From Micrococcus cohnii (GTDB taxonomy: Bacteria > Actinomycetota > Actinomycetes > Actinomycetales > Micrococcaceae), in contig NZ_JACHNA010000001.1 of the NCBI RefSeq assembly GCF_014205175.1, positions 930,001 to 994,000 of the forward strand: a DNA stretch of 64,000 nucleotides, in the 5' to 3' direction. Made by a program: the position numbers and the translations under genes. This document shows, in pieces, positions 1 through 64,000 of the stretch. The notes beneath the pieces were generated by a model. The model saw only the letters and a program-made list of their open reading frames with translations, made no database searches and had not been told where the DNA came from. Within the stretch, counting starts at the first letter, position 1; each line of letters starts with the position of its first letter.

Positions 1-514
1 ACGAGGGGCGCACGACGACCGGATAGCCGAGGTCCTTCACCGCCTCGAGCGCCTCATCCATGGTGTGCACGATGGCCGAGCGTGCCGACTCCCCGCCGGA
101 GCGCTCGACGACGCCCTTGAACTTCTCGCGGTTCTCCCCCAGCTCGATCGCGGCGATGTTCGCGCCGATCAGCTCGACGCCGTACTTCTCGAGCACGCCG
201 TCCTTGTCCAGGGCGATGGCGGTGTTCAGGGCGGTCTGACCCCCGAGGGTCGGCAGAACCGCGTCCGGACGCTCCTTCTCGATGATCTTCGCGACCACCT
301 CGGGTGTGATCGGCTCGACATAGGTCGCGTCGGCCAGCTCCGGGTCGGTCATGATCGTCGCCGGGTTCGAGTTCACGAGGATGACGCGGACGCCCTCCTC
401 CTTGAGCACGCGGATCGCCTGCGTGCCGGAGTAGTCGAACTCGGCGGCCTGCCCGATGACGATCGGACCGGAGCCGATGACCAGGACGGATGTCAGATCT
501 GTGCGCTTGGGCAT
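1..514 (-). CDS. carB: Carbamoyl-phosphate synthase large subunit, N-terminal part (gene runs off the window)
   Basis: Only the first 171 codons are present; the gene continues past base 1. The product uses glutamine-derived ammonia, bicarbonate and two ATP to make carbamoyl phosphate for pyrimidines and arginine. The start reads [17 protein letters not shown], and the CarB signature [17 protein letters not shown] lies at residues 14-30. The visible end, [10 protein letters not shown], belongs to the first ATP-grasp domain. The ATG lies 3 bases after the carA stop, so the two subunits are translationally coupled as the last genes of the pyr operon. Confidence 0.97.
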
Positions 515-517
515 GGC

Positions 518-1702
518 TCAGGCTCCTTCAACGGTGGTGGTGCGAGACGAGTCGCGGTGCGCGGTCAGCAGCGCGACGAAGCGGTCGAACAGGCCGAGCG
601 AGTCGTGGGGGCCCGCTGCGGCTTCGGGGTGGAACTGGACGGAGAAGGCGGGTCGGTCGAGCAGACGCAGGCCCTCGACGACGTCGTCGTTCAGCGAGTA
701 ATGCGAGACCTCCACCCGGCCGTACCGGGACTCGGGGGCCTCGACGACCTCTCCGATCGGCGCGTCGACGGCGAAGCCGTGGTTCTGCGAGGTGATCTCG
801 ACACGACCGGTCGCCACGTCCATGACCGGCTGGTTGGGGCCGCGGTGGCCGAACGGCAGTTTGTAGGTGCCGAAGCCCAGCGCGCGGCCGAACAGCTGAT
901 TGCCGAAGCAGATGCCGAAGAACGGCAGACCCGCGTCGAGCACCTGACGCAGGGTCTCGACCTGGCGGTCGGCCGTGGCCGGATCGCCCGGACCATTGGA
1001 CAGGAACACGCCGTCGGGCTCGACGGCCCGGATCGCCTCGAAGTCCGAATCAGCGGGCAGCACGTGCACCTCGATGCCGCGAGCGGCCAGGTGACGGGGA
1101 GTGGCTGCCTTGATGCCCAGGTCCAGCGCGGCGATGCGTGCGACCGGCTCACCCTGCCAGCCGTGCTCAGTGGGAGTGACGACGTAAGCGGACTCGGCGC
1201 TGACGGACTCGGCGAGGGCGCGCCCGGCCATGGGCGGCTGGGCCATGACCTCGGCGACGAGCTCCGCTTCGGGGCGCTCAGCCGCCGCGCCGGAGAACAC
1301 CCCCGCGCGCATGGCTCCGGCCGTGCGCAGATGTCGGGTGATCGCGCGGGTGTCGACGTCCTGGATGCCGACGACCTCCTGCGCGGCCAGTTCCTCCTCC
1401 AGGCTGCGGACGCTGCGCCAGTTCGAGGGGCGGCGGGCAGCGTCACGCACGACGTAGCCGGCCACCCAGATCGCGCGGGACTCCGGGTCCTCATCGTTGA
1501 CCCCGGTGTTGCCGATGTGCGGTGCGGTCTGCACGACGATCTGCCCGGCATACGACGGGTCGGTCAACGTCTCCTGGTACCCGGTCATTCCGGTCGTGAA
1601 GACGGCCTCGCCGAGGCTGACACCGGTCGCGCCGTAGGCACGGCCACGGTGCACCGTGCCGTCCTCGAGGACCAGCAGGGCTGTGGTGGGGGTCGGACTC
1701 AT
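518..1702 (-). CDS. carA: Carbamoyl-phosphate synthase small subunit (glutamine amidotransferase)
   Basis: The 394-residue protein hydrolyses glutamine and channels ammonia to CarB. The N-terminal CPSase small-chain domain (about residues 8-150) is followed by a class I glutamine amidotransferase domain. The catalytic triad is visible: C265 in [10 protein letters not shown], and H358 and E360 in QFHPE. Length is normal for the family. The ATG overlaps the stop of the upstream membrane-protein gene by 4 bases (ATGA). Expression is expected to follow the pyr operon leader upstream of pyrR. Confidence 0.97.
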
Positions 1703-2367
1703 CGGGTGTGCTCCTGTCCGGCGGTCTCGGGCGCACGGCCCGAGCCGCCCTCGACGGCGGTGGTCTCTCGGGTGGTTCTCAGGGCGCGCAGGCTCTCCAG
1801 CACGCGCGCGCGGTCAACGGGGTCGCGGGGACGGAATCCGGTGGTGACCTCGTCCTCACCGAGCCGCCAGCTCACCAGTAGCAGGCCGTCCGGCTCGACG
1901 AATTTGCCGACCATGCCGGAGCCGGCGCCGGCGTCCGTCACGTCCTCGGCCGGGATGAAGAGGTTCTCCACACGCGGGCGCAGGATCGCCACGCCGGGAT
2001 GCTCACCGGCGCTGTGCACCTCCAGGCGTGCGTGGGAACGCACCCCCAGCCGATGGGCCGCGACCCGGTCCAGACGATCGCGGCCGAACACCGTTGCCAC
2101 GTACATGCCCTCGCTCGCCGCGCGCGGCTCGAGCTCGTAGAGCGACTCGGGCATCAGCTGTGGCGCCGCCACATGCGATTGGGAACGCCGACGGCGATGC
2201 CAACCCCACAGGACCAGGCCGACGGCCAGCAGGATGCACGCCCCCGTGACGCCGAGGATCGGCAGGTACACGTCGGAGTAGTCCTTGGCGGGGCCCGCCG
2301 GCGGCACCGGCCGGATCTCACCCAGGGTTCGGGACGACGCGTCGATCAGGACGGCGGTGGCGTTCAC
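1699..2367 (-). CDS. Single-pass membrane protein of the pyr operon (mycobacterial Rv1382-type, PH-like domain)
   Basis: The 222-residue protein has one membrane segment at about residues 34-55 ([20 protein letters not shown]) followed by a basic HRRRR stop-transfer sequence. This suggests a short outside N-terminus and a cytosolic C-terminal domain. The position between pyrC and carA matches the gene usually called export or membrane protein in mycobacteria, whose cytosolic part resembles a bacterial PH-like fold; that assignment is from memory. The start is GTG, overlapping the pyrC stop as GTGA, and the stop overlaps carA. Its role in pyrimidine synthesis is unknown; coupling at both ends implies balanced expression. 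Confidence 0.85.
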
Positions 2368-3698
2368 GGTGCCACCGGTTCATGCCGGTACGCAGTGGCC
2401 AGCGCGCCGTCGGCCACGACGCGCTGACCGCGGTAGAACATGTGCACAGTGCGGCCTGGCAGCTCGCGGCCGGCGTAGGGACTGTTGCGGGAGCGCGTGG
2501 CGTGCCTCGCCGGATCCACGACGCCTCGTGCGGAGGGATCCCACACGAGCAGATTTGCCACGGACCCCTCGAGCGGGACGCCGGACGCGTCGACCTGGCC
2601 CTGGTCCGACAGGCCCGCAATGCGCGCCGGGGTGGCCGAGAACACGCGGGCAACACCCGCCCAGTCGAGCAGCCCGGTCTCGACCATGGCCTCCTGCACG
2701 ACGGGCAGCGCGGTCTCCAGCCCGGTCATGCCCATCGCGGCGATCGTCCACTCGCACTGCTTGGTCTCAGCCGTGTGCGGGGCGTGGTCGGTTCCCACGG
2801 TGTCGATCGTCCCGTCGGCCAGGGCGGCGCGCAGGGCCTGCACGTCCTCATCGCGGCGCAGCGGCGGATTGACCTTGAAGACCGGGTTGAACGAGCGGAC
2901 CAGCTCCTCGGTGAGCAGCAGGTGATGCGGAGTGACCTCGGCGGTCACAGCGATGCCGCGCTGCTTGGCCCAGCGGATGATCTCCACCGAGCCCGCCGTC
3001 GACACGTGGCAGATGTGCAGGCGCGAGTCGACGTGCTGGGCCAGCAGCACGTCCCGGGCGATGATCGCCTCCTCGGCGACGGCTGGCCATCCGCCCAGAC
3101 CGAGCAGCCCGGACAGCTCCGATTCGTTCATCTGCGCGCCCGCGGTGAGCTTCGGCTCCTGGGCGTGCTGGGCGACGACGCCGTCGAACGCCTTCACGTA
3201 TTCCAGGGCGCGGCGCATCAGCACGGCATCGTGCACGCACATCCCGTCGTCGGAGAACATGCGCACGGCCGCCTGCGAGGCGGCCATCGACCCCAGGTCC
3301 GCAAGCGACTCCCCGCCCAGTCCGACGGTCACGGCTCCCACCGGGTGCACATCGCACCAACCGGCGGCGCGACCGAGCCGCCACACCTGTTCGACGACCG
3401 AGGCATTGTCGGCCGTCGGCGTCGAGTTGGCCATCGCGTGCACCGAGGTGAATCCGCCCATGGCGGCAGCCTGGGTTCCCGTCTCGACGGTCTCGGCGTC
3501 CTCTTTGCCGGGCTCGCGCAGGTGCGTGTGCAGGTCGACAAGGCCGGGCAGCAGCAGCAGATCGGTGCAGTCCAGGGTCAGTTCGGCCGGACCGCCGTGA
3601 CCCGCCTGACGGATCGCGGCGACCGTGCCGTCGGCTACGCGCACATCGGCGCGGCGTCCGTCGGCCAGGGTGATGTTCGTCAGCAGGGTGCCGGTCAT
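2364..3698 (-). CDS. pyrC: Dihydroorotase
   Basis: The 444-residue amidohydrolase cyclises carbamoyl-aspartate to dihydroorotate. The zinc-ligand motif [10 protein letters not shown] places H57 and H59 as metal ligands, and VGTDHAPHT near the C-terminus supplies the conserved metal/catalytic Asp region. I start it at the ATG of [14 protein letters not shown] because that ATG overlaps the pyrB stop (ATGA). The reading frame stays open further upstream, but that stretch lies inside pyrB and is not dihydroorotase-like. The 3' end overlaps the next gene by 4 bases. Confidence 0.96.
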
Positions 3699-4681
3699 GG
3701 CTGGGTGCCTTCCGCGTCGTGGTTGAGGATCAGGTGGAGCACGGCCATCCGGACAGACACGCCGTTGGCGACCTGCTCCAGCGCCGTGTTGCGCGGCGAG
3801 TCCGCCGCAGCGTCGCAGATCTCCAGACCGCGGTTCATCGGTCCCGGGTGCATCACCAGCGGCGTGCCGAGCACCCGACCGGAGGCCGCGTTCAGACGCG
3901 CGAACCGGTCGGCGGTGAGCCCCCACGAGCGGGTGTACTCCCCCGCCGAGGGGAAGAACGCGCCGCCCATGCGCTCAACCTGAACGCGCAGCATCATCAC
4001 GGCGTCGGGCCCCTCGGCCAGCGCCTCGTCGAGGGCGTAGGTGACGCGGCAGGGCCAGGCCTCGATCCCGACGGGCAACAACGTCGGCGGCGCCGCGACG
4101 ATCACCTCGGCGCCGAGCGTGTCCAGCAGCCACACGTTCGACCGTGCTACCCGAGAGTGCAGGATGTCGCCGACGATGACCACACGCATGCCCGTCAGGT
4201 CCAGGCCGGCCGCGGGCACACCGCGTTCCTTCGCGAGGTGCTCGCGCAGGGTGTAGGCGTCCAGCAGCGCCTGGGTGGGGTGCTCGTGCGTGCCGTCGCC
4301 GGCGTTGACGACGCCCGCCTTGATCCAGCCCGACTCCGCCAGCTGCTGAGCGGCTCCGGAGGACCAGTGCCGCATCACGATCGCGTCCGCACCGATCGCC
4401 TCGAGCGTCTGCACGGTGTCCTTGAGCGACTCGCCCTTCGACACCGACGAGCCCTTGGCCGAGAAGTTAATGACGTCCGCGGAGAGGCGCTTGGCAGCCG
4501 CCTCGAACGAGATGCGCGTTCGGGTCGAGTCCTCGAAGAACAGGTTCACGACCGTACGCCCCCGCAGCGCGGGCAGCTTCTTGACCTCACGCCCGTTGAC
4601 GGCGGCCATCTGGCCCGCGGTGTCGAGCACGGACAGCGCGTCTATCCGGTCCAGGTCCAGGGTAGAGAGCAGATGACGCAC
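3695..4681 (-). CDS. pyrB: Aspartate carbamoyltransferase catalytic subunit
   Basis: The 328-residue transferase joins carbamoyl phosphate to aspartate. The carbamoyl-phosphate-binding motif STRTR lies at about residues 52-56 ([13 protein letters not shown]), with a conserved KGES near residue 82 and [11 protein letters not shown] in the middle. I chose a GTG start giving [10 protein letters not shown]: an AAGGA motif sits about 9 bases upstream inside the pyrR tail, and the N-terminus matches the family. An upstream in-frame ATG at 4708 would add nine unconserved residues. It begins 4 bases after pyrR stops. Confidence 0.95.
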
Positions 4682-4685
4682 GGGA

Positions 4686-5363
4686 TCAGTCCTTCCCGTC
4701 GGCCACACGGGCCGGGACGTCGGAAATCACGACGGACTCCTCGGCGTCGCCGTCCGTCTCGGACAGCAGCACCGAGACGCGCTCGGCCGAGGAGCTGGGC
4801 AGGTTCTTGCCCACGAAGTCCGCCCGGATCGGCAGCTCACGGTGTCCTCGATCGACGAGCACGGCGAGCCGGACCGCACGAGGTCGGCCCAGGTCCGCCA
4901 CCGCGTCCAGGGCGGCCCGCACCGTCCGGCCCGAGTACAGCACGTCGTCGATGAGCACGACCACGGCGTCGTCCACGCCCTGCTCGGGAACCACGGTGGG
5001 CTCGGGCGTGCGCGCGGGGCACCGGCGCAGGTCATCCCGGTAAAGCGTGACGTCGAGCTGTCCGACGCTCTGTGCTGCGTCGAACTCTGGGTCGATGCGT
5101 TCCAGCTTGTCCCCGAGGCGTCGCGCCAGCGGCACACCGCGGCTCGGGACGCCGAGCAGGATCAGATCGCGCGCGCCGCGATTGGACTCGAGGATCTCGT
5201 GAGCCACGCGAGTAAGCGCCCGGTCGATGTCTGCGGCGCTGAGCACGGTGCGGCCGTCGCGGGCACGGGTGGGCCGGTCATGACCGGCGTGCAGGCCGGT
5301 CGGGCCGTCGCTCCGGTCGGCCACGGACCGGGCAGCATGAGGTGCGGTGGGATCAGGTCCCAT
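4686..5363 (-). CDS. pyrR: Bifunctional pyr operon regulator / uracil phosphoribosyltransferase
   Basis: The 225-residue PyrR carries the PRPP-binding signature [15 protein letters not shown] at about residues 134-148. About 38 residues precede the usual PyrR start (near [12 protein letters not shown]), making it longer than the typical 180-190 residues. PyrR binds pyr mRNA when UMP is high and has weak UPRT activity. The ATG has a perfect AAGGAGG seven bases upstream, inside the PyrR-binding element at 5371-5400, which fits autoregulation. It is the first gene of the pyr operon. Confidence 0.95.
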
Positions 5364-5370
5364 GCCGGTG

Positions 5371-5400
5371 CCTCCTTCCCCGCCTCACGGGACGGACTTT
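5371..5400 (-). promoter_or_regulatory. PyrR-binding RNA element overlapping the pyrR ribosome binding site
   Basis: On the minus strand this reads AGTCCGTCCCGTGAGGCG then GGGAAGGAGG. It matches the PyrR anti-antiterminator pattern (UCC ... GNGAGGC ... AAGG). CCCG and CGGG can pair around a UGAGG loop. The final AAGGAGG is the pyrR Shine-Dalgarno, and there is no terminator hairpin between here and pyrR. This suggests translational repression, as described for Mycobacterium smegmatis, rather than attenuation as in Bacillus. Confidence 0.8.
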
Positions 5401-5460
5401 AAAGGAAACGTTCCGCCCGTCTCGCGGGCGGCGGCGGTGCTGGGGCGACCGCCGAGAGTC

Positions 5461-5469
5461 AGTCTAGCA
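5461..5469 (-). promoter_or_regulatory. Candidate pyr operon promoter (extended -10)
   Basis: The minus strand reads TGCTAGACT, an extended -10 (TGN-TANNNT). Transcription would start near 5454 and give a leader of about 90 bases containing the PyrR element. No good -35 is visible at 16-18 bases, which is tolerable for an extended -10 promoter. Confidence 0.45.
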
Positions 5470-5535
5470 ACGTCACCGGTCGCATCGACCATCCCGGGCC
5501 ACCACGCAAGCGGCCCGGGCAGACGTGCGTCCGGC

Positions 5536-5979
5536 TCAGGCGATCAGGGTCGGTTTGACCTGCTGCAGACGACCGAGCAGGCCGTTGACGAACTCGGGCG
5601 ATTCGTCCGTGGACAGCTGCTGCGCCAGGGCCACGGCCTCGGAGACGGCCACACCGTCCGGAACCTCGTCATTGAACAGCACCTCCCAGGCGCCCACACG
5701 CAGAATCGCGCGGTCGACGGCGGGCATGCGTTCGACGGGCCACCCCCGTGAATACGAGGTCAGAGCCTCATCGAGGCGGTCGATCTGCGCTTCAACACCC
5801 TCGACGATCTGCAGCGTGTAGGCGTTGACCTTCAGGTCGGTCTTGGCCAGCCGCGCCGAGATGCCCTCGGACGTCGTGCGCCCACGGGCCTCAGCTTCGA
5901 AGAGCAGCTCGACGGCGCGCAGACGGGAGCGGCTGCGCGACGTGGTGCCACGCTTGCCGCCGGAAGCGGAGTCAGTCAT
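5536..5979 (-). CDS. nusB: Transcription antitermination protein NusB
   Basis: The 147-residue all-helical protein binds boxA RNA with NusE (S10) in antitermination of rRNA operons. The family pattern [17 protein letters not shown] at the N-terminus and [15 protein letters not shown] ... [12 protein letters not shown] ... FVNGLLGRL at the C-terminus are present. The ATG of [11 protein letters not shown] lies inside the end of efp, an 8-base overlap (ATGACTGA), so it is coupled to efp. The longer open frame upstream is an efp shadow. Confidence 0.95.
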
Positions 5980-6535
5980 TGACGCGACCCAGGTACTCAC
6001 CCGAGCGGGTGTCGACCTTGACCTTGGTGCCCTGATCGACGAACAGCGGCACCTGGATCTCGGCACCGGTCTCGAGGGTCGCCGGCTTCGTGCCGGCATT
6101 GGACCGGTCACCCTGCAGTCCGGGCTCGGTGTAGGTCACCTCGAGCACGACCGAGGCCGGCATCTCCATGTAGAGCGGGGTGCCCTCGTTCAGAGCGATG
6201 GTGACCTTCATGTTCTCGAGCAGGAAGCGGGCGTCCTCCCCCACCACGGTGTCAGCCACCATGATCTGGTCATAAGTCTTGACATCCATGAACACGTAGT
6301 CCGTGCCGTCCTGGTACAGGTACTCGTAGTCGGAGCGGTCCACGGTGGCGAACTCGACCTTGGCGCCCGCGTTGAAGGTCTTGTCGACCGACTTGCCCGT
6401 GGTGATGTTCTTCATCTTGGTGCGGACGAACGCGCCGCCCTTGCCCGGCTTGACGTGCTGGAACTCGAGGACATTCCACAGCTGGCCCTCGAGCTTGAGG
6501 ACGGAGCCGTTCTTGATGTCGTTGCTGGTTGCCAC
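5972..6535 (-). CDS. efp: Translation elongation factor P
   Basis: The 187-residue three-domain EF-P relieves ribosome stalling at polyproline. The domain I tip reads [10 protein letters not shown] with K32 at the position that is modified in other bacteria. No modifying enzyme (epmA/B, ymfI or earP type) is in this window, and actinobacterial EF-P is thought to work unmodified thanks to the proline-rich loop. The start is GTG with GGGAG about 8 bases upstream. nusB overlaps its end. Confidence 0.97.
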
Positions 6536-6607
6536 GGTGGTTCTCCCGATGTCTATCTGCGGTCAGATGGGCGGTGCATGCGCGCCGCCGCATGGTCTGC
6601 GTCGGCC

Positions 6608-6613
6608 AGTGTA
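6608..6613 (-). promoter_or_regulatory. Candidate efp-nusB promoter (-10)
   Basis: A TACACT hexamer on the minus strand lies in the 103-base gap between aroB and efp. It would give a leader of roughly 65 bases. No convincing -35 is seen, and no terminator hairpin follows aroB. Confidence 0.35.
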
Positions 6614-6638
6614 CGGCAGGGTGCGCACGCAGACGGGG

Positions 6639-7838
<1,200 letters not shown>

Positions 7839-8474
7839 TCACTTCCTTCGGGGATGGCGGATCGTGTCCACGATACGCCAGGCCACGGCCTCCGCCGTCA
7901 GGCCGGTGGTGTCGATGCTCACGTCCGCGACCTCGGCGTAGAGGGGACCGCGCTCATCCCGCAGGCGCTTCCAGGTTCCGCGGGGGTCGCCCTGCAGCGC
8001 CGGCCGGGACGCGCCTCCGCGCACCCGCCGCAGTGCTTCTGCCTCGGCCACGTCCAGGTGGAACACGGTGGTGTCGGCGCGACGGCGCATGGCGGCCCGG
8101 GTGTCCTCGTCGAGCACGACGCCGCCTCCGCACGAGAGCACGTAGGTCTGCGGAAGTGCGGTCAGATACGCCATCACGCGGGCCTCGGCGGCGCGAAACG
8201 CCGACTCGCCGTGCTCGGCGAAATAGGCCGGAATGGGTCCGAGCAGGCTGGTGAGCAGCGCATCCGAGTCCAGATGGACGCATCCGCACATCCGGGCCAC
8301 GGCACGCCCCACGGCCGACTTACCCGCGCCCATCGGTCCGACCAGCACGAGAGTTCGCCGCAGTCTCCACCGCCAGAGCCGGGCGATAGGCACACGACGC
8401 TGGGCGAAGGCCGCCTCGACCCGGGAGGTCATGGCCTGCCAGGCCGTGTCGGGTATCACCGGGTCCGCGCTCAC
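7839..8474 (-). CDS. aroK: Shikimate kinase
   Basis: The 211-residue kinase phosphorylates shikimate at O3. The P-loop GPMGAGKS lies at residues 46-53, the shikimate-binding DSD at about 74-76, and the GGG motif (SCGGGVVL) in the middle. It has an unusual N-terminal extension of about 40 residues ending in a basic patch ([10 protein letters not shown]) before the kinase core. The start is GTG, overlapping the aroC stop as GTGA, so it is coupled to aroC. Confidence 0.94.
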
Positions 8475-9712
8475 GGGAGAGGATCCCCCATGTGCCGGCC
8501 CTCCCCCTCCGCCGTCGTCTCGTCCGGCTCCGGCAGCACCGGCAGGGACCGGGTGAACGCCTCGAGGTTCCGTCGCGTCTCAGCCAGACTGTCCCCCCCG
8601 AACTTCTCCATCAGCGCGTCCACCAGCACGAGTGCGAGCATCGACTCGGCGACGACGCCGGCCGCCGGGACGGCGGCGACGTCGGAGCGCTGATGATGCG
8701 CTCGGGTCTCGGTCCCGGTGGCGACGTCCACGGTGCCCAGGGCACGCGGGACGGTCGCGATCGGCTTCATGGCCGCTCGGACGCGGACCGGCTGTCCCGT
8801 CGACATGCCCGCTTCGATGCCCCCCGCCCGGTCGGTCACCCGCGTCGGCATGCCGTCCTCACCCCGGGTGATGGCGTCGTGGGCCGCGGATCCGCGCCGC
8901 GCCGCCGTGGCGAAGCCGTCGCCGATCTCCACGCCCTTGATCGCTTGGATGCCCATCATGGCGCCGGCGATGCGAGCGTCGAGCCGCCGATCCGCGTGCA
9001 CATGAGAGCCCAGTCCGATCGGGACGCCGTAGGCGAGGACCTCGACGATCCCACCGAGCGTCTCGCCCTGTTTCCGCGCGGCGTCGACCTCCGCGACCAT
9101 CAGGGCCGACGTCTCCGGGTCGGCGCAGCGCACCGGGTCCGCATCAAGCCGTTCGGCGTCGTCGGGTGTCGGGCGCGGCGCATCGTCCGGGACGGTCACG
9201 CCCCCGAAGGCGACGGTGTGGGACACGATCTCGACACCCAGCTCGGACAGCAGGCTCCGAGCGGCCGTCGCGGCCGCCACCCGTGCCGCCGTTTCGCGAG
9301 CCGAGGCGCGTTCCAGCAACGGCCGCGCCTCGGCGAAGCCATACTTCTGCATACCGGTCAGGTCTGCGTGTCCTGGCCGCGGCCGGGTCAGCGCCGTGGC
9401 GCGCGCCAGCCCCTCAAGTTCCGCGGGGTCTACCGGGTCGGCCGCCATGACCCGGTCCCATTTGGGCCACTCGGTGTTCTCGACCTGCACGGCGATCGGC
9501 GAGCCCAGGGTGAGGCCGTGCCGCACCCCGCCCACCAGGCTGACGCGGTCCTGTTCGAAGGTCATCCTGGCACCGCGACCGTGGCCAAGTCGGCGACGGG
9601 CCAGGGCGTCCTGAATCTGCGAGGTGGTCAGGGGCACACCCGCAGGCATGCCCTCGAGGATCGAAACGAGTGCGGGTCCGTGCGATTCACCCGCGGTCAG
9701 CCAACGCACCAT
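8471..9712 (-). CDS. aroC: Chorismate synthase
   Basis: The 413-residue FMN-dependent enzyme makes chorismate from EPSP. The N-terminal signature [16 protein letters not shown], the RRxxGRG-like segment [12 protein letters not shown], and the central [18 protein letters not shown] motif mark the family. Length is normal with a short acidic tail. The start is ATG; a 43-base gap separates it from aroE upstream, and it overlaps aroK at its end. Confidence 0.96.
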
Positions 9713-9755
9713 CCCAGCAGTGTCTCATGACGGACACCGACAGGGCGGCGATCGG

Positions 9756-10742
9756 TCACGGGGCCTCACCGACGGCGTGCTCCATGGCCGCCAGCGCCGC
9801 CGCTCGCCGCCGACCTGCCGTGGACTCGGAGCCGGAGGGGCCGAGCTCGAGACCGGTGAACAGACGCACCTGTTCGATGCCCTGGCCCACGAGCATGGCT
9901 CGGCCGGAGACGACCTCGCCGCCTCGGTCGGCCCAGGCCTGCGCCAGGGCCGAGGGCCAGGGGTCGTAGGCGACGTCGAGCAGCACGGGCGGCACCGCGC
10001 ACATGGCCGCTGTCACCGACCCTGCGAGCCCGTCCGCTGCGTGCGGGGGCAGCGTGCTGACCACCGCGCCGAGGCCTGGCGCCTCGGCGGCCACGGCCTC
10101 GACCGGACGGTGTTCCGCCGCTAGACCACAGCGCCCGGCCAGCTCCAGCACCGCGGCGGCCCGGCGGGCCGAGCGCGCATAGATCGACACCGCCGCCGCA
10201 CCCAGCAGTGAGCTGGCGAGCACAGCCGCGGTGGCAGTGCCCCCGTTGCCGATCACGCCCACCGTCGCGCCCTTGAGGCTCGAGGGTCGTCCCGCCGACC
10301 CGCAGCGCTGCTTCGAGGCACCGAGGCCGCCGTTCAGGGCATGCACGATCCCGTCGACATCGGTGTTGTGCGCCCACAGGCCCGGTCCGAATCGACCATG
10401 CTCGGGCGCCTCGGGGTGGCCGACCACCAGCGTGTTCGCCGCGTTCAGCAAGGCGACCCGGTCCGAGCAGGCGTCGGCCAGACGCGCTGCATCGGCCTTG
10501 TGCGGCATCGTGACCGACAGCCCGCGCCATCGCGGGTCCTCGGCAAGATCGTGCAGCAGCGGCTCGAGCGCCCCCGCGGGCGCACGATGCGCGTCGTAGC
10601 GCAACGGAACGCAGAGCACCCGGCACGCGGCCCGGTGCATCACGGGAGACAGTGAGTGCGCGACGGGATCCCCCACGACGCCGGCGCGCACCAGGTCGGG
10701 CACGTCGACCGCCTCAGCGCTCTGGGAGGCCTCCGAGCGCAT
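9756..10742 (-). CDS. aroE: Shikimate dehydrogenase
   Basis: The 328-residue NADP-dependent enzyme reduces 3-dehydroshikimate. The shikimate-site motif SLSPVMH lies at about residues 30-36, the catalytic lysine is K82 in VTMPHKADAARL, and NAANTL and NTDVDG follow. The Rossmann glycine loop is GVIGNGGTATA. The ATG of MRSEASQ shares one base with the mltG stop (TGATG). The length, somewhat above the usual 270-290, comes from insertions and a C-terminal tail. Confidence 0.93.
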   Translation of the reverse strand: MRSEASQSAEAVDVPDLVRAGVVGDPVAHSLSPVMHRAACRVLCVPLRYDAHRAPAGALEPLLHDLAEDPRWRGLSVTMPHKADAARLADACSDRVALLNAANTLVVGHPEAPEHGRFGPGLWAHNTDVDGIVHALNGGLGASKQRCGSAGRPSSLKGATVGVIGNGGTATAAVLASSLLGAAAVSIYARSARRAAAVLELAGRCGLAAEHRPVEAVAAEAPGLGAVVSTLPPHAADGLAGSVTAAMCAVPPVLLDVAYDPWPSALAQAWADRGGEVVSGRAMLVGQGIEQVRLFTGLELGPSGSESTAGRRRAAALAAMEHAVGEAP

Positions 10743-12268
10743 CAGCACACGTCCGGATGGTCCTCGCACCAGCGCCGGTACTCGTTCTGGTACTTCTGGT
10801 GCTCCTCGTAGGTCGTGGCGAACTTCGTCTCACCGGTGTCGATGTTCACGGTGACCCAGTAGTAGTAGTCGTTCTCCCCCGGCTCGGCGGCCGCGGCGAT
10901 CGCGGCCTCGGACGGCGCCCCGATCGGGGTCGGGGGCAGACCCTTGTGCTGGTACGTGTTGTACTCGTTCGACTCATCCTGACGTTCCTCATCGGAGAAC
11001 TGCAGTCGTTGCTCGCCCAGACCGTAGATCACGGTCGCGTCGACCTGCAGGTACCCGTGGGTCTCGGTGTTGTCCTTGTCGAGGCGGTTCTCGATGATCC
11101 CGGCGACGGTGGCGAAGTCCTCTTCACGGGCCTCGGCCTGCAGGATCGAGGCGATCGTCACGACACGGTCCTGCTTCTTCGCGTCCTTGATCCCGTGCGC
11201 GGCGAGCCGGTCCTTGGTGGGTTTGGTGACTTCGGTGAGCACCTCGTCGACGTCGGCGGTCTGCGGCAGCCGGTACTCCCCCGAGGCGATGTATCCCTCG
11301 AGGCCCTTCGCCTGCTCGGGCAGGCCGAACCGCTCGGGATGCTGCGCCGCCTCCTCGAACTCTGAGACGTCGTGCGAGGTCGCCTCGGCCATGTTCTCGA
11401 ACACCTCGTCGCGCCGCTGGCCCGGGTTCACCACCACGTACGACACGCCGACACGGGCTTCACCCTGCAGTCCGCGGACGGCGTCCTGCGCGGTCATCCG
11501 CTCGCGCAGCGTGTAGTCACCCGGCTGAATGTGACCACCGGAGGTCGCCTCCGTGATCTCCTTGAACCGTCCCGAGGAGGCGATGATGCCCTCCTCCTCG
11601 AGCCGTCGACCGATGATGATCGGACCCTCGCCGGAGTTCACCGTGAACGTGACCTCGTCTCCGCTGGTCGACTCGTAGTCGTCCTTGCCCCCGCCGGGCA
11701 GGAGAGCCCCGATCAGCTTCGTCGCCAGCAGACCGAGCACCAGCAGGACCGCGCCGATGATCACCGCGCCGCGGATCTGACGACGGCGCCGGTCCCGTCG
11801 TCGGGCTTCGGCACGGGCGCGCTGCTCGTCGTCGAGTTCGGAGTCCGCATCAGCCTGCTCGGGGTCCTCGAGCAGGGTGGACCCCGCACCACTCGACAGC
11901 AGCGACCAGTCGGATTCCTCGTCGTCCTCGTGCTCCACGGCATCGTCCGCGCCGACGTCGTGACGGGCGCCGTCAGCGCGTTCGTCGGCCGAGCGGTCGG
12001 CACGCGGAGCCGGCCCGGCGAGATGCTGGTCAGCGGAGTGCTGATCAGTGGGATTCTGATCAGTGGAGTTCTGGTCAGCGCGCCCCGGTTCGGCGACGGC
12101 CTCACGGCCCTCCTCGTCCGTGTGCGAGGCGCCCGAGTCCTCGCCGGGAAGACGGAAGTCGTCGAAGAGATCGTCGTCCAGTCTGCTCGGCAGCGCCTCA
12201 CGCAGGGAATCCTCACCCGAGCTCTCGTGGTCTCCGGGGGCGCCCGGCGACGTCGGCGGTTGGCTCAC
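10742..12268 (-). CDS. mltG: Endolytic murein transglycosylase MltG (YceG family)
   Basis: The 508-residue single-pass inner-membrane enzyme cuts nascent peptidoglycan glycan strands. About 165 cytosolic residues, very acidic and containing a degenerate TDQNP-type repeat (residues 65-82), precede a membrane helix at about 168-190. The YceG domain is extracytoplasmic. TIASILQAEA (371-380) aligns with the catalytic region; E379 is my inferred catalytic Glu. The start is GTG, 7 bases after ruvX. The C-terminus contains the usual YYYWV motif. Confidence 0.94.
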   Translation of the reverse strand: MSQPPTSPGAPGDHESSGEDSLREALPSRLDDDLFDDFRLPGEDSGASHTDEEGREAVAEPGRADQNSTDQNPTDQHSADQHLAGPAPRADRSADERADGARHDVGADDAVEHEDDEESDWSLLSSGAGSTLLEDPEQADADSELDDEQRARAEARRRDRRRRQIRGAVIIGAVLLVLGLLATKLIGALLPGGGKDDYESTSGDEVTFTVNSGEGPIIIGRRLEEEGIIASSGRFKEITEATSGGHIQPGDYTLRERMTAQDAVRGLQGEARVGVSYVVVNPGQRRDEVFENMAEATSHDVSEFEEAAQHPERFGLPEQAKGLEGYIASGEYRLPQTADVDEVLTEVTKPTKDRLAAHGIKDAKKQDRVVTIASILQAEAREEDFATVAGIIENRLDKDNTETHGYLQVDATVIYGLGEQRLQFSDEERQDESNEYNTYQHKGLPPTPIGAPSEAAIAAAAEPGENDYYYWVTVNIDTGETKFATTYEEHQKYQNEYRRWCEDHPDVC

Positions 12269-12275
12269 GGTCGTC

Positions 12276-12785
12276 TCACTCCTGCTCGTTCACGCCAAAC
12301 TCGGCGTCTCGTCCTGCCCACAGCCCGGTGCGACGCTGAACGTCCACGGCGGACTGCAGGATCTCCACGGCGGCGGCCTGGTCGATGACCGCCCTGCTGT
12401 TCTTCACGGTGCGCCCGCTGGCGTGCAGGCCACGCTGCGCGCTCACGGTGCTCATGCGCTCGTCGATCAGTCGCACCACGGCCGTCGACCCCGCAGCGGA
12501 CAGTTCCGCGGCGAGCCGGCCGGCGTAGGCAACGGCGTCGTCGGTCGAGGCCGTCGCCTCGCCAGCCAGATTCAACGGCAGACCGACGTAGACGGCCACC
12601 GCCTCGGTCTCGAGGGTGTGCGCCACGATCCGTCGTCGACACGCTCCGCTGGCCCGGTCCCGCGGGAGAGTGTCCACGGGCGTGGCGAGCATCCCGTCAG
12701 GATCCGTGACGGCCAGGCCCACCCGGGCCCGTCCGACGTCGACGCCCAGCGTCCGGCCACGCCGCGCCTGCCCCGGCCCGGGCAT
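12276..12785 (-). CDS. ruvX: Putative pre-16S rRNA nuclease / Holliday junction resolvase-like RuvX (YqgF)
   Basis: This is an RNase H-fold protein of 169 residues. The first active-site Asp is in LGVDVGRARVGLA; YVGLPLNL, IDERMSTV and the terminal DQAAAVEIL complete the family pattern. I start it at the ATG of MPGPGQARRG because AGGAGG sits 5 bases upstream; a GTG 9 codons earlier lacks such a site. It lies between alaS and mltG, a typical bacterial arrangement. Confidence 0.93.
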   Translation of the reverse strand: MPGPGQARRGRTLGVDVGRARVGLAVTDPDGMLATPVDTLPRDRASGACRRRIVAHTLETEAVAVYVGLPLNLAGEATASTDDAVAYAGRLAAELSAAGSTAVVRLIDERMSTVSAQRGLHASGRTVKNSRAVIDQAAAVEILQSAVDVQRRTGLWAGRDAEFGVNEQE

Positions 12786-12817
12786 GTCCCCCTCCTGCGA
12801 ACCATTCTCCACGGGCC

Positions 12818-15529
12818 TCAGGCCTCCCGCGCGGCGGCGACCACGGCGTCAAGCGCCTCCTGGACCTTCGTGACGTCCTGTCCGCCGCCCTGAGCGACAT
12901 CGTCCTTACCGCCGCCACCGCCGCCAAGGACGGAGGTGGCGACTTTGACCATCGCGCCGGCCGCGAGCCCGACCTCGCGGGCCGCCTGGTTCGTGGCGGT
13001 CACGACGAGCGGGCGCCCCTTGGCCTCGGCGGTCATCGCCACGAGCACGGGGGTGCCTGCCGCGTTGCCGGCGGCCGACTCCAGACGGGCGCGCAGGTCG
13101 AGCACCAGCGAACGCAGCTGGTCTCCGGCGACCTCGCCGGCGTGGTGGGCGAGCACCTGCACGGTGTCCCCCGAGGCGAGGCTCACGTCCTGAGCGCGCT
13201 CGACGAGCTGACCTGCCTCCGCCTGCAGCTGGGCGGCCTTGAGCTGGGCGATCTGCTTTTCGGCGGCCTTGAGCTTGTCCAGGGTGGCCCCGATGCGGTC
13301 CTTGAGCTGATCGGCCGGGGCCTTGAACATCTCCGAGAGCTCGGAGACGAGCGTGCGCTCGGCGGCCAGGTGGCGGAACGCGTCCAGGCCGACCAGGGCC
13401 TCGACGCGGCGGTTGCCCGAGCCGACCGACTGCTCCCCGAGCAGCGTCAGAGAGCCGATCTGCGCCGTACGACCCACGTGGGTGCCGCCGCACAGCTCAC
13501 GGGAGAAGTCGCCGTTGATCTCGACCACGCGCACCCGGTCGCCGTACTTCTCGCCGAACAGGCTCATGGCGCCCATCGCCTTGGCCTCATCGAGGCCCAT
13601 CTCTCGGGTCAGCACGGTGTGGTTGTCGCGGATCGCGATGTTGGCCAGCTCCTCGATCTCTGAGCGTGCACCGGCCGAGACGGCCTCCGCCCACCGGAAG
13701 TCGAAGCGCAGGTAGCCCTCCTTGTTGAAGGAGCCGGACTGGGTCGCGTCCTTGCCGAGGATCTGGTGCAGGGCGGCGTGCACGATGTGCGTGCCGGTGT
13801 GCGCCTTCTCGCCGTCGAGGCGCCGCTGCACATCGATCTGCCCGAGTGCAGAGGCACCCGTCGCGACCTCACCGGCACGCACCTTCACCCGGTGCACCGA
13901 CAGGCCCGAGACCGGGGCCTGCACATCGAGCACCTCCAGTTCGAACCCGTCGCCGGTGATGAGTCCGGTGTCGGCCGCCTGACCGCCGGCCTCCGCGTAA
14001 AACGGTGTCGCGTCGAGCACGAGATCGAGCTCCTGGCCCTCGGAGGCGGAGGCGACAGACTCGCCGCCGGACACCAGAGAGCGGATGACGGACTCGGTGG
14101 CGAACTCGGTGTAGCCGGTGAAGTGGCTCGGCCCCTGCTCACGCAGGCGCTGAAACACCTCGGTGTCCACGTGCCCGGACTTCTTGGCCTTGGCATCGGC
14201 GCGAGCGCGCTCGCGCTGCTGCGTCATCAGCGACCGGAAACCGGCCTCGTCGACATCCACGCCCGCCTCGGCGGCCATCTCGAGGGTCAGTTCGATCGGG
14301 AAGCCGTAGGTGTCGTGCAGTTCGAACGCATCGGCCCCGTCCAGACCCCCGCCCGCGGACTTCGCCGCACTCACAGCGGCGTCCAGGCGGGCAGTGCCGG
14401 CGGAAATGGTGCGCAAGAACGCCTTCTCCTCGGCGTACGCCACGCGGGAAATGCGGTCGAAGTCGTCGACGACGACGGGATACGTGCCGCCCATGACGTC
14501 GCGTGAGACCGGAAGCAGCTCCGGCATGACCGGCTCCGTGACGCCCATCAGGCGCATCGCCCGCACGACCCGCCGGATCAGCCGGCGCAGCACGTAGCCG
14601 CGACCTTCGTTGCCCGGGGTCACGCCGTCGGAGATGAGCATCAGCGAGCTGCGCACGTGGTCGGCGATCATGCGCAGGCGCACGTCATCCTGGTAATGCG
14701 GGTCCTCGGGGTCCTCCGTGGAGGCGTAGCGGACGTCGGCCAGTGCGGCGGCCTTGTCGAGCACCGGGCGGACTTGGTCGGTCTCGTACATGTTGTCCAC
14801 GCCCTGCAGCAGCATCGCGAGACGCTCCAGTCCCAGGCCGGTGTCGATGTTCTTGCTCTGCAGCTCGCCGGCGACGTCGAAGTCCTCCTTCGAGCGCACC
14901 TCGGAGAGGCGGTACTGCATGAACACGAGGTTCCAGATCTCGAGGTATCGCACGTCGTCGGCCGCGGGGCCGCCGTCGGGGCCGTACTCCGGGCCGCGGT
15001 CGTAGTAGATCTCCGAGCACGGGCCGCCCGGGCCCGGCTGGCCGGTGTTCCAGTAGTTGTCCTCCTTGCCCATGCGCTGAATGCGCTCGGCGGGCAGGCC
15101 GACCTTCTGCTCCCAGATCTGCGCGGCCTCGTCGTCATCGTCGTAGACGGTCACCCACAGTCGCTGCGGATCGAGACCATAGCCGCCCTGGTCCTGCGGC
15201 GTGGTCAGCAGCTCCCAGGCGAAGGGGATGGCATCGGCCTTGAAGTAGTCGCCGAAGGAGAAGTTGCCGCACATCTGGAAGAACGTGCCGTGACGAACGG
15301 TCTTGCCGACCTCCTCGATATCCGCGGTGCGGATGCACTTCTGGACCGATGCGGCGCGGGAGTAGGGCGGGGTCTGCTCCCCGAGGAAGTAGGGAATGAA
15401 CGGCACCATGCCCGCGACCGTGAACAGCAGCGACGGATCCGGCGAGACCAGCGACGATGAGGGCACCTGCGCGTGGCCTTTCTCGCCGAAGAAGTCGAGC
15501 CAGCGCTGGGCGATGTCCTGGGTCTTCAT
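12818..15529 (-). CDS. alaS: Alanyl-tRNA synthetase
   Basis: The 903-residue class II synthetase has full domain order: aminoacylation core with SFGDYFK near residue 92, tRNA recognition, editing domain with zinc ligands in HTGTHIVHAAL and CGGTHVGRT, and a C-terminal DHHA1-type domain ending in the glycine-rich VLGGGGGGKDD. The ATG overlaps the stop of the small membrane protein upstream (ATGA). ruvX follows closely. Confidence 0.97.
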   Translation of the reverse strand: MKTQDIAQRWLDFFGEKGHAQVPSSSLVSPDPSLLFTVAGMVPFIPYFLGEQTPPYSRAASVQKCIRTADIEEVGKTVRHGTFFQMCGNFSFGDYFKADAIPFAWELLTTPQDQGGYGLDPQRLWVTVYDDDDEAAQIWEQKVGLPAERIQRMGKEDNYWNTGQPGPGGPCSEIYYDRGPEYGPDGGPAADDVRYLEIWNLVFMQYRLSEVRSKEDFDVAGELQSKNIDTGLGLERLAMLLQGVDNMYETDQVRPVLDKAAALADVRYASTEDPEDPHYQDDVRLRMIADHVRSSLMLISDGVTPGNEGRGYVLRRLIRRVVRAMRLMGVTEPVMPELLPVSRDVMGGTYPVVVDDFDRISRVAYAEEKAFLRTISAGTARLDAAVSAAKSAGGGLDGADAFELHDTYGFPIELTLEMAAEAGVDVDEAGFRSLMTQQRERARADAKAKKSGHVDTEVFQRLREQGPSHFTGYTEFATESVIRSLVSGGESVASASEGQELDLVLDATPFYAEAGGQAADTGLITGDGFELEVLDVQAPVSGLSVHRVKVRAGEVATGASALGQIDVQRRLDGEKAHTGTHIVHAALHQILGKDATQSGSFNKEGYLRFDFRWAEAVSAGARSEIEELANIAIRDNHTVLTREMGLDEAKAMGAMSLFGEKYGDRVRVVEINGDFSRELCGGTHVGRTAQIGSLTLLGEQSVGSGNRRVEALVGLDAFRHLAAERTLVSELSEMFKAPADQLKDRIGATLDKLKAAEKQIAQLKAAQLQAEAGQLVERAQDVSLASGDTVQVLAHHAGEVAGDQLRSLVLDLRARLESAAGNAAGTPVLVAMTAEAKGRPLVVTATNQAAREVGLAAGAMVKVATSVLGGGGGGKDDVAQGGGQDVTKVQEALDAVVAAAREA

Positions 15530-15933
15530 GCGGTGTGCTCCTGAGAGGTTGAGGCGGTGGTCTCGGCACGGCGGCCGGGGGCGGTCGGGGTCGGTTCGTC
15601 GATGACCTCACCGGTGAGGGGCTGGTCCGTGGCGGGACGGCTCGAGGCGGTCACGACGTTGTCCTCGGGTCGCGATCCGAGGTGGTCAGTGGGCGGCTGC
15701 GTGCGCCAGGCGGGAACCTCCTGGCGCAGCTGGCCGGCGAACCCGCGGGCTCCCTCGACGAGCGCGGTCGCTGCGGCGCTGCCGGCGTGGCGCCCCAGGT
15801 TCGCCGGGTGCAGCGTCGTCCGCAGCGTCTGCTCCGCGCGCAGCGCCGCGGCATCACGGCCCCGACCGACGGCTCGGTGGCCGAACCACCCTGCCGCGGC
15901 GCCGGCGGAGATCATCAGCGCCTGCTTGATCAT
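15526..15933 (-). CDS. Small membrane-anchored protein preceding alaS (DUF6167-like)
   Basis: The 135-residue protein starts with a short hydrophobic stretch (ALMISAGAAAGWFGHRAV, residues 5-22) and a basic helix; the rest is hydrophilic and probably disordered. A small protein in this position between rpsD and alaS is common in actinobacteria; I think it is the DUF6167 type but am not certain. It overlaps alaS by 4 bases. Function unknown. Confidence 0.75.
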   Translation of the reverse strand: MIKQALMISAGAAAGWFGHRAVGRGRDAAALRAEQTLRTTLHPANLGRHAGSAAATALVEGARGFAGQLRQEVPAWRTQPPTDHLGSRPEDNVVTASSRPATDQPLTGEVIDEPTPTAPGRRAETTASTSQEHTA

Positions 15934-16000
15934 CGAGGACTACACCCTTCTGCGTGCAGACCGGGGTGGCCCGCACGCTCGGCTCCGAGAGTTTCGCTCA

Positions 16001-16006
16001 ACTCTA
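16001..16006 (-). promoter_or_regulatory. Candidate promoter (-10) for the small protein-alaS-ruvX-mltG-aroE unit
   Basis: TAGAGT on the minus strand lies about 70 bases before the start at 15933. A 6-bp inverted repeat (agagtt/aactct) covers the predicted start site. No strong -35 is visible. Confidence 0.4.
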
Positions 16007-16078
16007 ACCGGCCGCCGTGGCGGTGGAGGCCAGCGCCGCGCGCCCATCTGGGCCGAGGTCAGAGCCGGCCTCGGGCAG

Positions 16079-16117
16079 GCCGAAGGCCCGGCCCCATGCA
16101 GGGACCGGGCCTTCGGC
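16079..16117 (-). terminator. Terminator hairpin after rpsD
   Basis: A 17-bp stem with one mismatch (arms 16079-16095 and 16101-16117) and an ATGCA loop lies about 45 bases past the rpsD stop. There is no U-tract, as is usual for high-GC actinobacterial terminators. Confidence 0.75.
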
Positions 16118-16160
16118 ACGCGCGGGCCCGCCTGCCGCATCGCGGCGGGCAGTCGAGCGA

Positions 16161-16787
16161 TCAGCGCGCGTAGTACTCGACGACGAGCTGCTCTTCACAG
16201 GTCACCGGAATCTCGGAGCGCTTCGGGCGACGCGAGAGGGTGGCCTGGAGCTTCTCGATCTCCACCGTCAGGTAGCCCGGGGTGGTCGGCAGCACCTGCT
16301 GGTGCGCCCCGGCGGCGGCGAGCTGGAAGGGCTCGAACTTCTCGGAGCGCTCGTGCACATGGATCATCTGGCCCTCCTTCACACGGAACGAGGGGATGTC
16401 AACGCGCTTGCCGTCCACCATGATGTGGCGGTGCACGACCATCTGGCGGGCCTGCTGAATGGTGCGAGCGAACCCGGCGCGCAGCACGAGGGCGTCCAGG
16501 CGCATCTCGAGCAGCTCGACCAGGTTCTCACCGGCCAGGCCGTCGGTGCGCTTGGCCTCTTCGAAGTAGCGGCGCATCTGGGCCTCGCGGATGTTGTACT
16601 GCGCGCGCAGACGCTGCTTCTCCTTCAGGCGCACCGCGTAGTCAGAGTCCTGCTTGCGGCGGGCGCGGCCGTGCTGACCGGGGCCGTACGGACGGCGCTC
16701 CATGTACTTCTCGGCCTTCGGGGTCAGGGCGATGCCCAGAGCGCGGGAATGCCGCACGGTGCGGCGGGTGCGCAGGTTGCCACTCAT
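16161..16787 (-). CDS. rpsD: 30S ribosomal protein S4
   Basis: The 208-residue 16S-binding assembly protein carries an S4 RNA-binding domain at about residues 97-160 (MRLDALVLRAGFARTIQQAR). The N-terminal part has no CxxC pairs, so this is the zinc-independent form. GAGGA lies 6 bases before the ATG. It stands alone, outside the alpha operon, with a long upstream region and its own terminator. Confidence 0.97.
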   Translation of the reverse strand: MSGNLRTRRTVRHSRALGIALTPKAEKYMERRPYGPGQHGRARRKQDSDYAVRLKEKQRLRAQYNIREAQMRRYFEEAKRTDGLAGENLVELLEMRLDALVLRAGFARTIQQARQMVVHRHIMVDGKRVDIPSFRVKEGQMIHVHERSEKFEPFQLAAAGAHQQVLPTTPGYLTVEIEKLQATLSRRPKRSEIPVTCEEQLVVEYYAR

Positions 16788-17106
16788 GAGTGGTCCTCAC
16801 TTTCCTTTAGACGTGTGCGGCATCGTTCGGGTTTGTCTCCGCGCCCCCGTCAAGGCCCGGTCCGGACGAGCCGGACGCCGCACCTGTTCAGGACGTGGAA
16901 CCTGGCCTCCGGTGATCCTTCGGAGAGCTGAGGGGCATGCCGCTGCCCGTCATACACTGCGGCGCTGTGCGGAACCGGACACGAGCACGCCGTGTGGCGG
17001 AGTCGGGGCCAGAGGGGATCGTCGTGCGGCACAGCGCCTGCCAGACCGGTTCACTCTACCAGAGTCCGCCGTCGGACTCCCTCGCCCCGCGGTCAGCGCG
17101 CACGAC
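16788..17106. other. Gene-free region: long rpsD leader and rarA 3' end
   Basis: No coding frame looks real here. Read on the minus strand, a hairpin GAGTCCG/CGGACTC (17062-17079) just after rarA could act as a weak terminator. It is followed at once by TGGTAGAGT (-10 at 17053-17058), which would give rpsD a leader of about 258 bases. Such a long leader could hold an autoregulatory structure. A TTGACG lies closer to rpsD but has no -10 at the right distance. Confidence 0.5.
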
Positions 17107-18531
17107 TCAACCGCCGCGGACGATGCGCCGCAGTGCCGCGAGCTGATCGACCAGTCGCCCCTCGGCGCCGATGGGCTTGGGCCGGTAGTAGTCGCGACCC
17201 ACGAGCGGATCCGGCGGGTACTGCTGTCGGGCGACCGCATGAGGCTCGTCGTGGCTGTACACATACCCCGAGCCGTGGCCGAGCGACGCGGCACCCGGAT
17301 AGTGCGCATCGCGCAGGTGCGGCGGCACCTGGCCGGTCCCGCCGGCCTGCACGTCAGCGATCGCCTCGTTCACGGCTGCGTAGGAGGCGTTGGACTTCGG
17401 CGCCGTGGCCAGGTGGGTGACGGCCTGGCCGAGCACGATGCGCCCCTCCGGCATGCCGATCAGCTGCACCGCCTGGGCTGCGGCGACGGCGGTCTGCAGG
17501 GCGCTCGGGTCCGCCATGCCGACGTCCTCCGAGGCGGAGATGATCAGACGGCGGGCGATGAACCGCGGGTCCTCCCCCGCCTCGAGCATGCGGGCCAGGT
17601 AGTGCAAGGCGGCGTCGACGTCGGATCCGCGGATCGACTTGATGAACGCGCTGATGACGTCGTAGTGCTGATCGCCGTCCTTGTCGTAGCGCTGCACGGC
17701 GCGGTCCATCGCCTGGGCCGCATCGGCCTCGCTGATCACGACGGGCTCCTCGGGCGTGTGCCCCTCGGGCGCCTCGTGGGCAGCCCGGTCCAGCGCGACG
17801 CCGGCGGAGGCCTCGAGGGTGGTCAGGGCCCGACGCGCGTCCCCGGCCGCCATCCGGACCAGGTAGTCCCGGGCCGCATCGTCCATCACGCAGCGCCCGT
17901 CGAGTCCGCGCTCGTCGCGCACCGCCCGGTCCAGCAGCCCGGCGACGTCGTCGTCGGTGAGGGGGCGCAGCGTCAGCAGCAGTGACCGGGAGAGCAGCGG
18001 AGCGATCACCGAGAAACTGGGGTTCTCCGTCGTCGCGGCCACGAGCACGACCCAGCGGTTCTCAACGCCGGGAAGCAGGGAGTCCTGCTGCGCCTTGGAG
18101 AAACGGTGGATCTCATCGAGGAACAGGACGGTCGTGCGGCCGTACAGGTCACGCTGGTCCCGTGCGGTGTGCATCACCTCGCGCACGTCCTTGACCCCGG
18201 AGGTCAGGGCGGAGAGCTCGACGAACCGACGACCCTCACCCCGCGCGATCACATGGGCGATCGTCGTCTTGCCGATCCCCGGCGGGCCGTAGAGCATGAT
18301 CGAGCTGGGGCCGGCCGCCCCGGAATACCCCTCACCGGACGAGGCGGCCAGCCGCCGCAGCGGCGATCCGGGCTGCAGCAAGTGCTCCTGGCCGAGGATC
18401 TCGTCGACCGTGCGTGGCCGCATGCGCACCGCCAACGGCGGTCGCGAGTCGCTCTGGCCCGCGTGAGCACCGCCGTCCGCGTGCTGCGGCTCGGTGCCGG
18501 CCGTCTGCGCCGTGCTGAAGAGATCGTCCAT
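17107..18531 (-). CDS. rarA: Replication-associated recombination protein A (AAA ATPase MgsA/RarA)
   Basis: The 474-residue clamp-loader-like ATPase acts at stalled forks. Walker A is [10 protein letters not shown] (residues 81-90), Walker [11 protein letters not shown], sensor 1 AATTENPSF, and the C-terminal tetramerisation part contains the [11 protein letters not shown] and [10 protein letters not shown] segments. Length is normal. The 35-residue N-terminus before [17 protein letters not shown] starts MDDLFS, as is common in the family. It is divergent from the secreted beta-propeller gene. Confidence 0.95.
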
Positions 18532-18650
18532 CCGAGCCAGCCTATCGAGGCGAGCCGGTTCCCCTCATGTGCACGAGCGCGTCACCGCTCGTTCATGTGC
18601 CCGCGCTGTGCTGGGCCGGTCCACCCGCACCTGCTCACACAAGGAGTCCC

Positions 18651-20366
18651 ATGCCCCGTTCGTCGCGTTTCGCAGCCGCTCGCGCCCTGGCTCTCTCTGC
18701 GGCCGTGCTGGTCCCTCTGTGCCAGCCGCCGGCAGCTGTGGCCGAGTTGCCCGGTTCGTCGCCGTCCGCCGGCCTCGAGCTGACCCCGCTGGGCACTCAC
18801 GAAACCGGCGTGTTCGACGAGTCCGCAGCGGAGATCCCCGCCTACGACCCGGACTCCGGGCGGCTGTTCGTCGTGAACGCCCACGCCGGCCGGCTCGACG
18901 TGCTGCGCATCGCAGACAACGGCGCGCCACGGGCGGAGACGACGCTCGCGGCGACCGACCTGCCCGCCGAGGACGGATCGACGACCGACGCCGGCGCCAC
19001 CGTGAACTCAGCGGTCGTCTCCGGTGGCGTTCTGGCCGTGGCCGTGGAGCCGGCGGACAAGACCGAGCGGGGATGGGTCATGTTCTTCGACGCCGCCACG
19101 CTGCGCCACCTCGGTGGCGTGCGGGTCGGCACGCTGCCGGATTCACTGGCCTTCACGCCGAATGGCTCCCACGTGATCGTGGCCAACGAGGGCGAACCGG
19201 CCGAGGACTACACGGTCGATCCGGAGGGCACCGTCTCGGTGATCGACGTGCCCCGCTCGATCCAGCAGTTCGACCGGCTGGACCAGAGCGCCGTGCGCAC
19301 CGTCGACTTCCGCGCCTATGACGAGGGGACGCCCCTGCCCGAGGGTGTGCGTGTGTTCGGCCCGGACGTTCCGGTGCCGGACGGCCACGAGGAGGCTGGC
19401 CGCGTCGCGCGCAACCTCGAGCCGGAGTTCGTGTCCGTCGACCCGACCGGCCGCACCGCGTACGTCTCGCTCCAGGAGGCCGACGCGATCGCCGCGGTCG
19501 ACGTGCGCGCGGCTGAGCTGACGGACCTGTGGCCCCTCGAGGACACGGACTGGTCCGTCGACGGCCGGCTGGACCCCTCGAACAAGGACGGCAGCATCCA
19601 CCGGGCGCACCACCCGGTCTCCGGCGTCCCGATGCCCGACGGCATCGACGTGTACCGGCACCGCGGCCAGGACGTGATCGTCACCGCCAACGAGGGCGAC
19701 GGGCGTGAGTGGGGCGAATTCACCGACGCCGAGCGGGTGAAGGAGCTGCAGCTGTGCCAGGACGCGTTCGACGATGTCGAGGCACTGCAGCAGAACGCGG
19801 CGCTGGGCCGGCTGCACGTGCTCACGGACCTCGGCGTCCGCGCGGGAGAGAACTGCCACGAGTCCCTGTACGCCCTGGGCGGTCGCTCCTTCTCGATCTA
19901 CACCGCCGAGGGCGAACGCCTGTTCGACTCGGCCGGCATGATCGAAGCGCAGATCGAGCGGCTCATCGAGGCCGGCGAGCTGCCCGAGCACGCGTTCAAC
20001 GCCAACAACGACGAGACCCCCTCCGGCGACAGCCGCTCCGATGACAAGGGCCCCGAGCCGGAGGACGTCGTGATCGGTGAGGTCACCGGCCGCACCTACG
20101 CGTTCGTCGGGCTCGAGCGGGTCGGCGGCGTCATGGTTTTCGACATCACCGATCCGCGCAACGCCTCCTACGTGGACTACGTCAACGGTCGCGACTGGGA
20201 CGCCGCGGGCGAGGACGGTGACGCCGGCCTGGGCGATATGGGGACCGAGGGCCTGCAGTTCGTCTCCGGCTCCGACTCCCCCACGGGTCAGCCGCTGCTG
20301 ATCGTCGCCAACGAGGTCTCCGGCTCCACCACGGTGTACGGCGTGGGCACACCCGACCGGCGGTGA
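18651..20366 (+). CDS. Secreted choice-of-anchor I family beta-propeller protein
   Basis: The 571-residue exported protein has a Sec signal peptide with an Arg-rich start, hydrophobic core and AVA|E cleavage near residue 31. The mature part resembles the choice-of-anchor I/LVIVD beta-propeller proteins, with repeats such as FVVNAHAGRLDVLRI, GSHVIVANEGEPAEDY, GRTAYVSLQEADAIAAVDV, VTANEGDGREWGEF and YAFVGLERVGGVMVFDI. No LPxTG or other C-terminal sorting signal is seen, so it is probably released. AAGGAG sits 4 bases before the ATG. Substrate and role are unknown; some relatives are loosely annotated as phosphatases. Confidence 0.85.
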   Translation: MPRSSRFAAARALALSAAVLVPLCQPPAAVAELPGSSPSAGLELTPLGTHETGVFDESAAEIPAYDPDSGRLFVVNAHAGRLDVLRIADNGAPRAETTLAATDLPAEDGSTTDAGATVNSAVVSGGVLAVAVEPADKTERGWVMFFDAATLRHLGGVRVGTLPDSLAFTPNGSHVIVANEGEPAEDYTVDPEGTVSVIDVPRSIQQFDRLDQSAVRTVDFRAYDEGTPLPEGVRVFGPDVPVPDGHEEAGRVARNLEPEFVSVDPTGRTAYVSLQEADAIAAVDVRAAELTDLWPLEDTDWSVDGRLDPSNKDGSIHRAHHPVSGVPMPDGIDVYRHRGQDVIVTANEGDGREWGEFTDAERVKELQLCQDAFDDVEALQQNAALGRLHVLTDLGVRAGENCHESLYALGGRSFSIYTAEGERLFDSAGMIEAQIERLIEAGELPEHAFNANNDETPSGDSRSDDKGPEPEDVVIGEVTGRTYAFVGLERVGGVMVFDITDPRNASYVDYVNGRDWDAAGEDGDAGLGDMGTEGLQFVSGSDSPTGQPLLIVANEVSGSTTVYGVGTPDRR

Positions 20367-20423
20367 CCGGCTGCCGACGTCACCCGGACCAGCGGGCCGT
20401 CGGGCTCGGTGCACAATGGCCCC

Positions 20424-20888
20424 ATGAGAGCCGTTGTGCAGCGCGTGCGTTCCGCCTCCGTGATCGTGATTGACGGCCAGACCCGTCAGCGGGTCGGCCA
20501 GATCGACGAGCCCGGGCTGATGATCCTGCTCGGCGTCGGCGTCGAGGATGCTGAGCCGCAGGCCGACTCCCTCGCCGCGAAGATCGCCCATCTGCGCATA
20601 CTCGACGGTGAGCGGTCCCTGGTGCAGGCCGCCGCGCCCGCCCTGGTCGTCAGCCAGTTCACCCTCTACGGGGACGTGCGCAAGGGGCGCCGCCCGTCCT
20701 GGACCAGCTCGGCCAGGCCCGAGCAGGCCGAGCCGCTGTACGAGCGCTTCGTGCACGGGCTCCAGGCAGAGGGCGTGCCCGTGGAGCGGGGCTGTTTCGG
20801 CGCGCAGATGGACGTGCAGCTGGTCAACGACGGACCGTTCACGCTGATCGTCGACACTGACGACCTGGCCGGCCCGCGCCGGGCCTGA
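20424..20888 (+). CDS. dtd: D-aminoacyl-tRNA deacylase
   Basis: The 154-residue dimeric enzyme removes D-amino acids (and glycine) mischarged onto tRNA. Both family motifs are present: SQFTLYGD in the middle and NDGPFTL near the end. I start it at MRAVVQRVRSASV, which fits the family exactly. There is no Shine-Dalgarno; CACAAT lies 6 bases before the ATG, suggesting a leaderless transcript. Confidence 0.95.
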   Translation: MRAVVQRVRSASVIVIDGQTRQRVGQIDEPGLMILLGVGVEDAEPQADSLAAKIAHLRILDGERSLVQAAAPALVVSQFTLYGDVRKGRRPSWTSSARPEQAEPLYERFVHGLQAEGVPVERGCFGAQMDVQLVNDGPFTLIVDTDDLAGPRRA

Positions 20889-20915
20889 ACCGAGCGGCCG
20901 TCACGGACACAACGA

Positions 20916-20949
20916 GGCCCGCCCTCCCGAGCGTTCGGGAGGGCGGGCC
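20916..20949. terminator. Bidirectional terminator between dtd and aspS
   Basis: A perfect 15-bp GC-rich stem (GGCCCGCCCTCCCGA and its complement) with a GCGT loop lies in the 101-base convergent gap. It can serve both genes. Confidence 0.85.
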
Positions 20950-20989
20950 GAGTCATCACAAGGCCGCTCGACCCGCCTGGCGGACCGGG

Positions 20990-22819
20990 TCAGGCCTGCG
21001 GTGCGTCGGCCGAAACGCTGGCCTCGCCCTTCTTGGGCTCGGGTGCGGCGTCCACACCGGCCTCCTTGCGCTGCTGGGCGGTGATCGGGGCGGGCGCCGC
21101 CGTGAGCGGGTCGTAGCCGCCGCCGGTCTTCGGGAAGGCGATGACCTCGCGGATCGACTCGGTGCCGGCCAGAAGCGCCACGACGCGGTCCCAGCCGAAC
21201 GCGATGCCGCCGTGCGGCGGGGCGCCGTACTTGAAGCCCTCGAGCAGGAAGCCGAACTTCTCCTGGGCGTCCTGCTCGGGCAGGCCCATCACCTCGAACA
21301 CACGCTTCTGCACGTCCTGATCGTGGATGCGGATCGAGCCGCCGCCGATCTCGTTGCCGTTGCAGACGATGTCGTACGCGTAGGCCAGCGCCTCGCCGGG
21401 GTTCTGGTCGAAGGTGTCCATGAACTCGGGCTTGGGCGAGGTGAACGCATGGTGCACCGCCGTCCAGGCCCCGGAGCCCACGGCGACGTCACCCGAGGCC
21501 TCCGCATCGGCCGCCGGCTCGAACATGGGGGCGTCCACGATCCACACGAACGCCCAGTCCGCGTCCTTCGCGGCGACGCCCTCGCCGGCGTCGGTGAACA
21601 GCTCGCAGCGGCGGCCGATCTCGACGCGCGCGGCGCCCAGCAGCGCACGGGACAGGCCGGGCTCGCCGGCGGCGAAAAAGATGCAGTCACCCGGCTTCGC
21701 GCCGGTGGCCTCGGCCAGGCCGGCCTTCTCCGCCTCGGTGATGTTCTTGGCCACCGGCCCGGTGAGCTCGCCGTCCTCCTGGACCAGCACATAGGCCAGG
21801 CCCTTCGCGCCGCGCTGCTTAGCCCACTCCTGCCACGCGTCGAGGGCGCGGCGGGCCTGCGAGGCGCCGCCGGGCATGACGACGGCGCCCACATAGGGGG
21901 CCTGGAACACGCGGAACGGGGTGTCCGTGAAGTACTCGGTCAGCTCCGTCAGCTCGAGGCCGAAGCGCAGATCCGGCTTGTCCGAGCCGTACTTGGTCAT
22001 GGCCTCGTGGTAGGTCATGCGGCGGATCGGGGTGGGCACCTCGACGCCCACGAGCGCCCACAGGTCCTTCACGATCTGCTCGCCGAGGGCGATCACGTCG
22101 TCCTGTTCGACGAACGAGGCCTCAATGTCCAGCTGCGTGAACTCCGGCTGGCGGTCCGCGCGGAAGTCCTCGTCGCGGTAGCAGCGGGCGATCTGGTAGT
22201 ACTTCTCGACCCCGCCGACCTGCAGCAGCTGCTTGAACAGCTGCGGTGACTGCGGCAGCGCGTACCAGGAGCCCGGCGCCAGGCGGGCGGGCACGAGGAA
22301 GTCGCGGGCTCCCTCCGGGGTCGAGCGGGTCAGGGTCGGGGTCTCGACCTCGGTGAATCCCTGGGCGTGCAGCAGCTCGCGGGCCGTGCGGTTGGCTTCG
22401 GAGCGCAGGCGCATGATGCGCGCCGGGTCCGGTCGGCGCAGATCCAGGTAGCGGTGGCGCAGGCGCGCCTCCTCGCCGACCTCGACGTGCTCGTCGATCT
22501 GGAACGGCAGCGGCGCTGCCTGGTTCAGGACGGTGACCGTGTCGGCGATCAGCTCGATCTCGCCCGAGGGCAGATTCGGGTTCTCATTGCCCTCCGGGCG
22601 GCGCTCGACCGTGCCGGTGACCTGCAGGACCCACTCGTTGCGCAGCGGGTCGAAGTCGGCCTCGTCCCGGACGACGACCTGGGCGAAGCCCGAGGCGTCG
22701 CGCAGGTCGACGAACGCCACGCCGCCGTGGTCGCGTCGACGGGCCACCCATCCGGTCACGGTGACGGTCTGGCCGGTGAGCGAGGCGTTCAGCTCGCTGA
22801 GGGTGTGGGTGCGCAGCAC
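20990..22819 (-). CDS. aspS: Aspartyl-tRNA synthetase (Asp or Asp/Asn type)
   Basis: The 609-residue bacterial-type class IIb enzyme has an N-terminal OB-fold anticodon-binding domain ([20 protein letters not shown]), motif 2 ([23 protein letters not shown] is split by the tRNA-contact loop), a GAD insertion domain, and motif 3 [15 protein letters not shown]. Whether it also charges tRNA-Asn cannot be read reliably here; many actinobacteria use a non-discriminating enzyme with GatCAB. The start is GTG with GGAGGAA about 7 bases upstream. Confidence 0.96.
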
Positions 22820-23089
22820 GGGGGACTTCCTCCATCGTCGGGCAACTCTCCGGGCACGCCGGAGCTCGCGTACGTGTTCATTCTGCCGTCGCCGCGGTGT
22901 GGTACCCAGGAACGGGCATCAGCCCGTCCGGCCCACGCGAGACCGGCCTGTCCCCGAGTCTATCGGCCCGGTGGGCCGACAGCCCGGTCGTCGTCGCGAT
23001 CGGCCTCGGCGCCGTCCTGCGCTCGCCGGTGGCGAGCCCGAGGACCGGACGTGCCGCCCTACCCCGCGACCGAAGGACACCCGCCAGCG

Positions 23090-24403
23090 ATGACCTCCTC
23101 CCCCGCAGCCGCGCCCCGCCACCCCGCTCGCCTTCGTCTGCCCGGCGCCGTGGCCATCGGCCTCGGCTCGATGATCGGCGCGGGCGCGTTCACAGCCCTG
23201 GGGATCGCCGCGTCCGTCACCGGAGGCAGCGCACCGCTGCTGTTCACGGCGCTGGCCCTGGCGGTGCTCACGGCCGCCTGCAACGCCCTGTCTACGGCCC
23301 AGCTGGCCACCGTGCACCCGGACTCTGGCGGCACCTACGTCTACGGCCGACGCCAGCTGAGCGCCTGGGCGGGCTTCCTGGCCGGCTGGGGGTTCGTGAC
23401 GGGCAAGACCGCCTCGGTCGCCGCGATGGCGATGACCGTCGGGCTCTATGTGTTCCCGGACAACCCGGGCCCAGCACGCGCGGCGGCCGTCGGCGCGGTG
23501 CTCGTGCTCACCGCGGTGGCACTGGCCGGGGCGACCCGGACGGCACAGGTCACGGTCGCGCTGCTCGTGCCGGTGGTCGCGGTGCTCGGCCTGACCATCG
23601 CCTCCGGCCTCATCGGCTCGCCGGTGACCGGCAGCGCGGACGAGGCGACCGGCTTGGCAGAGGCGTCGCCGGCCTCGGTGCTGACCGCTGCGGGGCTGCT
23701 GTTCTTCGCGTTCGCCGGCTACGCGCGGGTGGCGACGATGGGCGAGGAGGTCGAGCGGCCTCGGCGCACCGTGCCGCGCGCCGTGCTGATCGCGTTGACC
23801 GTCGTCGTGCTGCTGTACGTGCTTCTGGCGGCCGCCCTGCTGCGCATCCTCGGCCCCGCGGGCCTGGCCGTCTCCCCCGCCCCGGTGCGCGCCGCGCTCG
23901 AGGCCTCCCTCGGCGCCGGCTGGGGGCTGGCCGCGCTCGTCGCCGCTGCGCTGGCCTGCGCGGGCGCGATGCTGAACCTGCTCGCGGGCATCTCGCGCAC
24001 CGCGATGGCCATGGCCCGCCAGGCGGACCTGCCCCGTCCGTTAACCCGCACCTCGGACCGGACCGGTGTGCCGTGGGTCGGTCAGGTCGCCGTCGCCGTC
24101 GCGGTGTGTCTGCTGGTGCTGACCACGGACGTGCTCACCGTCGTCGGCTTCAGCTCGTTCGGCGTGCTCGTGTACTACGCCGTCGCGAACCTCGCGGCCC
24201 TCACGCTCGGCCCTGTCCCCGGTTCCGGCCGCGAGCACGCACGACGGCCGCTGCGGGTGCTCCGAGCAGTGAACGTGCTGGGCGTCGTCCTGTGCGCCGC
24301 GCTCGCATTCATGCTCCCGCCGCTGTCCGTGCTGGCGATGCTCGGCCTGTTCCTCGTCGGCGTCGGCGGGCGCGCCTACGTGCTCGCGGGGCGAAGCCAC
24401 TGA
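23090..24403 (+). CDS. APC-superfamily amino acid permease
   Basis: The 437-residue membrane protein has about 12 predicted helices. The first carries the APC glycine motif (GLGSMIGAGAFTALG), typical of substrate-binding helix 1. Helix 6 region FFAFAGYARVATMGEEVERP matches the cationic/neutral amino acid transporter pattern. Substrate unknown. The start ATG has only a distant AAGGA; the reading frame is open far upstream but those residues are non-membrane and overlap the aspS promoter. It is divergent from aspS and convergent with hisS. Confidence 0.88.
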   Translation: MTSSPAAAPRHPARLRLPGAVAIGLGSMIGAGAFTALGIAASVTGGSAPLLFTALALAVLTAACNALSTAQLATVHPDSGGTYVYGRRQLSAWAGFLAGWGFVTGKTASVAAMAMTVGLYVFPDNPGPARAAAVGAVLVLTAVALAGATRTAQVTVALLVPVVAVLGLTIASGLIGSPVTGSADEATGLAEASPASVLTAAGLLFFAFAGYARVATMGEEVERPRRTVPRAVLIALTVVVLLYVLLAAALLRILGPAGLAVSPAPVRAALEASLGAGWGLAALVAAALACAGAMLNLLAGISRTAMAMARQADLPRPLTRTSDRTGVPWVGQVAVAVAVCLLVLTTDVLTVVGFSSFGVLVYYAVANLAALTLGPVPGSGREHARRPLRVLRAVNVLGVVLCAALAFMLPPLSVLAMLGLFLVGVGGRAYVLAGRSH

Positions 24404-24426
24404 CGCGGCCCCTCAGTCTGCCGTCC

Positions 24427-25794
24427 TCACTCCCGGTCGGCGGGCGCCACCTGCGGCAGCAGATCGGCCGCGTCCGGGGTCCACGTGCGCGGGTCCGCAT
24501 CCACCTGCTCGCCCGAGCGGATGTCCTTGACCTGGTGCGCACGCCCGGCCTCGGCACCTCCCGTGCCCATGAACCACACGTACGGGATGCCGCGACGGTC
24601 CGCGTACTTGATCTGCTTGCCGAACTTCTCGGCGCTCACCGCGACCTCGGCGGGGATGCCGCGCTCGCGCAGGGCCGCGGCGACGTCCTGCGCGTCGGCC
24701 CAGTCCTCGTCGGCCGTCAGCGCGACGTACACGGCGGTGGGCACCGCGCGGGAGGCGACGGCCATCTGTTGGGACAGCATGCGCATCACCAGACGGGTGA
24801 CGCCGATCGACAAGCCCACGCCCGGGAACACGCGGTTGCCCTTCGAGGCGAGCGCATCGTACCGCCCGCCCGAACAGATCGAGCCGAGCTGCTCGTGGCC
24901 GACGAGCACGGTCTCATAGACGGTGCCGGTGTAGTAGTCCAGGCCGCGCGCGATCGACAGGTCCGCCACCGCGCGTCCGGGCGCACGCCGGTGCAGGGTC
25001 GACACGACGTCCTCCAGCTCGGACAGCCCCTGCTCCAGCAGCTCGTGTTCGACTCCGAGCGCACGCACCTGATCGACGAACGAGGCGTCCTCGGTGCGGA
25101 TCTCCGCCAGGGCCAAGGCCAGCCGTGCCTGTTCTTCGGTGGCTCCAAGCTCCTCGCGCAGCAGTCGGGCCACCTCCTCAGGGCCGATCTTCTCGAGCTT
25201 GTCGATGCTGCGCAGCACGCCGGCGGTGTCCTCGAGCCCGATGCCCCGATAGAAGCCCTCAGCAAGCTTGCGGTTGTTCACGCGAATCAGGAACTGACCG
25301 ATCGGCAGGGCTGCGAGCGCCTCGGCCATCACGAGGGCGACGTCCGCGTCGTAGCGCGGTGAGAGCGTGCCGTCGCCGACGACGTCGATGTCCGCCTGCG
25401 TGAACTCGCGGGCGCGGCCCTCCTGAGGCCGCTCGCCGCGCCAGACTTTCTGAATCTGGTGGCGGCGGAACGGGAACGCGAGGTGACCGGCGTTCTCGAC
25501 GACGTACCGGGCAAACGGCACGGTCAGGTCGAAGTGCAGGGCCAGGCGCTTCGGGTCGTCCGGCTGCGACGGCGCGCCCTGCTGGTCCTCCGCCAGACGG
25601 GAGACCGCGTAGACCTCCTTGTCGATCTCCCCCTTACGCAGCAGCTGACCCAGGGTCTCAACGGCGCGCGTCTCGATGCCGGCAAAGCCGTGCAGTTCGA
25701 AGGTCCGTCGCAGGGTGTCCAGCACGTGCTGCTCCACCACGCGTTCAGCGGGCAGCCACTCGGGGAAGCCGGACAGGGAGGCCTTGCGGGGCAT
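24427..25794 (-). CDS. hisS: Histidyl-tRNA synthetase
   Basis: The 455-residue class II synthetase belongs to the Micrococcales lineage that starts SLSGFPEWLPAE. Motif 2 region is FRRHQIQKVWRGERPQEGRAREF, the histidine-specific motif is ARGLDYYTGTVYE, and motif 3 is GVGLSIGVTRLV. The C-terminal anticodon-binding domain contains VYVALTADEDW and IKYADRRGIPYVWFMG. I start it at the ATG preceded by AAAGGAA, not at the further upstream ATG. It is divergent from the DUF349 gene. Confidence 0.95.
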   Translation of the reverse strand: MPRKASLSGFPEWLPAERVVEQHVLDTLRRTFELHGFAGIETRAVETLGQLLRKGEIDKEVYAVSRLAEDQQGAPSQPDDPKRLALHFDLTVPFARYVVENAGHLAFPFRRHQIQKVWRGERPQEGRAREFTQADIDVVGDGTLSPRYDADVALVMAEALAALPIGQFLIRVNNRKLAEGFYRGIGLEDTAGVLRSIDKLEKIGPEEVARLLREELGATEEQARLALALAEIRTEDASFVDQVRALGVEHELLEQGLSELEDVVSTLHRRAPGRAVADLSIARGLDYYTGTVYETVLVGHEQLGSICSGGRYDALASKGNRVFPGVGLSIGVTRLVMRMLSQQMAVASRAVPTAVYVALTADEDWADAQDVAAALRERGIPAEVAVSAEKFGKQIKYADRRGIPYVWFMGTGGAEAGRAHQVKDIRSGEQVDADPRTWTPDAADLLPQVAPADRE

Positions 25795-25837
25795 GGTGTT
25801 CCTTTGCGTAGCGGCGGACGGGGGCGCGATCGCCACC

Positions 25838-25843
25838 ATTCTA
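25838..25843 (-). promoter_or_regulatory. Candidate hisS promoter (-10)
   Basis: TAGAAT on the minus strand would start transcription about 37 bases before hisS. A 16-bp palindrome sits 14 bases further upstream, across the -35 region. Confidence 0.45.
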
Positions 25844-25856
25844 GGCGCGCCACGGT

Positions 25857-25872
25857 GCACACGCGCGTGTGC
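25857..25872. repeat. Perfect 16-bp palindrome in the hisS/DUF349 divergent promoter region
   Basis: GCACACGCGCGTGTGC is a perfect inverted repeat with no spacer. Its place over the hisS -35 region suggests an operator, but chance is possible in such GC-rich sequence. Confidence 0.45.
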
Positions 25873-26001
25873 CCAGGGCTGAAACGCGTCCCCGCCACCC
25901 GGGTAGGCCGGTGCAGGCGGCTAGGGTGGTGCGCGTTCGTGTCCATCCCGAACCGCGGCGCACGGCTCGCGCCGCGGAGACGCTCAGGGAGAGTTCCAGC
26001 G

Positions 26002-27438
26002 GTGAGTACTGACCAGCACCAGACCGACGACCAGCAGACGGCCGGCGCGGAGGCCGCCGGCTCTTCGGTGCCGACCCCCGGCCAGGTGGCTCCCGGCCCG
26101 GCCGTCCCGACACGGTCGGTGCCGAGCGCGCTCGCGTCCACAGCGCCCTCCGCCCCGGTGCCCCCGTCGAGCGTCGAGCCCACGGACGTGGCCGAGGCCG
26201 CCCGATTCGCCCGCGTGAGCGAGGACGGTCACGTCACGCTGCTGGACGGCGACGAGGAGCACCTCGTCGGTCAGGTCCCCGACGCCCCGAGTGAGGAGGC
26301 GCTGGCCTACTTCGTGCGCAAGTACGACGACGTGCGGGCCCAGATGGCCCTGTTCGAGCAGCGCATCGCCGCCGGCGCCCCGAGCCAGGAGCTCACCAAG
26401 ACCCTGGCCCAGCTGACCGAGACGGTCGCGGCCCGGCAGATGGTCGGCGACATGGCCGCTCTGCGCGCCCGCCTGGCCGCCGCGGAGACGCTGCTCGGCG
26501 ATTATCGGACCGCCGAGGCCGAGGCCCGTCAGGCCGCGCAGGCCGAGCAGCTCGCCGCGCGCGAGGCGATCGTCGCCGAAGCCGAGACGTACGCGTCGAC
26601 CCCGGCCGAACGCATGCCGTGGAAGGAAGCCTCCCGTCGCATGACGGAACTGTTCGAGCACTGGAAGGCCGCGCAGAAGTCCGGCCCACGTCTGGCGAAA
26701 TCGACCGAGGACGCCCTGTGGAAGCGTTTCCGCACCGCGCGCACCACGTTCGACAAGACCCGTCGTGCACACTTCTCCAAGCTCGACGCCCGCAGCGCCG
26801 AGGCCAAGCAGGTCAAGGAGCGGTTGATCGCCCGTGCCGAAGAGCTGCAGAACTCGACGGACTGGGGTGTGACCGCCGGCAAGTACCGCGACCTGATGGC
26901 CGAGTGGAAGGCCGCTCCGCGGGCCTCCCGCAAGGAGGACGACGCGCTGTGGGCCCGGTTCCGTGCCGCACAGGACGTGTTCTTCTCCGCCCGCAAGCAG
27001 GCCAACGCGCAGATCGACCGGGAGTTCGCCGCCAATCTCAAGGTCAAGGAGCAGATCCTGGCCGACGGGCAGAAGCTGTTGCCGTTCACCGATGTGACGG
27101 CCGGTCGTCGCGCCCTCAACGAGCTGCGTGGCCGCTGGGCGGAGGCCGGCAAGGTGCCCCGCGGTGACATCCGCCGCATGGAAGACAGGTTCCGGCGTCT
27201 CGAGGACGCGCTCAAGGAGGCGGAGCAGGAGCACTGGCGCCGCACCGACCCGGAGACGAAGGCACGCACGAACTCGGCCCTGACGCAGCTCGAAGAGACG
27301 ATCGCCGGTCTGGAGGCCGATCTGGAGGCGGCGCGCGCGAAGGGGGACGAGAAGAAGATCGCCGCCGCGCAGGAGGCCCTGGAGGCCCGGCTGCAGTGGA
27401 AGAAGACCCTCGAGGCCTCCGCCTCCGAGTTGCGCTGA
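26002..27438 (+). CDS. DUF349 domain protein
   Basis: The 478-residue cytosolic protein has an Ala/Pro-rich disordered N-terminus (about 60 residues), a helical region, and three DUF349-type repeats with the WKAA...DDALW.RFR.A pattern (near residues 210-270, 290-340 and 365-415). It ends in a charged coiled coil. Family function is unknown. I start it at the GTG of MSTDQHQ with GGGAG about 10 bases upstream. A TAGGGT at about 25922 is a possible -10. It ends with a strong terminator. Confidence 0.88.
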   Translation: MSTDQHQTDDQQTAGAEAAGSSVPTPGQVAPGPAVPTRSVPSALASTAPSAPVPPSSVEPTDVAEAARFARVSEDGHVTLLDGDEEHLVGQVPDAPSEEALAYFVRKYDDVRAQMALFEQRIAAGAPSQELTKTLAQLTETVAARQMVGDMAALRARLAAAETLLGDYRTAEAEARQAAQAEQLAAREAIVAEAETYASTPAERMPWKEASRRMTELFEHWKAAQKSGPRLAKSTEDALWKRFRTARTTFDKTRRAHFSKLDARSAEAKQVKERLIARAEELQNSTDWGVTAGKYRDLMAEWKAAPRASRKEDDALWARFRAAQDVFFSARKQANAQIDREFAANLKVKEQILADGQKLLPFTDVTAGRRALNELRGRWAEAGKVPRGDIRRMEDRFRRLEDALKEAEQEHWRRTDPETKARTNSALTQLEETIAGLEADLEAARAKGDEKKIAAAQEALEARLQWKKTLEASASELR

Positions 27439-27460
27439 GGCGCTCTGCGGGTTCTCCACA

Positions 27461-27498
27461 GCCCGGCCCCGTCCGTCGACGGGGTCGGGCACACTTTT
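27461..27498 (+). terminator. Intrinsic terminator after the DUF349 gene
   Basis: A 13-bp stem (27461-27473 with 27478-27490, one G.U) and a CGTC loop are followed by a TTTT run at 27495-27498. This is the only terminator here with a clear T-tract. It abuts the next start codon at 27504. Confidence 0.85.
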
Positions 27499-27503
27499 CT
27501 GTC

Positions 27504-28094
27504 ATGGAGGGAGAACCGCTGTGGTGCGCCGGCGCCGAGCACACGCGCGCGGAGCTCGACTGCCTCGTGCGAGTCGGGGCGCTCGAGCACCTGCTGTTGG
27601 ATCTGTACTGCCCGCGCGGCACGGCCGACGCTCGGGTGCGTGCGGCGGCCCTGCGCGCGATCGTGCTGCCGCGCGTGGCAGACGGCTCCACCGTCATCGG
27701 TCCGACCGCCGCGTGGGTGCATCTGGGCGGATCGGCACCCGAGCGGCTGCACGTCGCGGTCGCGTTCTTCCACCGCTGCCCTCCCACCGACGGCCGGGTG
27801 CGGTGGCGCTTCACCCAGACGGACGTGGCGGCCGGCCCGAGTTCGGCCGCGCCGGCTGAAACCGACGTGCAGATCGTGGACGGCTTGCGCGTGACCTCGT
27901 GGGAACGCACCGTCGTGGATCTGCTGCTCTCCGGAGAGCCGACCGACGTGCGTGCCGCGGCCCGCCTGTTGCGCTGGGTCGAGCCCGATGCGGTGCGGGA
28001 ACGCCTCGGCGCCGTCGCTGGCAGGCGACGCACCGGCAGCGTGGCGGCGCGGGCGCGGCTCGAGCGCCTGGCCCACACCCTGTCGACGGCCTGA
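27504..28094 (+). CDS. Hypothetical protein, possibly related to the AbiEi antitoxin C-terminal domain
   Basis: The 196-residue protein is of uncertain function. VADGSTVIGPTAAWVHLGG followed later by LRVTSWERTVVDLLLSG resembles the C-terminal domain of AbiEi-type antitoxin/regulator proteins that are common in actinobacteria. The usual N-terminal winged-helix part is short or diverged, and no AbiEii nucleotidyltransferase toxin is adjacent. No Shine-Dalgarno precedes the ATG; CACACT lies 8 bases upstream, overlapping the end of the preceding terminator. It is convergent with relA. Confidence 0.6.
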   Translation: MEGEPLWCAGAEHTRAELDCLVRVGALEHLLLDLYCPRGTADARVRAAALRAIVLPRVADGSTVIGPTAAWVHLGGSAPERLHVAVAFFHRCPPTDGRVRWRFTQTDVAAGPSSAAPAETDVQIVDGLRVTSWERTVVDLLLSGEPTDVRAAARLLRWVEPDAVRERLGAVAGRRRTGSVAARARLERLAHTLSTA

Positions 28095-28113
28095 GACCCC
28101 GCGCCACGCCGGA

Positions 28114-30438
28114 TCAGGTGCGGTGCACGTCGAACACGCCGTCGATCCGGCGCACCGCGTTGATGACGTGGCTCAGGTACATCGGGTCCCCCATCTCGAA
28201 CACGAAGCGGCTCATCGCCACCCGGTCCCGCGTCGTGTTCACCGACGCCGAGAGGATGTTGACGTGGTTCTCGGCCAGCACGCGCGTGACGTCGGAGAGC
28301 AACGACTTGCGATCGAGCGCCTCCACCTGGATCTCCACCAGGTACACGGCGTTGCGCGAGGGCGCCCAGGAGACGTCGACACGGCGCTCCGGCTCGTTCT
28401 GCAGCATCGTGGCCACGTTCTGGCAGTCCGCCCGGTGGACGGAGACGCCGGATCCGCGGGTGACGAACCCGCAGATCTCATCCGGCGGCACCGGGTTGCA
28501 GCAGCGGGCGAGTTTGGACACCGTGTCCCCGTCCCCGCCGACGAGCACGCCGGTCGTATTGCCCGCCGGGGCCGCAGCCCGCTTGATCGGCCGGGGTGAG
28601 AGCTCTGTCAGGTCGATCGCCCCGACGGTCAGTTCTTCGTCGGGGTCCTCGTCCGGCTCCGGCTCAGCGGGCGCGCGCAGCGCCAGCACCGCGTCCGCGA
28701 CCGCCTGCCCGGCCACCTGGTTCTCCGCGACGGCCGTGAGCAGGGCGTCGGCGTCGCTCACGTTGAACTCGTGCGCCACGTGCTCCAGGTCGTCGCCGGC
28801 GAGGATCTGCTGCGCGGGCAACTGGGCTCGGCGGAACTGCTTGGTCAGCAGCTCCCGCCCGCGCTCGAGTTGTTCGTCGCGCCGCTGGCTGGCGAAGTGG
28901 TGGCGGATCTTCGACCGCGCCCGCGGACTGACGACGAAGCCGAGCCAGTCGCGGCTCGGGCCGGCGTCCTCCGCCTTGGATGTGAACACCTCGACGGTGT
29001 CGCCGTGGCTCAGCGGCGAGGACAACGGGACGAGCTTGCCGTTCACACGCGCGCCGATCGTGTGATGCCCCACGTCGGTGTGGATCGCGTAGGCGAAGTC
29101 CACGGGCGTGGCTCCGGAAGGCAGCGCCCGGATCTCACCGCGCGGGGTGAACACGTACACCTCGTCCGCGTCGATCTCCGTGCGCAGCGAGGACAGGAAC
29201 TCCTCCGGGTCCCGGGTGTCCTTCTGCCAGTCGACGACCGAGCGCAGCCACGCCGGTGTCGGCTGGGCGGCCGACCTGCCCGCGCGGGCGGCCTGCCGAC
29301 CCGCCTCCTTGTATTTCCAGTGAGCGGCGACCCCGTACTCGGCCTGCCGGTGCATCTGGTGGGTTCGGATCTGGATCTCGACGGCTTTGCCGCTCGGGCC
29401 GATGACGGTCGTGTGCAGCGAGCGGTACAGGTTCAGCTTCGGCATCGCGATGTAGTCCTTGAACCGGCCCGGCACCGGACTGAACCGCGCGTGCAGCACC
29501 CCGAGGACTCCGTAGCAGTCGCGCACCGAGTCCACGAGCACACGCACGCCGGTCAGGTCGTGGATCTCGTCGAAGTCCTTCCCGCGCACGATCATCTTCT
29601 GGTAGATCGAGTAGTAGTGCTTGGGGCGGCCGGTCACGGTCGCGCGGATCCGTGCCTCCCGCAGCTGTTCGGCGATCACGCCGCGCAGCTGTTCCAGGTG
29701 CCGTTCACGCTCCGGATTGCGCTCGCCCACGAGGCGGACGATCTCGGCGTAGACCTTCGGCTTGAGCGCGGCGAACGCCAGGTCCTCGAGTTCCCACTTG
29801 ACGGTGTTCATGCCGAGGCGGTGGGCCAGCGGCGCGTAGATGTCGAGGGTCTCCTGGGCCTTCTTGGCGCTCTTCTCCGGCGGCACATAGCGCCATGTGC
29901 GGGCGTTGTGCAGCCTGTCGGCGAGCTTGATCAGCAGCACGTTCACGTCCTGCGCCATCGCCAGCACCATCTTCCGGACGGTCTCGGCCTGAGCCGCGGC
30001 GCCGTAGGTGACCTTGTCCAGCTTCGTGACCCCGTCGACGAGGACCGCCACCTCGTCCCCGAAGTCCTCGCGCAGCTTCTCCAGGGCGTAGTCGGTGTCC
30101 TCGACGGTGTCGTGCAGCAGCGCGGCGACGATCACAGCACCGGTCAGCCCCAGCTCGGCGAGGATGGTCGCCACCGCCACCGGATGAGTGATGTACGGGT
30201 CACCCGAGCGGCGCATCTGCCCGCGGTGGGCCCGCTCGGCCACCTCGAACGCCCGCAGGATCTCACCGGTCTCGGCGCGCGGAGACCGGCTGCGCAGCGT
30301 GCGCATCAGCGGCTCGAGGATGGGCGTGTAGGGCCCGTTTCCTCTACCGCTCAGACGCGAGACTCCGCGACCGCGCGGGCGCGGCACGCCCGCGGACCGC
30401 GGCTGCCGCGGGACATCGGCCCGGGGATGGTCGCTCAC
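28114..30438 (-). CDS. relA: Bifunctional (p)ppGpp synthetase/hydrolase
   Basis: The 774-residue long RSH enzyme controls the stringent response. The hydrolase HD domain is intact (H85; H109-D110; E113-D114 in LLHDTVEDTD), and the synthetase domain follows (EIHDLTGVRVLVDS, then RSLHTTVIG). A TGS domain (DEVYVFTPRGEIRALP), a zinc-finger-like segment (LARCCNPVPPDEICGF) and a C-terminal ACT domain complete it. Both activities look intact. The GTG start overlaps the secF stop (GTGA). Confidence 0.97.
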   Translation of the reverse strand: MSDHPRADVPRQPRSAGVPRPRGRGVSRLSGRGNGPYTPILEPLMRTLRSRSPRAETGEILRAFEVAERAHRGQMRRSGDPYITHPVAVATILAELGLTGAVIVAALLHDTVEDTDYALEKLREDFGDEVAVLVDGVTKLDKVTYGAAAQAETVRKMVLAMAQDVNVLLIKLADRLHNARTWRYVPPEKSAKKAQETLDIYAPLAHRLGMNTVKWELEDLAFAALKPKVYAEIVRLVGERNPERERHLEQLRGVIAEQLREARIRATVTGRPKHYYSIYQKMIVRGKDFDEIHDLTGVRVLVDSVRDCYGVLGVLHARFSPVPGRFKDYIAMPKLNLYRSLHTTVIGPSGKAVEIQIRTHQMHRQAEYGVAAHWKYKEAGRQAARAGRSAAQPTPAWLRSVVDWQKDTRDPEEFLSSLRTEIDADEVYVFTPRGEIRALPSGATPVDFAYAIHTDVGHHTIGARVNGKLVPLSSPLSHGDTVEVFTSKAEDAGPSRDWLGFVVSPRARSKIRHHFASQRRDEQLERGRELLTKQFRRAQLPAQQILAGDDLEHVAHEFNVSDADALLTAVAENQVAGQAVADAVLALRAPAEPEPDEDPDEELTVGAIDLTELSPRPIKRAAAPAGNTTGVLVGGDGDTVSKLARCCNPVPPDEICGFVTRGSGVSVHRADCQNVATMLQNEPERRVDVSWAPSRNAVYLVEIQVEALDRKSLLSDVTRVLAENHVNILSASVNTTRDRVAMSRFVFEMGDPMYLSHVINAVRRIDGVFDVHRT

Positions 30439-31463
30439 TGAGAGGACCGCCCCGGCTGAGCGGCGTCGGCGGGTGCCGCAGCGTCGCCGTCGACGGCGGT
30501 CGGGGCGTCGGCACCACGACCGGTTGCCGACGCTCGACCCGCGCCCTGTAGCACCGCGTACAGCGGCGCCTGGATGAACAGGGTGGCGAGCGTGCCCACG
30601 ATGATGCCCACGAAGATCGCCAGCGCGATGTCCCGCAGCGTGCCCGCGCCCAGCAGGCCGGCGCCGATGAACAGGATCGATCCGACCGGGAGGATGCCGA
30701 CCACCGAAGTGGTGATGGACCGCACCAGCGTCTGGTTGACCGCGAGGTTCACGTTCTGCCCGAAGTCTCGGCGTTCGTCGCCGTGCTCGGTCTTGGTGTT
30801 CTCACGGACCTTGTCGAACACCACGACCGTGTCGTACAGGGCGTACGAGAGGATCGTCAGGAAGCCGATCACCGCGGAGGGGGTGATCTCGAAACCGGTC
30901 GCCCCGTAGATCCCGGCCGTGAGGGCGACGACGTACAACATGCCGACGACGGCCGCCAGCGACATCTTCCACGTGCGGAAGTACAGCGCCATGAACAGGG
31001 TCACCAGCGCCACGAAGACCACCAGACCGATCAGCGCCTGCGTCGACACCGCCTCGCCCCAGGTCGGCCCGACGAAGGTCGAGGTCACCTTGTCCTGGCC
31101 CACGTGGTAGGCCCGCTGCAGGTTGTCGGCGACCTGCAGGGTCTGCTCATCGTCCATGCGCTCGGTCTGCACGCGCATGGTGCCCGGTGCGATGTTCGTG
31201 ACGGTGGCCTGCGCCTCGGGCATCACATCGGCGACGGCCTGTTCGCCCGCGGCCACGTCGGTGTTCTGCGTGTCCGAGACGGTGAACTCGGAGCCGCCGC
31301 GGAACTCGATGCCGAGGTTGAACCCGCCGCGCAGGGCGGTCAGCCCGCCGGCGAGCAGCAGCAGCGCGGCGGCGACGGCGAACCACGTGCGCCACTTCGG
31401 GACGAAGGGGTAGGACTTCGCGCCGGTGTACAGGGCATTGCCCCACTGTGCGAAGCGTCTCAC
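30435..31463 (-). CDS. secF: Protein translocase subunit SecF
   Basis: The 342-residue, six-helix RND-type membrane protein works with SecD to pull exported proteins using the proton gradient. The first helix (residues about 27-45) precedes the periplasmic domain with FNLGIEFRGGSEFTV; ITPSAVIGFLTILSYALYDTVVVFDKVREN marks TM4-5. The start is GTG in a GTGA overlap with secD. The tail is Ala/Asp-rich and basic-poor. relA begins inside its stop codon. Confidence 0.96.
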   Translation of the reverse strand: MRRFAQWGNALYTGAKSYPFVPKWRTWFAVAAALLLLAGGLTALRGGFNLGIEFRGGSEFTVSDTQNTDVAAGEQAVADVMPEAQATVTNIAPGTMRVQTERMDDEQTLQVADNLQRAYHVGQDKVTSTFVGPTWGEAVSTQALIGLVVFVALVTLFMALYFRTWKMSLAAVVGMLYVVALTAGIYGATGFEITPSAVIGFLTILSYALYDTVVVFDKVRENTKTEHGDERRDFGQNVNLAVNQTLVRSITTSVVGILPVGSILFIGAGLLGAGTLRDIALAIFVGIIVGTLATLFIQAPLYAVLQGAGRASATGRGADAPTAVDGDAAAPADAAQPGRSSQ

Positions 31464-33295
31464 TGTTCCTCCTGCTGGTCGTCCGCCGCCCGCTGCGCCG
31501 CGCGGCGCCGCTCAGCGATGGTCATGGTCTGCTCCCGGCGGCGCCCTCGACGACGCCGAGACGCCGTGGTCGACGTCCCGGAGCCGGTGGCAGCGAGTCC
31601 GGCGGGGCCGACCCGGACCGGGGAGTCCTCGTCTGCCTCGGCGGACGCGGCAGCGGCGCCGGCCGCCTCGTGGTCGGAGAGCGTGCTGAAGTCCCGGAAC
31701 CGTCCGGCGCCCTTGTACAGCGGCTCGCGGCCCAGCAGCGTCGGGTCGAGCCCGGACCAGCGGTGTCCGCCGCCGATCGTGCGCGTCTGCGCCAGCAGGA
31801 TCATCATCGGGTGGGTGAACCAGAACACGACGATCAGGTCCGCGATCGCGGTGAGGCCGAGGGTGAAGGCGAAGCCGCGCACATTGCCGACCGCCACGAA
31901 GTAGAGGACCAGCGCGGCCAGCAGATTCACGGCCTTCGAGGCCCAGATGGTGCGACGGGCCCGCTTCCACCCCTCGTGGACGGCGGACTCGATGCCGTGG
32001 CCGGCGCGCAGCTCGTCCTTGATGCGCTCGAAGTAGACGATGAACGAGTCCGCGGTCAGGCCGATCGCGACGATCAGGCCCGCAATGCCGGCCAGCGAGA
32101 GTCGATAGTTGTCGGTCCAGCCGAGCAAGGCGATGGCCAAGTAGGTCAACACGCCCATCACGAGGATGGACCCGAAGGTGAGCAGGCCCAGCAGGCGGTA
32201 CTGGAAGAACTGGAACACCGCGACGAGAGCGAGGCCGATCAGGCCGGCGATCAGCCCCCAGAACAGCTGGTCCTGGCCGAGCGTCGCGGAGATCTGCTGC
32301 TCGGACTCCATCGTGAAGCTGATGGGCAGGGCGCCGTAGCCCAGCTGCTCGGCCAGCTCGGCGGTGCCCTTCTCATCGAGGGTGGGCCCGGAGATCTGCG
32401 CCTGGCCGTTCGTGATGACCGCGTTGGACTGCGGCGCGGAGACGACCTCGTCGTCGAGCACGATCGCGAACTGTTTGCGCGGATCTGCGTCGGGCATCGG
32501 GGTCAGGCGACGGGTCACCTCGGCGAAAGCCTTTGATCCGGCCTCGTTGAAGGAGATGTTCACGACCCACTGGCTCGTGCTCACGCCCGAGGAGGTCTGG
32601 GACATGCCATTGGAGGCGTCCTTGATGTCCGTGCCCGGGATCAGCACCGGCCCGACGATGTACTTCTTGCCCGGCACCTGCTGGCCGTCGGCGGACTCGG
32701 CCGGGGGCTGGCAGACCACGGCGGCCTTGTCCTCGGGCAACGGATCGGCGCCCGGGTCGCGGGGCTGACGGCAGTCGGTCTTCTGGAACCGGTCCATCAG
32801 CTCGGGCGTCAACCAGTTCGGATCGTAGGCGTCGGCGGGCTTGCCGTCCGGCGTCGGGAAATCCTTCTTCGGCACCCGCTGGTCTTTGGGCACCGGCGCC
32901 GCGTCGCCGGCCTGCAGCACGGGTCGAAACTGCATGTCCGCTGAGGCGAGGATCAGTCGGCGGGTCTGCGCGTCGGGCGTTCCGGGCAGGGAGACGACCA
33001 CATTGTCAGCGCCCTGCGTGGCGACCTCCGCCTCCGAGACGCCCGAGCCGTCGACCCGCGCACGGATGATCTCGACGGCCTGCTGGAGCTGCTCGGGCGT
33101 GACCTGCTCTCCGGAGGAGGTCTGCGGGGCGAGCACCATCTGCGTGCCGCCTTCCAGGTCGAGGGCGAGGCGTGGGGCCCACGAGGCCTGGTTTGTGCTC
33201 ACCCCCACTCCGAGGGCGATCGTGAGGGCGGCGACGAGAGCGCCGAGCCACGCGAGCGTGGCTCGCGCGGCGGAGGTGGGGGTCTTGGCTGCCAT
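31460..33295 (-). CDS. secD: Protein translocase subunit SecD
   Basis: The 611-residue membrane protein has an N-terminal helix (residues about 12-30), a large external domain starting LALDLEGGTQMVLAP and ending before residue 330, then five helices. The family motif LAGIAGLIVAIGLTADSFIVYFERIKDEL is present. The external domain carries an insert of about 90 residues relative to short SecD proteins. Three 18-bp repeats lie just upstream of its ATG. It forms one unit with yajC, secF and relA. Confidence 0.96.
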   Translation of the reverse strand: MAAKTPTSAARATLAWLGALVAALTIALGVGVSTNQASWAPRLALDLEGGTQMVLAPQTSSGEQVTPEQLQQAVEIIRARVDGSGVSEAEVATQGADNVVVSLPGTPDAQTRRLILASADMQFRPVLQAGDAAPVPKDQRVPKKDFPTPDGKPADAYDPNWLTPELMDRFQKTDCRQPRDPGADPLPEDKAAVVCQPPAESADGQQVPGKKYIVGPVLIPGTDIKDASNGMSQTSSGVSTSQWVVNISFNEAGSKAFAEVTRRLTPMPDADPRKQFAIVLDDEVVSAPQSNAVITNGQAQISGPTLDEKGTAELAEQLGYGALPISFTMESEQQISATLGQDQLFWGLIAGLIGLALVAVFQFFQYRLLGLLTFGSILVMGVLTYLAIALLGWTDNYRLSLAGIAGLIVAIGLTADSFIVYFERIKDELRAGHGIESAVHEGWKRARRTIWASKAVNLLAALVLYFVAVGNVRGFAFTLGLTAIADLIVVFWFTHPMMILLAQTRTIGGGHRWSGLDPTLLGREPLYKGAGRFRDFSTLSDHEAAGAAAASAEADEDSPVRVGPAGLAATGSGTSTTASRRRRGRRREQTMTIAERRRAAQRAADDQQEEQ

Positions 33296-33311
33296 GGGCG
33301 TCTTCCGGCTC

Positions 33312-33365
33312 GTCAGGCTTCTGGGGCTGGTCAGGCTTCTGGGGCTGGTCAGGCTTCTGGGGCTG
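33312..33365. repeat. Three perfect 18-bp tandem repeats in the secD leader
   Basis: The unit GTCAGGCTTCTGGGGCTG occurs three times head to tail (33312-33329, 33330-33347, 33348-33365), between the yajC stop and the secD ATG. It is in the untranslated gap, 17 bases from the secD start. Confidence 0.95.
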
Positions 33366-33403
33366 GTCGGGGCCGATGTGCGCGCCGGCCCGGCACGGGA
33401 GGG

Positions 33404-33826
33404 TCAGCGGCGGGGCCGCTCGTCGCGATGCTCGGACCCCTCGGTGTCGCCGACGTCGGGGCGCGGCGTCGCGTCGGCGTCGCGTTCGAGAGCAGGCCCG
33501 GCCTGGCCTGACTCATCCTCGACGATGCGGGAGATCGTCTGCAGATGCACATCGGCGAAGGTGGCCGGGGACAGCTCGAGGGTGACGCGCTGGCTCTGCT
33601 CGTCGATGGAGCGCACGTGACCGAAGATGCCGGCACCGGTCATGACTTCGTCGCCCGGGGCCAGACGCGCGCGCATCGCCGCCTGTTCCTGCTGCGCCTT
33701 GCGTCCACGGGTGACGGTGAACAGGAACATCAGGGCCATGGCGGCCAGCAGGACGATCAGGAACCAGTCCACTCCACCCCCCTGGGCCTGAGCGGCGAAC
33801 GGGGACGCGGCGGGAAGGTGATGCAC
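33404..33826 (-). CDS. yajC: Preprotein translocase accessory subunit YajC
   Basis: The 140-residue protein has one membrane helix at about residues 20-38 (DWFLIVLLAAMALMFLF), then the YajC core with RKAQQEQAAMRARLAPGDEVMTGAGIFG, and an unstructured charged tail. I start it at a GTG (MHHLPAASP) with GGAG 7 bases upstream; the longer open frame overlaps ruvB. It accompanies SecDF. Confidence 0.92.
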   Translation of the reverse strand: MHHLPAASPFAAQAQGGGVDWFLIVLLAAMALMFLFTVTRGRKAQQEQAAMRARLAPGDEVMTGAGIFGHVRSIDEQSQRVTLELSPATFADVHLQTISRIVEDESGQAGPALERDADATPRPDVGDTEGSEHRDERPRR

Positions 33827-33897
33827 GGGGCACTCCAATGCTGTGGCGAGACGGCGGCCGGACAGAACAATGGCCACCAGTCTAGGCGGTATGCCGC

Positions 33898-34929
33898 TCA
33901 GACGTCGGGCGGCGTCAGCCCCAGGTGCTCCCAGGCCGCGGCCGTCGCGACGCGGCCGCGCGGCGTGCGGCCGATCATGCCCTCGCGCAACAGGAACGGC
34001 TCGGCGACCGTCTCGATGGTCTCGGTCTCCTCCCCGACGGCGGCCGCGAGCGTCGACAGGCCCACCGGCCCGCCCCCGAAGGTGCGGCACAGCGCCTCCA
34101 GCACGGCGCGATCGAGCCGGTCGAAGCCGCGCTCGTCCACGTCGTACATGCTTAGCGCGTCATCGGCGGCCCGGGCGTCGACCCGGTCGATCCCCTTGAC
34201 CAGCGCCCAGTCGCGCACGCGGCGCAGCAGCCGGTTGGCGATGCGCGGCGTACCGCGCGAACGGGACGCGATCTGGGCGTAGCCGGCCCCGGAGAGCTCC
34301 ACGTCGAGCAGCGCCGAGGAACGGCGCAGCACGAGCTCGAGCTCCTGCGGAGCGTAGAAGTCGAGGTGGCCGGTGAAGCCGAACCGGTCCCGCAGCGGCC
34401 CGGGCAGCAGTCCCGCCCGGGTCGTCGCGCCCACGAGCGTGAACGGCGGCAGCTCGAGCGGGATGGACGTCGCCCCGGCACCCTTTCCGACCACCACGTC
34501 GACCCGGAAGTCCTCCATGGCCATGTAGAGCATCTCCTCGGCGGGTCGGGACATCCGATGGATCTCGTCGAGGAAGAGCACTTCGCCCTCGGTGAGCGAG
34601 GAGAGGATCGCGGCGAGGTCACCGGCATGCTGGATCGCCGGGCCGGAGGAGACCCGCAGCGGGGCGCCCATCTCAGCGGCCACGATCATGGCCAAGGTCG
34701 TCTTGCCGAGCCCGGGCGGGCCCGAGAGCAGGACATGGTCGGCCGCGCGCTCACGCAGGCGGGCCGAGGAGAGCATCAGCTCGAGCTGGCCGCGGACGCG
34801 CTGCTGCCCGACGAATTCGTCGAGGTGCCGTGGCCGCAGTGCGGCTTCGAGCCGACGCTCGTGCTCGTCGGCGTCGGGGGCGACGGGGCGATCGAGGCCG
34901 CCGGTCGGGTCGCGAGGCTCGTGTGCCAT
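33898..34929 (-). CDS. ruvB: Holliday junction branch-migration ATPase RuvB
   Basis: The 343-residue hexameric AAA motor drives branch migration with RuvA. Walker [10 protein letters not shown] lies at residues 70-78, Walker [10 protein letters not shown], sensor motif [11 protein letters not shown] and the arginine finger region RDRFGF. The C-terminal winged helix includes [13 protein letters not shown]. The ATG is 13 bases after ruvA, with GAGGAG about 10 bases upstream. Confidence 0.97.
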
Positions 34930-34942
34930 CGAGGTCGTCTCC

Positions 34943-35593
34943 TCACCGTCCGGAGCGGGCGGTGGCGGCCGTGCCGACGTCGCGCAGGGTCGCGCGCAGC
35001 AGGGCAGGCACGTCGCGGGCCTCGTCCAGCTCCGGAGACGCGGCCAGGGTGGCGCTGACGGCACGCTCGGCGTCCTTGGCCGACCAGCCCAGCGACGTCA
35101 TGGCCTCGACCACGTCCGCCTCCCAGCCGGCGGCGTCAACGGTCGGTGCCGCGGCGGGCGGCTGCGGCGTCGGCTCCGCCTCGGCCGCCCCCGTGGGCGC
35201 GAGTCGGCCGGCCAGCTCGACGATCATCTTCTTGGCGAGTTTGGGGCCGACGCCTGGAACCCGGGTGAGGGCCTTCTCGTCCTCGTTCGAGACGGCCACA
35301 CGTACGGCCTCGGGCCGATGCACGGCCAGCACGGCCAGGGCCAGCCGCGGGCCCACGCCGTTGGCGCCCAGCAGGATCTCGAACACCTCCTGCTCGGCGG
35401 CGTCGGCGAAGCCGTACAGGGTGAGCGCGTCCTCCTTCACCACCAGATGGGTGTGCAGGCGGCCCCGCTCCCCCTCGCGCAGCGTGCCGAGAGTGGCGGG
35501 GGTGGCGAACACGAGCATCCCGACGCCGGAGGCGCTGATCACGGCCCGGTCCAGCCGCACCGACTCGACGATGCCGTCCACGAGGGCGATCAC
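34943..35593 (-). CDS. ruvA: Holliday junction DNA-binding protein RuvA
   Basis: The 216-residue tetramer-forming protein binds four-way junctions. Domain I is an OB fold, domain II carries two HhH motifs ([19 protein letters not shown] and [19 protein letters not shown]), and domain III binds RuvB, linked by a Pro/Ala-rich stretch. I chose the GTG giving (V)[11 protein letters not shown], preceded by GGGGAG at 8 bases; the frame extends 11 residues upstream without conservation. Confidence 0.96.
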
Positions 35594-35695
35594 TCGGTCC
35601 ACTCCCCTTCCTGAGTCTGTCTGCACTCCGCCCCGGTCCGACCGTCCCGGGCGCGGCGGCCCGGCCCCGGGGACGTCCCAGGGCGGGACCAGGAT

Positions 35696-35711
35696 TCGAA
35701 CATACTATCGA
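35696..35711. promoter_or_regulatory. LexA (SOS) box-like palindrome between ruvC and ruvA
   Basis: On the minus strand the 16-mer is TCGATAGTATGTTCGA. The right half matches GTTCGA exactly and the left half differs at two positions from the actinobacterial consensus TCGAAC-N4-GTTCGA. It contains TAGTAT, a usable -10. It overlaps the ruvC stop codon and lies about 100 bases before ruvA, so it could drive a damage-induced ruvAB transcript. Confidence 0.55.
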
Positions 35712-36364
35712 ACGCCACCCCGTCGGGGGCGACGCGCGGCGGCCTCCGCCTCGAGCCACCGGCGCTGGGCCTGCGTCGCGGCGCCCGAGGCCCGGGCAGG
35801 ACCCGGCTGCGCGGGGAAGCGCGAACCCGTCGCGCGCGAGGTCATCGACTCCGTGCGCAGGCCGGTCTGCCCCGCGGCGGACCCCAGGCTGCCAGCGCGC
35901 CATGCATGCGTCAGGGCCAGGGCGATGGCATCGGCTGCATCCGCCGGCCGAGGCGCGGCGTCGAGCCCAAGGATCCTGGTCACCATGGCGGTGACCTGCG
36001 CCTTGCTCGCCGTGCCGCTGCCCGTGACGGCAGCCTTCGCCTCGGACGGGGTGTGCAGCCCGACCTCGAGTCCGGCCCGCGCGGCCGCGGTGATCGCCAC
36101 CCCTGCGGCCTGCGCCGTGCCGAGCACCGTCGGCGTGTTGGCGTTGGCGAACATGCGCTCGACGGCGGCCGCGTCCGGGACGAAGCGTTCCAGCACGCGC
36201 TCGATCACGCGGTCCAGGTGCAGCAACCGCTCGTGCAGGGCCGTGTCGGCCGCGGTGCCGGCGACCTCGACGTGCACCAGACGCGCCCGACGCCGCGCGT
36301 CGACCTCCACCACGGCGATCCCGCAGCGGGTCAGCCCCGGGTCGACACCGAGCACGCGGGCCAC
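35705..36364 (-). CDS. ruvC: Crossover junction endodeoxyribonuclease RuvC
   Basis: The 219-residue resolvase nicks Holliday junctions symmetrically. All four acidic catalytic positions are present: D8 (GVDPG), E69 (AVERMF), D142 and D145 ([15 protein letters not shown]). About 45 extra basic, Arg-rich residues follow the usual end. The start is GTG, 8 bases after yebC. The gap of 111 bases to ruvA is unusual for this operon and contains the SOS-like box. Confidence 0.96.
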
Positions 36365-36372
36365 GGGGCCGC

Positions 36373-37137
36373 TCAGTCCTCGTCGAGCTGCTCGAGCACG
36401 GCGTCCGGGATGTCCACGTTCGAGTAGACGCTCTGGACGTCATCGAGCTCCTCGATCGCGTCGACGAGCTTGAGGAAGGTCCGCGCAGACCCGGCGTCCT
36501 CGAGCTCGACCTTCATCGACGGCACGAACTCCGGCTCGTCGGACTCATAGTCGATGCCGGCCGCGTCGAGGGCCTCCGCGACCGAACGCAGGTCCGAGAC
36601 CTCGCAGCGGATCTCAAGGCTCTCGCCATCGGCCACGACCTCCTCCGCGTCGGCACCGCCCTCGAGAATCGCTTCGAGCAGTCCGTCCTCGGTGTTGCCC
36701 TCGGCGGGCAGGCGCACCACGCCCTTACGCTCGAACAGGAAGGCCACCGAACCGGGGTCGGCGATCGTGCCGCCGTTGCGGGTCACGGCCACCCGGACGT
36801 CCGAGGCGGCCCGGTTCTTGTTGTCCGTGAGGCACTCGACCATCAGGGCTGAGCCGGACGGGCCGCGCACCTCGTACATGGTCTCGGTGTAGTCGACGAC
36901 CTCGCCGGTCAGGCCGGCACCGCGCTTGATGGCGCGCTCGATGTTGTCGTTCGGCACCGAATTCTTCTTGGCCTTGGCCACCGCGAGCTCGAGCGCGGGG
37001 TTTCCGGCGGTGTCCGCGCCGCCGGTGCGCGCCGCGACCTCGATGCCCTTGATGTACTTGGCGAAGGCCTTCGCACGCTTCGCGTCGATCGCGGCCTTCT
37101 TGTGCTTGGTCGTGGCCCATTTGGAATGTCCGGCCAT
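36373..37137 (-). CDS. YebC/PmpR family protein (translation- or transcription-associated factor)
   Basis: The 254-residue protein starts [23 protein letters not shown], the family signature, and has [18 protein letters not shown] in the centre. Members were called transcriptional regulators, and more recent work links them to relief of ribosome stalling. AGGAGG lies 7 bases before the ATG. It heads the yebC-ruvC-ruvA-ruvB cluster. Confidence 0.95.
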
Positions 37138-37238
37138 CTCGGCCCTCCTGTGCATCGACGATTCGGGTTCGGCGATTCAGTCTATAGGCCCCCCGCGCGA
37201 GCAGCCCCGGACGCACGCGCCTGCCGACGCGCCCGGAC

Positions 37239-37244
37239 TACACT
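37239..37244 (+). promoter_or_regulatory. Leaderless promoter (-10) of the M3 peptidase gene
   Basis: TACACT is followed by seven bases (GCCGAGC) and the ATG at 37252, so transcription should start at or next to the A of the start codon. No ribosome binding site is present. Confidence 0.6.
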
Positions 37245-37251
37245 GCCGAGC

Positions 37252-39324
37252 ATGACCGATATCACACCCACCCCTGCCCTGCCTGAGGACAACCCTCTCG
37301 CCGCACCGTCCGAGCTGCCCTACGGGCTGCCCGACTTCGCCGCACTCTCGGACGCCCAGCTGGCCGACGCCCTACGGGCGGGCATGGCCGAGCAGCGTGC
37401 CGAGCTGGAGGCGATCGTCGGCACCGATGCGTCGGCGGACTTCGAGAACACCGTGCGTGCGCTCGAGCTGAGCGGACGCCTGCTGCACCGGGCCCGGGCC
37501 GTGCTCATGACGCTCACCGCCGCCGACGGCACCCCCGGCCGGCAGCGTCTGACCGAACAGATCTCCGCCGAGCTCGCTGCCCACGACGACGCGATCTGGC
37601 TCGACGAACGCCTGGCCGAGCGGGTGGCCTGCGTCGAGACGACGGGACTGGGCGAGCAGGACGCGCGGCTGCTCGAGCGCACTCGGGAGCGCCTCGAGCT
37701 CTCCGGCGCCGCTCTGCCCGCCGCGCAGCGCGACGAGCTGCGCCGCATCAACACGGAACTGGCCACGCTCGAGGCCGTCTACACCCGTCTGCTGGTGGAG
37801 GATGCCGCAGCCCGGGCGGTGGTGGTCACGGACGCCGAGCGGCTGCGCGGACTCGGGGATGAGGACCGGGCGGCGGCCGCCGCGGCCGCGGTCGAGGCCG
37901 GGCACGCCGCTCAGGCGGATCCGGATGAGGGCCCGTGGCTGCTGACCCTGTCCCTGTTCGCCTCGCAGCCGTGGCTGGTGGACCTCGAGGACGAAGGGCT
38001 GCGCCGTGAGGTGCATGAGGCCTCCCTCGGCCGTGGCCGCAGCGGCGAGCGCGAGACGTTGTCCACGGCCATGCGCATGGTCCGGCTGCGATTGGCCAAG
38101 GCGCGTCTGCTCGGCTCGTCCTGCTGGGCGGAGCACGCACTGAAGGACCGGGCCGCCGACTCGGTCGAGGCGGTGACGCACCTGCTGACGAGTCTGGTGC
38201 CGGCGGCCATGGCCAACGCTCGTGCCGACGCCGCCGTGGTGGGCGGTGAGCCGGACGTGCCCGCATGGGACTGGCCCCGTCTGTCGGCCGAGTACGCGCG
38301 AGACCGGTTCCAGGTGGACACGGCGGCGCTGCGCCCGCACTTCGAGCTGGACCGCGTGCTGCACCGGGGCGTGTTCGCCGCCGCCACTGCGCTGTACGGG
38401 CTGCGCTTCGCCGAACGGCCCGAGCTGAGCGCTCACCTGTATCGGCCCGGCATTCGCGTGTTCGAGGTGACGGACGAGGACGGGGCCGAGGTGGGGCTGT
38501 TCGTGGCGGATCTGTACGCACGCCCGACGAAGTCCGGCGGCGCCTGGATGCACACGGTCTCGGACGCCTCGGCGGCGCTGGGCACCCGCCCGGTGGTGTT
38601 CGCGACCATGAACGTTCCGGCCCCGCCGCAGGGACGTCCCACACTGCTGACCCTGGACGAGACGACGACGCTGTTCCACGAGTTCGGGCACGTGCTGCAC
38701 GCGCTGCTGGCCCGAGGTGAGTACGCCTCGCTCTCCGGGGCGAACGTGCCACGGGACGTGGTCGAGTTCCCCTCGCAGGTCAACGAGATGTGGCTGCGCG
38801 AGCCCTCGCTCGTGCACGCCTACGCCCGCCACGTCGACACGGACGAGCCGCTGCCGGCGGGAACGCTCGAGCGTCTGCAGGCGGCGGACCTGTGGGGCGA
38901 GGGCTACCGGACGGCCGAGTATCTGGGGGCGGCGCTGATCGACTGGCGGTGGCACACGCTCACCCAGCAGGCCGTCGAGGAGGCGACGGCGGACCCGCTC
39001 GGCTTCGAGCGGCGCGTGCTGCACGAGGCGGGGCTGGACCCGTCGTTGGTGCCCCCGCGCTACCACACGGGCTGTTTCAAGCACGTGTTCGGCAACGACT
39101 ACGCGGCCGGCTACTACTCGTATCTGTGGGCGGAGGTGCTCGACGCGGACGCCGTCGAATGGTTCCGCGAGAACGGCGGTCTGTCGCGGGCGGCCGGCGA
39201 CCGCTTCGCCGCCGAGCTGCTCAGCCGCGGTGATCAGCGCCCGATGGACGTGTCCTACCGGGCGGTCACCGGTCGCGATCCGCGGCTGGAGCCGCTGCTG
39301 CGTCGGCGCGGCCTGCGGGGCTGA
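37252..39324 (+). CDS. M3 family zinc metallopeptidase (oligopeptidase A/Dcp-like)
   Basis: The 690-residue cytosolic oligopeptidase has the zinc motif HEFGH at residues 476-480 and a downstream third ligand in VEFPSQVNEMW. The C-terminal YHTGCFKHVFGNDYAAGYYSYLWAEV pattern contacts substrate in this family. No signal peptide. The start lies directly downstream of a -10 hexamer. Its last 59 bases overlap the 3' end of the convergent hydrolase gene. Confidence 0.93.
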   Translation: MTDITPTPALPEDNPLAAPSELPYGLPDFAALSDAQLADALRAGMAEQRAELEAIVGTDASADFENTVRALELSGRLLHRARAVLMTLTAADGTPGRQRLTEQISAELAAHDDAIWLDERLAERVACVETTGLGEQDARLLERTRERLELSGAALPAAQRDELRRINTELATLEAVYTRLLVEDAAARAVVVTDAERLRGLGDEDRAAAAAAAVEAGHAAQADPDEGPWLLTLSLFASQPWLVDLEDEGLRREVHEASLGRGRSGERETLSTAMRMVRLRLAKARLLGSSCWAEHALKDRAADSVEAVTHLLTSLVPAAMANARADAAVVGGEPDVPAWDWPRLSAEYARDRFQVDTAALRPHFELDRVLHRGVFAAATALYGLRFAERPELSAHLYRPGIRVFEVTDEDGAEVGLFVADLYARPTKSGGAWMHTVSDASAALGTRPVVFATMNVPAPPQGRPTLLTLDETTTLFHEFGHVLHALLARGEYASLSGANVPRDVVEFPSQVNEMWLREPSLVHAYARHVDTDEPLPAGTLERLQAADLWGEGYRTAEYLGAALIDWRWHTLTQQAVEEATADPLGFERRVLHEAGLDPSLVPPRYHTGCFKHVFGNDYAAGYYSYLWAEVLDADAVEWFRENGGLSRAAGDRFAAELLSRGDQRPMDVSYRAVTGRDPRLEPLLRRRGLRG

Positions 39325-40675
39325 TCGCCCCGTGGCGGGCACGCCCCGGACGGTCCGCGGTGAGCACGGCGCGCAGCCAGCCGCGGGCCGTCCGGTCCCA
39401 CTTCTCGGGGTCGACGTTCCACTCCTTCGTATGCCGCGCCCGGGTGAAGCGCACGAACCGGACCAGGGCCGGGTTGCGCTCGGCCAGGTCCATCGAGGGG
39501 CCGACGGGGACGTACTCGTCGTCCTCGGAGTGCATGATCAACGTGGGAACCCGCAGCTGCTCGGCGCGGGCGACCCAGTTCAGGGCTTTGAAGTCCACCG
39601 GCGCGGCGAGCCCCGTGACGAACCGACCGGCCCGGTTGGAGATCAGCCAGGTGCCGACGACGCCGATCGCCTCGGGAATGCGGGTGAGCCGGGCCTGGTG
39701 TTCGAGCACGTCGATCCAGTCGACGACGGGGCCGGTGAGCACCAGCCCGCGCACGTGGGAGGCGAGATCGGAGCGGTCGACGCACTGCAGGGCGATCGCT
39801 CCGCCCATCGACCATCCGAACAGCACGACGTCCTGCGCACCGTGCCGCAGTGCGTAGCGCACGGCCGCCTCAACGTCTCGCCACTCGGTGGTGCCCAGGC
39901 CATAGCGTCCGTCCTGGGCGTCGGGGGCGTCGCCGTCGTTGCGGTAGGAGATCAGCAAGGAGGTCATCCCCAGGCGCGAGGCGCTCGGCACCGCGCGCAG
40001 TCCCTCGTTCCTGCGCGCCCCTCGCCCATGGACCATGATCGCCCAGACGCCGTCGCCCGCCCGGGCCCGGCCATCGCTGGCGGGCGGCGGATCCACCCGC
40101 CACGCCGGCGCCGTCCCGCCGGTGACCGGAACCTGCACCTCTCTGGCGTCCAGGCCCGCGTCCCGGGGCCGGGGGTAGACGAATCCCGTGAAGCGGCCCT
40201 GCACCGCCGAGCGCAAGTCACCGGAGTACACGTGCTCGACCGCGCGCGTGATGGTGCCGTCCCGGGGGTCGAAAGTGGTGATGCGGCCGATGCGAGCGCA
40301 GGAGGCCCCGCCGTCGAAGGTGAGCGAATAGGTGCCGGGGACCGTCGTCTGCTCGTTGGCGGGCAGCACCACCTCGAGCCCGGACGGCCCGTCGACGACC
40401 GCGAGGATCCGCAGGTTCTCGGCCGGCCGACGCACCGGCGTCACCACCACCCGGGCGAAGAGACCGGCCAGCGCCGATGAGGCGCCGGCGAGGACGAAGC
40501 CGGCGGAGAGGGCGAGACTGCCGGCGACCGGTGACCAGCGGGCGACCGGGGCGGCCACGCCCACGCCGGTGCGCACCGACCGGCTCACCCCGCGTCGCAC
40601 GGTGTTCCCCACCGCGCGCCGGGTGCCGCCGACCGCTCGCTGCCTCTGTTGCGCACGCCGATGCTCTGGACTCAT
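39266..40675 (-). CDS. Membrane-anchored alpha/beta hydrolase
   Basis: The 469-residue protein has a membrane segment at about residues 48-76, then a beta-rich spacer and a C-terminal alpha/beta hydrolase domain. The oxyanion HGRG is at 216-219, nucleophile S289 in [11 protein letters not shown], acid in [10 protein letters not shown] and His in RHTKEW. Substrate unknown. The ATG of MSPEHRR is 6 bases after CACAAT with no ribosome binding site, suggesting a leaderless mRNA. The tail is low-complexity and overlaps the M3 gene. Confidence 0.88.
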
Positions 40676-40762
40676 GGGCCCATTGTGCTCCACCGGGCTC
40701 GGTGCGCCCGGGAATGGTCAACGAGCGGGAACACTGTGGCCCGCACCGTCGTTGCACCGGGC

Positions 40763-41242
40763 ATGGCCCAGACACCCCACACCGACCACGCCCACACCGC
40801 CGACGTCCGACCCATGACGGCGCGGCAGGCGCGGGAGACCACCGACGAGCAGTGGCGTCGGCTGCTGACACCGCTCGAGTTCGACGTGCTGCGCCGTGCC
40901 GGCACGGAGCGGCCGTTCACCGGCGAATACTGGGACACGCAGACTCCCGGTGTGTACGACTGCCGTGCCTGCGGCGCCGAGCTGTTCCGCTCGGAGACCA
41001 AGTTCGGCTCCCACTGTGGCTGGCCGTCCTTCTTCGCGCCGCAGCAGCAGAGCGTGCGGCTGGTGCAGGACGATTCACTGGGCATGAGTCGCACCGAGGT
41101 CCGCTGCGCCCGCTGCGATTCGCACCTGGGCCATGTCTTCGCCGGCGAGGGATATGACACCCCGACTGACCTGCGCTACTGCATCAACTCCGCCTCGCTG
41201 CGTCTGCGCGCAACGGCGGAGGAGGACGCTCAGCGCGACTGA
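40763..41242 (+). CDS. msrB: Peptide methionine (R)-S-oxide reductase
   Basis: The 159-residue enzyme repairs oxidised methionine. It has the zinc CxxC pairs ([11 protein letters not shown] and [14 protein letters not shown]), the GWPSFF motif and the catalytic Cys in [11 protein letters not shown]. The start is uncertain: MAQTPHT (used) or MTARQARE at 40814, which is closer to the usual length. Neither has a clear ribosome binding site. Confidence 0.94.
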
Positions 41243-41311
41243 GGCACGGGCCCGTCCGGCTCCGGCGCGTCCCCGGAGTCAGGCCCGCACCCCGGCTCTA
41301 CTCTGGTGAGC

Positions 41312-42001
41312 ATGACCTCGGTGACACAGCGGCCTGACGGAGCCACGCCCGGCTCGGCGACGCGTTCCGGCCACGCCCGTGCTCCCGAGAGCTTCCGCCT
41401 CGCCCTGCGCCAGCTGCGGCAGGCCCGACCGCGGCCCGAGGTGCGTCTGCACGAGATCGCCGCGCCAGCCCGGCAGGCGCCGTGGGCGGTCGCCCTGGCC
41501 GCCGACGTGCACGACGCAGACGAACGGCACCACCAGGACCACGTGCCCCCGCGCGCGGACTCGGCGCTGCCGGTGGCCACGGGCCGCTTCGTGCTGCTGC
41601 ATGACCCGGCCGGCAAAGATCACTGGCAGGGCGCCTTCCGCGTGGTGACCTACATCAAGGCCGCCCTCGAACTGGACGTCGCCCAGGACCCGATGGTCAG
41701 CGAGGTTGCCTGGACGTGGCTCGTCGAGGCTCTTGAGCTGCGGCACGCCCAGTACACGCACGCGGGGGGCACGGCCACGCGGGTGCTCGCCGAGTCCTTC
41801 GGCACGCTCGCCGAACGCGCCGACGCCACCGAGATCGAGATGCGCGCCTCGTGGACGCCCCGCGGCGCCGACGAGTGCGAGGGCGGCTTGGGCGCTCATC
41901 TGGAAGCGTGGGCAGAGATGGTGTGCGCGTTCGCCGGACTGCCGCCACAGCCCGACGGTGTCCGAGCCCTGCCCCTGAGAAGAGAGACCGAGCATGACTG
42001 A
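41312..42001 (+). CDS. DUF3000 family protein
   Basis: The 229-residue protein of unknown function is conserved in actinobacteria directly upstream of RNase D; WTWLVEALELRHAQYTHAGGT is typical. It shows no membrane segment. TACTCT plus seven bases precede the ATG, giving a leaderless start at MTSVTQ. Its end overlaps the RNase D start by 8 bases (ATGACTGA), so the two are coupled. Confidence 0.92.
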   Translation: MTSVTQRPDGATPGSATRSGHARAPESFRLALRQLRQARPRPEVRLHEIAAPARQAPWAVALAADVHDADERHHQDHVPPRADSALPVATGRFVLLHDPAGKDHWQGAFRVVTYIKAALELDVAQDPMVSEVAWTWLVEALELRHAQYTHAGGTATRVLAESFGTLAERADATEIEMRASWTPRGADECEGGLGAHLEAWAEMVCAFAGLPPQPDGVRALPLRRETEHD

Positions 42002-43301
42002 TTCCCGCCCGCGCGCCCGTGACTCGTCCCCCCACCGCGGCGCTCTGCCCGCCGAGCCGCGGCCCGACGAGCACGACCGGCCCGACTCCGGCCCACGCCT
42101 GGTGACTGTGCCGGCCGGCGGCGTGCCGTTCGTGACCGACACCCCCGGCGGGCTGCGCGCGTGTGCCGAGGCACTGGCGTCCGGCACGGGACCGGTGGCG
42201 GTCGACGCGGAGCGGGCCTCGGGCATCCGCTACGGACAGCGCGCCTTCCTCGTGCAGCTCAAGCGGACCGGCTCCGGAATCTGGCTCATCGATCCGGAGG
42301 CGTTCGAGGACCTCACCCCCCTGGTGCCCTCCCTCGCCGGCGTCGAGTGGATCCTGCACGCCGCGAGCCAAGACCTGCCGTGCCTCTGGGAGCTCGGCCT
42401 ATGGCCGGACCGACTGTTCGACACCGAGCTCGCCGCGCGCCTGGCGGGTCTGCCCCGTGTGGGCCTGGCCGCCGTCCTCGAGCGGATGCTCGGGGTCACC
42501 CTGGCCAAGGAGCACTCCGCCGCCGACTGGTCGACCCGACCGCTGCCCGAATCCTGGCTGACCTATGCCGCCCTCGACGTCGAGCTGCTGGTCGAGCTGC
42601 GCGAGGGCCTGCGCGGACTGCTGGACTCCCAGGGCAAGCTCGAGTGGGCCGAGCAGGAGTTCGAACACGTGCGAACCTCCCCGCTGCCCGGCCCACGCGA
42701 AGACCCGTGGCGGCGCACCTCCGGGGCACACAGGGTGAAGGACCGCACCGCCCTGGCCGTGCTGCGTCAGCTCTGGCACGCCCGCGAGGACCTCGCCCGG
42801 CATCGAGACGTGGCGCCCTCCCGCCTGCTGCCTGACTCGGCGCTCGTCGCGGCCGCCACGGCGCAGCCTCGCACCGTGCCCGCCCTGCGGCAGACCACCG
42901 GCTTCCACGGCCGCGCCGCCGCGCGCGAGGCCCCGCGCTGGGTCGAGGCGATCCGTCTCGGACGGGAGCGCGCCGCCGACGGCGATGCCCCCGCGGTGCA
43001 CCGCCGCGGCGGCGACGGACCGCCCGCGCCGCGAATGTGGCGGGACCGCAACCCCGAGGCCGACGCCCGGCTGCGCACAGCCAAGCCCTGGGTGGCCCGG
43101 CACGCCGAGCACCTGGGCCTGCCGACCGAGAACCTGCTGACCCCGGACACTCTGCGCCGGATCTGCTGGGACCCGCCAAACCCGGTCACCCCGGAGACCG
43201 TCGAGGCAGCCCTGGCTGAGCGGGGGGCGCGCCCCTGGCAGATCGACCAGGTCGGGGCGATCGTCACCGTCTCGCTGCTGAACCCGCTTCCGGGCGACTG
43301 A
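41994..43301 (+). CDS. Ribonuclease D-like 3'-5' exonuclease with HRDC domain
   Basis: The 435-residue protein has a DEDDy exonuclease domain: D71 and E73 (VAVDAERASG), D127 (AASQDLPCLW), Y191 and D195 (LTYAALDVELL). An HRDC domain covers about residues 240-320 (VKDRTALAVLRQLWHAREDLAR). The basic C-terminal part is extended. It probably trims stable RNA 3' ends. It is coupled to DUF3000 and lies in the same order as in mycobacteria. Confidence 0.93.
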   Translation: MTDSRPRARDSSPHRGALPAEPRPDEHDRPDSGPRLVTVPAGGVPFVTDTPGGLRACAEALASGTGPVAVDAERASGIRYGQRAFLVQLKRTGSGIWLIDPEAFEDLTPLVPSLAGVEWILHAASQDLPCLWELGLWPDRLFDTELAARLAGLPRVGLAAVLERMLGVTLAKEHSAADWSTRPLPESWLTYAALDVELLVELREGLRGLLDSQGKLEWAEQEFEHVRTSPLPGPREDPWRRTSGAHRVKDRTALAVLRQLWHAREDLARHRDVAPSRLLPDSALVAAATAQPRTVPALRQTTGFHGRAAAREAPRWVEAIRLGRERAADGDAPAVHRRGGDGPPAPRMWRDRNPEADARLRTAKPWVARHAEHLGLPTENLLTPDTLRRICWDPPNPVTPETVEAALAERGARPWQIDQVGAIVTVSLLNPLPGD

Positions 43302-43373
43302 GGCCACGGGCCGGGCTCACACGGCCGCGGGCCGCCGCTCCTCAGGACCGTCGCCCAGGCCGGTGGCCCGCGG

Positions 43374-44051
43374 TCAGCCGCGCGGCAGGTCGGCGAAGGT
43401 CGCCAGGTCCTGCGCCAGCCCGGCCAAGGCGTCGCGACGACCCTCGACGGGTACGGTCACGGCACCGGCGCCCCAGTCGGAGGCCAGCATCCGGTCATCG
43501 GCCAGCACGTGCGCGCACAGCACCTGGCCCTCGGAGACGGTCTCGACGCGGGTCATCGTAGCCGCCTCGAGGCCCACGCCCGCGGGCGGGGTGTCCGCGA
43601 CGGGGCGCAGCCGGGCCGGCACGATGCGGCGTGGCCCGTGCAGCGGAGAGCTCTCCTCGAAGCGGAGGAACTCCACGGGCTCGCCGCGGCGCGCGACGGG
43701 GGCGGCGAGCAGCGGCTCAGCGTAGGACGGCACGACGTCCTCGTCGATTCCCGCTCGACGACGATCGACGTGCACGCGCTGGCTCGTCTGCGAGTCCTCG
43801 TAGTCCAGCCACCGCCACGTGGCCCCGTCGTCGGTGAGACCCACCCGGCACTGCGACAGGAACCTCTCCGGCAGCGAAGGATTCTGCGCGCGCTGCTGAC
43901 CGGTCGGCTGGAACGCCGTCCGCACCGTCAGCGTCCCGTCCTCCAGGTGCCGGTGCAGGAAGCCGGTGTGCTCACCGGCGAGCATGAACCGCTCCCAGCG
44001 GTCGAGGGTCTCGAGCGGGAAGGCGGGCCGGCGGCGGGTCTGTCCAGGCAT
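43374..44051 (-). CDS. Conserved hypothetical protein divergent from the Rieske gene
   Basis: I do not recognise the family. The 225-residue protein is soluble, with no membrane helix, and is rich in Arg and acidic residues; FERFMLAGEH-like segment (WERFMLAGEHTGFLHRHL) and ATWRWLDYEDSQTSQRVHVDRR stand out. The ATG of MPGQTRRRP follows CAGGAT by seven bases, suggesting a leaderless start; MGPMPGQ three codons earlier is an alternative. It is convergent with RNase D. Confidence 0.75.
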   Translation of the reverse strand: MPGQTRRRPAFPLETLDRWERFMLAGEHTGFLHRHLEDGTLTVRTAFQPTGQQRAQNPSLPERFLSQCRVGLTDDGATWRWLDYEDSQTSQRVHVDRRRAGIDEDVVPSYAEPLLAAPVARRGEPVEFLRFEESSPLHGPRRIVPARLRPVADTPPAGVGLEAATMTRVETVSEGQVLCAHVLADDRMLASDWGAGAVTVPVEGRRDALAGLAQDLATFADLPRG

Positions 44052-44058
44052 GGGGCCC

Positions 44059-44071
44059 ATCCTGGCAGAAT
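44059..44071. promoter_or_regulatory. Back-to-back -10 elements of two divergent leaderless genes
   Basis: On the minus strand CAGGAT (44059-44064) lies 7 bases before the ATG at 44051. On the plus strand CAGAAT (44066-44071) lies 6 bases before the ATG at 44078. The two -10 hexamers are one base apart, and each -35 region would lie in or near the other gene's coding start. Confidence 0.5.
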
Positions 44072-44077
44072 GACGGG

Positions 44078-44599
44078 ATGACTTCCGATTCCCGCTCCGA
44101 GAAGGTCCCCGCCGCCTCCCCCGAGTCCGTGGCCGAGGCCCATGCATGCGCACAGGACTGCTCGCCCCGTCGCAGCGTGCTGCGCGGCTCGGCCGCCGTC
44201 GCGGCGGCCGGAGCCGGCACGCTCGCCCTGTCCGGATGCACACAGCAACTCAAGGATGACGCCTCGGCCGCGCACCACTACGACGGGGCCGATCCCACCC
44301 CGGTCCTCAAGGCCGCCGAGCTGCCCGTGGGCGAGAGCACCTCCGTCGAGGTCGACGGACGCACCCTGCTGATGCACCGCGTGAGCGAGGGCGAGGTCGT
44401 CGCGTTCTCGAACTCCTGCACGCATCAGGGCTGCGCGGTGGCCGTGGGCAAGCGTGAGGGCCAGACGACGTTCGCCTGCCCGTGCCACGGCTCCCACTTC
44501 GACGTGGAGACCGGCAAGCCCTACGGCGGCCCGGCCCGCAAGCCGTTGATGGACTTCGAGGCCTCCGTCGACGGTGAGGACATCGTCGTCAAACTCTGA
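44078..44599 (+). CDS. Rieske [2Fe-2S] protein, Tat-exported lipoprotein
   Basis: The 173-residue protein has a twin-arginine signal (SPRRSVLRG, R31-R32) ending in a lipobox LSGC with C54 as the lipidation site. Its Rieske domain is complete: C114 and H116 in CTHQGC, C134 and H137 in CPCHGSHF, with C119 and C136 for the disulfide. It probably sits on the outer face of the membrane as a small electron carrier. It lacks neighbouring cytochrome genes, so its partner is unknown. Confidence 0.92.
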   Translation: MTSDSRSEKVPAASPESVAEAHACAQDCSPRRSVLRGSAAVAAAGAGTLALSGCTQQLKDDASAAHHYDGADPTPVLKAAELPVGESTSVEVDGRTLLMHRVSEGEVVAFSNSCTHQGCAVAVGKREGQTTFACPCHGSHFDVETGKPYGGPARKPLMDFEASVDGEDIVVKL

Positions 44600-44644
44600 G
44601 CCGGCGCACACCGCCGGCCGAGCTCAGGACGGCGCACACCGCGT

Positions 44645-44992
44645 TCAGGGGTCGAAACGACGCCGGGGCGCCAGCCGCGGCGTGCGGGGCGGCGGCAGCG
44701 CGCCCTGCTCGCGGGCGTTCGGGTCCCATCCGGGCTGCTCAGCCCGCCGCGCCGGATAGTACCGGTGTCGCCACCAGAACCAGACGCACGCCCCCAGCAC
44801 CGGCAAGCCGATCATCGCCAGCGCCCACGGCAGGCGACGGTTCACGTCGAGCGGGCCGCGGGCCAGGCTGACGAAGCCGGCGACCCACACCGCCACGACG
44901 ATCAGCGCCACGGTCCAGCCCACGGCCTGCATTCCGGCCGGCAACCCCGCACCGGCGGCCAGAACGCCCGCCGTGTTGGCTCCTGCACACAT
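44645..44992 (-). CDS. Small two-helix membrane protein, PLDc_N-like
   Basis: The 115-residue protein has two membrane helices (about residues 24-43 and 54-73), separated by ARGPLDVNRRLPW and followed by WRHRYYP and a Pro/Arg-rich tail. The pattern resembles the phospholipase D-nuclease N-terminal (PLDc_N) family of small membrane proteins. Its ATG shares one base with the aldo/keto reductase stop. It is the last gene of the dxs unit. Confidence 0.75.
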   Translation of the reverse strand: MCAGANTAGVLAAGAGLPAGMQAVGWTVALIVVAVWVAGFVSLARGPLDVNRRLPWALAMIGLPVLGACVWFWWRHRYYPARRAEQPGWDPNAREQGALPPPRTPRLAPRRRFDP

Positions 44993-45972
44993 CAGAACGG
45001 CGCGATCTTCTCGGGCGCCGGGAACAGAGCGTCCAGCGCAGCCAGGTCCGCGTCGGTGGGCTGCCAGTCTGCGGCCTGGACGTTCTGGGCGATCTGTTCG
45101 GGGCGCGTCGCCCCGGCGATGACCGACGACACGGGCTGCTGCGCGGCCAGCCAGCCGAGCGCAACCTGCACCTCGGTCAGCCCCCGGTCGGCGGCGAAGC
45201 GCCCGTAGGCGGCCAGCTGCTCGAGGTCGGCGTCCTCGACGAGATGCTGGCGCACCCGCGTCAGCCGAGACCCCTGTGGAGCCGTGCCGTCGGAGTACTT
45301 GCCGGTGAGCATGCCGTTGGCCAGGGGGAAATAGGGGAACACGCCGAGTCCGAACGCGCGGGCGGCGGGCAGCACCTCCAGTTCGGCTCGGCGGTCGAGC
45401 AGGTTGTACTGGTTCTGCGCCGAGACGAACCGTTCGACGCCGAGCTCTCGGGCCACGAACTCGGCCTCGGCAATCTGCCAGCCGGCCCGGTTCGAATGTC
45501 CGACGTAACGCACCTTGCCGGCGCTGACTAGGTCGTCCAGCGCCGCGAGGGTCTCCTCGATGGGCGTCGCGGCGTCGGGGGTGTGGAACTGGTACAGGTC
45601 GATCCAGTCGGTTCCCAGCCGCCGCAGCGACGCCTCCACGGCACGCACGATGTAGGAGCGGGATCCACGCGCCCCGAAGTCCGGCCCGTTGGCGCCGGCG
45701 GCATCCATGCCGAACTTCGTGCCGATCACGACATGCTCGCGTTCTGCGCCCAGGGCACGCCCGAGCCGCTCCTCGGACAGACCGGCGCGGGAGCCATAGA
45801 TGTCCGCCACGTCGAAGAACGTGACACCGTGCTCGAGCGCCGCACGCACGACCGCGTCGGCACCGGCCTGGTCCTGCGTGGCCGTGCCGGGCCGGCCCAG
45901 GTTGTTACAGCCCAGGCCGATCACGGAGACCGAGAGGCCGGACGCGCCCACGCGGCGCTGGGGCAGACTCAC
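44992..45972 (-). CDS. Aldo/keto reductase
   Basis: The 326-residue NADPH-dependent TIM-barrel oxidoreductase has the tetrad D54 and Y59 (TFFDVADIYG), K86 (IGTKFG) and His in LYQFHTPD. The C-terminal cofactor segment is SSVIAGATRPEQIAQN. Substrate unknown. The start is GTG in a GTGA overlap with the upstream gene, so it is co-translated with the WGR-like gene behind dxs. Confidence 0.92.
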   Translation of the reverse strand: MSLPQRRVGASGLSVSVIGLGCNNLGRPGTATQDQAGADAVVRAALEHGVTFFDVADIYGSRAGLSEERLGRALGAEREHVVIGTKFGMDAAGANGPDFGARGSRSYIVRAVEASLRRLGTDWIDLYQFHTPDAATPIEETLAALDDLVSAGKVRYVGHSNRAGWQIAEAEFVARELGVERFVSAQNQYNLLDRRAELEVLPAARAFGLGVFPYFPLANGMLTGKYSDGTAPQGSRLTRVRQHLVEDADLEQLAAYGRFAADRGLTEVQVALGWLAAQQPVSSVIAGATRPEQIAQNVQAADWQPTDADLAALDALFPAPEKIAPF

Positions 45973-46490
45973 GAGGCGTCCTGTCCGGGGCGCACGATCC
46001 GCGCCTTGTTCGGCTGCACGCCCTGCGCACCCTTGGCGGCCGCGGGGATCTGTGCGCTCGCCTTGGCCGCGTGCGGGGTCTCGACGGTCAGCACCGCCTG
46101 GCCGTTGCGGATGGTCATGTCCACGACCTCGCCGAGCCCGCGCCAGGCCAGTCGGTGGGTGATCTGACGGCGCAGGTGCTCGAGGGTGGTCTGCTCGGCC
46201 GGGCTCGGCGCGGACGCTCGCAGCGGATACTCGACGAGGACGTGGGCAAGGCGTTCCTCAGTGAGCGGGGTGAATTCATCCTCATCGCACTGGGCCGCGA
46301 ACGCCTCGAGCAGAGTCGCCGCCTCCGCGTCATCGACGACGTCCTGGTCGGCCACGGTGCCCGGCTGGCCCACGCGACCGTGGTGCACGGTCAGCTGGCC
46401 CGAACCCGGCGCCGACCAGGCCTCCCGATACTCGAACAGACGCGAGCCGTCGTCGGCGGTCGTGTCCCGATAGCGGCGGATGATCGTCAT
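45969..46490 (-). CDS. Hypothetical protein with WGR-like N-terminus
   Basis: The 173-residue protein is not recognised with confidence. Residues 1-50 (RLFEYREAW ... [13 protein letters not shown]) resemble a WGR domain, found in PARP-like and DNA/RNA-associated proteins. The middle is helical and the C-terminus ([18 protein letters not shown]) may be a beta domain. ATG and stop both overlap neighbours by 4 bases (dxs upstream, aldo/keto reductase downstream). AGGAGA precedes the ATG. Confidence 0.7.
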
Positions 46491-48529
46491 CGTCTCTCCT
46501 GTGAGATGCGGTCGGCGTGGTCGCCGAGTCGAAGGGCGTGCCCGGCCTCGGCGGCGGAGGGTCGGGCATAGGGAACCTTGGCCCCGACCACCTGAGCCAC
46601 GGTGTCCTGGGTGATCTGCTGGGCGGTGAGCCCGACCCGCGAGAGCACCTCGTCGCGGCTGCCCTGGGCGAGGAACTCAACGGGCAGGCCGACCTCGTTC
46701 AGCGCGGTGTCCACGCCCTGAGCGCGCATGTGCTGGCGGATCCTCGAGCCGACGCCGCCGGCCCGAACGCCGTCCTCCAGGCAGACCACGATCCGATGGT
46801 CGGCGGCCAACTGCACGATCGAGTCGGCGACCGGCAGCACCCACCTGGGGTCCACGACGGTGGCCGAAATGCCCTGGGCGCTCAGGCGGCGGGCCACGTC
46901 CAGGCCCAGCTCGGCGAACACGCCCACCGCGATGACCAACACGTCCCGCCGGGCACCGGGCTCCTCGGTCGGTTCACCCAGCCGGGCCAGCACGTCCGTG
47001 CCGTCGGCGGTGCGCTCGAGCGCGGGGATCGGTTCGCCCACGGTGCCCTTCGCGAAGCGCACGACGGTCGGGGCGTCGTTCACGGCCACCGCCTCACGCA
47101 GCTGCTCACGCAGCTGCTCGGCGTCGCGGGGCGCCGCGATCGCCAGGTTCGGCACGGACTGCAGCAGGGCCAGGTCCCACATACCGTGGTGGCTCGGTCC
47201 GTCCGGGCCGGTCACCCCGGCCCGGTCGAGCACGAAGGTCACCCCGGCCCGGTGCAGGCCCACGTCCATGAGCACCTGGTCGTACGCCCGGTTCAGGAAC
47301 GTCGCGTAGACGGCCACGACGGGGTGCAGCCCGCCGTAGGCCATACCGGCTGCCGACGTGACAGCATGCTGTTCGGCGATGCCGACGTCGAACACCCGGT
47401 CCGGGTGCTTCTGCGCCATCGGCCCCAGCCCGACGGGGTTCTGCATCGCGGCGGTGATCGCCACCAGGTCCTCCCGTTCGTCCGCGAGCTCGAGGATCGT
47501 CTCCCCGAACACCGACGTCCAGGACCGTCCGGTCGAGGCCGAGACGGGTTCGCCGGTGATCGGGTCGATCACGCCCACGGCGTGGAACTGGTCGTCAATG
47601 TGGGCCACCGCGGGAGCGAACCCGTGGCCCTTCTCCGTCATGGCGTGCACGATCACGGGGCCGCCGTAGGCCTGGGCGTCCTCGAGGGCCTCCTGCATGG
47701 CCGCCACATCGTGCCCGTCGACCGGGCCGATGTACTTCATGCCCAGGTCCTCGAAGAGACCCTGCGGACTCCACAGGTCCTTCAGTCCCTTCTTCGCCGC
47801 ATGCAGGCCGCGGTACATGACCTCACCCGTCGCGCCGGAGCGCTGCAGTCGCATCTTCACCGCGTCGAGGGTCTGCTCATAGCGGTGGTGGGTGCGGACC
47901 TTGTCCAGAACGGTGCGCCGCAGACCGGAGAGATGCTCGGCGACGCCGCCGACGGTCGGCGCATACGAACGCCCGTTGTCGTTGACCACGATCACCACAC
48001 GACGGTTCTTGTCCGCGGCGATGTTGTTCACGGCCTCCCAGGCCATGCCGCCGGTCAGAGCGCCGTCGCCGATCACCGCCACGACCGTGCGCTCCTCCTG
48101 ACCCGTCAGGGACCAGGCCCGGGAGATGCCGTCCGCCCAGGACAACGACGAGGAGGCGTGGGAGGACTCGACGACGTCATGCTCAGACTCGGCGCGATCC
48201 CCGTATCCGGACAGGCCGCCCTGCTGGCGCAGCGTCGCGAAGTCCTGTCGACCGGTCAGCAGCTTGTGCACGTACGACTGATGGCCGGTGTCGAACACGA
48301 TGGCATCGCGCGGGGACTCGAACACCCGGTGGATCGCCATGGTCAGCTCCACGACACCCAGGTTCGGGCCGAGGTGTCCGCCGGTGCGGGAGACGTTCGC
48401 CACCAGGAACTCGCGGATCTGTTGCGCCAGAGTCTCGAGCTGCTCGACGTCGAGATCGGCCAGGTCACGCGGGTCCGTGATGGAGGTGAGCAACCCGTCC
48501 TCAGGCCGCTGCATTCGAGGTTCAGACAT
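46487..48529 (-). CDS. dxs: 1-deoxy-D-xylulose-5-phosphate synthase
   Basis: The 680-residue thiamine-diphosphate enzyme catalyses the first step of the MEP isoprenoid pathway. The N-terminal [23 protein letters not shown], the ThDP motif [16 protein letters not shown] and the C-terminal [16 protein letters not shown] and [15 protein letters not shown] segments identify it. Its ATG is 9 bases after a TACCCT hexamer with CTGACC 18 bases further upstream. No ribosome binding site is seen, so the leader is absent or tiny. Three genes follow in one unit. Confidence 0.97.
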
Positions 48530-48538
48530 AGTCCGTTC

Positions 48539-48568
48539 AGGGTACTCGGGTCGTTTCGATTCGGTCAG
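48539..48568 (-). promoter_or_regulatory. dxs promoter
   Basis: On the minus strand, CTGACC (48563-48568) and TACCCT (48539-48544) are separated by 18 bases. The start site would fall at or just before the dxs ATG at 48529. Confidence 0.55.
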
Positions 48569-48595
48569 CAGGCACTCTGGTCACGCTCCGCACGA

Positions 48596-48639
48596 CGCGG
48601 ACGCCCGCCCTCCCGCATACGGGAGGACGGGCGTCCGCG
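48596..48639 (-). terminator. Terminator after acnA
   Basis: A 20-bp stem with one mismatch (48596-48615 with 48620-48639) and a CATA loop lies about 40 bases past the acnA stop and just upstream of the dxs promoter. Confidence 0.85.
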
Positions 48640-48680
48640 GTGGCCGGTCCCGGCGGAGGATCCGACGGGACCGGGTCGGA

Positions 48681-51380
<2,700 letters not shown>

Positions 51381-51466
51381 GAGAGGACTCCTTTTCCCGC
51401 TCGGATCTCCGAGCGCTCGTCCGATGTGGGGTCTCACGCGGCGGCCTCAGGTGCCGTCGGCGCTTT

Positions 51467-51485
51467 CTAGTGTGTCCCTAGTGTG
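51467..51485. repeat. Two direct CTAGTGTG repeats upstream of acnA
   Basis: CTAGTGTG occurs at 51467-51474 and again at 51478-51485, an 11-base period that puts both copies on the same DNA face. They lie between the predicted acnA start site and the start codon, a position suited to a repressor. Confidence 0.6.
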
Positions 51486-51525
51486 CTCCGGCGCACATCC
51501 CTCAGGCGTGCCGCACTCGATATTC

Positions 51526-51531
51526 ACCCTA
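51526..51531 (-). promoter_or_regulatory. Candidate acnA promoter (-10)
   Basis: TAGGGT on the minus strand, in GCGGTAGGGTGAAT, would give a leader of about 140 bases containing the CTAGTGTG repeats. No matching -35 is evident. Confidence 0.35.
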
Positions 51532-51554
51532 CCGCGTGGCGAGCGGCGTCACGG

Positions 51555-52988
51555 TCAGCCGCGACGCAGCACCGTCACAGACTCGAGGTGGTGAGTGTCC
51601 GGGTACAGGTCGATCACGCGCGCGCGGTCCAGCCGATAGCCGCCGGCCGTCAGCCAGGCTAGATCCCGCGCGAACGAGGCGGGATCGCATGAGACGTACA
51701 CGATCGTCTCCGGCGCCAAAGCGAGGATCCGCTCGACCGCCTTCCGACCGGCGCCGGCGCGCGGCGGATCGAGCACGACGGTGTCGAGGCTCGCCCCGGC
51801 CACACCGCCGTCGGCGATCGGCGTCTCCGGCGTGGCCAGCCACGAGCCGAGCACCTTGTCCGTCGGTCCGTTGAGCACGTGCGCCTGCGGCATCTCATGC
51901 AGGTTGCGCAGCGCGTCACGCGAGGCCTGGGGCGAGGCCTCCACGGACAGCACCGTGCCGTCCCGGCCCACCGCGTCGGCCAGATAAGCCGTGAACAGGC
52001 CCGCGCCGGCATACAGGTCCGCGACCACCTGGCCCGGCTCAGCGGCTGCGTCCTCGAGCACGGCGTCCACGAGGGTGGCCGCCGCCTCCCGGTGCACCTG
52101 CCAGAAGCCGTCCCCGGTGACGCGGAACCGACGCTCACCGCCGCGCTGGGAGGCGACCACCTCCTCGACCCAGGTGCGCCCCGTGATGCGCTCGTACGTG
52201 ACGGGAGAGGTCGGTTTCTTGCCCGGGAAGACGAAGGCCGTCGAGAGCTCCGTCTGCGCCGTCCGCGCCGCCTGCCGCACCCGCGTGCGCAGCCGGCTCA
52301 GGCGCGACGTGTCCGTCCGGGTCTGCGGTGTCGGTGTGACGAGCACGAGCGGCTGGCCACCGTGACCGGGCGTCGCCACATCCACCCGCTCCACCCCGGT
52401 GAAGTCCCAGTCCCACAGCGCCAGAGCGTCGAGCTCCGGCACGCCGAGGGGCATGTTGCGTACGGGCACGAGCGTCGAGGACCGATGGGCGTGCATCGCG
52501 ATGTGCCCTGACGGGGTGACGGCGAAGGCGTTGCGGGTGCGCCAGCGCTGGCCCGTCGGCTCGTCGTCACCGGCGGTCTCGACCTCCGGCTCCACGGTCA
52601 GCCCGGCGATGCGGGCGACCGTGTCGCGGTACACCTGGGCCTTGAGGCGGCGCTGATGCGGCACCACGATATGGCCGAACTCGGCACCGCCGACCGGCAT
52701 CCGACCCGAGTTGTGCGCGCGCTGCACGTCGGCCAGCTTCCACTGGTGGATGCGCCGGAACTCAGAGGGGCGGATGATTTCGACGGCGTCGCCGCGCCAG
52801 AAGCGCGCGCCCTCCTCAGCCTCCGTGAGGGCCACCTTGACCCGCTCGCCGGGGATCGCGTGGCGCACGAACACCACCCGGCCCTCATGTCGGCAGACGC
52901 AGTGCCCGCCGTGGGCAACCGGGCCGACGTCGAGCTCGATCCGACGCTCGAGCTCGATGGACTCGGACTGGGTCTGGGCGACCGTCAT
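51555..52988 (-). CDS. TrmA/RumA-type 5-methyluridine RNA methyltransferase
   Basis: The 477-residue SAM-dependent enzyme has an N-terminal TRAM domain (residues about 10-65, HGGHCVCRHEGRVVFVRHAIPGE), SAM motif VVADLYAGAGLFTAYLADAVG, LDPPRAGAG and the catalytic cysteine in VYVSCDPASFARDLAWL. It lacks the four-cysteine iron-sulfur motif of E. coli RlmD. Exact target (tRNA or 23S rRNA uridine) cannot be told. AAGGAG lies 7 bases before the ATG. Confidence 0.93.
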   Translation of the reverse strand: MTVAQTQSESIELERRIELDVGPVAHGGHCVCRHEGRVVFVRHAIPGERVKVALTEAEEGARFWRGDAVEIIRPSEFRRIHQWKLADVQRAHNSGRMPVGGAEFGHIVVPHQRRLKAQVYRDTVARIAGLTVEPEVETAGDDEPTGQRWRTRNAFAVTPSGHIAMHAHRSSTLVPVRNMPLGVPELDALALWDWDFTGVERVDVATPGHGGQPLVLVTPTPQTRTDTSRLSRLRTRVRQAARTAQTELSTAFVFPGKKPTSPVTYERITGRTWVEEVVASQRGGERRFRVTGDGFWQVHREAAATLVDAVLEDAAAEPGQVVADLYAGAGLFTAYLADAVGRDGTVLSVEASPQASRDALRNLHEMPQAHVLNGPTDKVLGSWLATPETPIADGGVAGASLDTVVLDPPRAGAGRKAVERILALAPETIVYVSCDPASFARDLAWLTAGGYRLDRARVIDLYPDTHHLESVTVLRRG

Positions 52989-53150
52989 GAGGCACTCCTT
53001 CCGACACCGCGCCCGCACACGTTCTTCTGCGGGCGCGTGAATACCTCCCCTATCTTTGCATGTCCAGGCCGGAACGTCGGCCAGAAAATCCACGCTCGGC
53101 GCGTTCATCGCCCCAGGTCACACGGCAGTCACCCACCGGACACCCAACCG

Positions 53151-55090
53151 TCACCCCGAGGTGCGCTGCCGCTGCCCGTCCCGGATCTGCCACGGCACCT
53201 GGGCCACCATGACATCCGGTTCACGCTGCAGACGGGTGCTCAGCCGCGCCGCGGTGCGGTTGTGCAGCAGACTGCGCCACCCGGCGCGGACCACGAACTC
53301 GGGAAGGTAGACCATCGTCAACCCGGCCTCCTGACGCTGCTGACGTCGGCGCAGATGACGCACCAGCGGCGTGACGGCGTCCCGGTACGGCGACCCCACG
53401 ATCGTCAGCGGCACCGGAATCCGCGCCTGCTCCCACGCGTGCAGGAGCGACTCCGTGTTCTCGCGCTCGACGTCGACGACGACGGCTTCGAGCGTGGCCG
53501 GCCGGCTCGCGCGCGCATAGGCCAGGGCCCGCAGCGCCGGGCGGTTCAGGCTCGAGAGCACCACGACACCGTGCACCCGTGCCGGCAGGGCTCGCGCATC
53601 GTCGTCGGGCTCCGGCCGCAGCTCCTTAGCGACGGCAGCATAATGCGCGTGGACCCGACCCATGACGAACGCGCCGGCGAAGATCGCCAGCAGCGCCACC
53701 CACGCCCCCTGAGCGAAGCGGGTCGCCAGGACGACGACGCCGGCGACCGCCGTCAACGCCAGGGCCAGTGCGGTCAGGGCGAGCCGCCACCGCACCGCGG
53801 ATCGACCCGAGGAGTCCGGGGTGTGGGCCAGGCGTCGGCGCCAGAGTCGCAGCATCCCGGCCAAGGCCAGGGTGAACGCCAGGAACACGCCGATCACGTA
53901 GAGCTGCACCAGGTAGGCGGTGCGCGCCTGGAACAGGCACAACAGGATCGCCGCAGCGGCACCCAGGGCGAGGATCGCCCACGAGTGCACGAGCCGGTCG
54001 CCGCGGGCCTTGAGCTGACGCGGGACGTATCCGCCCTCGGCCAGGCGGGCCGACAGCGCGGGAAACGAGCTGAAGGCGGCGTGGGCCGTCACGAGCAGGA
54101 GCGCGGCCACGGCTCCGACGAGCACGACGGCCGCCGGCGAGCCGTCGCCGAAGACGACCTCTGCCAGCTGCGCGACGACCGGGGCGGGCGCGTGCGCCTC
54201 CGGCACGGGTCGGCCCTGGTGGTCACGCAACGCTCCGACGTCGAGCACGACGACGACGCCCGTGCGTGCCGCCAGGTGCGCGACGCCGAGGATCAGGATC
54301 GCACCCGTGAGGGCCATGACGGTCAGAATCCAGCGCACCGCGGGCACGGCGGGACGACGGACGCGATGCGTCGAGGCCACGGGCACTTCCAGCCCCGTCA
54401 GCAGCGCGGAGCCGGAACTGAAGGCGCGCAGCACCAGGAAGGCCAGGGCGATCCCCTCGACCGGACCGGGGCCCGCACCCTGCACGGTGTACTCGGCCGT
54501 CGGCGCAGCGCTCAGACTGCCCTCGGCGTCCTGCACGAAGCCCAGCACGAGCATCACCAGCATGAGCACCACAAAGACGTGCACGCACACCGCCGTCAGC
54601 CGCCCGCGGAAACCGGCTCCGCGCAGCGCGGCCAGAACGAGCAACGCCAGGGCGCCCAGCGCCAGCCACAGCTGTGAGCCCCGCAGCGCGGGTGCGAGAA
54701 CGCCGCGAGCGACACCGCGACCATGAACACCAGATCCAGCAGCAGCGCCGCCGAGGCGACCACGCCTGAGCGGGGGCCGAGGTTGGTGCGGGCCATCTCG
54801 TAGATGCCGCCGCGCGGCACGGCCACCAGAGCGGCACGGAACGATGCGACGATCACGAGCATGATCACCACGACGGACCAGCCGATCGCGGGCCCCAGCA
54901 CCAGGGCGGCGCTCGACGTCGCCACGAGCGTGAGAATGATCTCGTCGGGCGCATAGGCCAGCGACGAGAACGCGTTGGAGGAGAACACCGGCAGCGCCCG
55001 CATGCGGCTGACCCGCGATGCCGGGGCTCCGGAGAAGGCCACGGGACGGCCGAGCAACAGCCGGCGCGCGGTCGAGACGATCGTGCTCAC
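53151..55090 (-). pseudogene. APC-family transporter with cytosolic C-terminal domain, split by a frameshift
   Basis: The protein reads in two frames. The first about 128 codons, from GTG 55090 (MSTIVSTARRLLLGRPVAFS, then SNAFSSLAYAPDEIILTL), run into a wrong frame after MVAVSLAA near 54705. The rest (GVLAPALRGSQLWLALGALALL onward, about 518 codons) is intact in another frame to the stop at 53151. One extra base near 54702-54707 would restore a protein of about 646 residues. This matches the mycobacterial Rv2690c-type permease beside ceoB/ceoC. The start has TACTGT 6 bases upstream and no ribosome binding site. It is either a real inactivation or a sequence error. Confidence 0.85.
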
Positions 55091-55255
55091 CGGGCCACAG
55101 TACTTCCCACGAGGGCCTGCACGGGTTCCCGTCGGCCACGCGATCCCGGCACGCCGGGCCCCGCCAGTGGCATGATGGCCCGTGCCCGTCCCGTTCGCGG
55201 CACGCCTCGACCCGGCCGCCGCGACGTCCGTCCCCGGCAGAAGGGACCACTGCCA

Positions 55256-55933
55256 GTGGCACACTTCGTGATCCTCGGCTGCGGCCGCGTCGGCGTCGAG
55301 CTGATCCGCATGCTCGAGTCCTTCGGACACAGCGTCGCCGTCGTGGACCGCGACCCGCACGCCTTCACCGCCCTGCCCGCGACCTTCGACGGCCGCTGTG
55401 TGCAGGGCGTCGGCTTCGATCGGGACACCCTGGTGCGCGCCGGTATAGAGAAGGCCGTCGGCCTGGCCGCCGTGTCCTCCGACGACGGCACCAACGTGAT
55501 CGCCGCGCGCGTGGCGCGCGAACACTTCGGCACACGGCACGTCGTCGCTCGTATCCACGACCCCGAACGCGCCCGCGTGTACCAGCGGCTGGGCGTGTCC
55601 ACGGTCGCGGCGGTCCGCTGGACCAGCGAGCAGGTGTTCACCAAGCTGCTGCCGGCAGGCACCGCCCAGTCCGGGCGCCGCGATGCCACCGGATCTCTGG
55701 TGATGACGGAGATCGAGCCGGACCCGCAGTGGTGGGGCCGCTCCGTGGGCGAGATCGAGGACGCGGCCACGGTGCGCGTGGGATACCTGACCCGTTTCGA
55801 AGCGGGCCTGCTGCCCACGCAGGCCACGCTGCTGCAGGAAGGGGACGTGCTGCACATCGTCGTCGAGGTCAGCCGCCAGGACGATGCGGAGGCGATCATC
55901 ATGAGCGCCCCGGAGAGGCAGGAGAACGCATGA
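55256..55933 (+). CDS. ceoB: TrkA-type potassium uptake regulator, first of pair
   Basis: The 225-residue cytosolic regulator has an N-terminal RCK Rossmann domain (HFVILGCGRVGVELIRML, residues 3-20) that binds NAD(H) and a C-terminal RCK_C domain (PDPQWWGRSVGEIED ... LLQEGDVLHIVVE). It gates a potassium channel or transporter together with the next gene. The start is GTG with a distant AAGGGA. No Trk membrane subunit is nearby, but the frameshifted transporter is divergent at 165 bases. Confidence 0.92.
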   Translation: MAHFVILGCGRVGVELIRMLESFGHSVAVVDRDPHAFTALPATFDGRCVQGVGFDRDTLVRAGIEKAVGLAAVSSDDGTNVIAARVAREHFGTRHVVARIHDPERARVYQRLGVSTVAAVRWTSEQVFTKLLPAGTAQSGRRDATGSLVMTEIEPDPQWWGRSVGEIEDAATVRVGYLTRFEAGLLPTQATLLQEGDVLHIVVEVSRQDDAEAIIMSAPERQENA

Positions 55934-56652
55934 AGGTCCTCATCATCGGCGCCGGCGCTGTGGGCTCCTCGATCGCGCGGGAGCTGGCGGCGCACGACCA
56001 CGAGGTCATCGTGGTGGAACGTCGGCACGACACCGCTGCCCGGCTCTCGTCCCGGACGGGCCACTGCGAAGTGGGCGACGCCTCCGAGCCCGCTGTGCTG
56101 CGCCGGGCCGGAGCACAGGGCGCCGATGTGCTCGTCGCGGCCACCGGCGACGACCGGGTCAATCTCGTCGTGTCGCTGCTGGGTCGCAGCGAGTTCGGCG
56201 TCGGCCGGACGGTCGCCCGCGTCAACAATCCGCTGAACCGCTGGCTGTTCGACGAGTCCTGGGGCGTCGACGTCGCCGTGTCGACCCCGGACATCATGAC
56301 CGCGCTCGTCGAGGAGGCGGTCGAGACCGGCGACCTGGTTCGGTTGATGGGCATCGGCTCGGGGGCCGCGGCCCTGACCGCGTTCACGGTGCCCCGCGAC
56401 CACTGGAGCCTCGGACGTCGCATCGGCTCCATCTCGTGGCCGGACGAGTCGCCTCTCGTGGCCATCCTGCGCGACGGTCGGCCACGCACCGCCGACGCCG
56501 ACGAGGTGCTCGCCGCGGGCGACGAGGTGTTTTTCCTGGCCGCCGACGAGGCGGCGGTTCAGCTGCGCGCGCTGCTGGTGCCGGGCTCGCGCGAGGCCGA
56601 GGCGTCCCGCGGCGCCGAGACCGACCAGGCGAGCCAGAGCCCGAGCGCGTAA
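55930..56652 (+). CDS. ceoC: TrkA-type potassium uptake regulator, second of pair
   Basis: The 240-residue protein has the same architecture as its neighbour: RCK Rossmann domain (MKVLIIGAGAVGSSIARELA) and RCK_C (WSLGRRIGSISWPDESPLVAILR ... LAAGDEVFFLAADE). The ATG overlaps the ceoB stop (ATGA), with AGGAGA upstream. Its last 94 bases overlap the 3' end of the convergent DUF3159 gene, so its acidic C-terminal tail is encoded opposite that protein's tail. Confidence 0.92.
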   Translation: MKVLIIGAGAVGSSIARELAAHDHEVIVVERRHDTAARLSSRTGHCEVGDASEPAVLRRAGAQGADVLVAATGDDRVNLVVSLLGRSEFGVGRTVARVNNPLNRWLFDESWGVDVAVSTPDIMTALVEEAVETGDLVRLMGIGSGAAALTAFTVPRDHWSLGRRIGSISWPDESPLVAILRDGRPRTADADEVLAAGDEVFFLAADEAAVQLRALLVPGSREAEASRGAETDQASQSPSA

Positions 56653-57326
56653 AGAGGCAGTCCCATCACGAGCCGCGCCGCGCCCAGGGCCGTGGCCGCC
56701 TCCGCGAGGTAGAGCGGCACCTGCACCGCCAGACGCAGCAGCATGACGGCGACAATCACCCAGGTCGCGAGCGCATAGGCCCGCCGACGGACCTCGTTCC
56801 GGCGCCAGGCGGTGCCCTCGCCGCGCACGAGGCCGAAGAGCACGCCCATCAGGGGCCAGCGCGCCACGATCGAGGCAATGAAGGCGGCCGAATACCCGGC
56901 GTTCGTCACGAAGCCCCACACGTAGAAGTCCCGGGCCTGCCCCGTGCGCAACGCCATGAACACGCACAGCACGACCACTGCCAGCCCGGCCACGGCCTGG
57001 GCCGGGGACTGACGTTGGATCACGCGCACCAGGCCCATCACCACAGCGACCGCGACCGCCGCGACACCGGAGGCGAACACCTGCGAGGTGACCAGGAACC
57101 AGACCATGAACACGAACGTCGGCAGAGACGCCTCGACGATGCCGCGCACGCCGCCGACGGTGGCGAGGGCGTCGATCCGGCCGTGCTCGTCGACACGCGT
57201 GGCCGCGGCCAGACCGCCGAACGCACCCGCTGCGGAGTCCGGGCGCGAGGGCCCCTCGGGCTCGCGCGAGCAGGCCGCGCGGGCCTCGGGACGGGGCCGC
57301 GGGTCGGGGTCGTTCTCGGTCGGCAT
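56559..57326 (-). CDS. DUF3159 family integral membrane protein
   Basis: The 255-residue protein has a hydrophilic N-terminus of about 60 residues and five or six membrane helices (for example LPTFVFMVWFLVTSQVFASGVAAVAVAVVMGL). ARDFYVWGFVTNAGYSAAFI is typical of the family. Function unknown. In mycobacteria it also lies beside ceoC. Its 3' end overlaps ceoC by 94 bases. Confidence 0.92.
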   Translation of the reverse strand: MPTENDPDPRPRPEARAACSREPEGPSRPDSAAGAFGGLAAATRVDEHGRIDALATVGGVRGIVEASLPTFVFMVWFLVTSQVFASGVAAVAVAVVMGLVRVIQRQSPAQAVAGLAVVVLCVFMALRTGQARDFYVWGFVTNAGYSAAFIASIVARWPLMGVLFGLVRGEGTAWRRNEVRRRAYALATWVIVAVMLLRLAVQVPLYLAEAATALGAARLVMGLPLYALGLWLAWSVSAPRDASASREPGTSSARS

Positions 57327-57365
57327 CGTCGCTCCTTGATCGGCGGGTGGTCGATGGTCGGACGC

Positions 57366-57659
57366 TCAGCGTGACGACGGCGCCTCGATGAGCTCATAGG
57401 CCGGGTTGAAGATCGTGGGCACTCCCTCGCTCACCGTGACGGCGCCGGTCACCGTCAGCCACTGGCCGGGCATGATCCGCGGCACCCGCCGGCGTCCGTG
57501 CCACAACAGGCGAATCGTCTTCTCGGGGCGCCGCTGGTCCGGCCGGGGTGGGCCCGGGGCAAGCTCGGCGGTGAAGACCACGGGCGCGTCGGCGCCCGGC
57601 ACGGTCACCTCCGTGACCACGCCGCGGTGCACGCTTTCTGCCGAGACGGTCGGGCTCAT
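57366..57659 (-). CDS. OB-fold nucleic acid binding domain protein
   Basis: The 97-residue protein looks like a single OB fold: GVVTEVTV, IRLLWHGRRRVPRIMPGQWLTVTGAVTV and IFNPAYEL. The conserved WHGRR...PG.WL.V.G pattern is that of the mycobacterial Rv2694c type, and the same order (DUF3159, OB, DUF3710, dut) is kept. Function unknown; the 39-base gap to DUF3159 suggests one unit. Confidence 0.88.
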   Translation of the reverse strand: MSPTVSAESVHRGVVTEVTVPGADAPVVFTAELAPGPPRPDQRRPEKTIRLLWHGRRRVPRIMPGQWLTVTGAVTVSEGVPTIFNPAYELIEAPSSR

Positions 57660-57669
57660 GCCGCGCGAC

Positions 57670-58476
57670 TCACCTGATCTCGGTGATCTCAGGGCCCCGC
57701 TCGGGCAGCTCAGGAGCCGGCCGCGCGGTCTGCTCGGGCGCGCCCTCTCTCCGATTCGAGGCCGACTGCCCGGGTGCCTGCGCCGCGTCGCCGGAGGCCG
57801 CCTCTCGGCCGGGGCGGCGTCGGCGCACCGGCTTCACGTTCTTCGGCGGATGCAGCGGGAGCAGGTCGCGCGGCGCCATCGGCGCGTCACCGCGCACGAT
57901 GACCAGATCGGCAAAGACCTGCTCGAGGGACTCCGAGTCCTCCGGGCTGCGGGCGGCCTCGCCACGGATCAGCCCGCGCACGAACCACCGAGGACCGTCC
58001 ACACCGAGGAACCGCAGCGTCGTCCATCCCGGCGAGCCGTCGGGCATCTGCGCGGGCATGCGCCCGAGCACTTCCGTGCCGAACCGTCCCTCGCGCTCGA
58101 CCACTGTGGCCCCGGGGGTCTTCCCGAGGGTCGTACTCAGGTCCTCACGCAGCTCGTCCCAGACGCCCGTACGCCGAGGCGCCGCGAACGCCTGCACCTG
58201 CAGCGAGGACGAGCCGAGCTTGACCGTGACAGCGACGACCTCCTTGGTCTTGTCCTCCAGGTCGAGCCGCAGCTCCATGCTCTTGATCGCGCGCACGCGG
58301 ACCGCGCCGAGGTCGATGTACCCCTCGGTCGTGTCGCGGTCCTTCACGTCGTAGGGGCCATCGGTCGACTCGCCGCTGGCCACGAGCCCCGCGGCAATCT
58401 TGTCCCGCTCATCCATCAGCTCCTCCGGGAGCGTGATCTGTTCATGGCGTACGTTCCGGTTGCGTCCGAAGATCAC
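57670..58476 (-). CDS. DUF3710 family protein
   Basis: The 268-residue protein begins MIFGRNRN and contains GPYDVKDRD ... [15 protein letters not shown] ... [17 protein letters not shown], and [22 protein letters not shown], all typical of DUF3710. The last 60 residues are disordered. It is soluble, function unknown. Its ATG overlaps the dut stop by 4 bases, so it is translated with dUTPase. Confidence 0.93.
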
Positions 58477-58979
58477 TGCGCGTCACTCTCCTGCACGGTC
58501 TGGGGCATGTCGGTCCCCCGCCCCGACTCGAAGCCGCCCGTCGAGCCGAAGCCCGCCGCGCCGCGGTCCGACTCCTCGAGGGCCTCGACCTCGACGAACT
58601 CCGCGTGAGCCACCTGCTGGATCACCAGCTGCGCGATGCGGTCGCCGCGGCGCAGCTCGATCGGGGCGCTCGGGTCAAGGTTGATCAGCGGGACCTTGAT
58701 CTCTCCGCGATAGCCGGCATCGATGGTGCCGGGCGCGTTCACGACACTGAGCCCATGACGCACGGCCAGGCCCGACCGGGGATGGATGAAGCCGGCGTGT
58801 CCGGCCGGCAGCGCCACGGCGACGCCGGTGGGCACGAGCGCCCGCTCGCCCGGAGCGAGACTGACGTCGACGGTGGTCCGCAGATCCGCGCCGGCGTCCT
58901 GAGCCAGCGCGTAGGCGGGCGGCTCGACTCCCGGGTCGAGGCGCTTCAAGGGCACGGTCAGGCGCGGGGACTCAGTCAC
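58473..58979 (-). CDS. dut: dUTP diphosphatase
   Basis: The 168-residue trimeric dUTPase keeps uracil out of DNA. The five motifs are present: AGADLRT (1), PRSGLA (2), [17 protein letters not shown] (3), RGDRIAQLV (4) and [10 protein letters not shown] (5). A longer acidic tail follows. The GTG start is 8 bases after TAGAGT with no ribosome binding site, suggesting a leaderless transcript that covers dut, DUF3710, the OB-fold protein and DUF3159. Confidence 0.96.
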
Positions 58980-59098
58980 AGCCGGTCACTCTACCCGAGC
59001 GTGGCGTGCCGTTCCGGCCCCCCTCGGAGACCGGTTCGACGCGTCCGTGCCCCGCGACGGGGCGGGAGCCTGCGGTGGCGTGTGGGAAGCTGGACGAC

Positions 59099-59734
59099 AT
59101 GCACGAACACCGCTCCGACCGCGCCCGCGACGGCGCCGACACCGCCACCGCGGCAGGCCTCAACTCCCCCGGATCCCCAGCACACGACACCGCCCACGAC
59201 GACGTTCCGCAGAGGACCGGGCAGGACGGCACCGGCCGCACAGGAACGCTGTACCGAGAGGCGCTGTCGCCCTCACTCGGGGTGTGGCTCGTCTCGGCAC
59301 TGCTGGCGGCCCTGTGCATCTTGGTCTTCGCCCCGGTGAACATCGGCACCGGCATCGCGGCCGCCGTCCTGTTCCTCGGCATCGAGATCGTCCTGCTGCA
59401 GGCGACGACCCCCCGGATTGTCGTCACCGACGCCGAGGTGCGTCTGGGGCGAGCACGGATCGAACGCGAGCACATCGGGGAGGTCACCGGCTACCGCGGC
59501 GAGCACGCCCGGGAGCAGCAGCGCGCACGGCTGCACGGACGCGCATACGTGTGCATGCGCGGCTGGATCGGCCCGGTCGTGCGTCTGCAGATCACGGATC
59601 CGCGGGACAAGACTCCGTACTGGCTGACCAGCACCCGCCACCCCGAGCGGCTCGTGGAGGCACTCGGCGGATCGATGCACGCCGGGTCCTGTTCCGCGCA
59701 GTCCTCCCCTGCGCAGCCGCGGCGAACCGACTGA
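59099..59734 (+). CDS. DUF3093 family membrane protein
   Basis: The 211-residue protein has a hydrophilic N-terminus (about 50 residues), two close membrane helices (LGVWLVSALLAALCILVF and GTGIAAAVLFLGIEIVLL) and a cytosolic beta-rich domain ending DKTPYWLTSTRHPERLVEAL, a family signature. Function unknown. It is divergent from dut. GAAGCT lies 7 bases before the ATG, a weak leaderless candidate. Confidence 0.9.
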   Translation: MHEHRSDRARDGADTATAAGLNSPGSPAHDTAHDDVPQRTGQDGTGRTGTLYREALSPSLGVWLVSALLAALCILVFAPVNIGTGIAAAVLFLGIEIVLLQATTPRIVVTDAEVRLGRARIEREHIGEVTGYRGEHAREQQRARLHGRAYVCMRGWIGPVVRLQITDPRDKTPYWLTSTRHPERLVEALGGSMHAGSCSAQSSPAQPRRTD

Positions 59735-59774
59735 CCGGCCTGTCCCGCACTGGCCGCCCCTCCGGACACACGAA

Positions 59775-59812
59775 GGCCGCCCTCTCACCGGTCGAGCCGG
59801 TGATGGGCGGCC
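59775..59812. terminator. Hairpin terminator between DUF3093 and DUF4193
   Basis: GGCCGCCC pairs with GGGCGGCC, and inside it CACCGG pairs with CCGGTG around a TCGAG loop. It lies between convergent genes and can serve both. Confidence 0.75.
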
Positions 59813-59855
59813 TGGGTGTCGTCGTCACCCGGCCCCGCCGGGTGTGCGGACGAGC

Positions 59856-60155
59856 TCAGCCCTCACAGTCGGTGCAGAACACCATGCCGTTCTTCTCCTT
59901 GGCCGCCTGCGACCGGTGACGCACCAGGAAGCAGGAGGCACACGTGAACTCATCCGACTGGGCGGGCAGCACCCGCACCATCAGCTCTTCGCCAGAGAGG
60001 TCAGCGCCGGGAAGCTCGAACCCCTCGGCGGCCTCCGTCTCGTCCTCATCGACGACGGCCGACTGCGTGTCGGTGCGACGCGACTTCAGCTCCTCGATGG
60101 AGTCCTCGCTGACCTCGTCGTCGTTCTTCCGGGGGGCGTCGTAATCGGTGGCCAT
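59856..60155 (-). CDS. DUF4193 family zinc-binding protein
   Basis: The 99-residue acidic protein starts MATDYDAPRKNDDE and ends with a likely zinc ribbon: FTCASCFLVRHRSQ and FCTDCEG. DUF4193 is near-universal in actinobacteria and usually near dut; function unknown. The leader contains a 20-bp palindrome. It is divergent from sepH. Confidence 0.94.
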   Translation of the reverse strand: MATDYDAPRKNDDEVSEDSIEELKSRRTDTQSAVVDEDETEAAEGFELPGADLSGEELMVRVLPAQSDEFTCASCFLVRHRSQAAKEKNGMVFCTDCEG

Positions 60156-60501
60156 GATCGGGTCTCACAATCCGCGTCGTGTGGGGTGTCGCTTCCAGGA
60201 CTGGAAGCGGCGGCATCTGCTCACGTGGCCGACCCTGCCGCTCGACCGTGCCGTTCCCGCCGGGCTGCGCCCAGGGGCGTCCGAAGCCGGACGCACGGGC
60301 CGGTCGATGTGCACGGGCCGCCGTTGGGCGTAGATTGTGCACGAACATCGCCCGCACTCCAAATGAGGTTGACCTGCCCGGGCGGGCACAGACACTAGGA
60401 TGCGGACCAACGCGCGACACCGCCGTCAAAACAGCCGCGGCGGGCCGCAGGAATACGCGCGACCAAGGCACGAGACGAACACGATTGCGAGGCACCGCGC
60501 C
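60156..60501. other. Gene-free divergent promoter region between DUF4193 and sepH
   Basis: No credible gene is seen. For DUF4193, TTGGAG and CACAAT spaced by 17 bases (60336-60364 on the minus strand) could be a promoter. For sepH, TTGACC (60369-60374) is followed by GACACT at 16 bases and TAGGAT at 21 bases. A 20-bp palindrome lies at 60190-60209. Confidence 0.45.
60190..60209. repeat. 20-bp palindrome in the DUF4193 leader
   Basis: CGCTTCCAG-GA-CTGGAAGCG has two perfect 9-base arms and a 2-base spacer, 35 bases before the DUF4193 start. Such a small spacer suits a dimeric DNA-binding protein more than an RNA hairpin. Confidence 0.7.
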
Positions 60502-61833
60502 ATGGCTCAGCTCCGAGCGGCATCCCTGGTGCAGGACGGCACCGTCCTGCGTCTGCTCGATTCCGAGGACACCGAGCACACGCTGCCGATCACCGAGGAG
60601 CTACTCGCTGAGCTCGAAGACGCCCGTCCCGCCGAAGCCGGGAGTGCGGAGGAGCAGAAGCGCGCCGACGGCCCGTCCGCGCCCGTCGAGGGCGTCGCGC
60701 AGCCGGCGACGGCGCCGGGCCCGTCGACCACCGCAGATGACCGCGCCCGACGCGAGGACGGCGAGCAGCGCGCTGCGGGCGCGGCGCCCGAGTCGGCATC
60801 CGCCGGCGCCCGCACCGAGTCGGCCTCCCCCGCCCCTGCCGAACCCGCCACGCCGCTCTCGCCTCGGCAGATCCAGGCCCGCATCCGAGCCGGTCACTCC
60901 GCGCAGCGCGTGGCCGAGGAGACGGGTACGTCGTTGGAGCGGGTGAAGACCTTCGAATACCCGGTCCTGGCCGAGCGCGGCTGGATCGCCCAACAGGCCC
61001 GCGAGACGCAGATCTGGGTCGGCGGCCCGGACCTGTACTCGGACATCGTCGAGGACGGCGGTCCCAGCACCCTGGGCGAGCTCGTCGAACATCGCCTCAC
61101 AGAACTGGGCCTGGCCCCGGGACTGGCACAGTGGGACGCCTGGCGCGAGCCGCATGGCGCGTGGACCGTCGCCGCGCGGTTCCCCGTGCCCCCCTCCGAG
61201 GCCCTGCCCACCGACCAGGAGCCGCCGGCGACATGGACCTACCGGGCTGCGACCCGGTCGGTGGACCCGGCCGACGACTGGGCCCGTTTCCTCTCGGCGG
61301 CCCATGCATGGGACCTGACGACGCAGGAGGAGTCCGACGACCAACAGGCCGCGCAGGCCCTCTCTCCGGAGCCCCGGCAGGACGCCGACACGGCGGACCG
61401 CGACGGCGAGGTGCCGCCGACCCGGCAGGACTCCGGAACGCGCGACGGTGAGCTGCTCGACGTGCTGCGGGCCCGCCGCGGACAGCGGGCCGACTCGGCG
61501 CGCACGGGCGATGAGGCCCTGGCACGGTTGATCTCGCACCGCTCCGCCGATCCGGCTGCCGCAGCCGAGGCCGAGGAGGATCATCCCGCACGCAAGGCCG
61601 ACCGCTCGGCACTGTCCGCCGTGCCCGACCTCGAGCACGAGGCGTCCTCCGACGAGGCCGAACAGGACGAGGCCGCGCACCAGCAGCCCGAACGCTCAGC
61701 GGGCCCGTCGCGCCGCGCCCGCCCGGCCATGCCCGCTGCCGCGCCTGCCCGTGCCGAGCGTCCGCGCTCAGGTTCCAAGCGCCCGTCCGTGCCGAGCTGG
61801 GACGAGATCGTCTTCGGCCGACGCGGCGACTGA
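60502..61833 (+). CDS. sepH: Septation protein SepH
   Basis: The 443-residue actinobacterial cell-division protein stimulates FtsZ assembly. The N-terminal DUF3071 domain (MAQLRAASLVQDGTVLRLL) contains a helix-turn-helix-like segment (LSPRQIQARIRAGHSAQRV ... ERVKTFEYPVLAERGWIA), followed by a long Glu/Ala-rich disordered linker. The conserved C-terminal tail VPSWDEIVFGRR binds FtsZ in relatives. I start it at MAQLRAA; a weak GAGG lies 11 bases upstream. The open frame extends 34 codons further. Confidence 0.93.
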   Translation: MAQLRAASLVQDGTVLRLLDSEDTEHTLPITEELLAELEDARPAEAGSAEEQKRADGPSAPVEGVAQPATAPGPSTTADDRARREDGEQRAAGAAPESASAGARTESASPAPAEPATPLSPRQIQARIRAGHSAQRVAEETGTSLERVKTFEYPVLAERGWIAQQARETQIWVGGPDLYSDIVEDGGPSTLGELVEHRLTELGLAPGLAQWDAWREPHGAWTVAARFPVPPSEALPTDQEPPATWTYRAATRSVDPADDWARFLSAAHAWDLTTQEESDDQQAAQALSPEPRQDADTADRDGEVPPTRQDSGTRDGELLDVLRARRGQRADSARTGDEALARLISHRSADPAAAAEAEEDHPARKADRSALSAVPDLEHEASSDEAEQDEAAHQQPERSAGPSRRARPAMPAAAPARAERPRSGSKRPSVPSWDEIVFGRRGD

Positions 61834-61866
61834 GCGGCGTCCGCGCGCGGCCACGGTGTCGGCCCC

Positions 61867-63048
61867 TCAGGCACCCAGCAGCAGGAAGGGCACCTCGCGC
61901 TCGGCGCGAGTCGGGGCGCCGTGGTGCCCGACCATGTCGAAGGCGTGGGCGCCGACGCGACGCCCGTCGTAGAGGGCAAGGTCGCCGTGGGCGGCGATCA
62001 GCAGGTCTCCGATGCGCGGCCTCACCCGTTCCGTGACCCGAGCCCCGAACCAGCCGGCCTGGATCGCCTCGTCACGAGTGAGGACCCACGCGTGCGCGCC
62101 CCACGTCTCCTGCCAGGCCGCGCACAACGCCTCCCGGCGCTGGGCCGAGGCCTGCGCCTCGACGTGCAGCTGCACCAGACGCGGCTCCCCCGCCGTGTGC
62201 GCCACGCCGTCGAGCAGCTCCGGCCGTTCGAGGTCGCCGTCGGCCGTCAGCGCGGCATAGTCGATCCGACGGGTGGCCGGCACGTCGACCATGCCGTGGT
62301 CCCCGGTGATCCCCAGGGTCGTGTTGGCCGGCAGCCGCGAGTGCAGACGCCGCAGCACGGCGTCGATCTCCTCGAGCGCGTAGAGCCAGTCCGGTGAGCC
62401 GACACCGGTGCGGTGACCGGCCTTGTCCAGCTCGTTGAAGTACAGGTACACGAACGCCCGGTCGCGGTTGCGTCCCACCGTCTGCAGGGCCCGCTGGCCC
62501 CGGGCTGCCATGGTCGTGGCGCCGAGGAACTCGCCACCGCGCAGGGAGGCCCGGGTCAGCGCCGAGTCGGCGAAGGCCGGCAGCGACACCGTGACCGTCT
62601 CGACCCCGTCGGCCTGGCACCGCTGCAGCACCGTGGGCAGCGGCTGCCACGCGGCCGGATCGGTCCGCTCGTCCCAGCCGCCCAGCTGATTGACGACGAC
62701 GCCGCGGTCGGGGTCGAGCACGTCGTAGCCGACCACACCGTGCTCGCCAGGATCGACACCGGTGCCCAGACTCGTCAGCGAGGCCGCCGTGGTCGTGGGC
62801 ACGGCCACCTGCAGCACTCGGCCGTGTTCGGCCATCGCCTGCTTGAGGAACGGAGCATGACCGCCGAAGCGGCGCAGCACGGCCCGGCCCAGACCGTCCA
62901 CGAGCACCACGATCGCCCGGCGCGTCGCCGGCCAGTCCAGCGCGTTCTCGTACTCGGGCACACCGAGCGCGGCGGCCGCCGACGGCATGACCGAGCGCAG
63001 AGACGACTCGGCGGGGACGACTCCGGACGGGAACTCAGGCGAGCTCAT
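61867..63048 (-). CDS. Alkaline phosphatase/nucleotide pyrophosphatase superfamily protein
   Basis: The 393-residue cytosolic metalloenzyme has D51 in VVLVDGLG, the nucleophile Thr in VPTTTAASLTSLGTG (residues 83-97), LNELDKAGHRTG-type segment (FNELDKAGHRTG), ITGDHGMVDVP and the last His in MVGHHGAP. These are the two-metal ligands of the NPP family. Substrate unknown. It follows DUF5998 by 7 bases, one unit; convergent with sepH. Confidence 0.92.
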   Translation of the reverse strand: MSSPEFPSGVVPAESSLRSVMPSAAAALGVPEYENALDWPATRRAIVVLVDGLGRAVLRRFGGHAPFLKQAMAEHGRVLQVAVPTTTAASLTSLGTGVDPGEHGVVGYDVLDPDRGVVVNQLGGWDERTDPAAWQPLPTVLQRCQADGVETVTVSLPAFADSALTRASLRGGEFLGATTMAARGQRALQTVGRNRDRAFVYLYFNELDKAGHRTGVGSPDWLYALEEIDAVLRRLHSRLPANTTLGITGDHGMVDVPATRRIDYAALTADGDLERPELLDGVAHTAGEPRLVQLHVEAQASAQRREALCAAWQETWGAHAWVLTRDEAIQAGWFGARVTERVRPRIGDLLIAAHGDLALYDGRRVGAHAFDMVGHHGAPTRAEREVPFLLLGA

Positions 63049-63055
63049 GCCGGCC

Positions 63056-63655
63056 TCACGCGATCGCGGCCAGGTGCGCACGGCGCAGCGTGCGAGCGAA
63101 GTCCAGGGCCTCGTCGACGGCCTGCTGCCCATCGGCATCAGCGGCGACGCGGATGACCAGGTCCTCCCGAGTGCTCGTGCCGGTGTAGCCGTGGTCCGCT
63201 TCGCACTGCGGATCGGCGCAGCCGGCCGGCTGCAGGTCCAGGCGCTGGCCGCCGGCCCACTGGAGGGCCACCGTCATCTCCGCCACCGGGTCGCTCGGAC
63301 GGAATCGTTCGGGGTGGGCGTGGCCGGTCGTGATGACCACGGAGCGGATCGCGTGCAGCGGCACCAGCTCCGTCGAGACCTGCGCGAGCACCTGCCGCCC
63401 GTCGGCGTCGAGGGGCTGGTCGTCCAGATGAGCGGCCACCACGACGTCCTCGCAGACACCGAGCACGGTGCTGTGGCGGTGAATCTCGTCATAGTCGAAG
63501 TGCGTGTCCACGTGCACCAGGTGCGAGAGGATCCGTCGCCCGTCCAGCTCCTGGTCCAGCGCATGCGACACGAGCTCGGGGTAGAAGCCCGCCTTGAGCA
63601 GCGCGGCCTCCAGCGAGGACGGACAGGGGGACTCGCTCCGGAAGGGCTTGATCAT
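63056..63655 (-). CDS. DUF5998 family protein
   Basis: The 199-residue soluble protein begins MIKPFRSESPCPSSLEAALLKAGFYPELV and contains ILSHLVHVDTHFDYDEIHRH and TMTVALQWAGGQRLDLQPAGCADPQCEADHGYTG-like segments typical of the family. It also contains DLVIRVAADADG near the end. Function unknown. I chose the second ATG because TAGCAT lies exactly 7 bases upstream, overlapping the first ATG; this indicates a leaderless mRNA. Confidence 0.88.
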   Translation of the reverse strand: MIKPFRSESPCPSSLEAALLKAGFYPELVSHALDQELDGRRILSHLVHVDTHFDYDEIHRHSTVLGVCEDVVVAAHLDDQPLDADGRQVLAQVSTELVPLHAIRSVVITTGHAHPERFRPSDPVAEMTVALQWAGGQRLDLQPAGCADPQCEADHGYTGTSTREDLVIRVAADADGQQAVDEALDFARTLRRAHLAAIA

Positions 63656-63722
63656 GGCTGCCATGCTATCGCCGAGCTGCGCACCGGCGCCGGGCGGGGC
63701 CGCCCGGTGGGGACAGCCCCGC

Positions 63723-64000
63723 TCAGTCGCCGCGCATCGCCCGACGCGCGGAGTCGGTGCGCTGCCCCGCATCAGCGACGTCGACCTCGGCGTGCAGCAC
63801 GGTCGCCTCAGTCGGACCGGCGAGCACGGGCGCGAAACGCAGCCGCGCCACGTGCGACAGGTCGTCCTTGAGCGCGGCCACACGGGCGAGCAGATCCTCG
63901 AGCGCGGCCATGTCCGCCCCGGGCACGCTCCCCTGCGCCCGCAGCTTGGCCGCCGCCCGCGGTGCGCGGACCATGCGCGCGACGTCCTGATCGGTCAGCG
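63723..64000 (-). CDS. C-terminal end of an acyl-CoA ligase (ATP-grasp)/GNAT-type protein, cut by the window edge
   Basis: About 91 codons are present and the frame is open to base 64000. LTDQDVARMVRAPRAAAKL and ALEDLLARVAALKDDLSHVARLRFAPVL resemble the end of the ATP-grasp domain in ADP-forming acyl-CoA synthetases, often fused to a GNAT acetyltransferase and often next to DUF5998. The ATG at 63974 inside this stretch is therefore not the true start. The enzyme type is inferred from this short end. Confidence 0.65.
   Translation of the reverse strand, partial: LTDQDVARMVRAPRAAAKLRAQGSVPGADMAALEDLLARVAALKDDLSHVARLRFAPVLAGPTEATVLHAEVDVADAGQRTDSARRAMRGD

Follow-up and report, generated by a model that had tools for sequence, protein, structure and literature searches.

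A probable LexA operator between ruvC and ruvA in Micrococcus cohnii and its relatives

The window analysed here is a stretch of 64,000 nucleotides from Micrococcus cohnii in which yebC, ruvC, ruvA and ruvB follow each other in this order on the minus strand, with 8 nt between yebC and ruvC and 111 nt between ruvC and ruvA (Table 1). A LexA-type box, which reads TCGAACATACTATCGA on the plus strand (35696-35711), reaches into the latter gap. An earlier note on this DNA had claimed a match to the actinobacterial LexA box at 10 of 12 positions between ruvC and ruvA, and this match is indeed present: compared with TCGAAC-N4-GTTCGA, the box has two mismatches in the 12 defined positions, with one full half-site (GTTCGA) and TCGATA as the other half. 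The TAG stop codon of ruvC lies inside the box, an overlap absent from that note. The 111-nt gap had been called unusual. This holds in comparison with mycobacteria and others, but such a gap is normal in the family, where the ruvC-ruvA gap ranged from 27 to 234 nt in 98 loci.

Table 1. Features of the ruv locus (positions in the window).
Feature	Position	Strand	Remarks
LexA-type (SOS) box TCGATAGTATGTTCGA	35711-35696	minus	overlaps ruvC stop codon
ruvC-ruvA gap, 111 nt	35594..35704	minus	presumed ruvAB promoter/leader region (putative promoter)
yebC	36373..37137	minus	8 nt before ruvC; presumably one unit with ruvC
ruvC (Holliday junction resolvase)	35705..36364	minus	TIGR00228 over cut-off
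ruvA, GTG start	34943..35593	minus	TIGR00084 over cut-off
ruvB	33898..34929	minus	TIGR00635, NF000868; start codon picked by eye

Taken alone, a match at 10 of 12 positions is weak, because the 2.28-Mb genome contains 290 sites with ≤2 mismatches, as against 122 for the reversed control pattern. The 64-kb window likewise holds 69 sites with ≤3 mismatches where 27.8 would be expected. A more specific measure was obtained from a symmetric matrix trained on 80 upstream sites (≤2 mismatches to the consensus) from 30 recA and 31 lexA loci, with up to two sites per lexA; a site was present in 28 of these recA and 29 of these lexA loci. The training genes came from 36 family genomes, with recA found in all 36 and lexA in 35. 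Training sites scored 10.5-28.1 (median 23.4), and 10.5 served as the threshold for the locus counts. With this matrix, the ruvA box ranked first in the window at 16.4, followed by a site inside a long open reading frame at 15.05. When the window's own genus was left out of the training (67 sites), the ruvA box scored 16.8 and the next site 14.8. Five sites outscored the ruvA box among the genome matches listed (100 of the 290, none beyond 870 kb), namely one site of recA, two sites of lexA, a site upstream of a partial dnaE-type gene, and one inside an open reading frame. In our reading the partial dnaE-type gene is dnaE2, with family scores under the cut-off and only part of the gene scored. 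At the level of sequence, these results place the box in one family of sites with the boxes that recA and lexA have in the same genomes.

The window genome has both lexA and recA, each with its own boxes. Three LexA-like sites precede its lexA (G000:C1:404338-404420), and several relatives have similar multiple sites. A perfect LexA box is also found at L003:1501-1516 (G000:C1:712026), before a short open reading frame and a dnaE-type polymerase gene.

The earlier note had named absence of the box from sister species as an outcome that would refute its proposal, and this is not what we found in the genus. The genus sample comprised 11 genomes, with a ruvC match in 10 and none in G009, and by sequence the box was kept in all 10 loci read; it precedes ruvA by 47 to 118 nt, and the gaps measure 80 to 191 nt. 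Nine of these loci exceeded the matrix threshold; the tenth (L115) scored only 7.5. The 20-bp box was 85-95% identical to that of the window, compared with 28-53% for the ungapped flanks. The left half-site was off-consensus throughout the genus, with TCGATR in nine loci and TCGTTA in one. This degenerate half, and a score of 16.4 where the training sites had a median of 23.4, might be taken to signify a former LexA site that in this genus is vestigial or too weakly bound to regulate. Yet the box is better conserved than its flanks within the genus, and weak boxes can work: LexA of S. venezuelae binds off-consensus boxes, according to an excerpt of PMC9380542. We regard a vestigial site as quite unlikely.

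The same pattern extends to the family, where 391 of 395 genomes (32 genera) yielded a ruvC. We read 98 family loci covering the 32 genera, and five more, which gives 103; the 93 lexA-bearing loci are those outside the genus g21 and the genome G133. The box was found by pattern in 92 of these 93 loci, whereas dinucleotide shuffles would yield 1.6; the pattern (≤2 mismatches to TCGNNNNTATGTTCGN) was written after the sequences had been viewed. The matrix at 10.5 recovered 82 of the 93 loci vs 0.5 expected, and 11 fell below the threshold. None of the 93 loci had a ruvC-ruvA spacing of ≤10 nt. Outside the genus the commonest form of the box was TCGTAGATATGTTCGG, which was also found in all eight named Arthrobacter and Paenarthrobacter loci. 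The idea that a degenerate motif is matched here by chance, for which the many ≤2-mismatch sites in the genome could be held to speak, is rejected by this conservation in the family and in all 10 genus loci, and we give it next to no probability.

The TAGTAT hexamer proposed as a -10 element is present, but it is not conserved: it occurred in only three of the 10 genus loci, as against TGATAT in seven, and was rejected as a conserved -10. In the family as a whole, TAgggT is the better conserved -10-like element, located just before the box in most genera, and TATGTT is nearly invariant, both as seen in aligned rows picked by pattern. The window genome is without the TAgggT element, and a scan of 35300-37400 for the sigma-70 consensus returned no promoters. 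In most genera TAgggT ends 2 nt before the box; transcription would then start near the fifth base of the box, which could explain why the left half reads TCGTA and not TCGAA.

An alternative explanation might be that the element is only a piece of a promoter, a -10 or start site such as TATGTT, whose resemblance to a LexA box is accidental. The near invariance of TATGTT, the TAgggT just upstream in most genera (again in rows picked by pattern) and the poor left half-site would all suit this explanation. However, the conserved columns in these pattern-picked rows cover 16 bp, including the GTTCG half-site, and several genera have near-full palindromes (g31, TAGAACGTATGTTCGA; g6, TCGCACATCTGTTCGA), with scores of up to 25.8 in family f4. 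Moreover, the box is absent from the lexA-less genus g21, where a promoter should still be needed. We consider it unlikely that the element is a promoter piece and nothing else.

A further possibility is that the gap holds a RecA-independent promoter of the PafBC type, with LexA playing a minor role or none. PafBC/RecA-NDp promoters are damage-responsive promoters of actinobacterial repair genes with the motif TGTCGG-N10-TA-N3-T (excerpt of PMC8151990), and an excerpt of PMC8223512 names RuvA and RuvC among the mycobacterial targets of PafBC. A PafBC-type motif with ≤2 mismatches was found in eight of the 103 family loci (L154, L203, L138, L147, L149, L157, L179 and L192), ending 2 nt before the LexA box in six of them, abutting it in one and ending 16 nt away in one. 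In contrast, the best match to TGTCRGTG-N8-TANNNT in the gap of the window genome had four mismatches, and no genus locus had the motif at ≤2 mismatches. A PafBC-type promoter was therefore rejected for the window genome, and as an explanation of the gap it is highly improbable. In some other genera, the sequences suggest that ruvAB may be under double damage control by PafBC and LexA.

If the box serves LexA, it should matter whether a genome still has LexA. In genus g21, lexA exceeded the curated cut-off in none of nine genomes (G030, G057, G080, G099, G115, G129, G143, G157 and G168; one is 71% and one 88% complete): two gave no match and seven gave weak matches (E 3.7e-11 to 1.1e-22). None of the nine ruv loci had the box (best score 5.7), although a gap of 75-85 nt is still there, and the recA promoter of G030, the sole g21 one read, also has no box. 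These nine genomes represent one evolutionary loss, not nine. In another family, the 0.8-Mb genome G444 has no lexA match and no box, and its ruvC overlaps ruvA; four lexA-bearing relatives have boxes scoring 24.1 to 25.8. The tie between box and lexA is supported by these sequence comparisons but it is not clean, because three genomes without a lexA match keep a box. G133 (locus L270, 97% complete) retains TCGTAGATATGTTCGG before ruvA, possibly after a recent loss of lexA or owing to an assembly gap; G480 (a draft of about 700 contigs) also retains the box before ruvA, and G432 (73% complete) before ruvC. G415, again with no lexA match, has no box, and neither have three of its five lexA-bearing relatives. 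Conversely, the family genome G036 has lexA and has lost its recA box.

The earlier note had proposed that ruvAB, but not ruvC, gains its own damage-induced promoter. A LexA-type site that serves ruvAB and not ruvC is supported by its conservation, by its likeness to the recA and lexA sites of the family, by its absence from the lexA-less g21, and by the matrix scan of the window, which found no comparable site before ruvC or yebC. The arrangement is family-wide, however, and not special to this genome. Sites before ruvC reached 10.5 in two of the 93 lexA-bearing family loci, and at a threshold of 9 both positions had a site in 10 of the 93; in our reading, those pre-ruvC sites that we viewed are probably codons from the end of yebC (CAGAACGTCTACTC). 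A LexA-like match also occurs within ruvC (window 36147-36162, score 8.57), with related matches in the ruvC coding sequence of relatives. These internal matches probably reflect conserved VERMFA codons and are a trap for motif scans: a control segment of 134 nt inside the ruvC coding sequence reached the matrix threshold in 9/93 lexA-bearing family loci, 4/9 g21 loci and 5/79 loci of other families.

Outside the family, we read 79 of the 138 other genomes of the order, from 19 families, with one duplicate locus (L366) dropped; six loci without a readable ruvA start were excluded from the ruvA counts (n = 73). At a threshold of 10.5, the box was found before ruvA in 38 of 73 loci, before ruvC in 11 of 79, and at both positions in none of 73. 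Boxes before ruvC characterized families f5 (3/3) and f17 (7/7), and other families, f19 and f20 among them, often had neither. Some gene spacings of several hundred nt in the order and in the named loci may be parsing artefacts. With the box before ruvC (10 loci with spacing), yebC and ruvC were 82-344 nt apart and the ruvC-ruvA spacing was ≤10 nt in eight loci. With the box before ruvA, the yebC-ruvC spacing was -1 to 104 nt (median 28) in 83 family loci and -7 to 675 nt (median 53.5) in 38 loci of other families. The named loci read were the best 80 of 329; ruvC overlapped ruvA in 57 of the 80, and those of mycobacteria, Nocardioides and Actinoplanes, which lie beyond the order, had the box mostly about 20-50 nt before ruvC. 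In one record titled as a Bifidobacterium breve MAG (L092), the box at ruvC is identical to the one in a Mycobacterium MAG (L094), and the label of this record may be wrong. Most simply read, these sequences suggest that ruvAB may have replaced ruvCAB as the regulated unit across much of the order.

The 16-bp element is very probably an operator for LexA, placed over the start region of a promoter for ruvAB that leaves ruvC unserved. Three results carry and support this sequence-based case: the matrix rank, the conservation in otherwise diverged gaps, and the absence from the lexA-less g21. With one full and one degenerate half-site, the box would be bound by LexA with moderate affinity, and bound LexA would block the promoter in the ruvC-ruvA gap. 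Upon DNA damage, RecA-triggered cleavage of LexA would then raise RuvAB. Since there is no box before ruvC, this gene is presumably not damage-induced and would be made together with yebC without SOS control. Some read-through from yebC-ruvC into ruvAB may occur, because no terminator-like site was found in the gap; the two sites of the terminator scan both lie within yebC. Here, as in E. coli, ruvAB appears to form a unit distinct from yebC-ruvC.

SOS control in S. venezuelae and M. tuberculosis acts at ruvC (excerpts of PMC9380542 and PMC8151990), although RecA-independent induction of ruvC in M. tuberculosis is also reported, to judge from the title of a cited paper. The ruvC(AB) boxes of Mycobacterium, Streptomyces and other actinobacteria share with our box the TCGAAC-N4-GTTCGA motif family and the same genes (excerpts of PMC8151990 and PMC9380542); however, they lie before ruvC, at -23 in S. 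venezuelae, whereas the box described here lies before ruvA. The PafBC/RecA-NDp motif was found in 8/103 family loci but not in the window genome.

A close parallel comes from E. coli, in which LexA-controlled ruvAB responds to SOS and ruvC, which lies upstream, does not (excerpts of PMC4080785 and PMC3323433). As in E. coli, the LexA site lies before ruvA with none before ruvC, but the phylum and the LexA motif are different, and the operon of E. coli and its close relatives is described as split in the excerpted text, whereas here the genes are adjacent. For the ruvCAB genes of Vibrionaceae, one LexA site is described at ruvC and another at ruvAB (excerpt of PMC3323433). The LexA site and presumed secondary promoter before ruvAB are similar to ours in the same excerpt, but some Vibrionaceae are also boxed before ruvC, where we found no site of comparable strength. 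The LexA network of Actinobacteria has been called well documented, in a paper whose excerpted main text does not name ruvA or ruvC (PMC7739468), and our searches of openly licensed papers gave no description, for this lineage, of a LexA site in the ruvC-ruvA gap. Our results point to a further lineage with an arrangement already known elsewhere, SOS-controlled ruvAB apart from ruvC.

Actinobacterial SOS-box searches that are limited to the region upstream of ruvC would overlook this lineage's site. The results indicate that SOS control can extend to ruvAB and spare ruvC, as it does in E. coli, in another phylum with another LexA motif too. This fits the suggestion, made in the excerpted part of PMC3323433, that ruvAB is under stronger selection for SOS control than ruvC, and a lexA-less genus together with lineages boxed at one or the other position makes the idea testable. 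A broader scenario, which we would place midway between doubtful and probable, is that a large actinobacterial lineage re-drew its ruv operon from [yebC][ruvCAB] to [yebC-ruvC][ruvAB] and moved the LexA operator inside, convergent with E. coli and Vibrio; in several genera, a PafBC-type promoter directly before a LexA operator at the start site would put the genes under double damage control, and the genus that lost LexA would have erased the operator. If this is true, selection would prefer a damage-inducible branch-migration motor to a damage-inducible resolvase.
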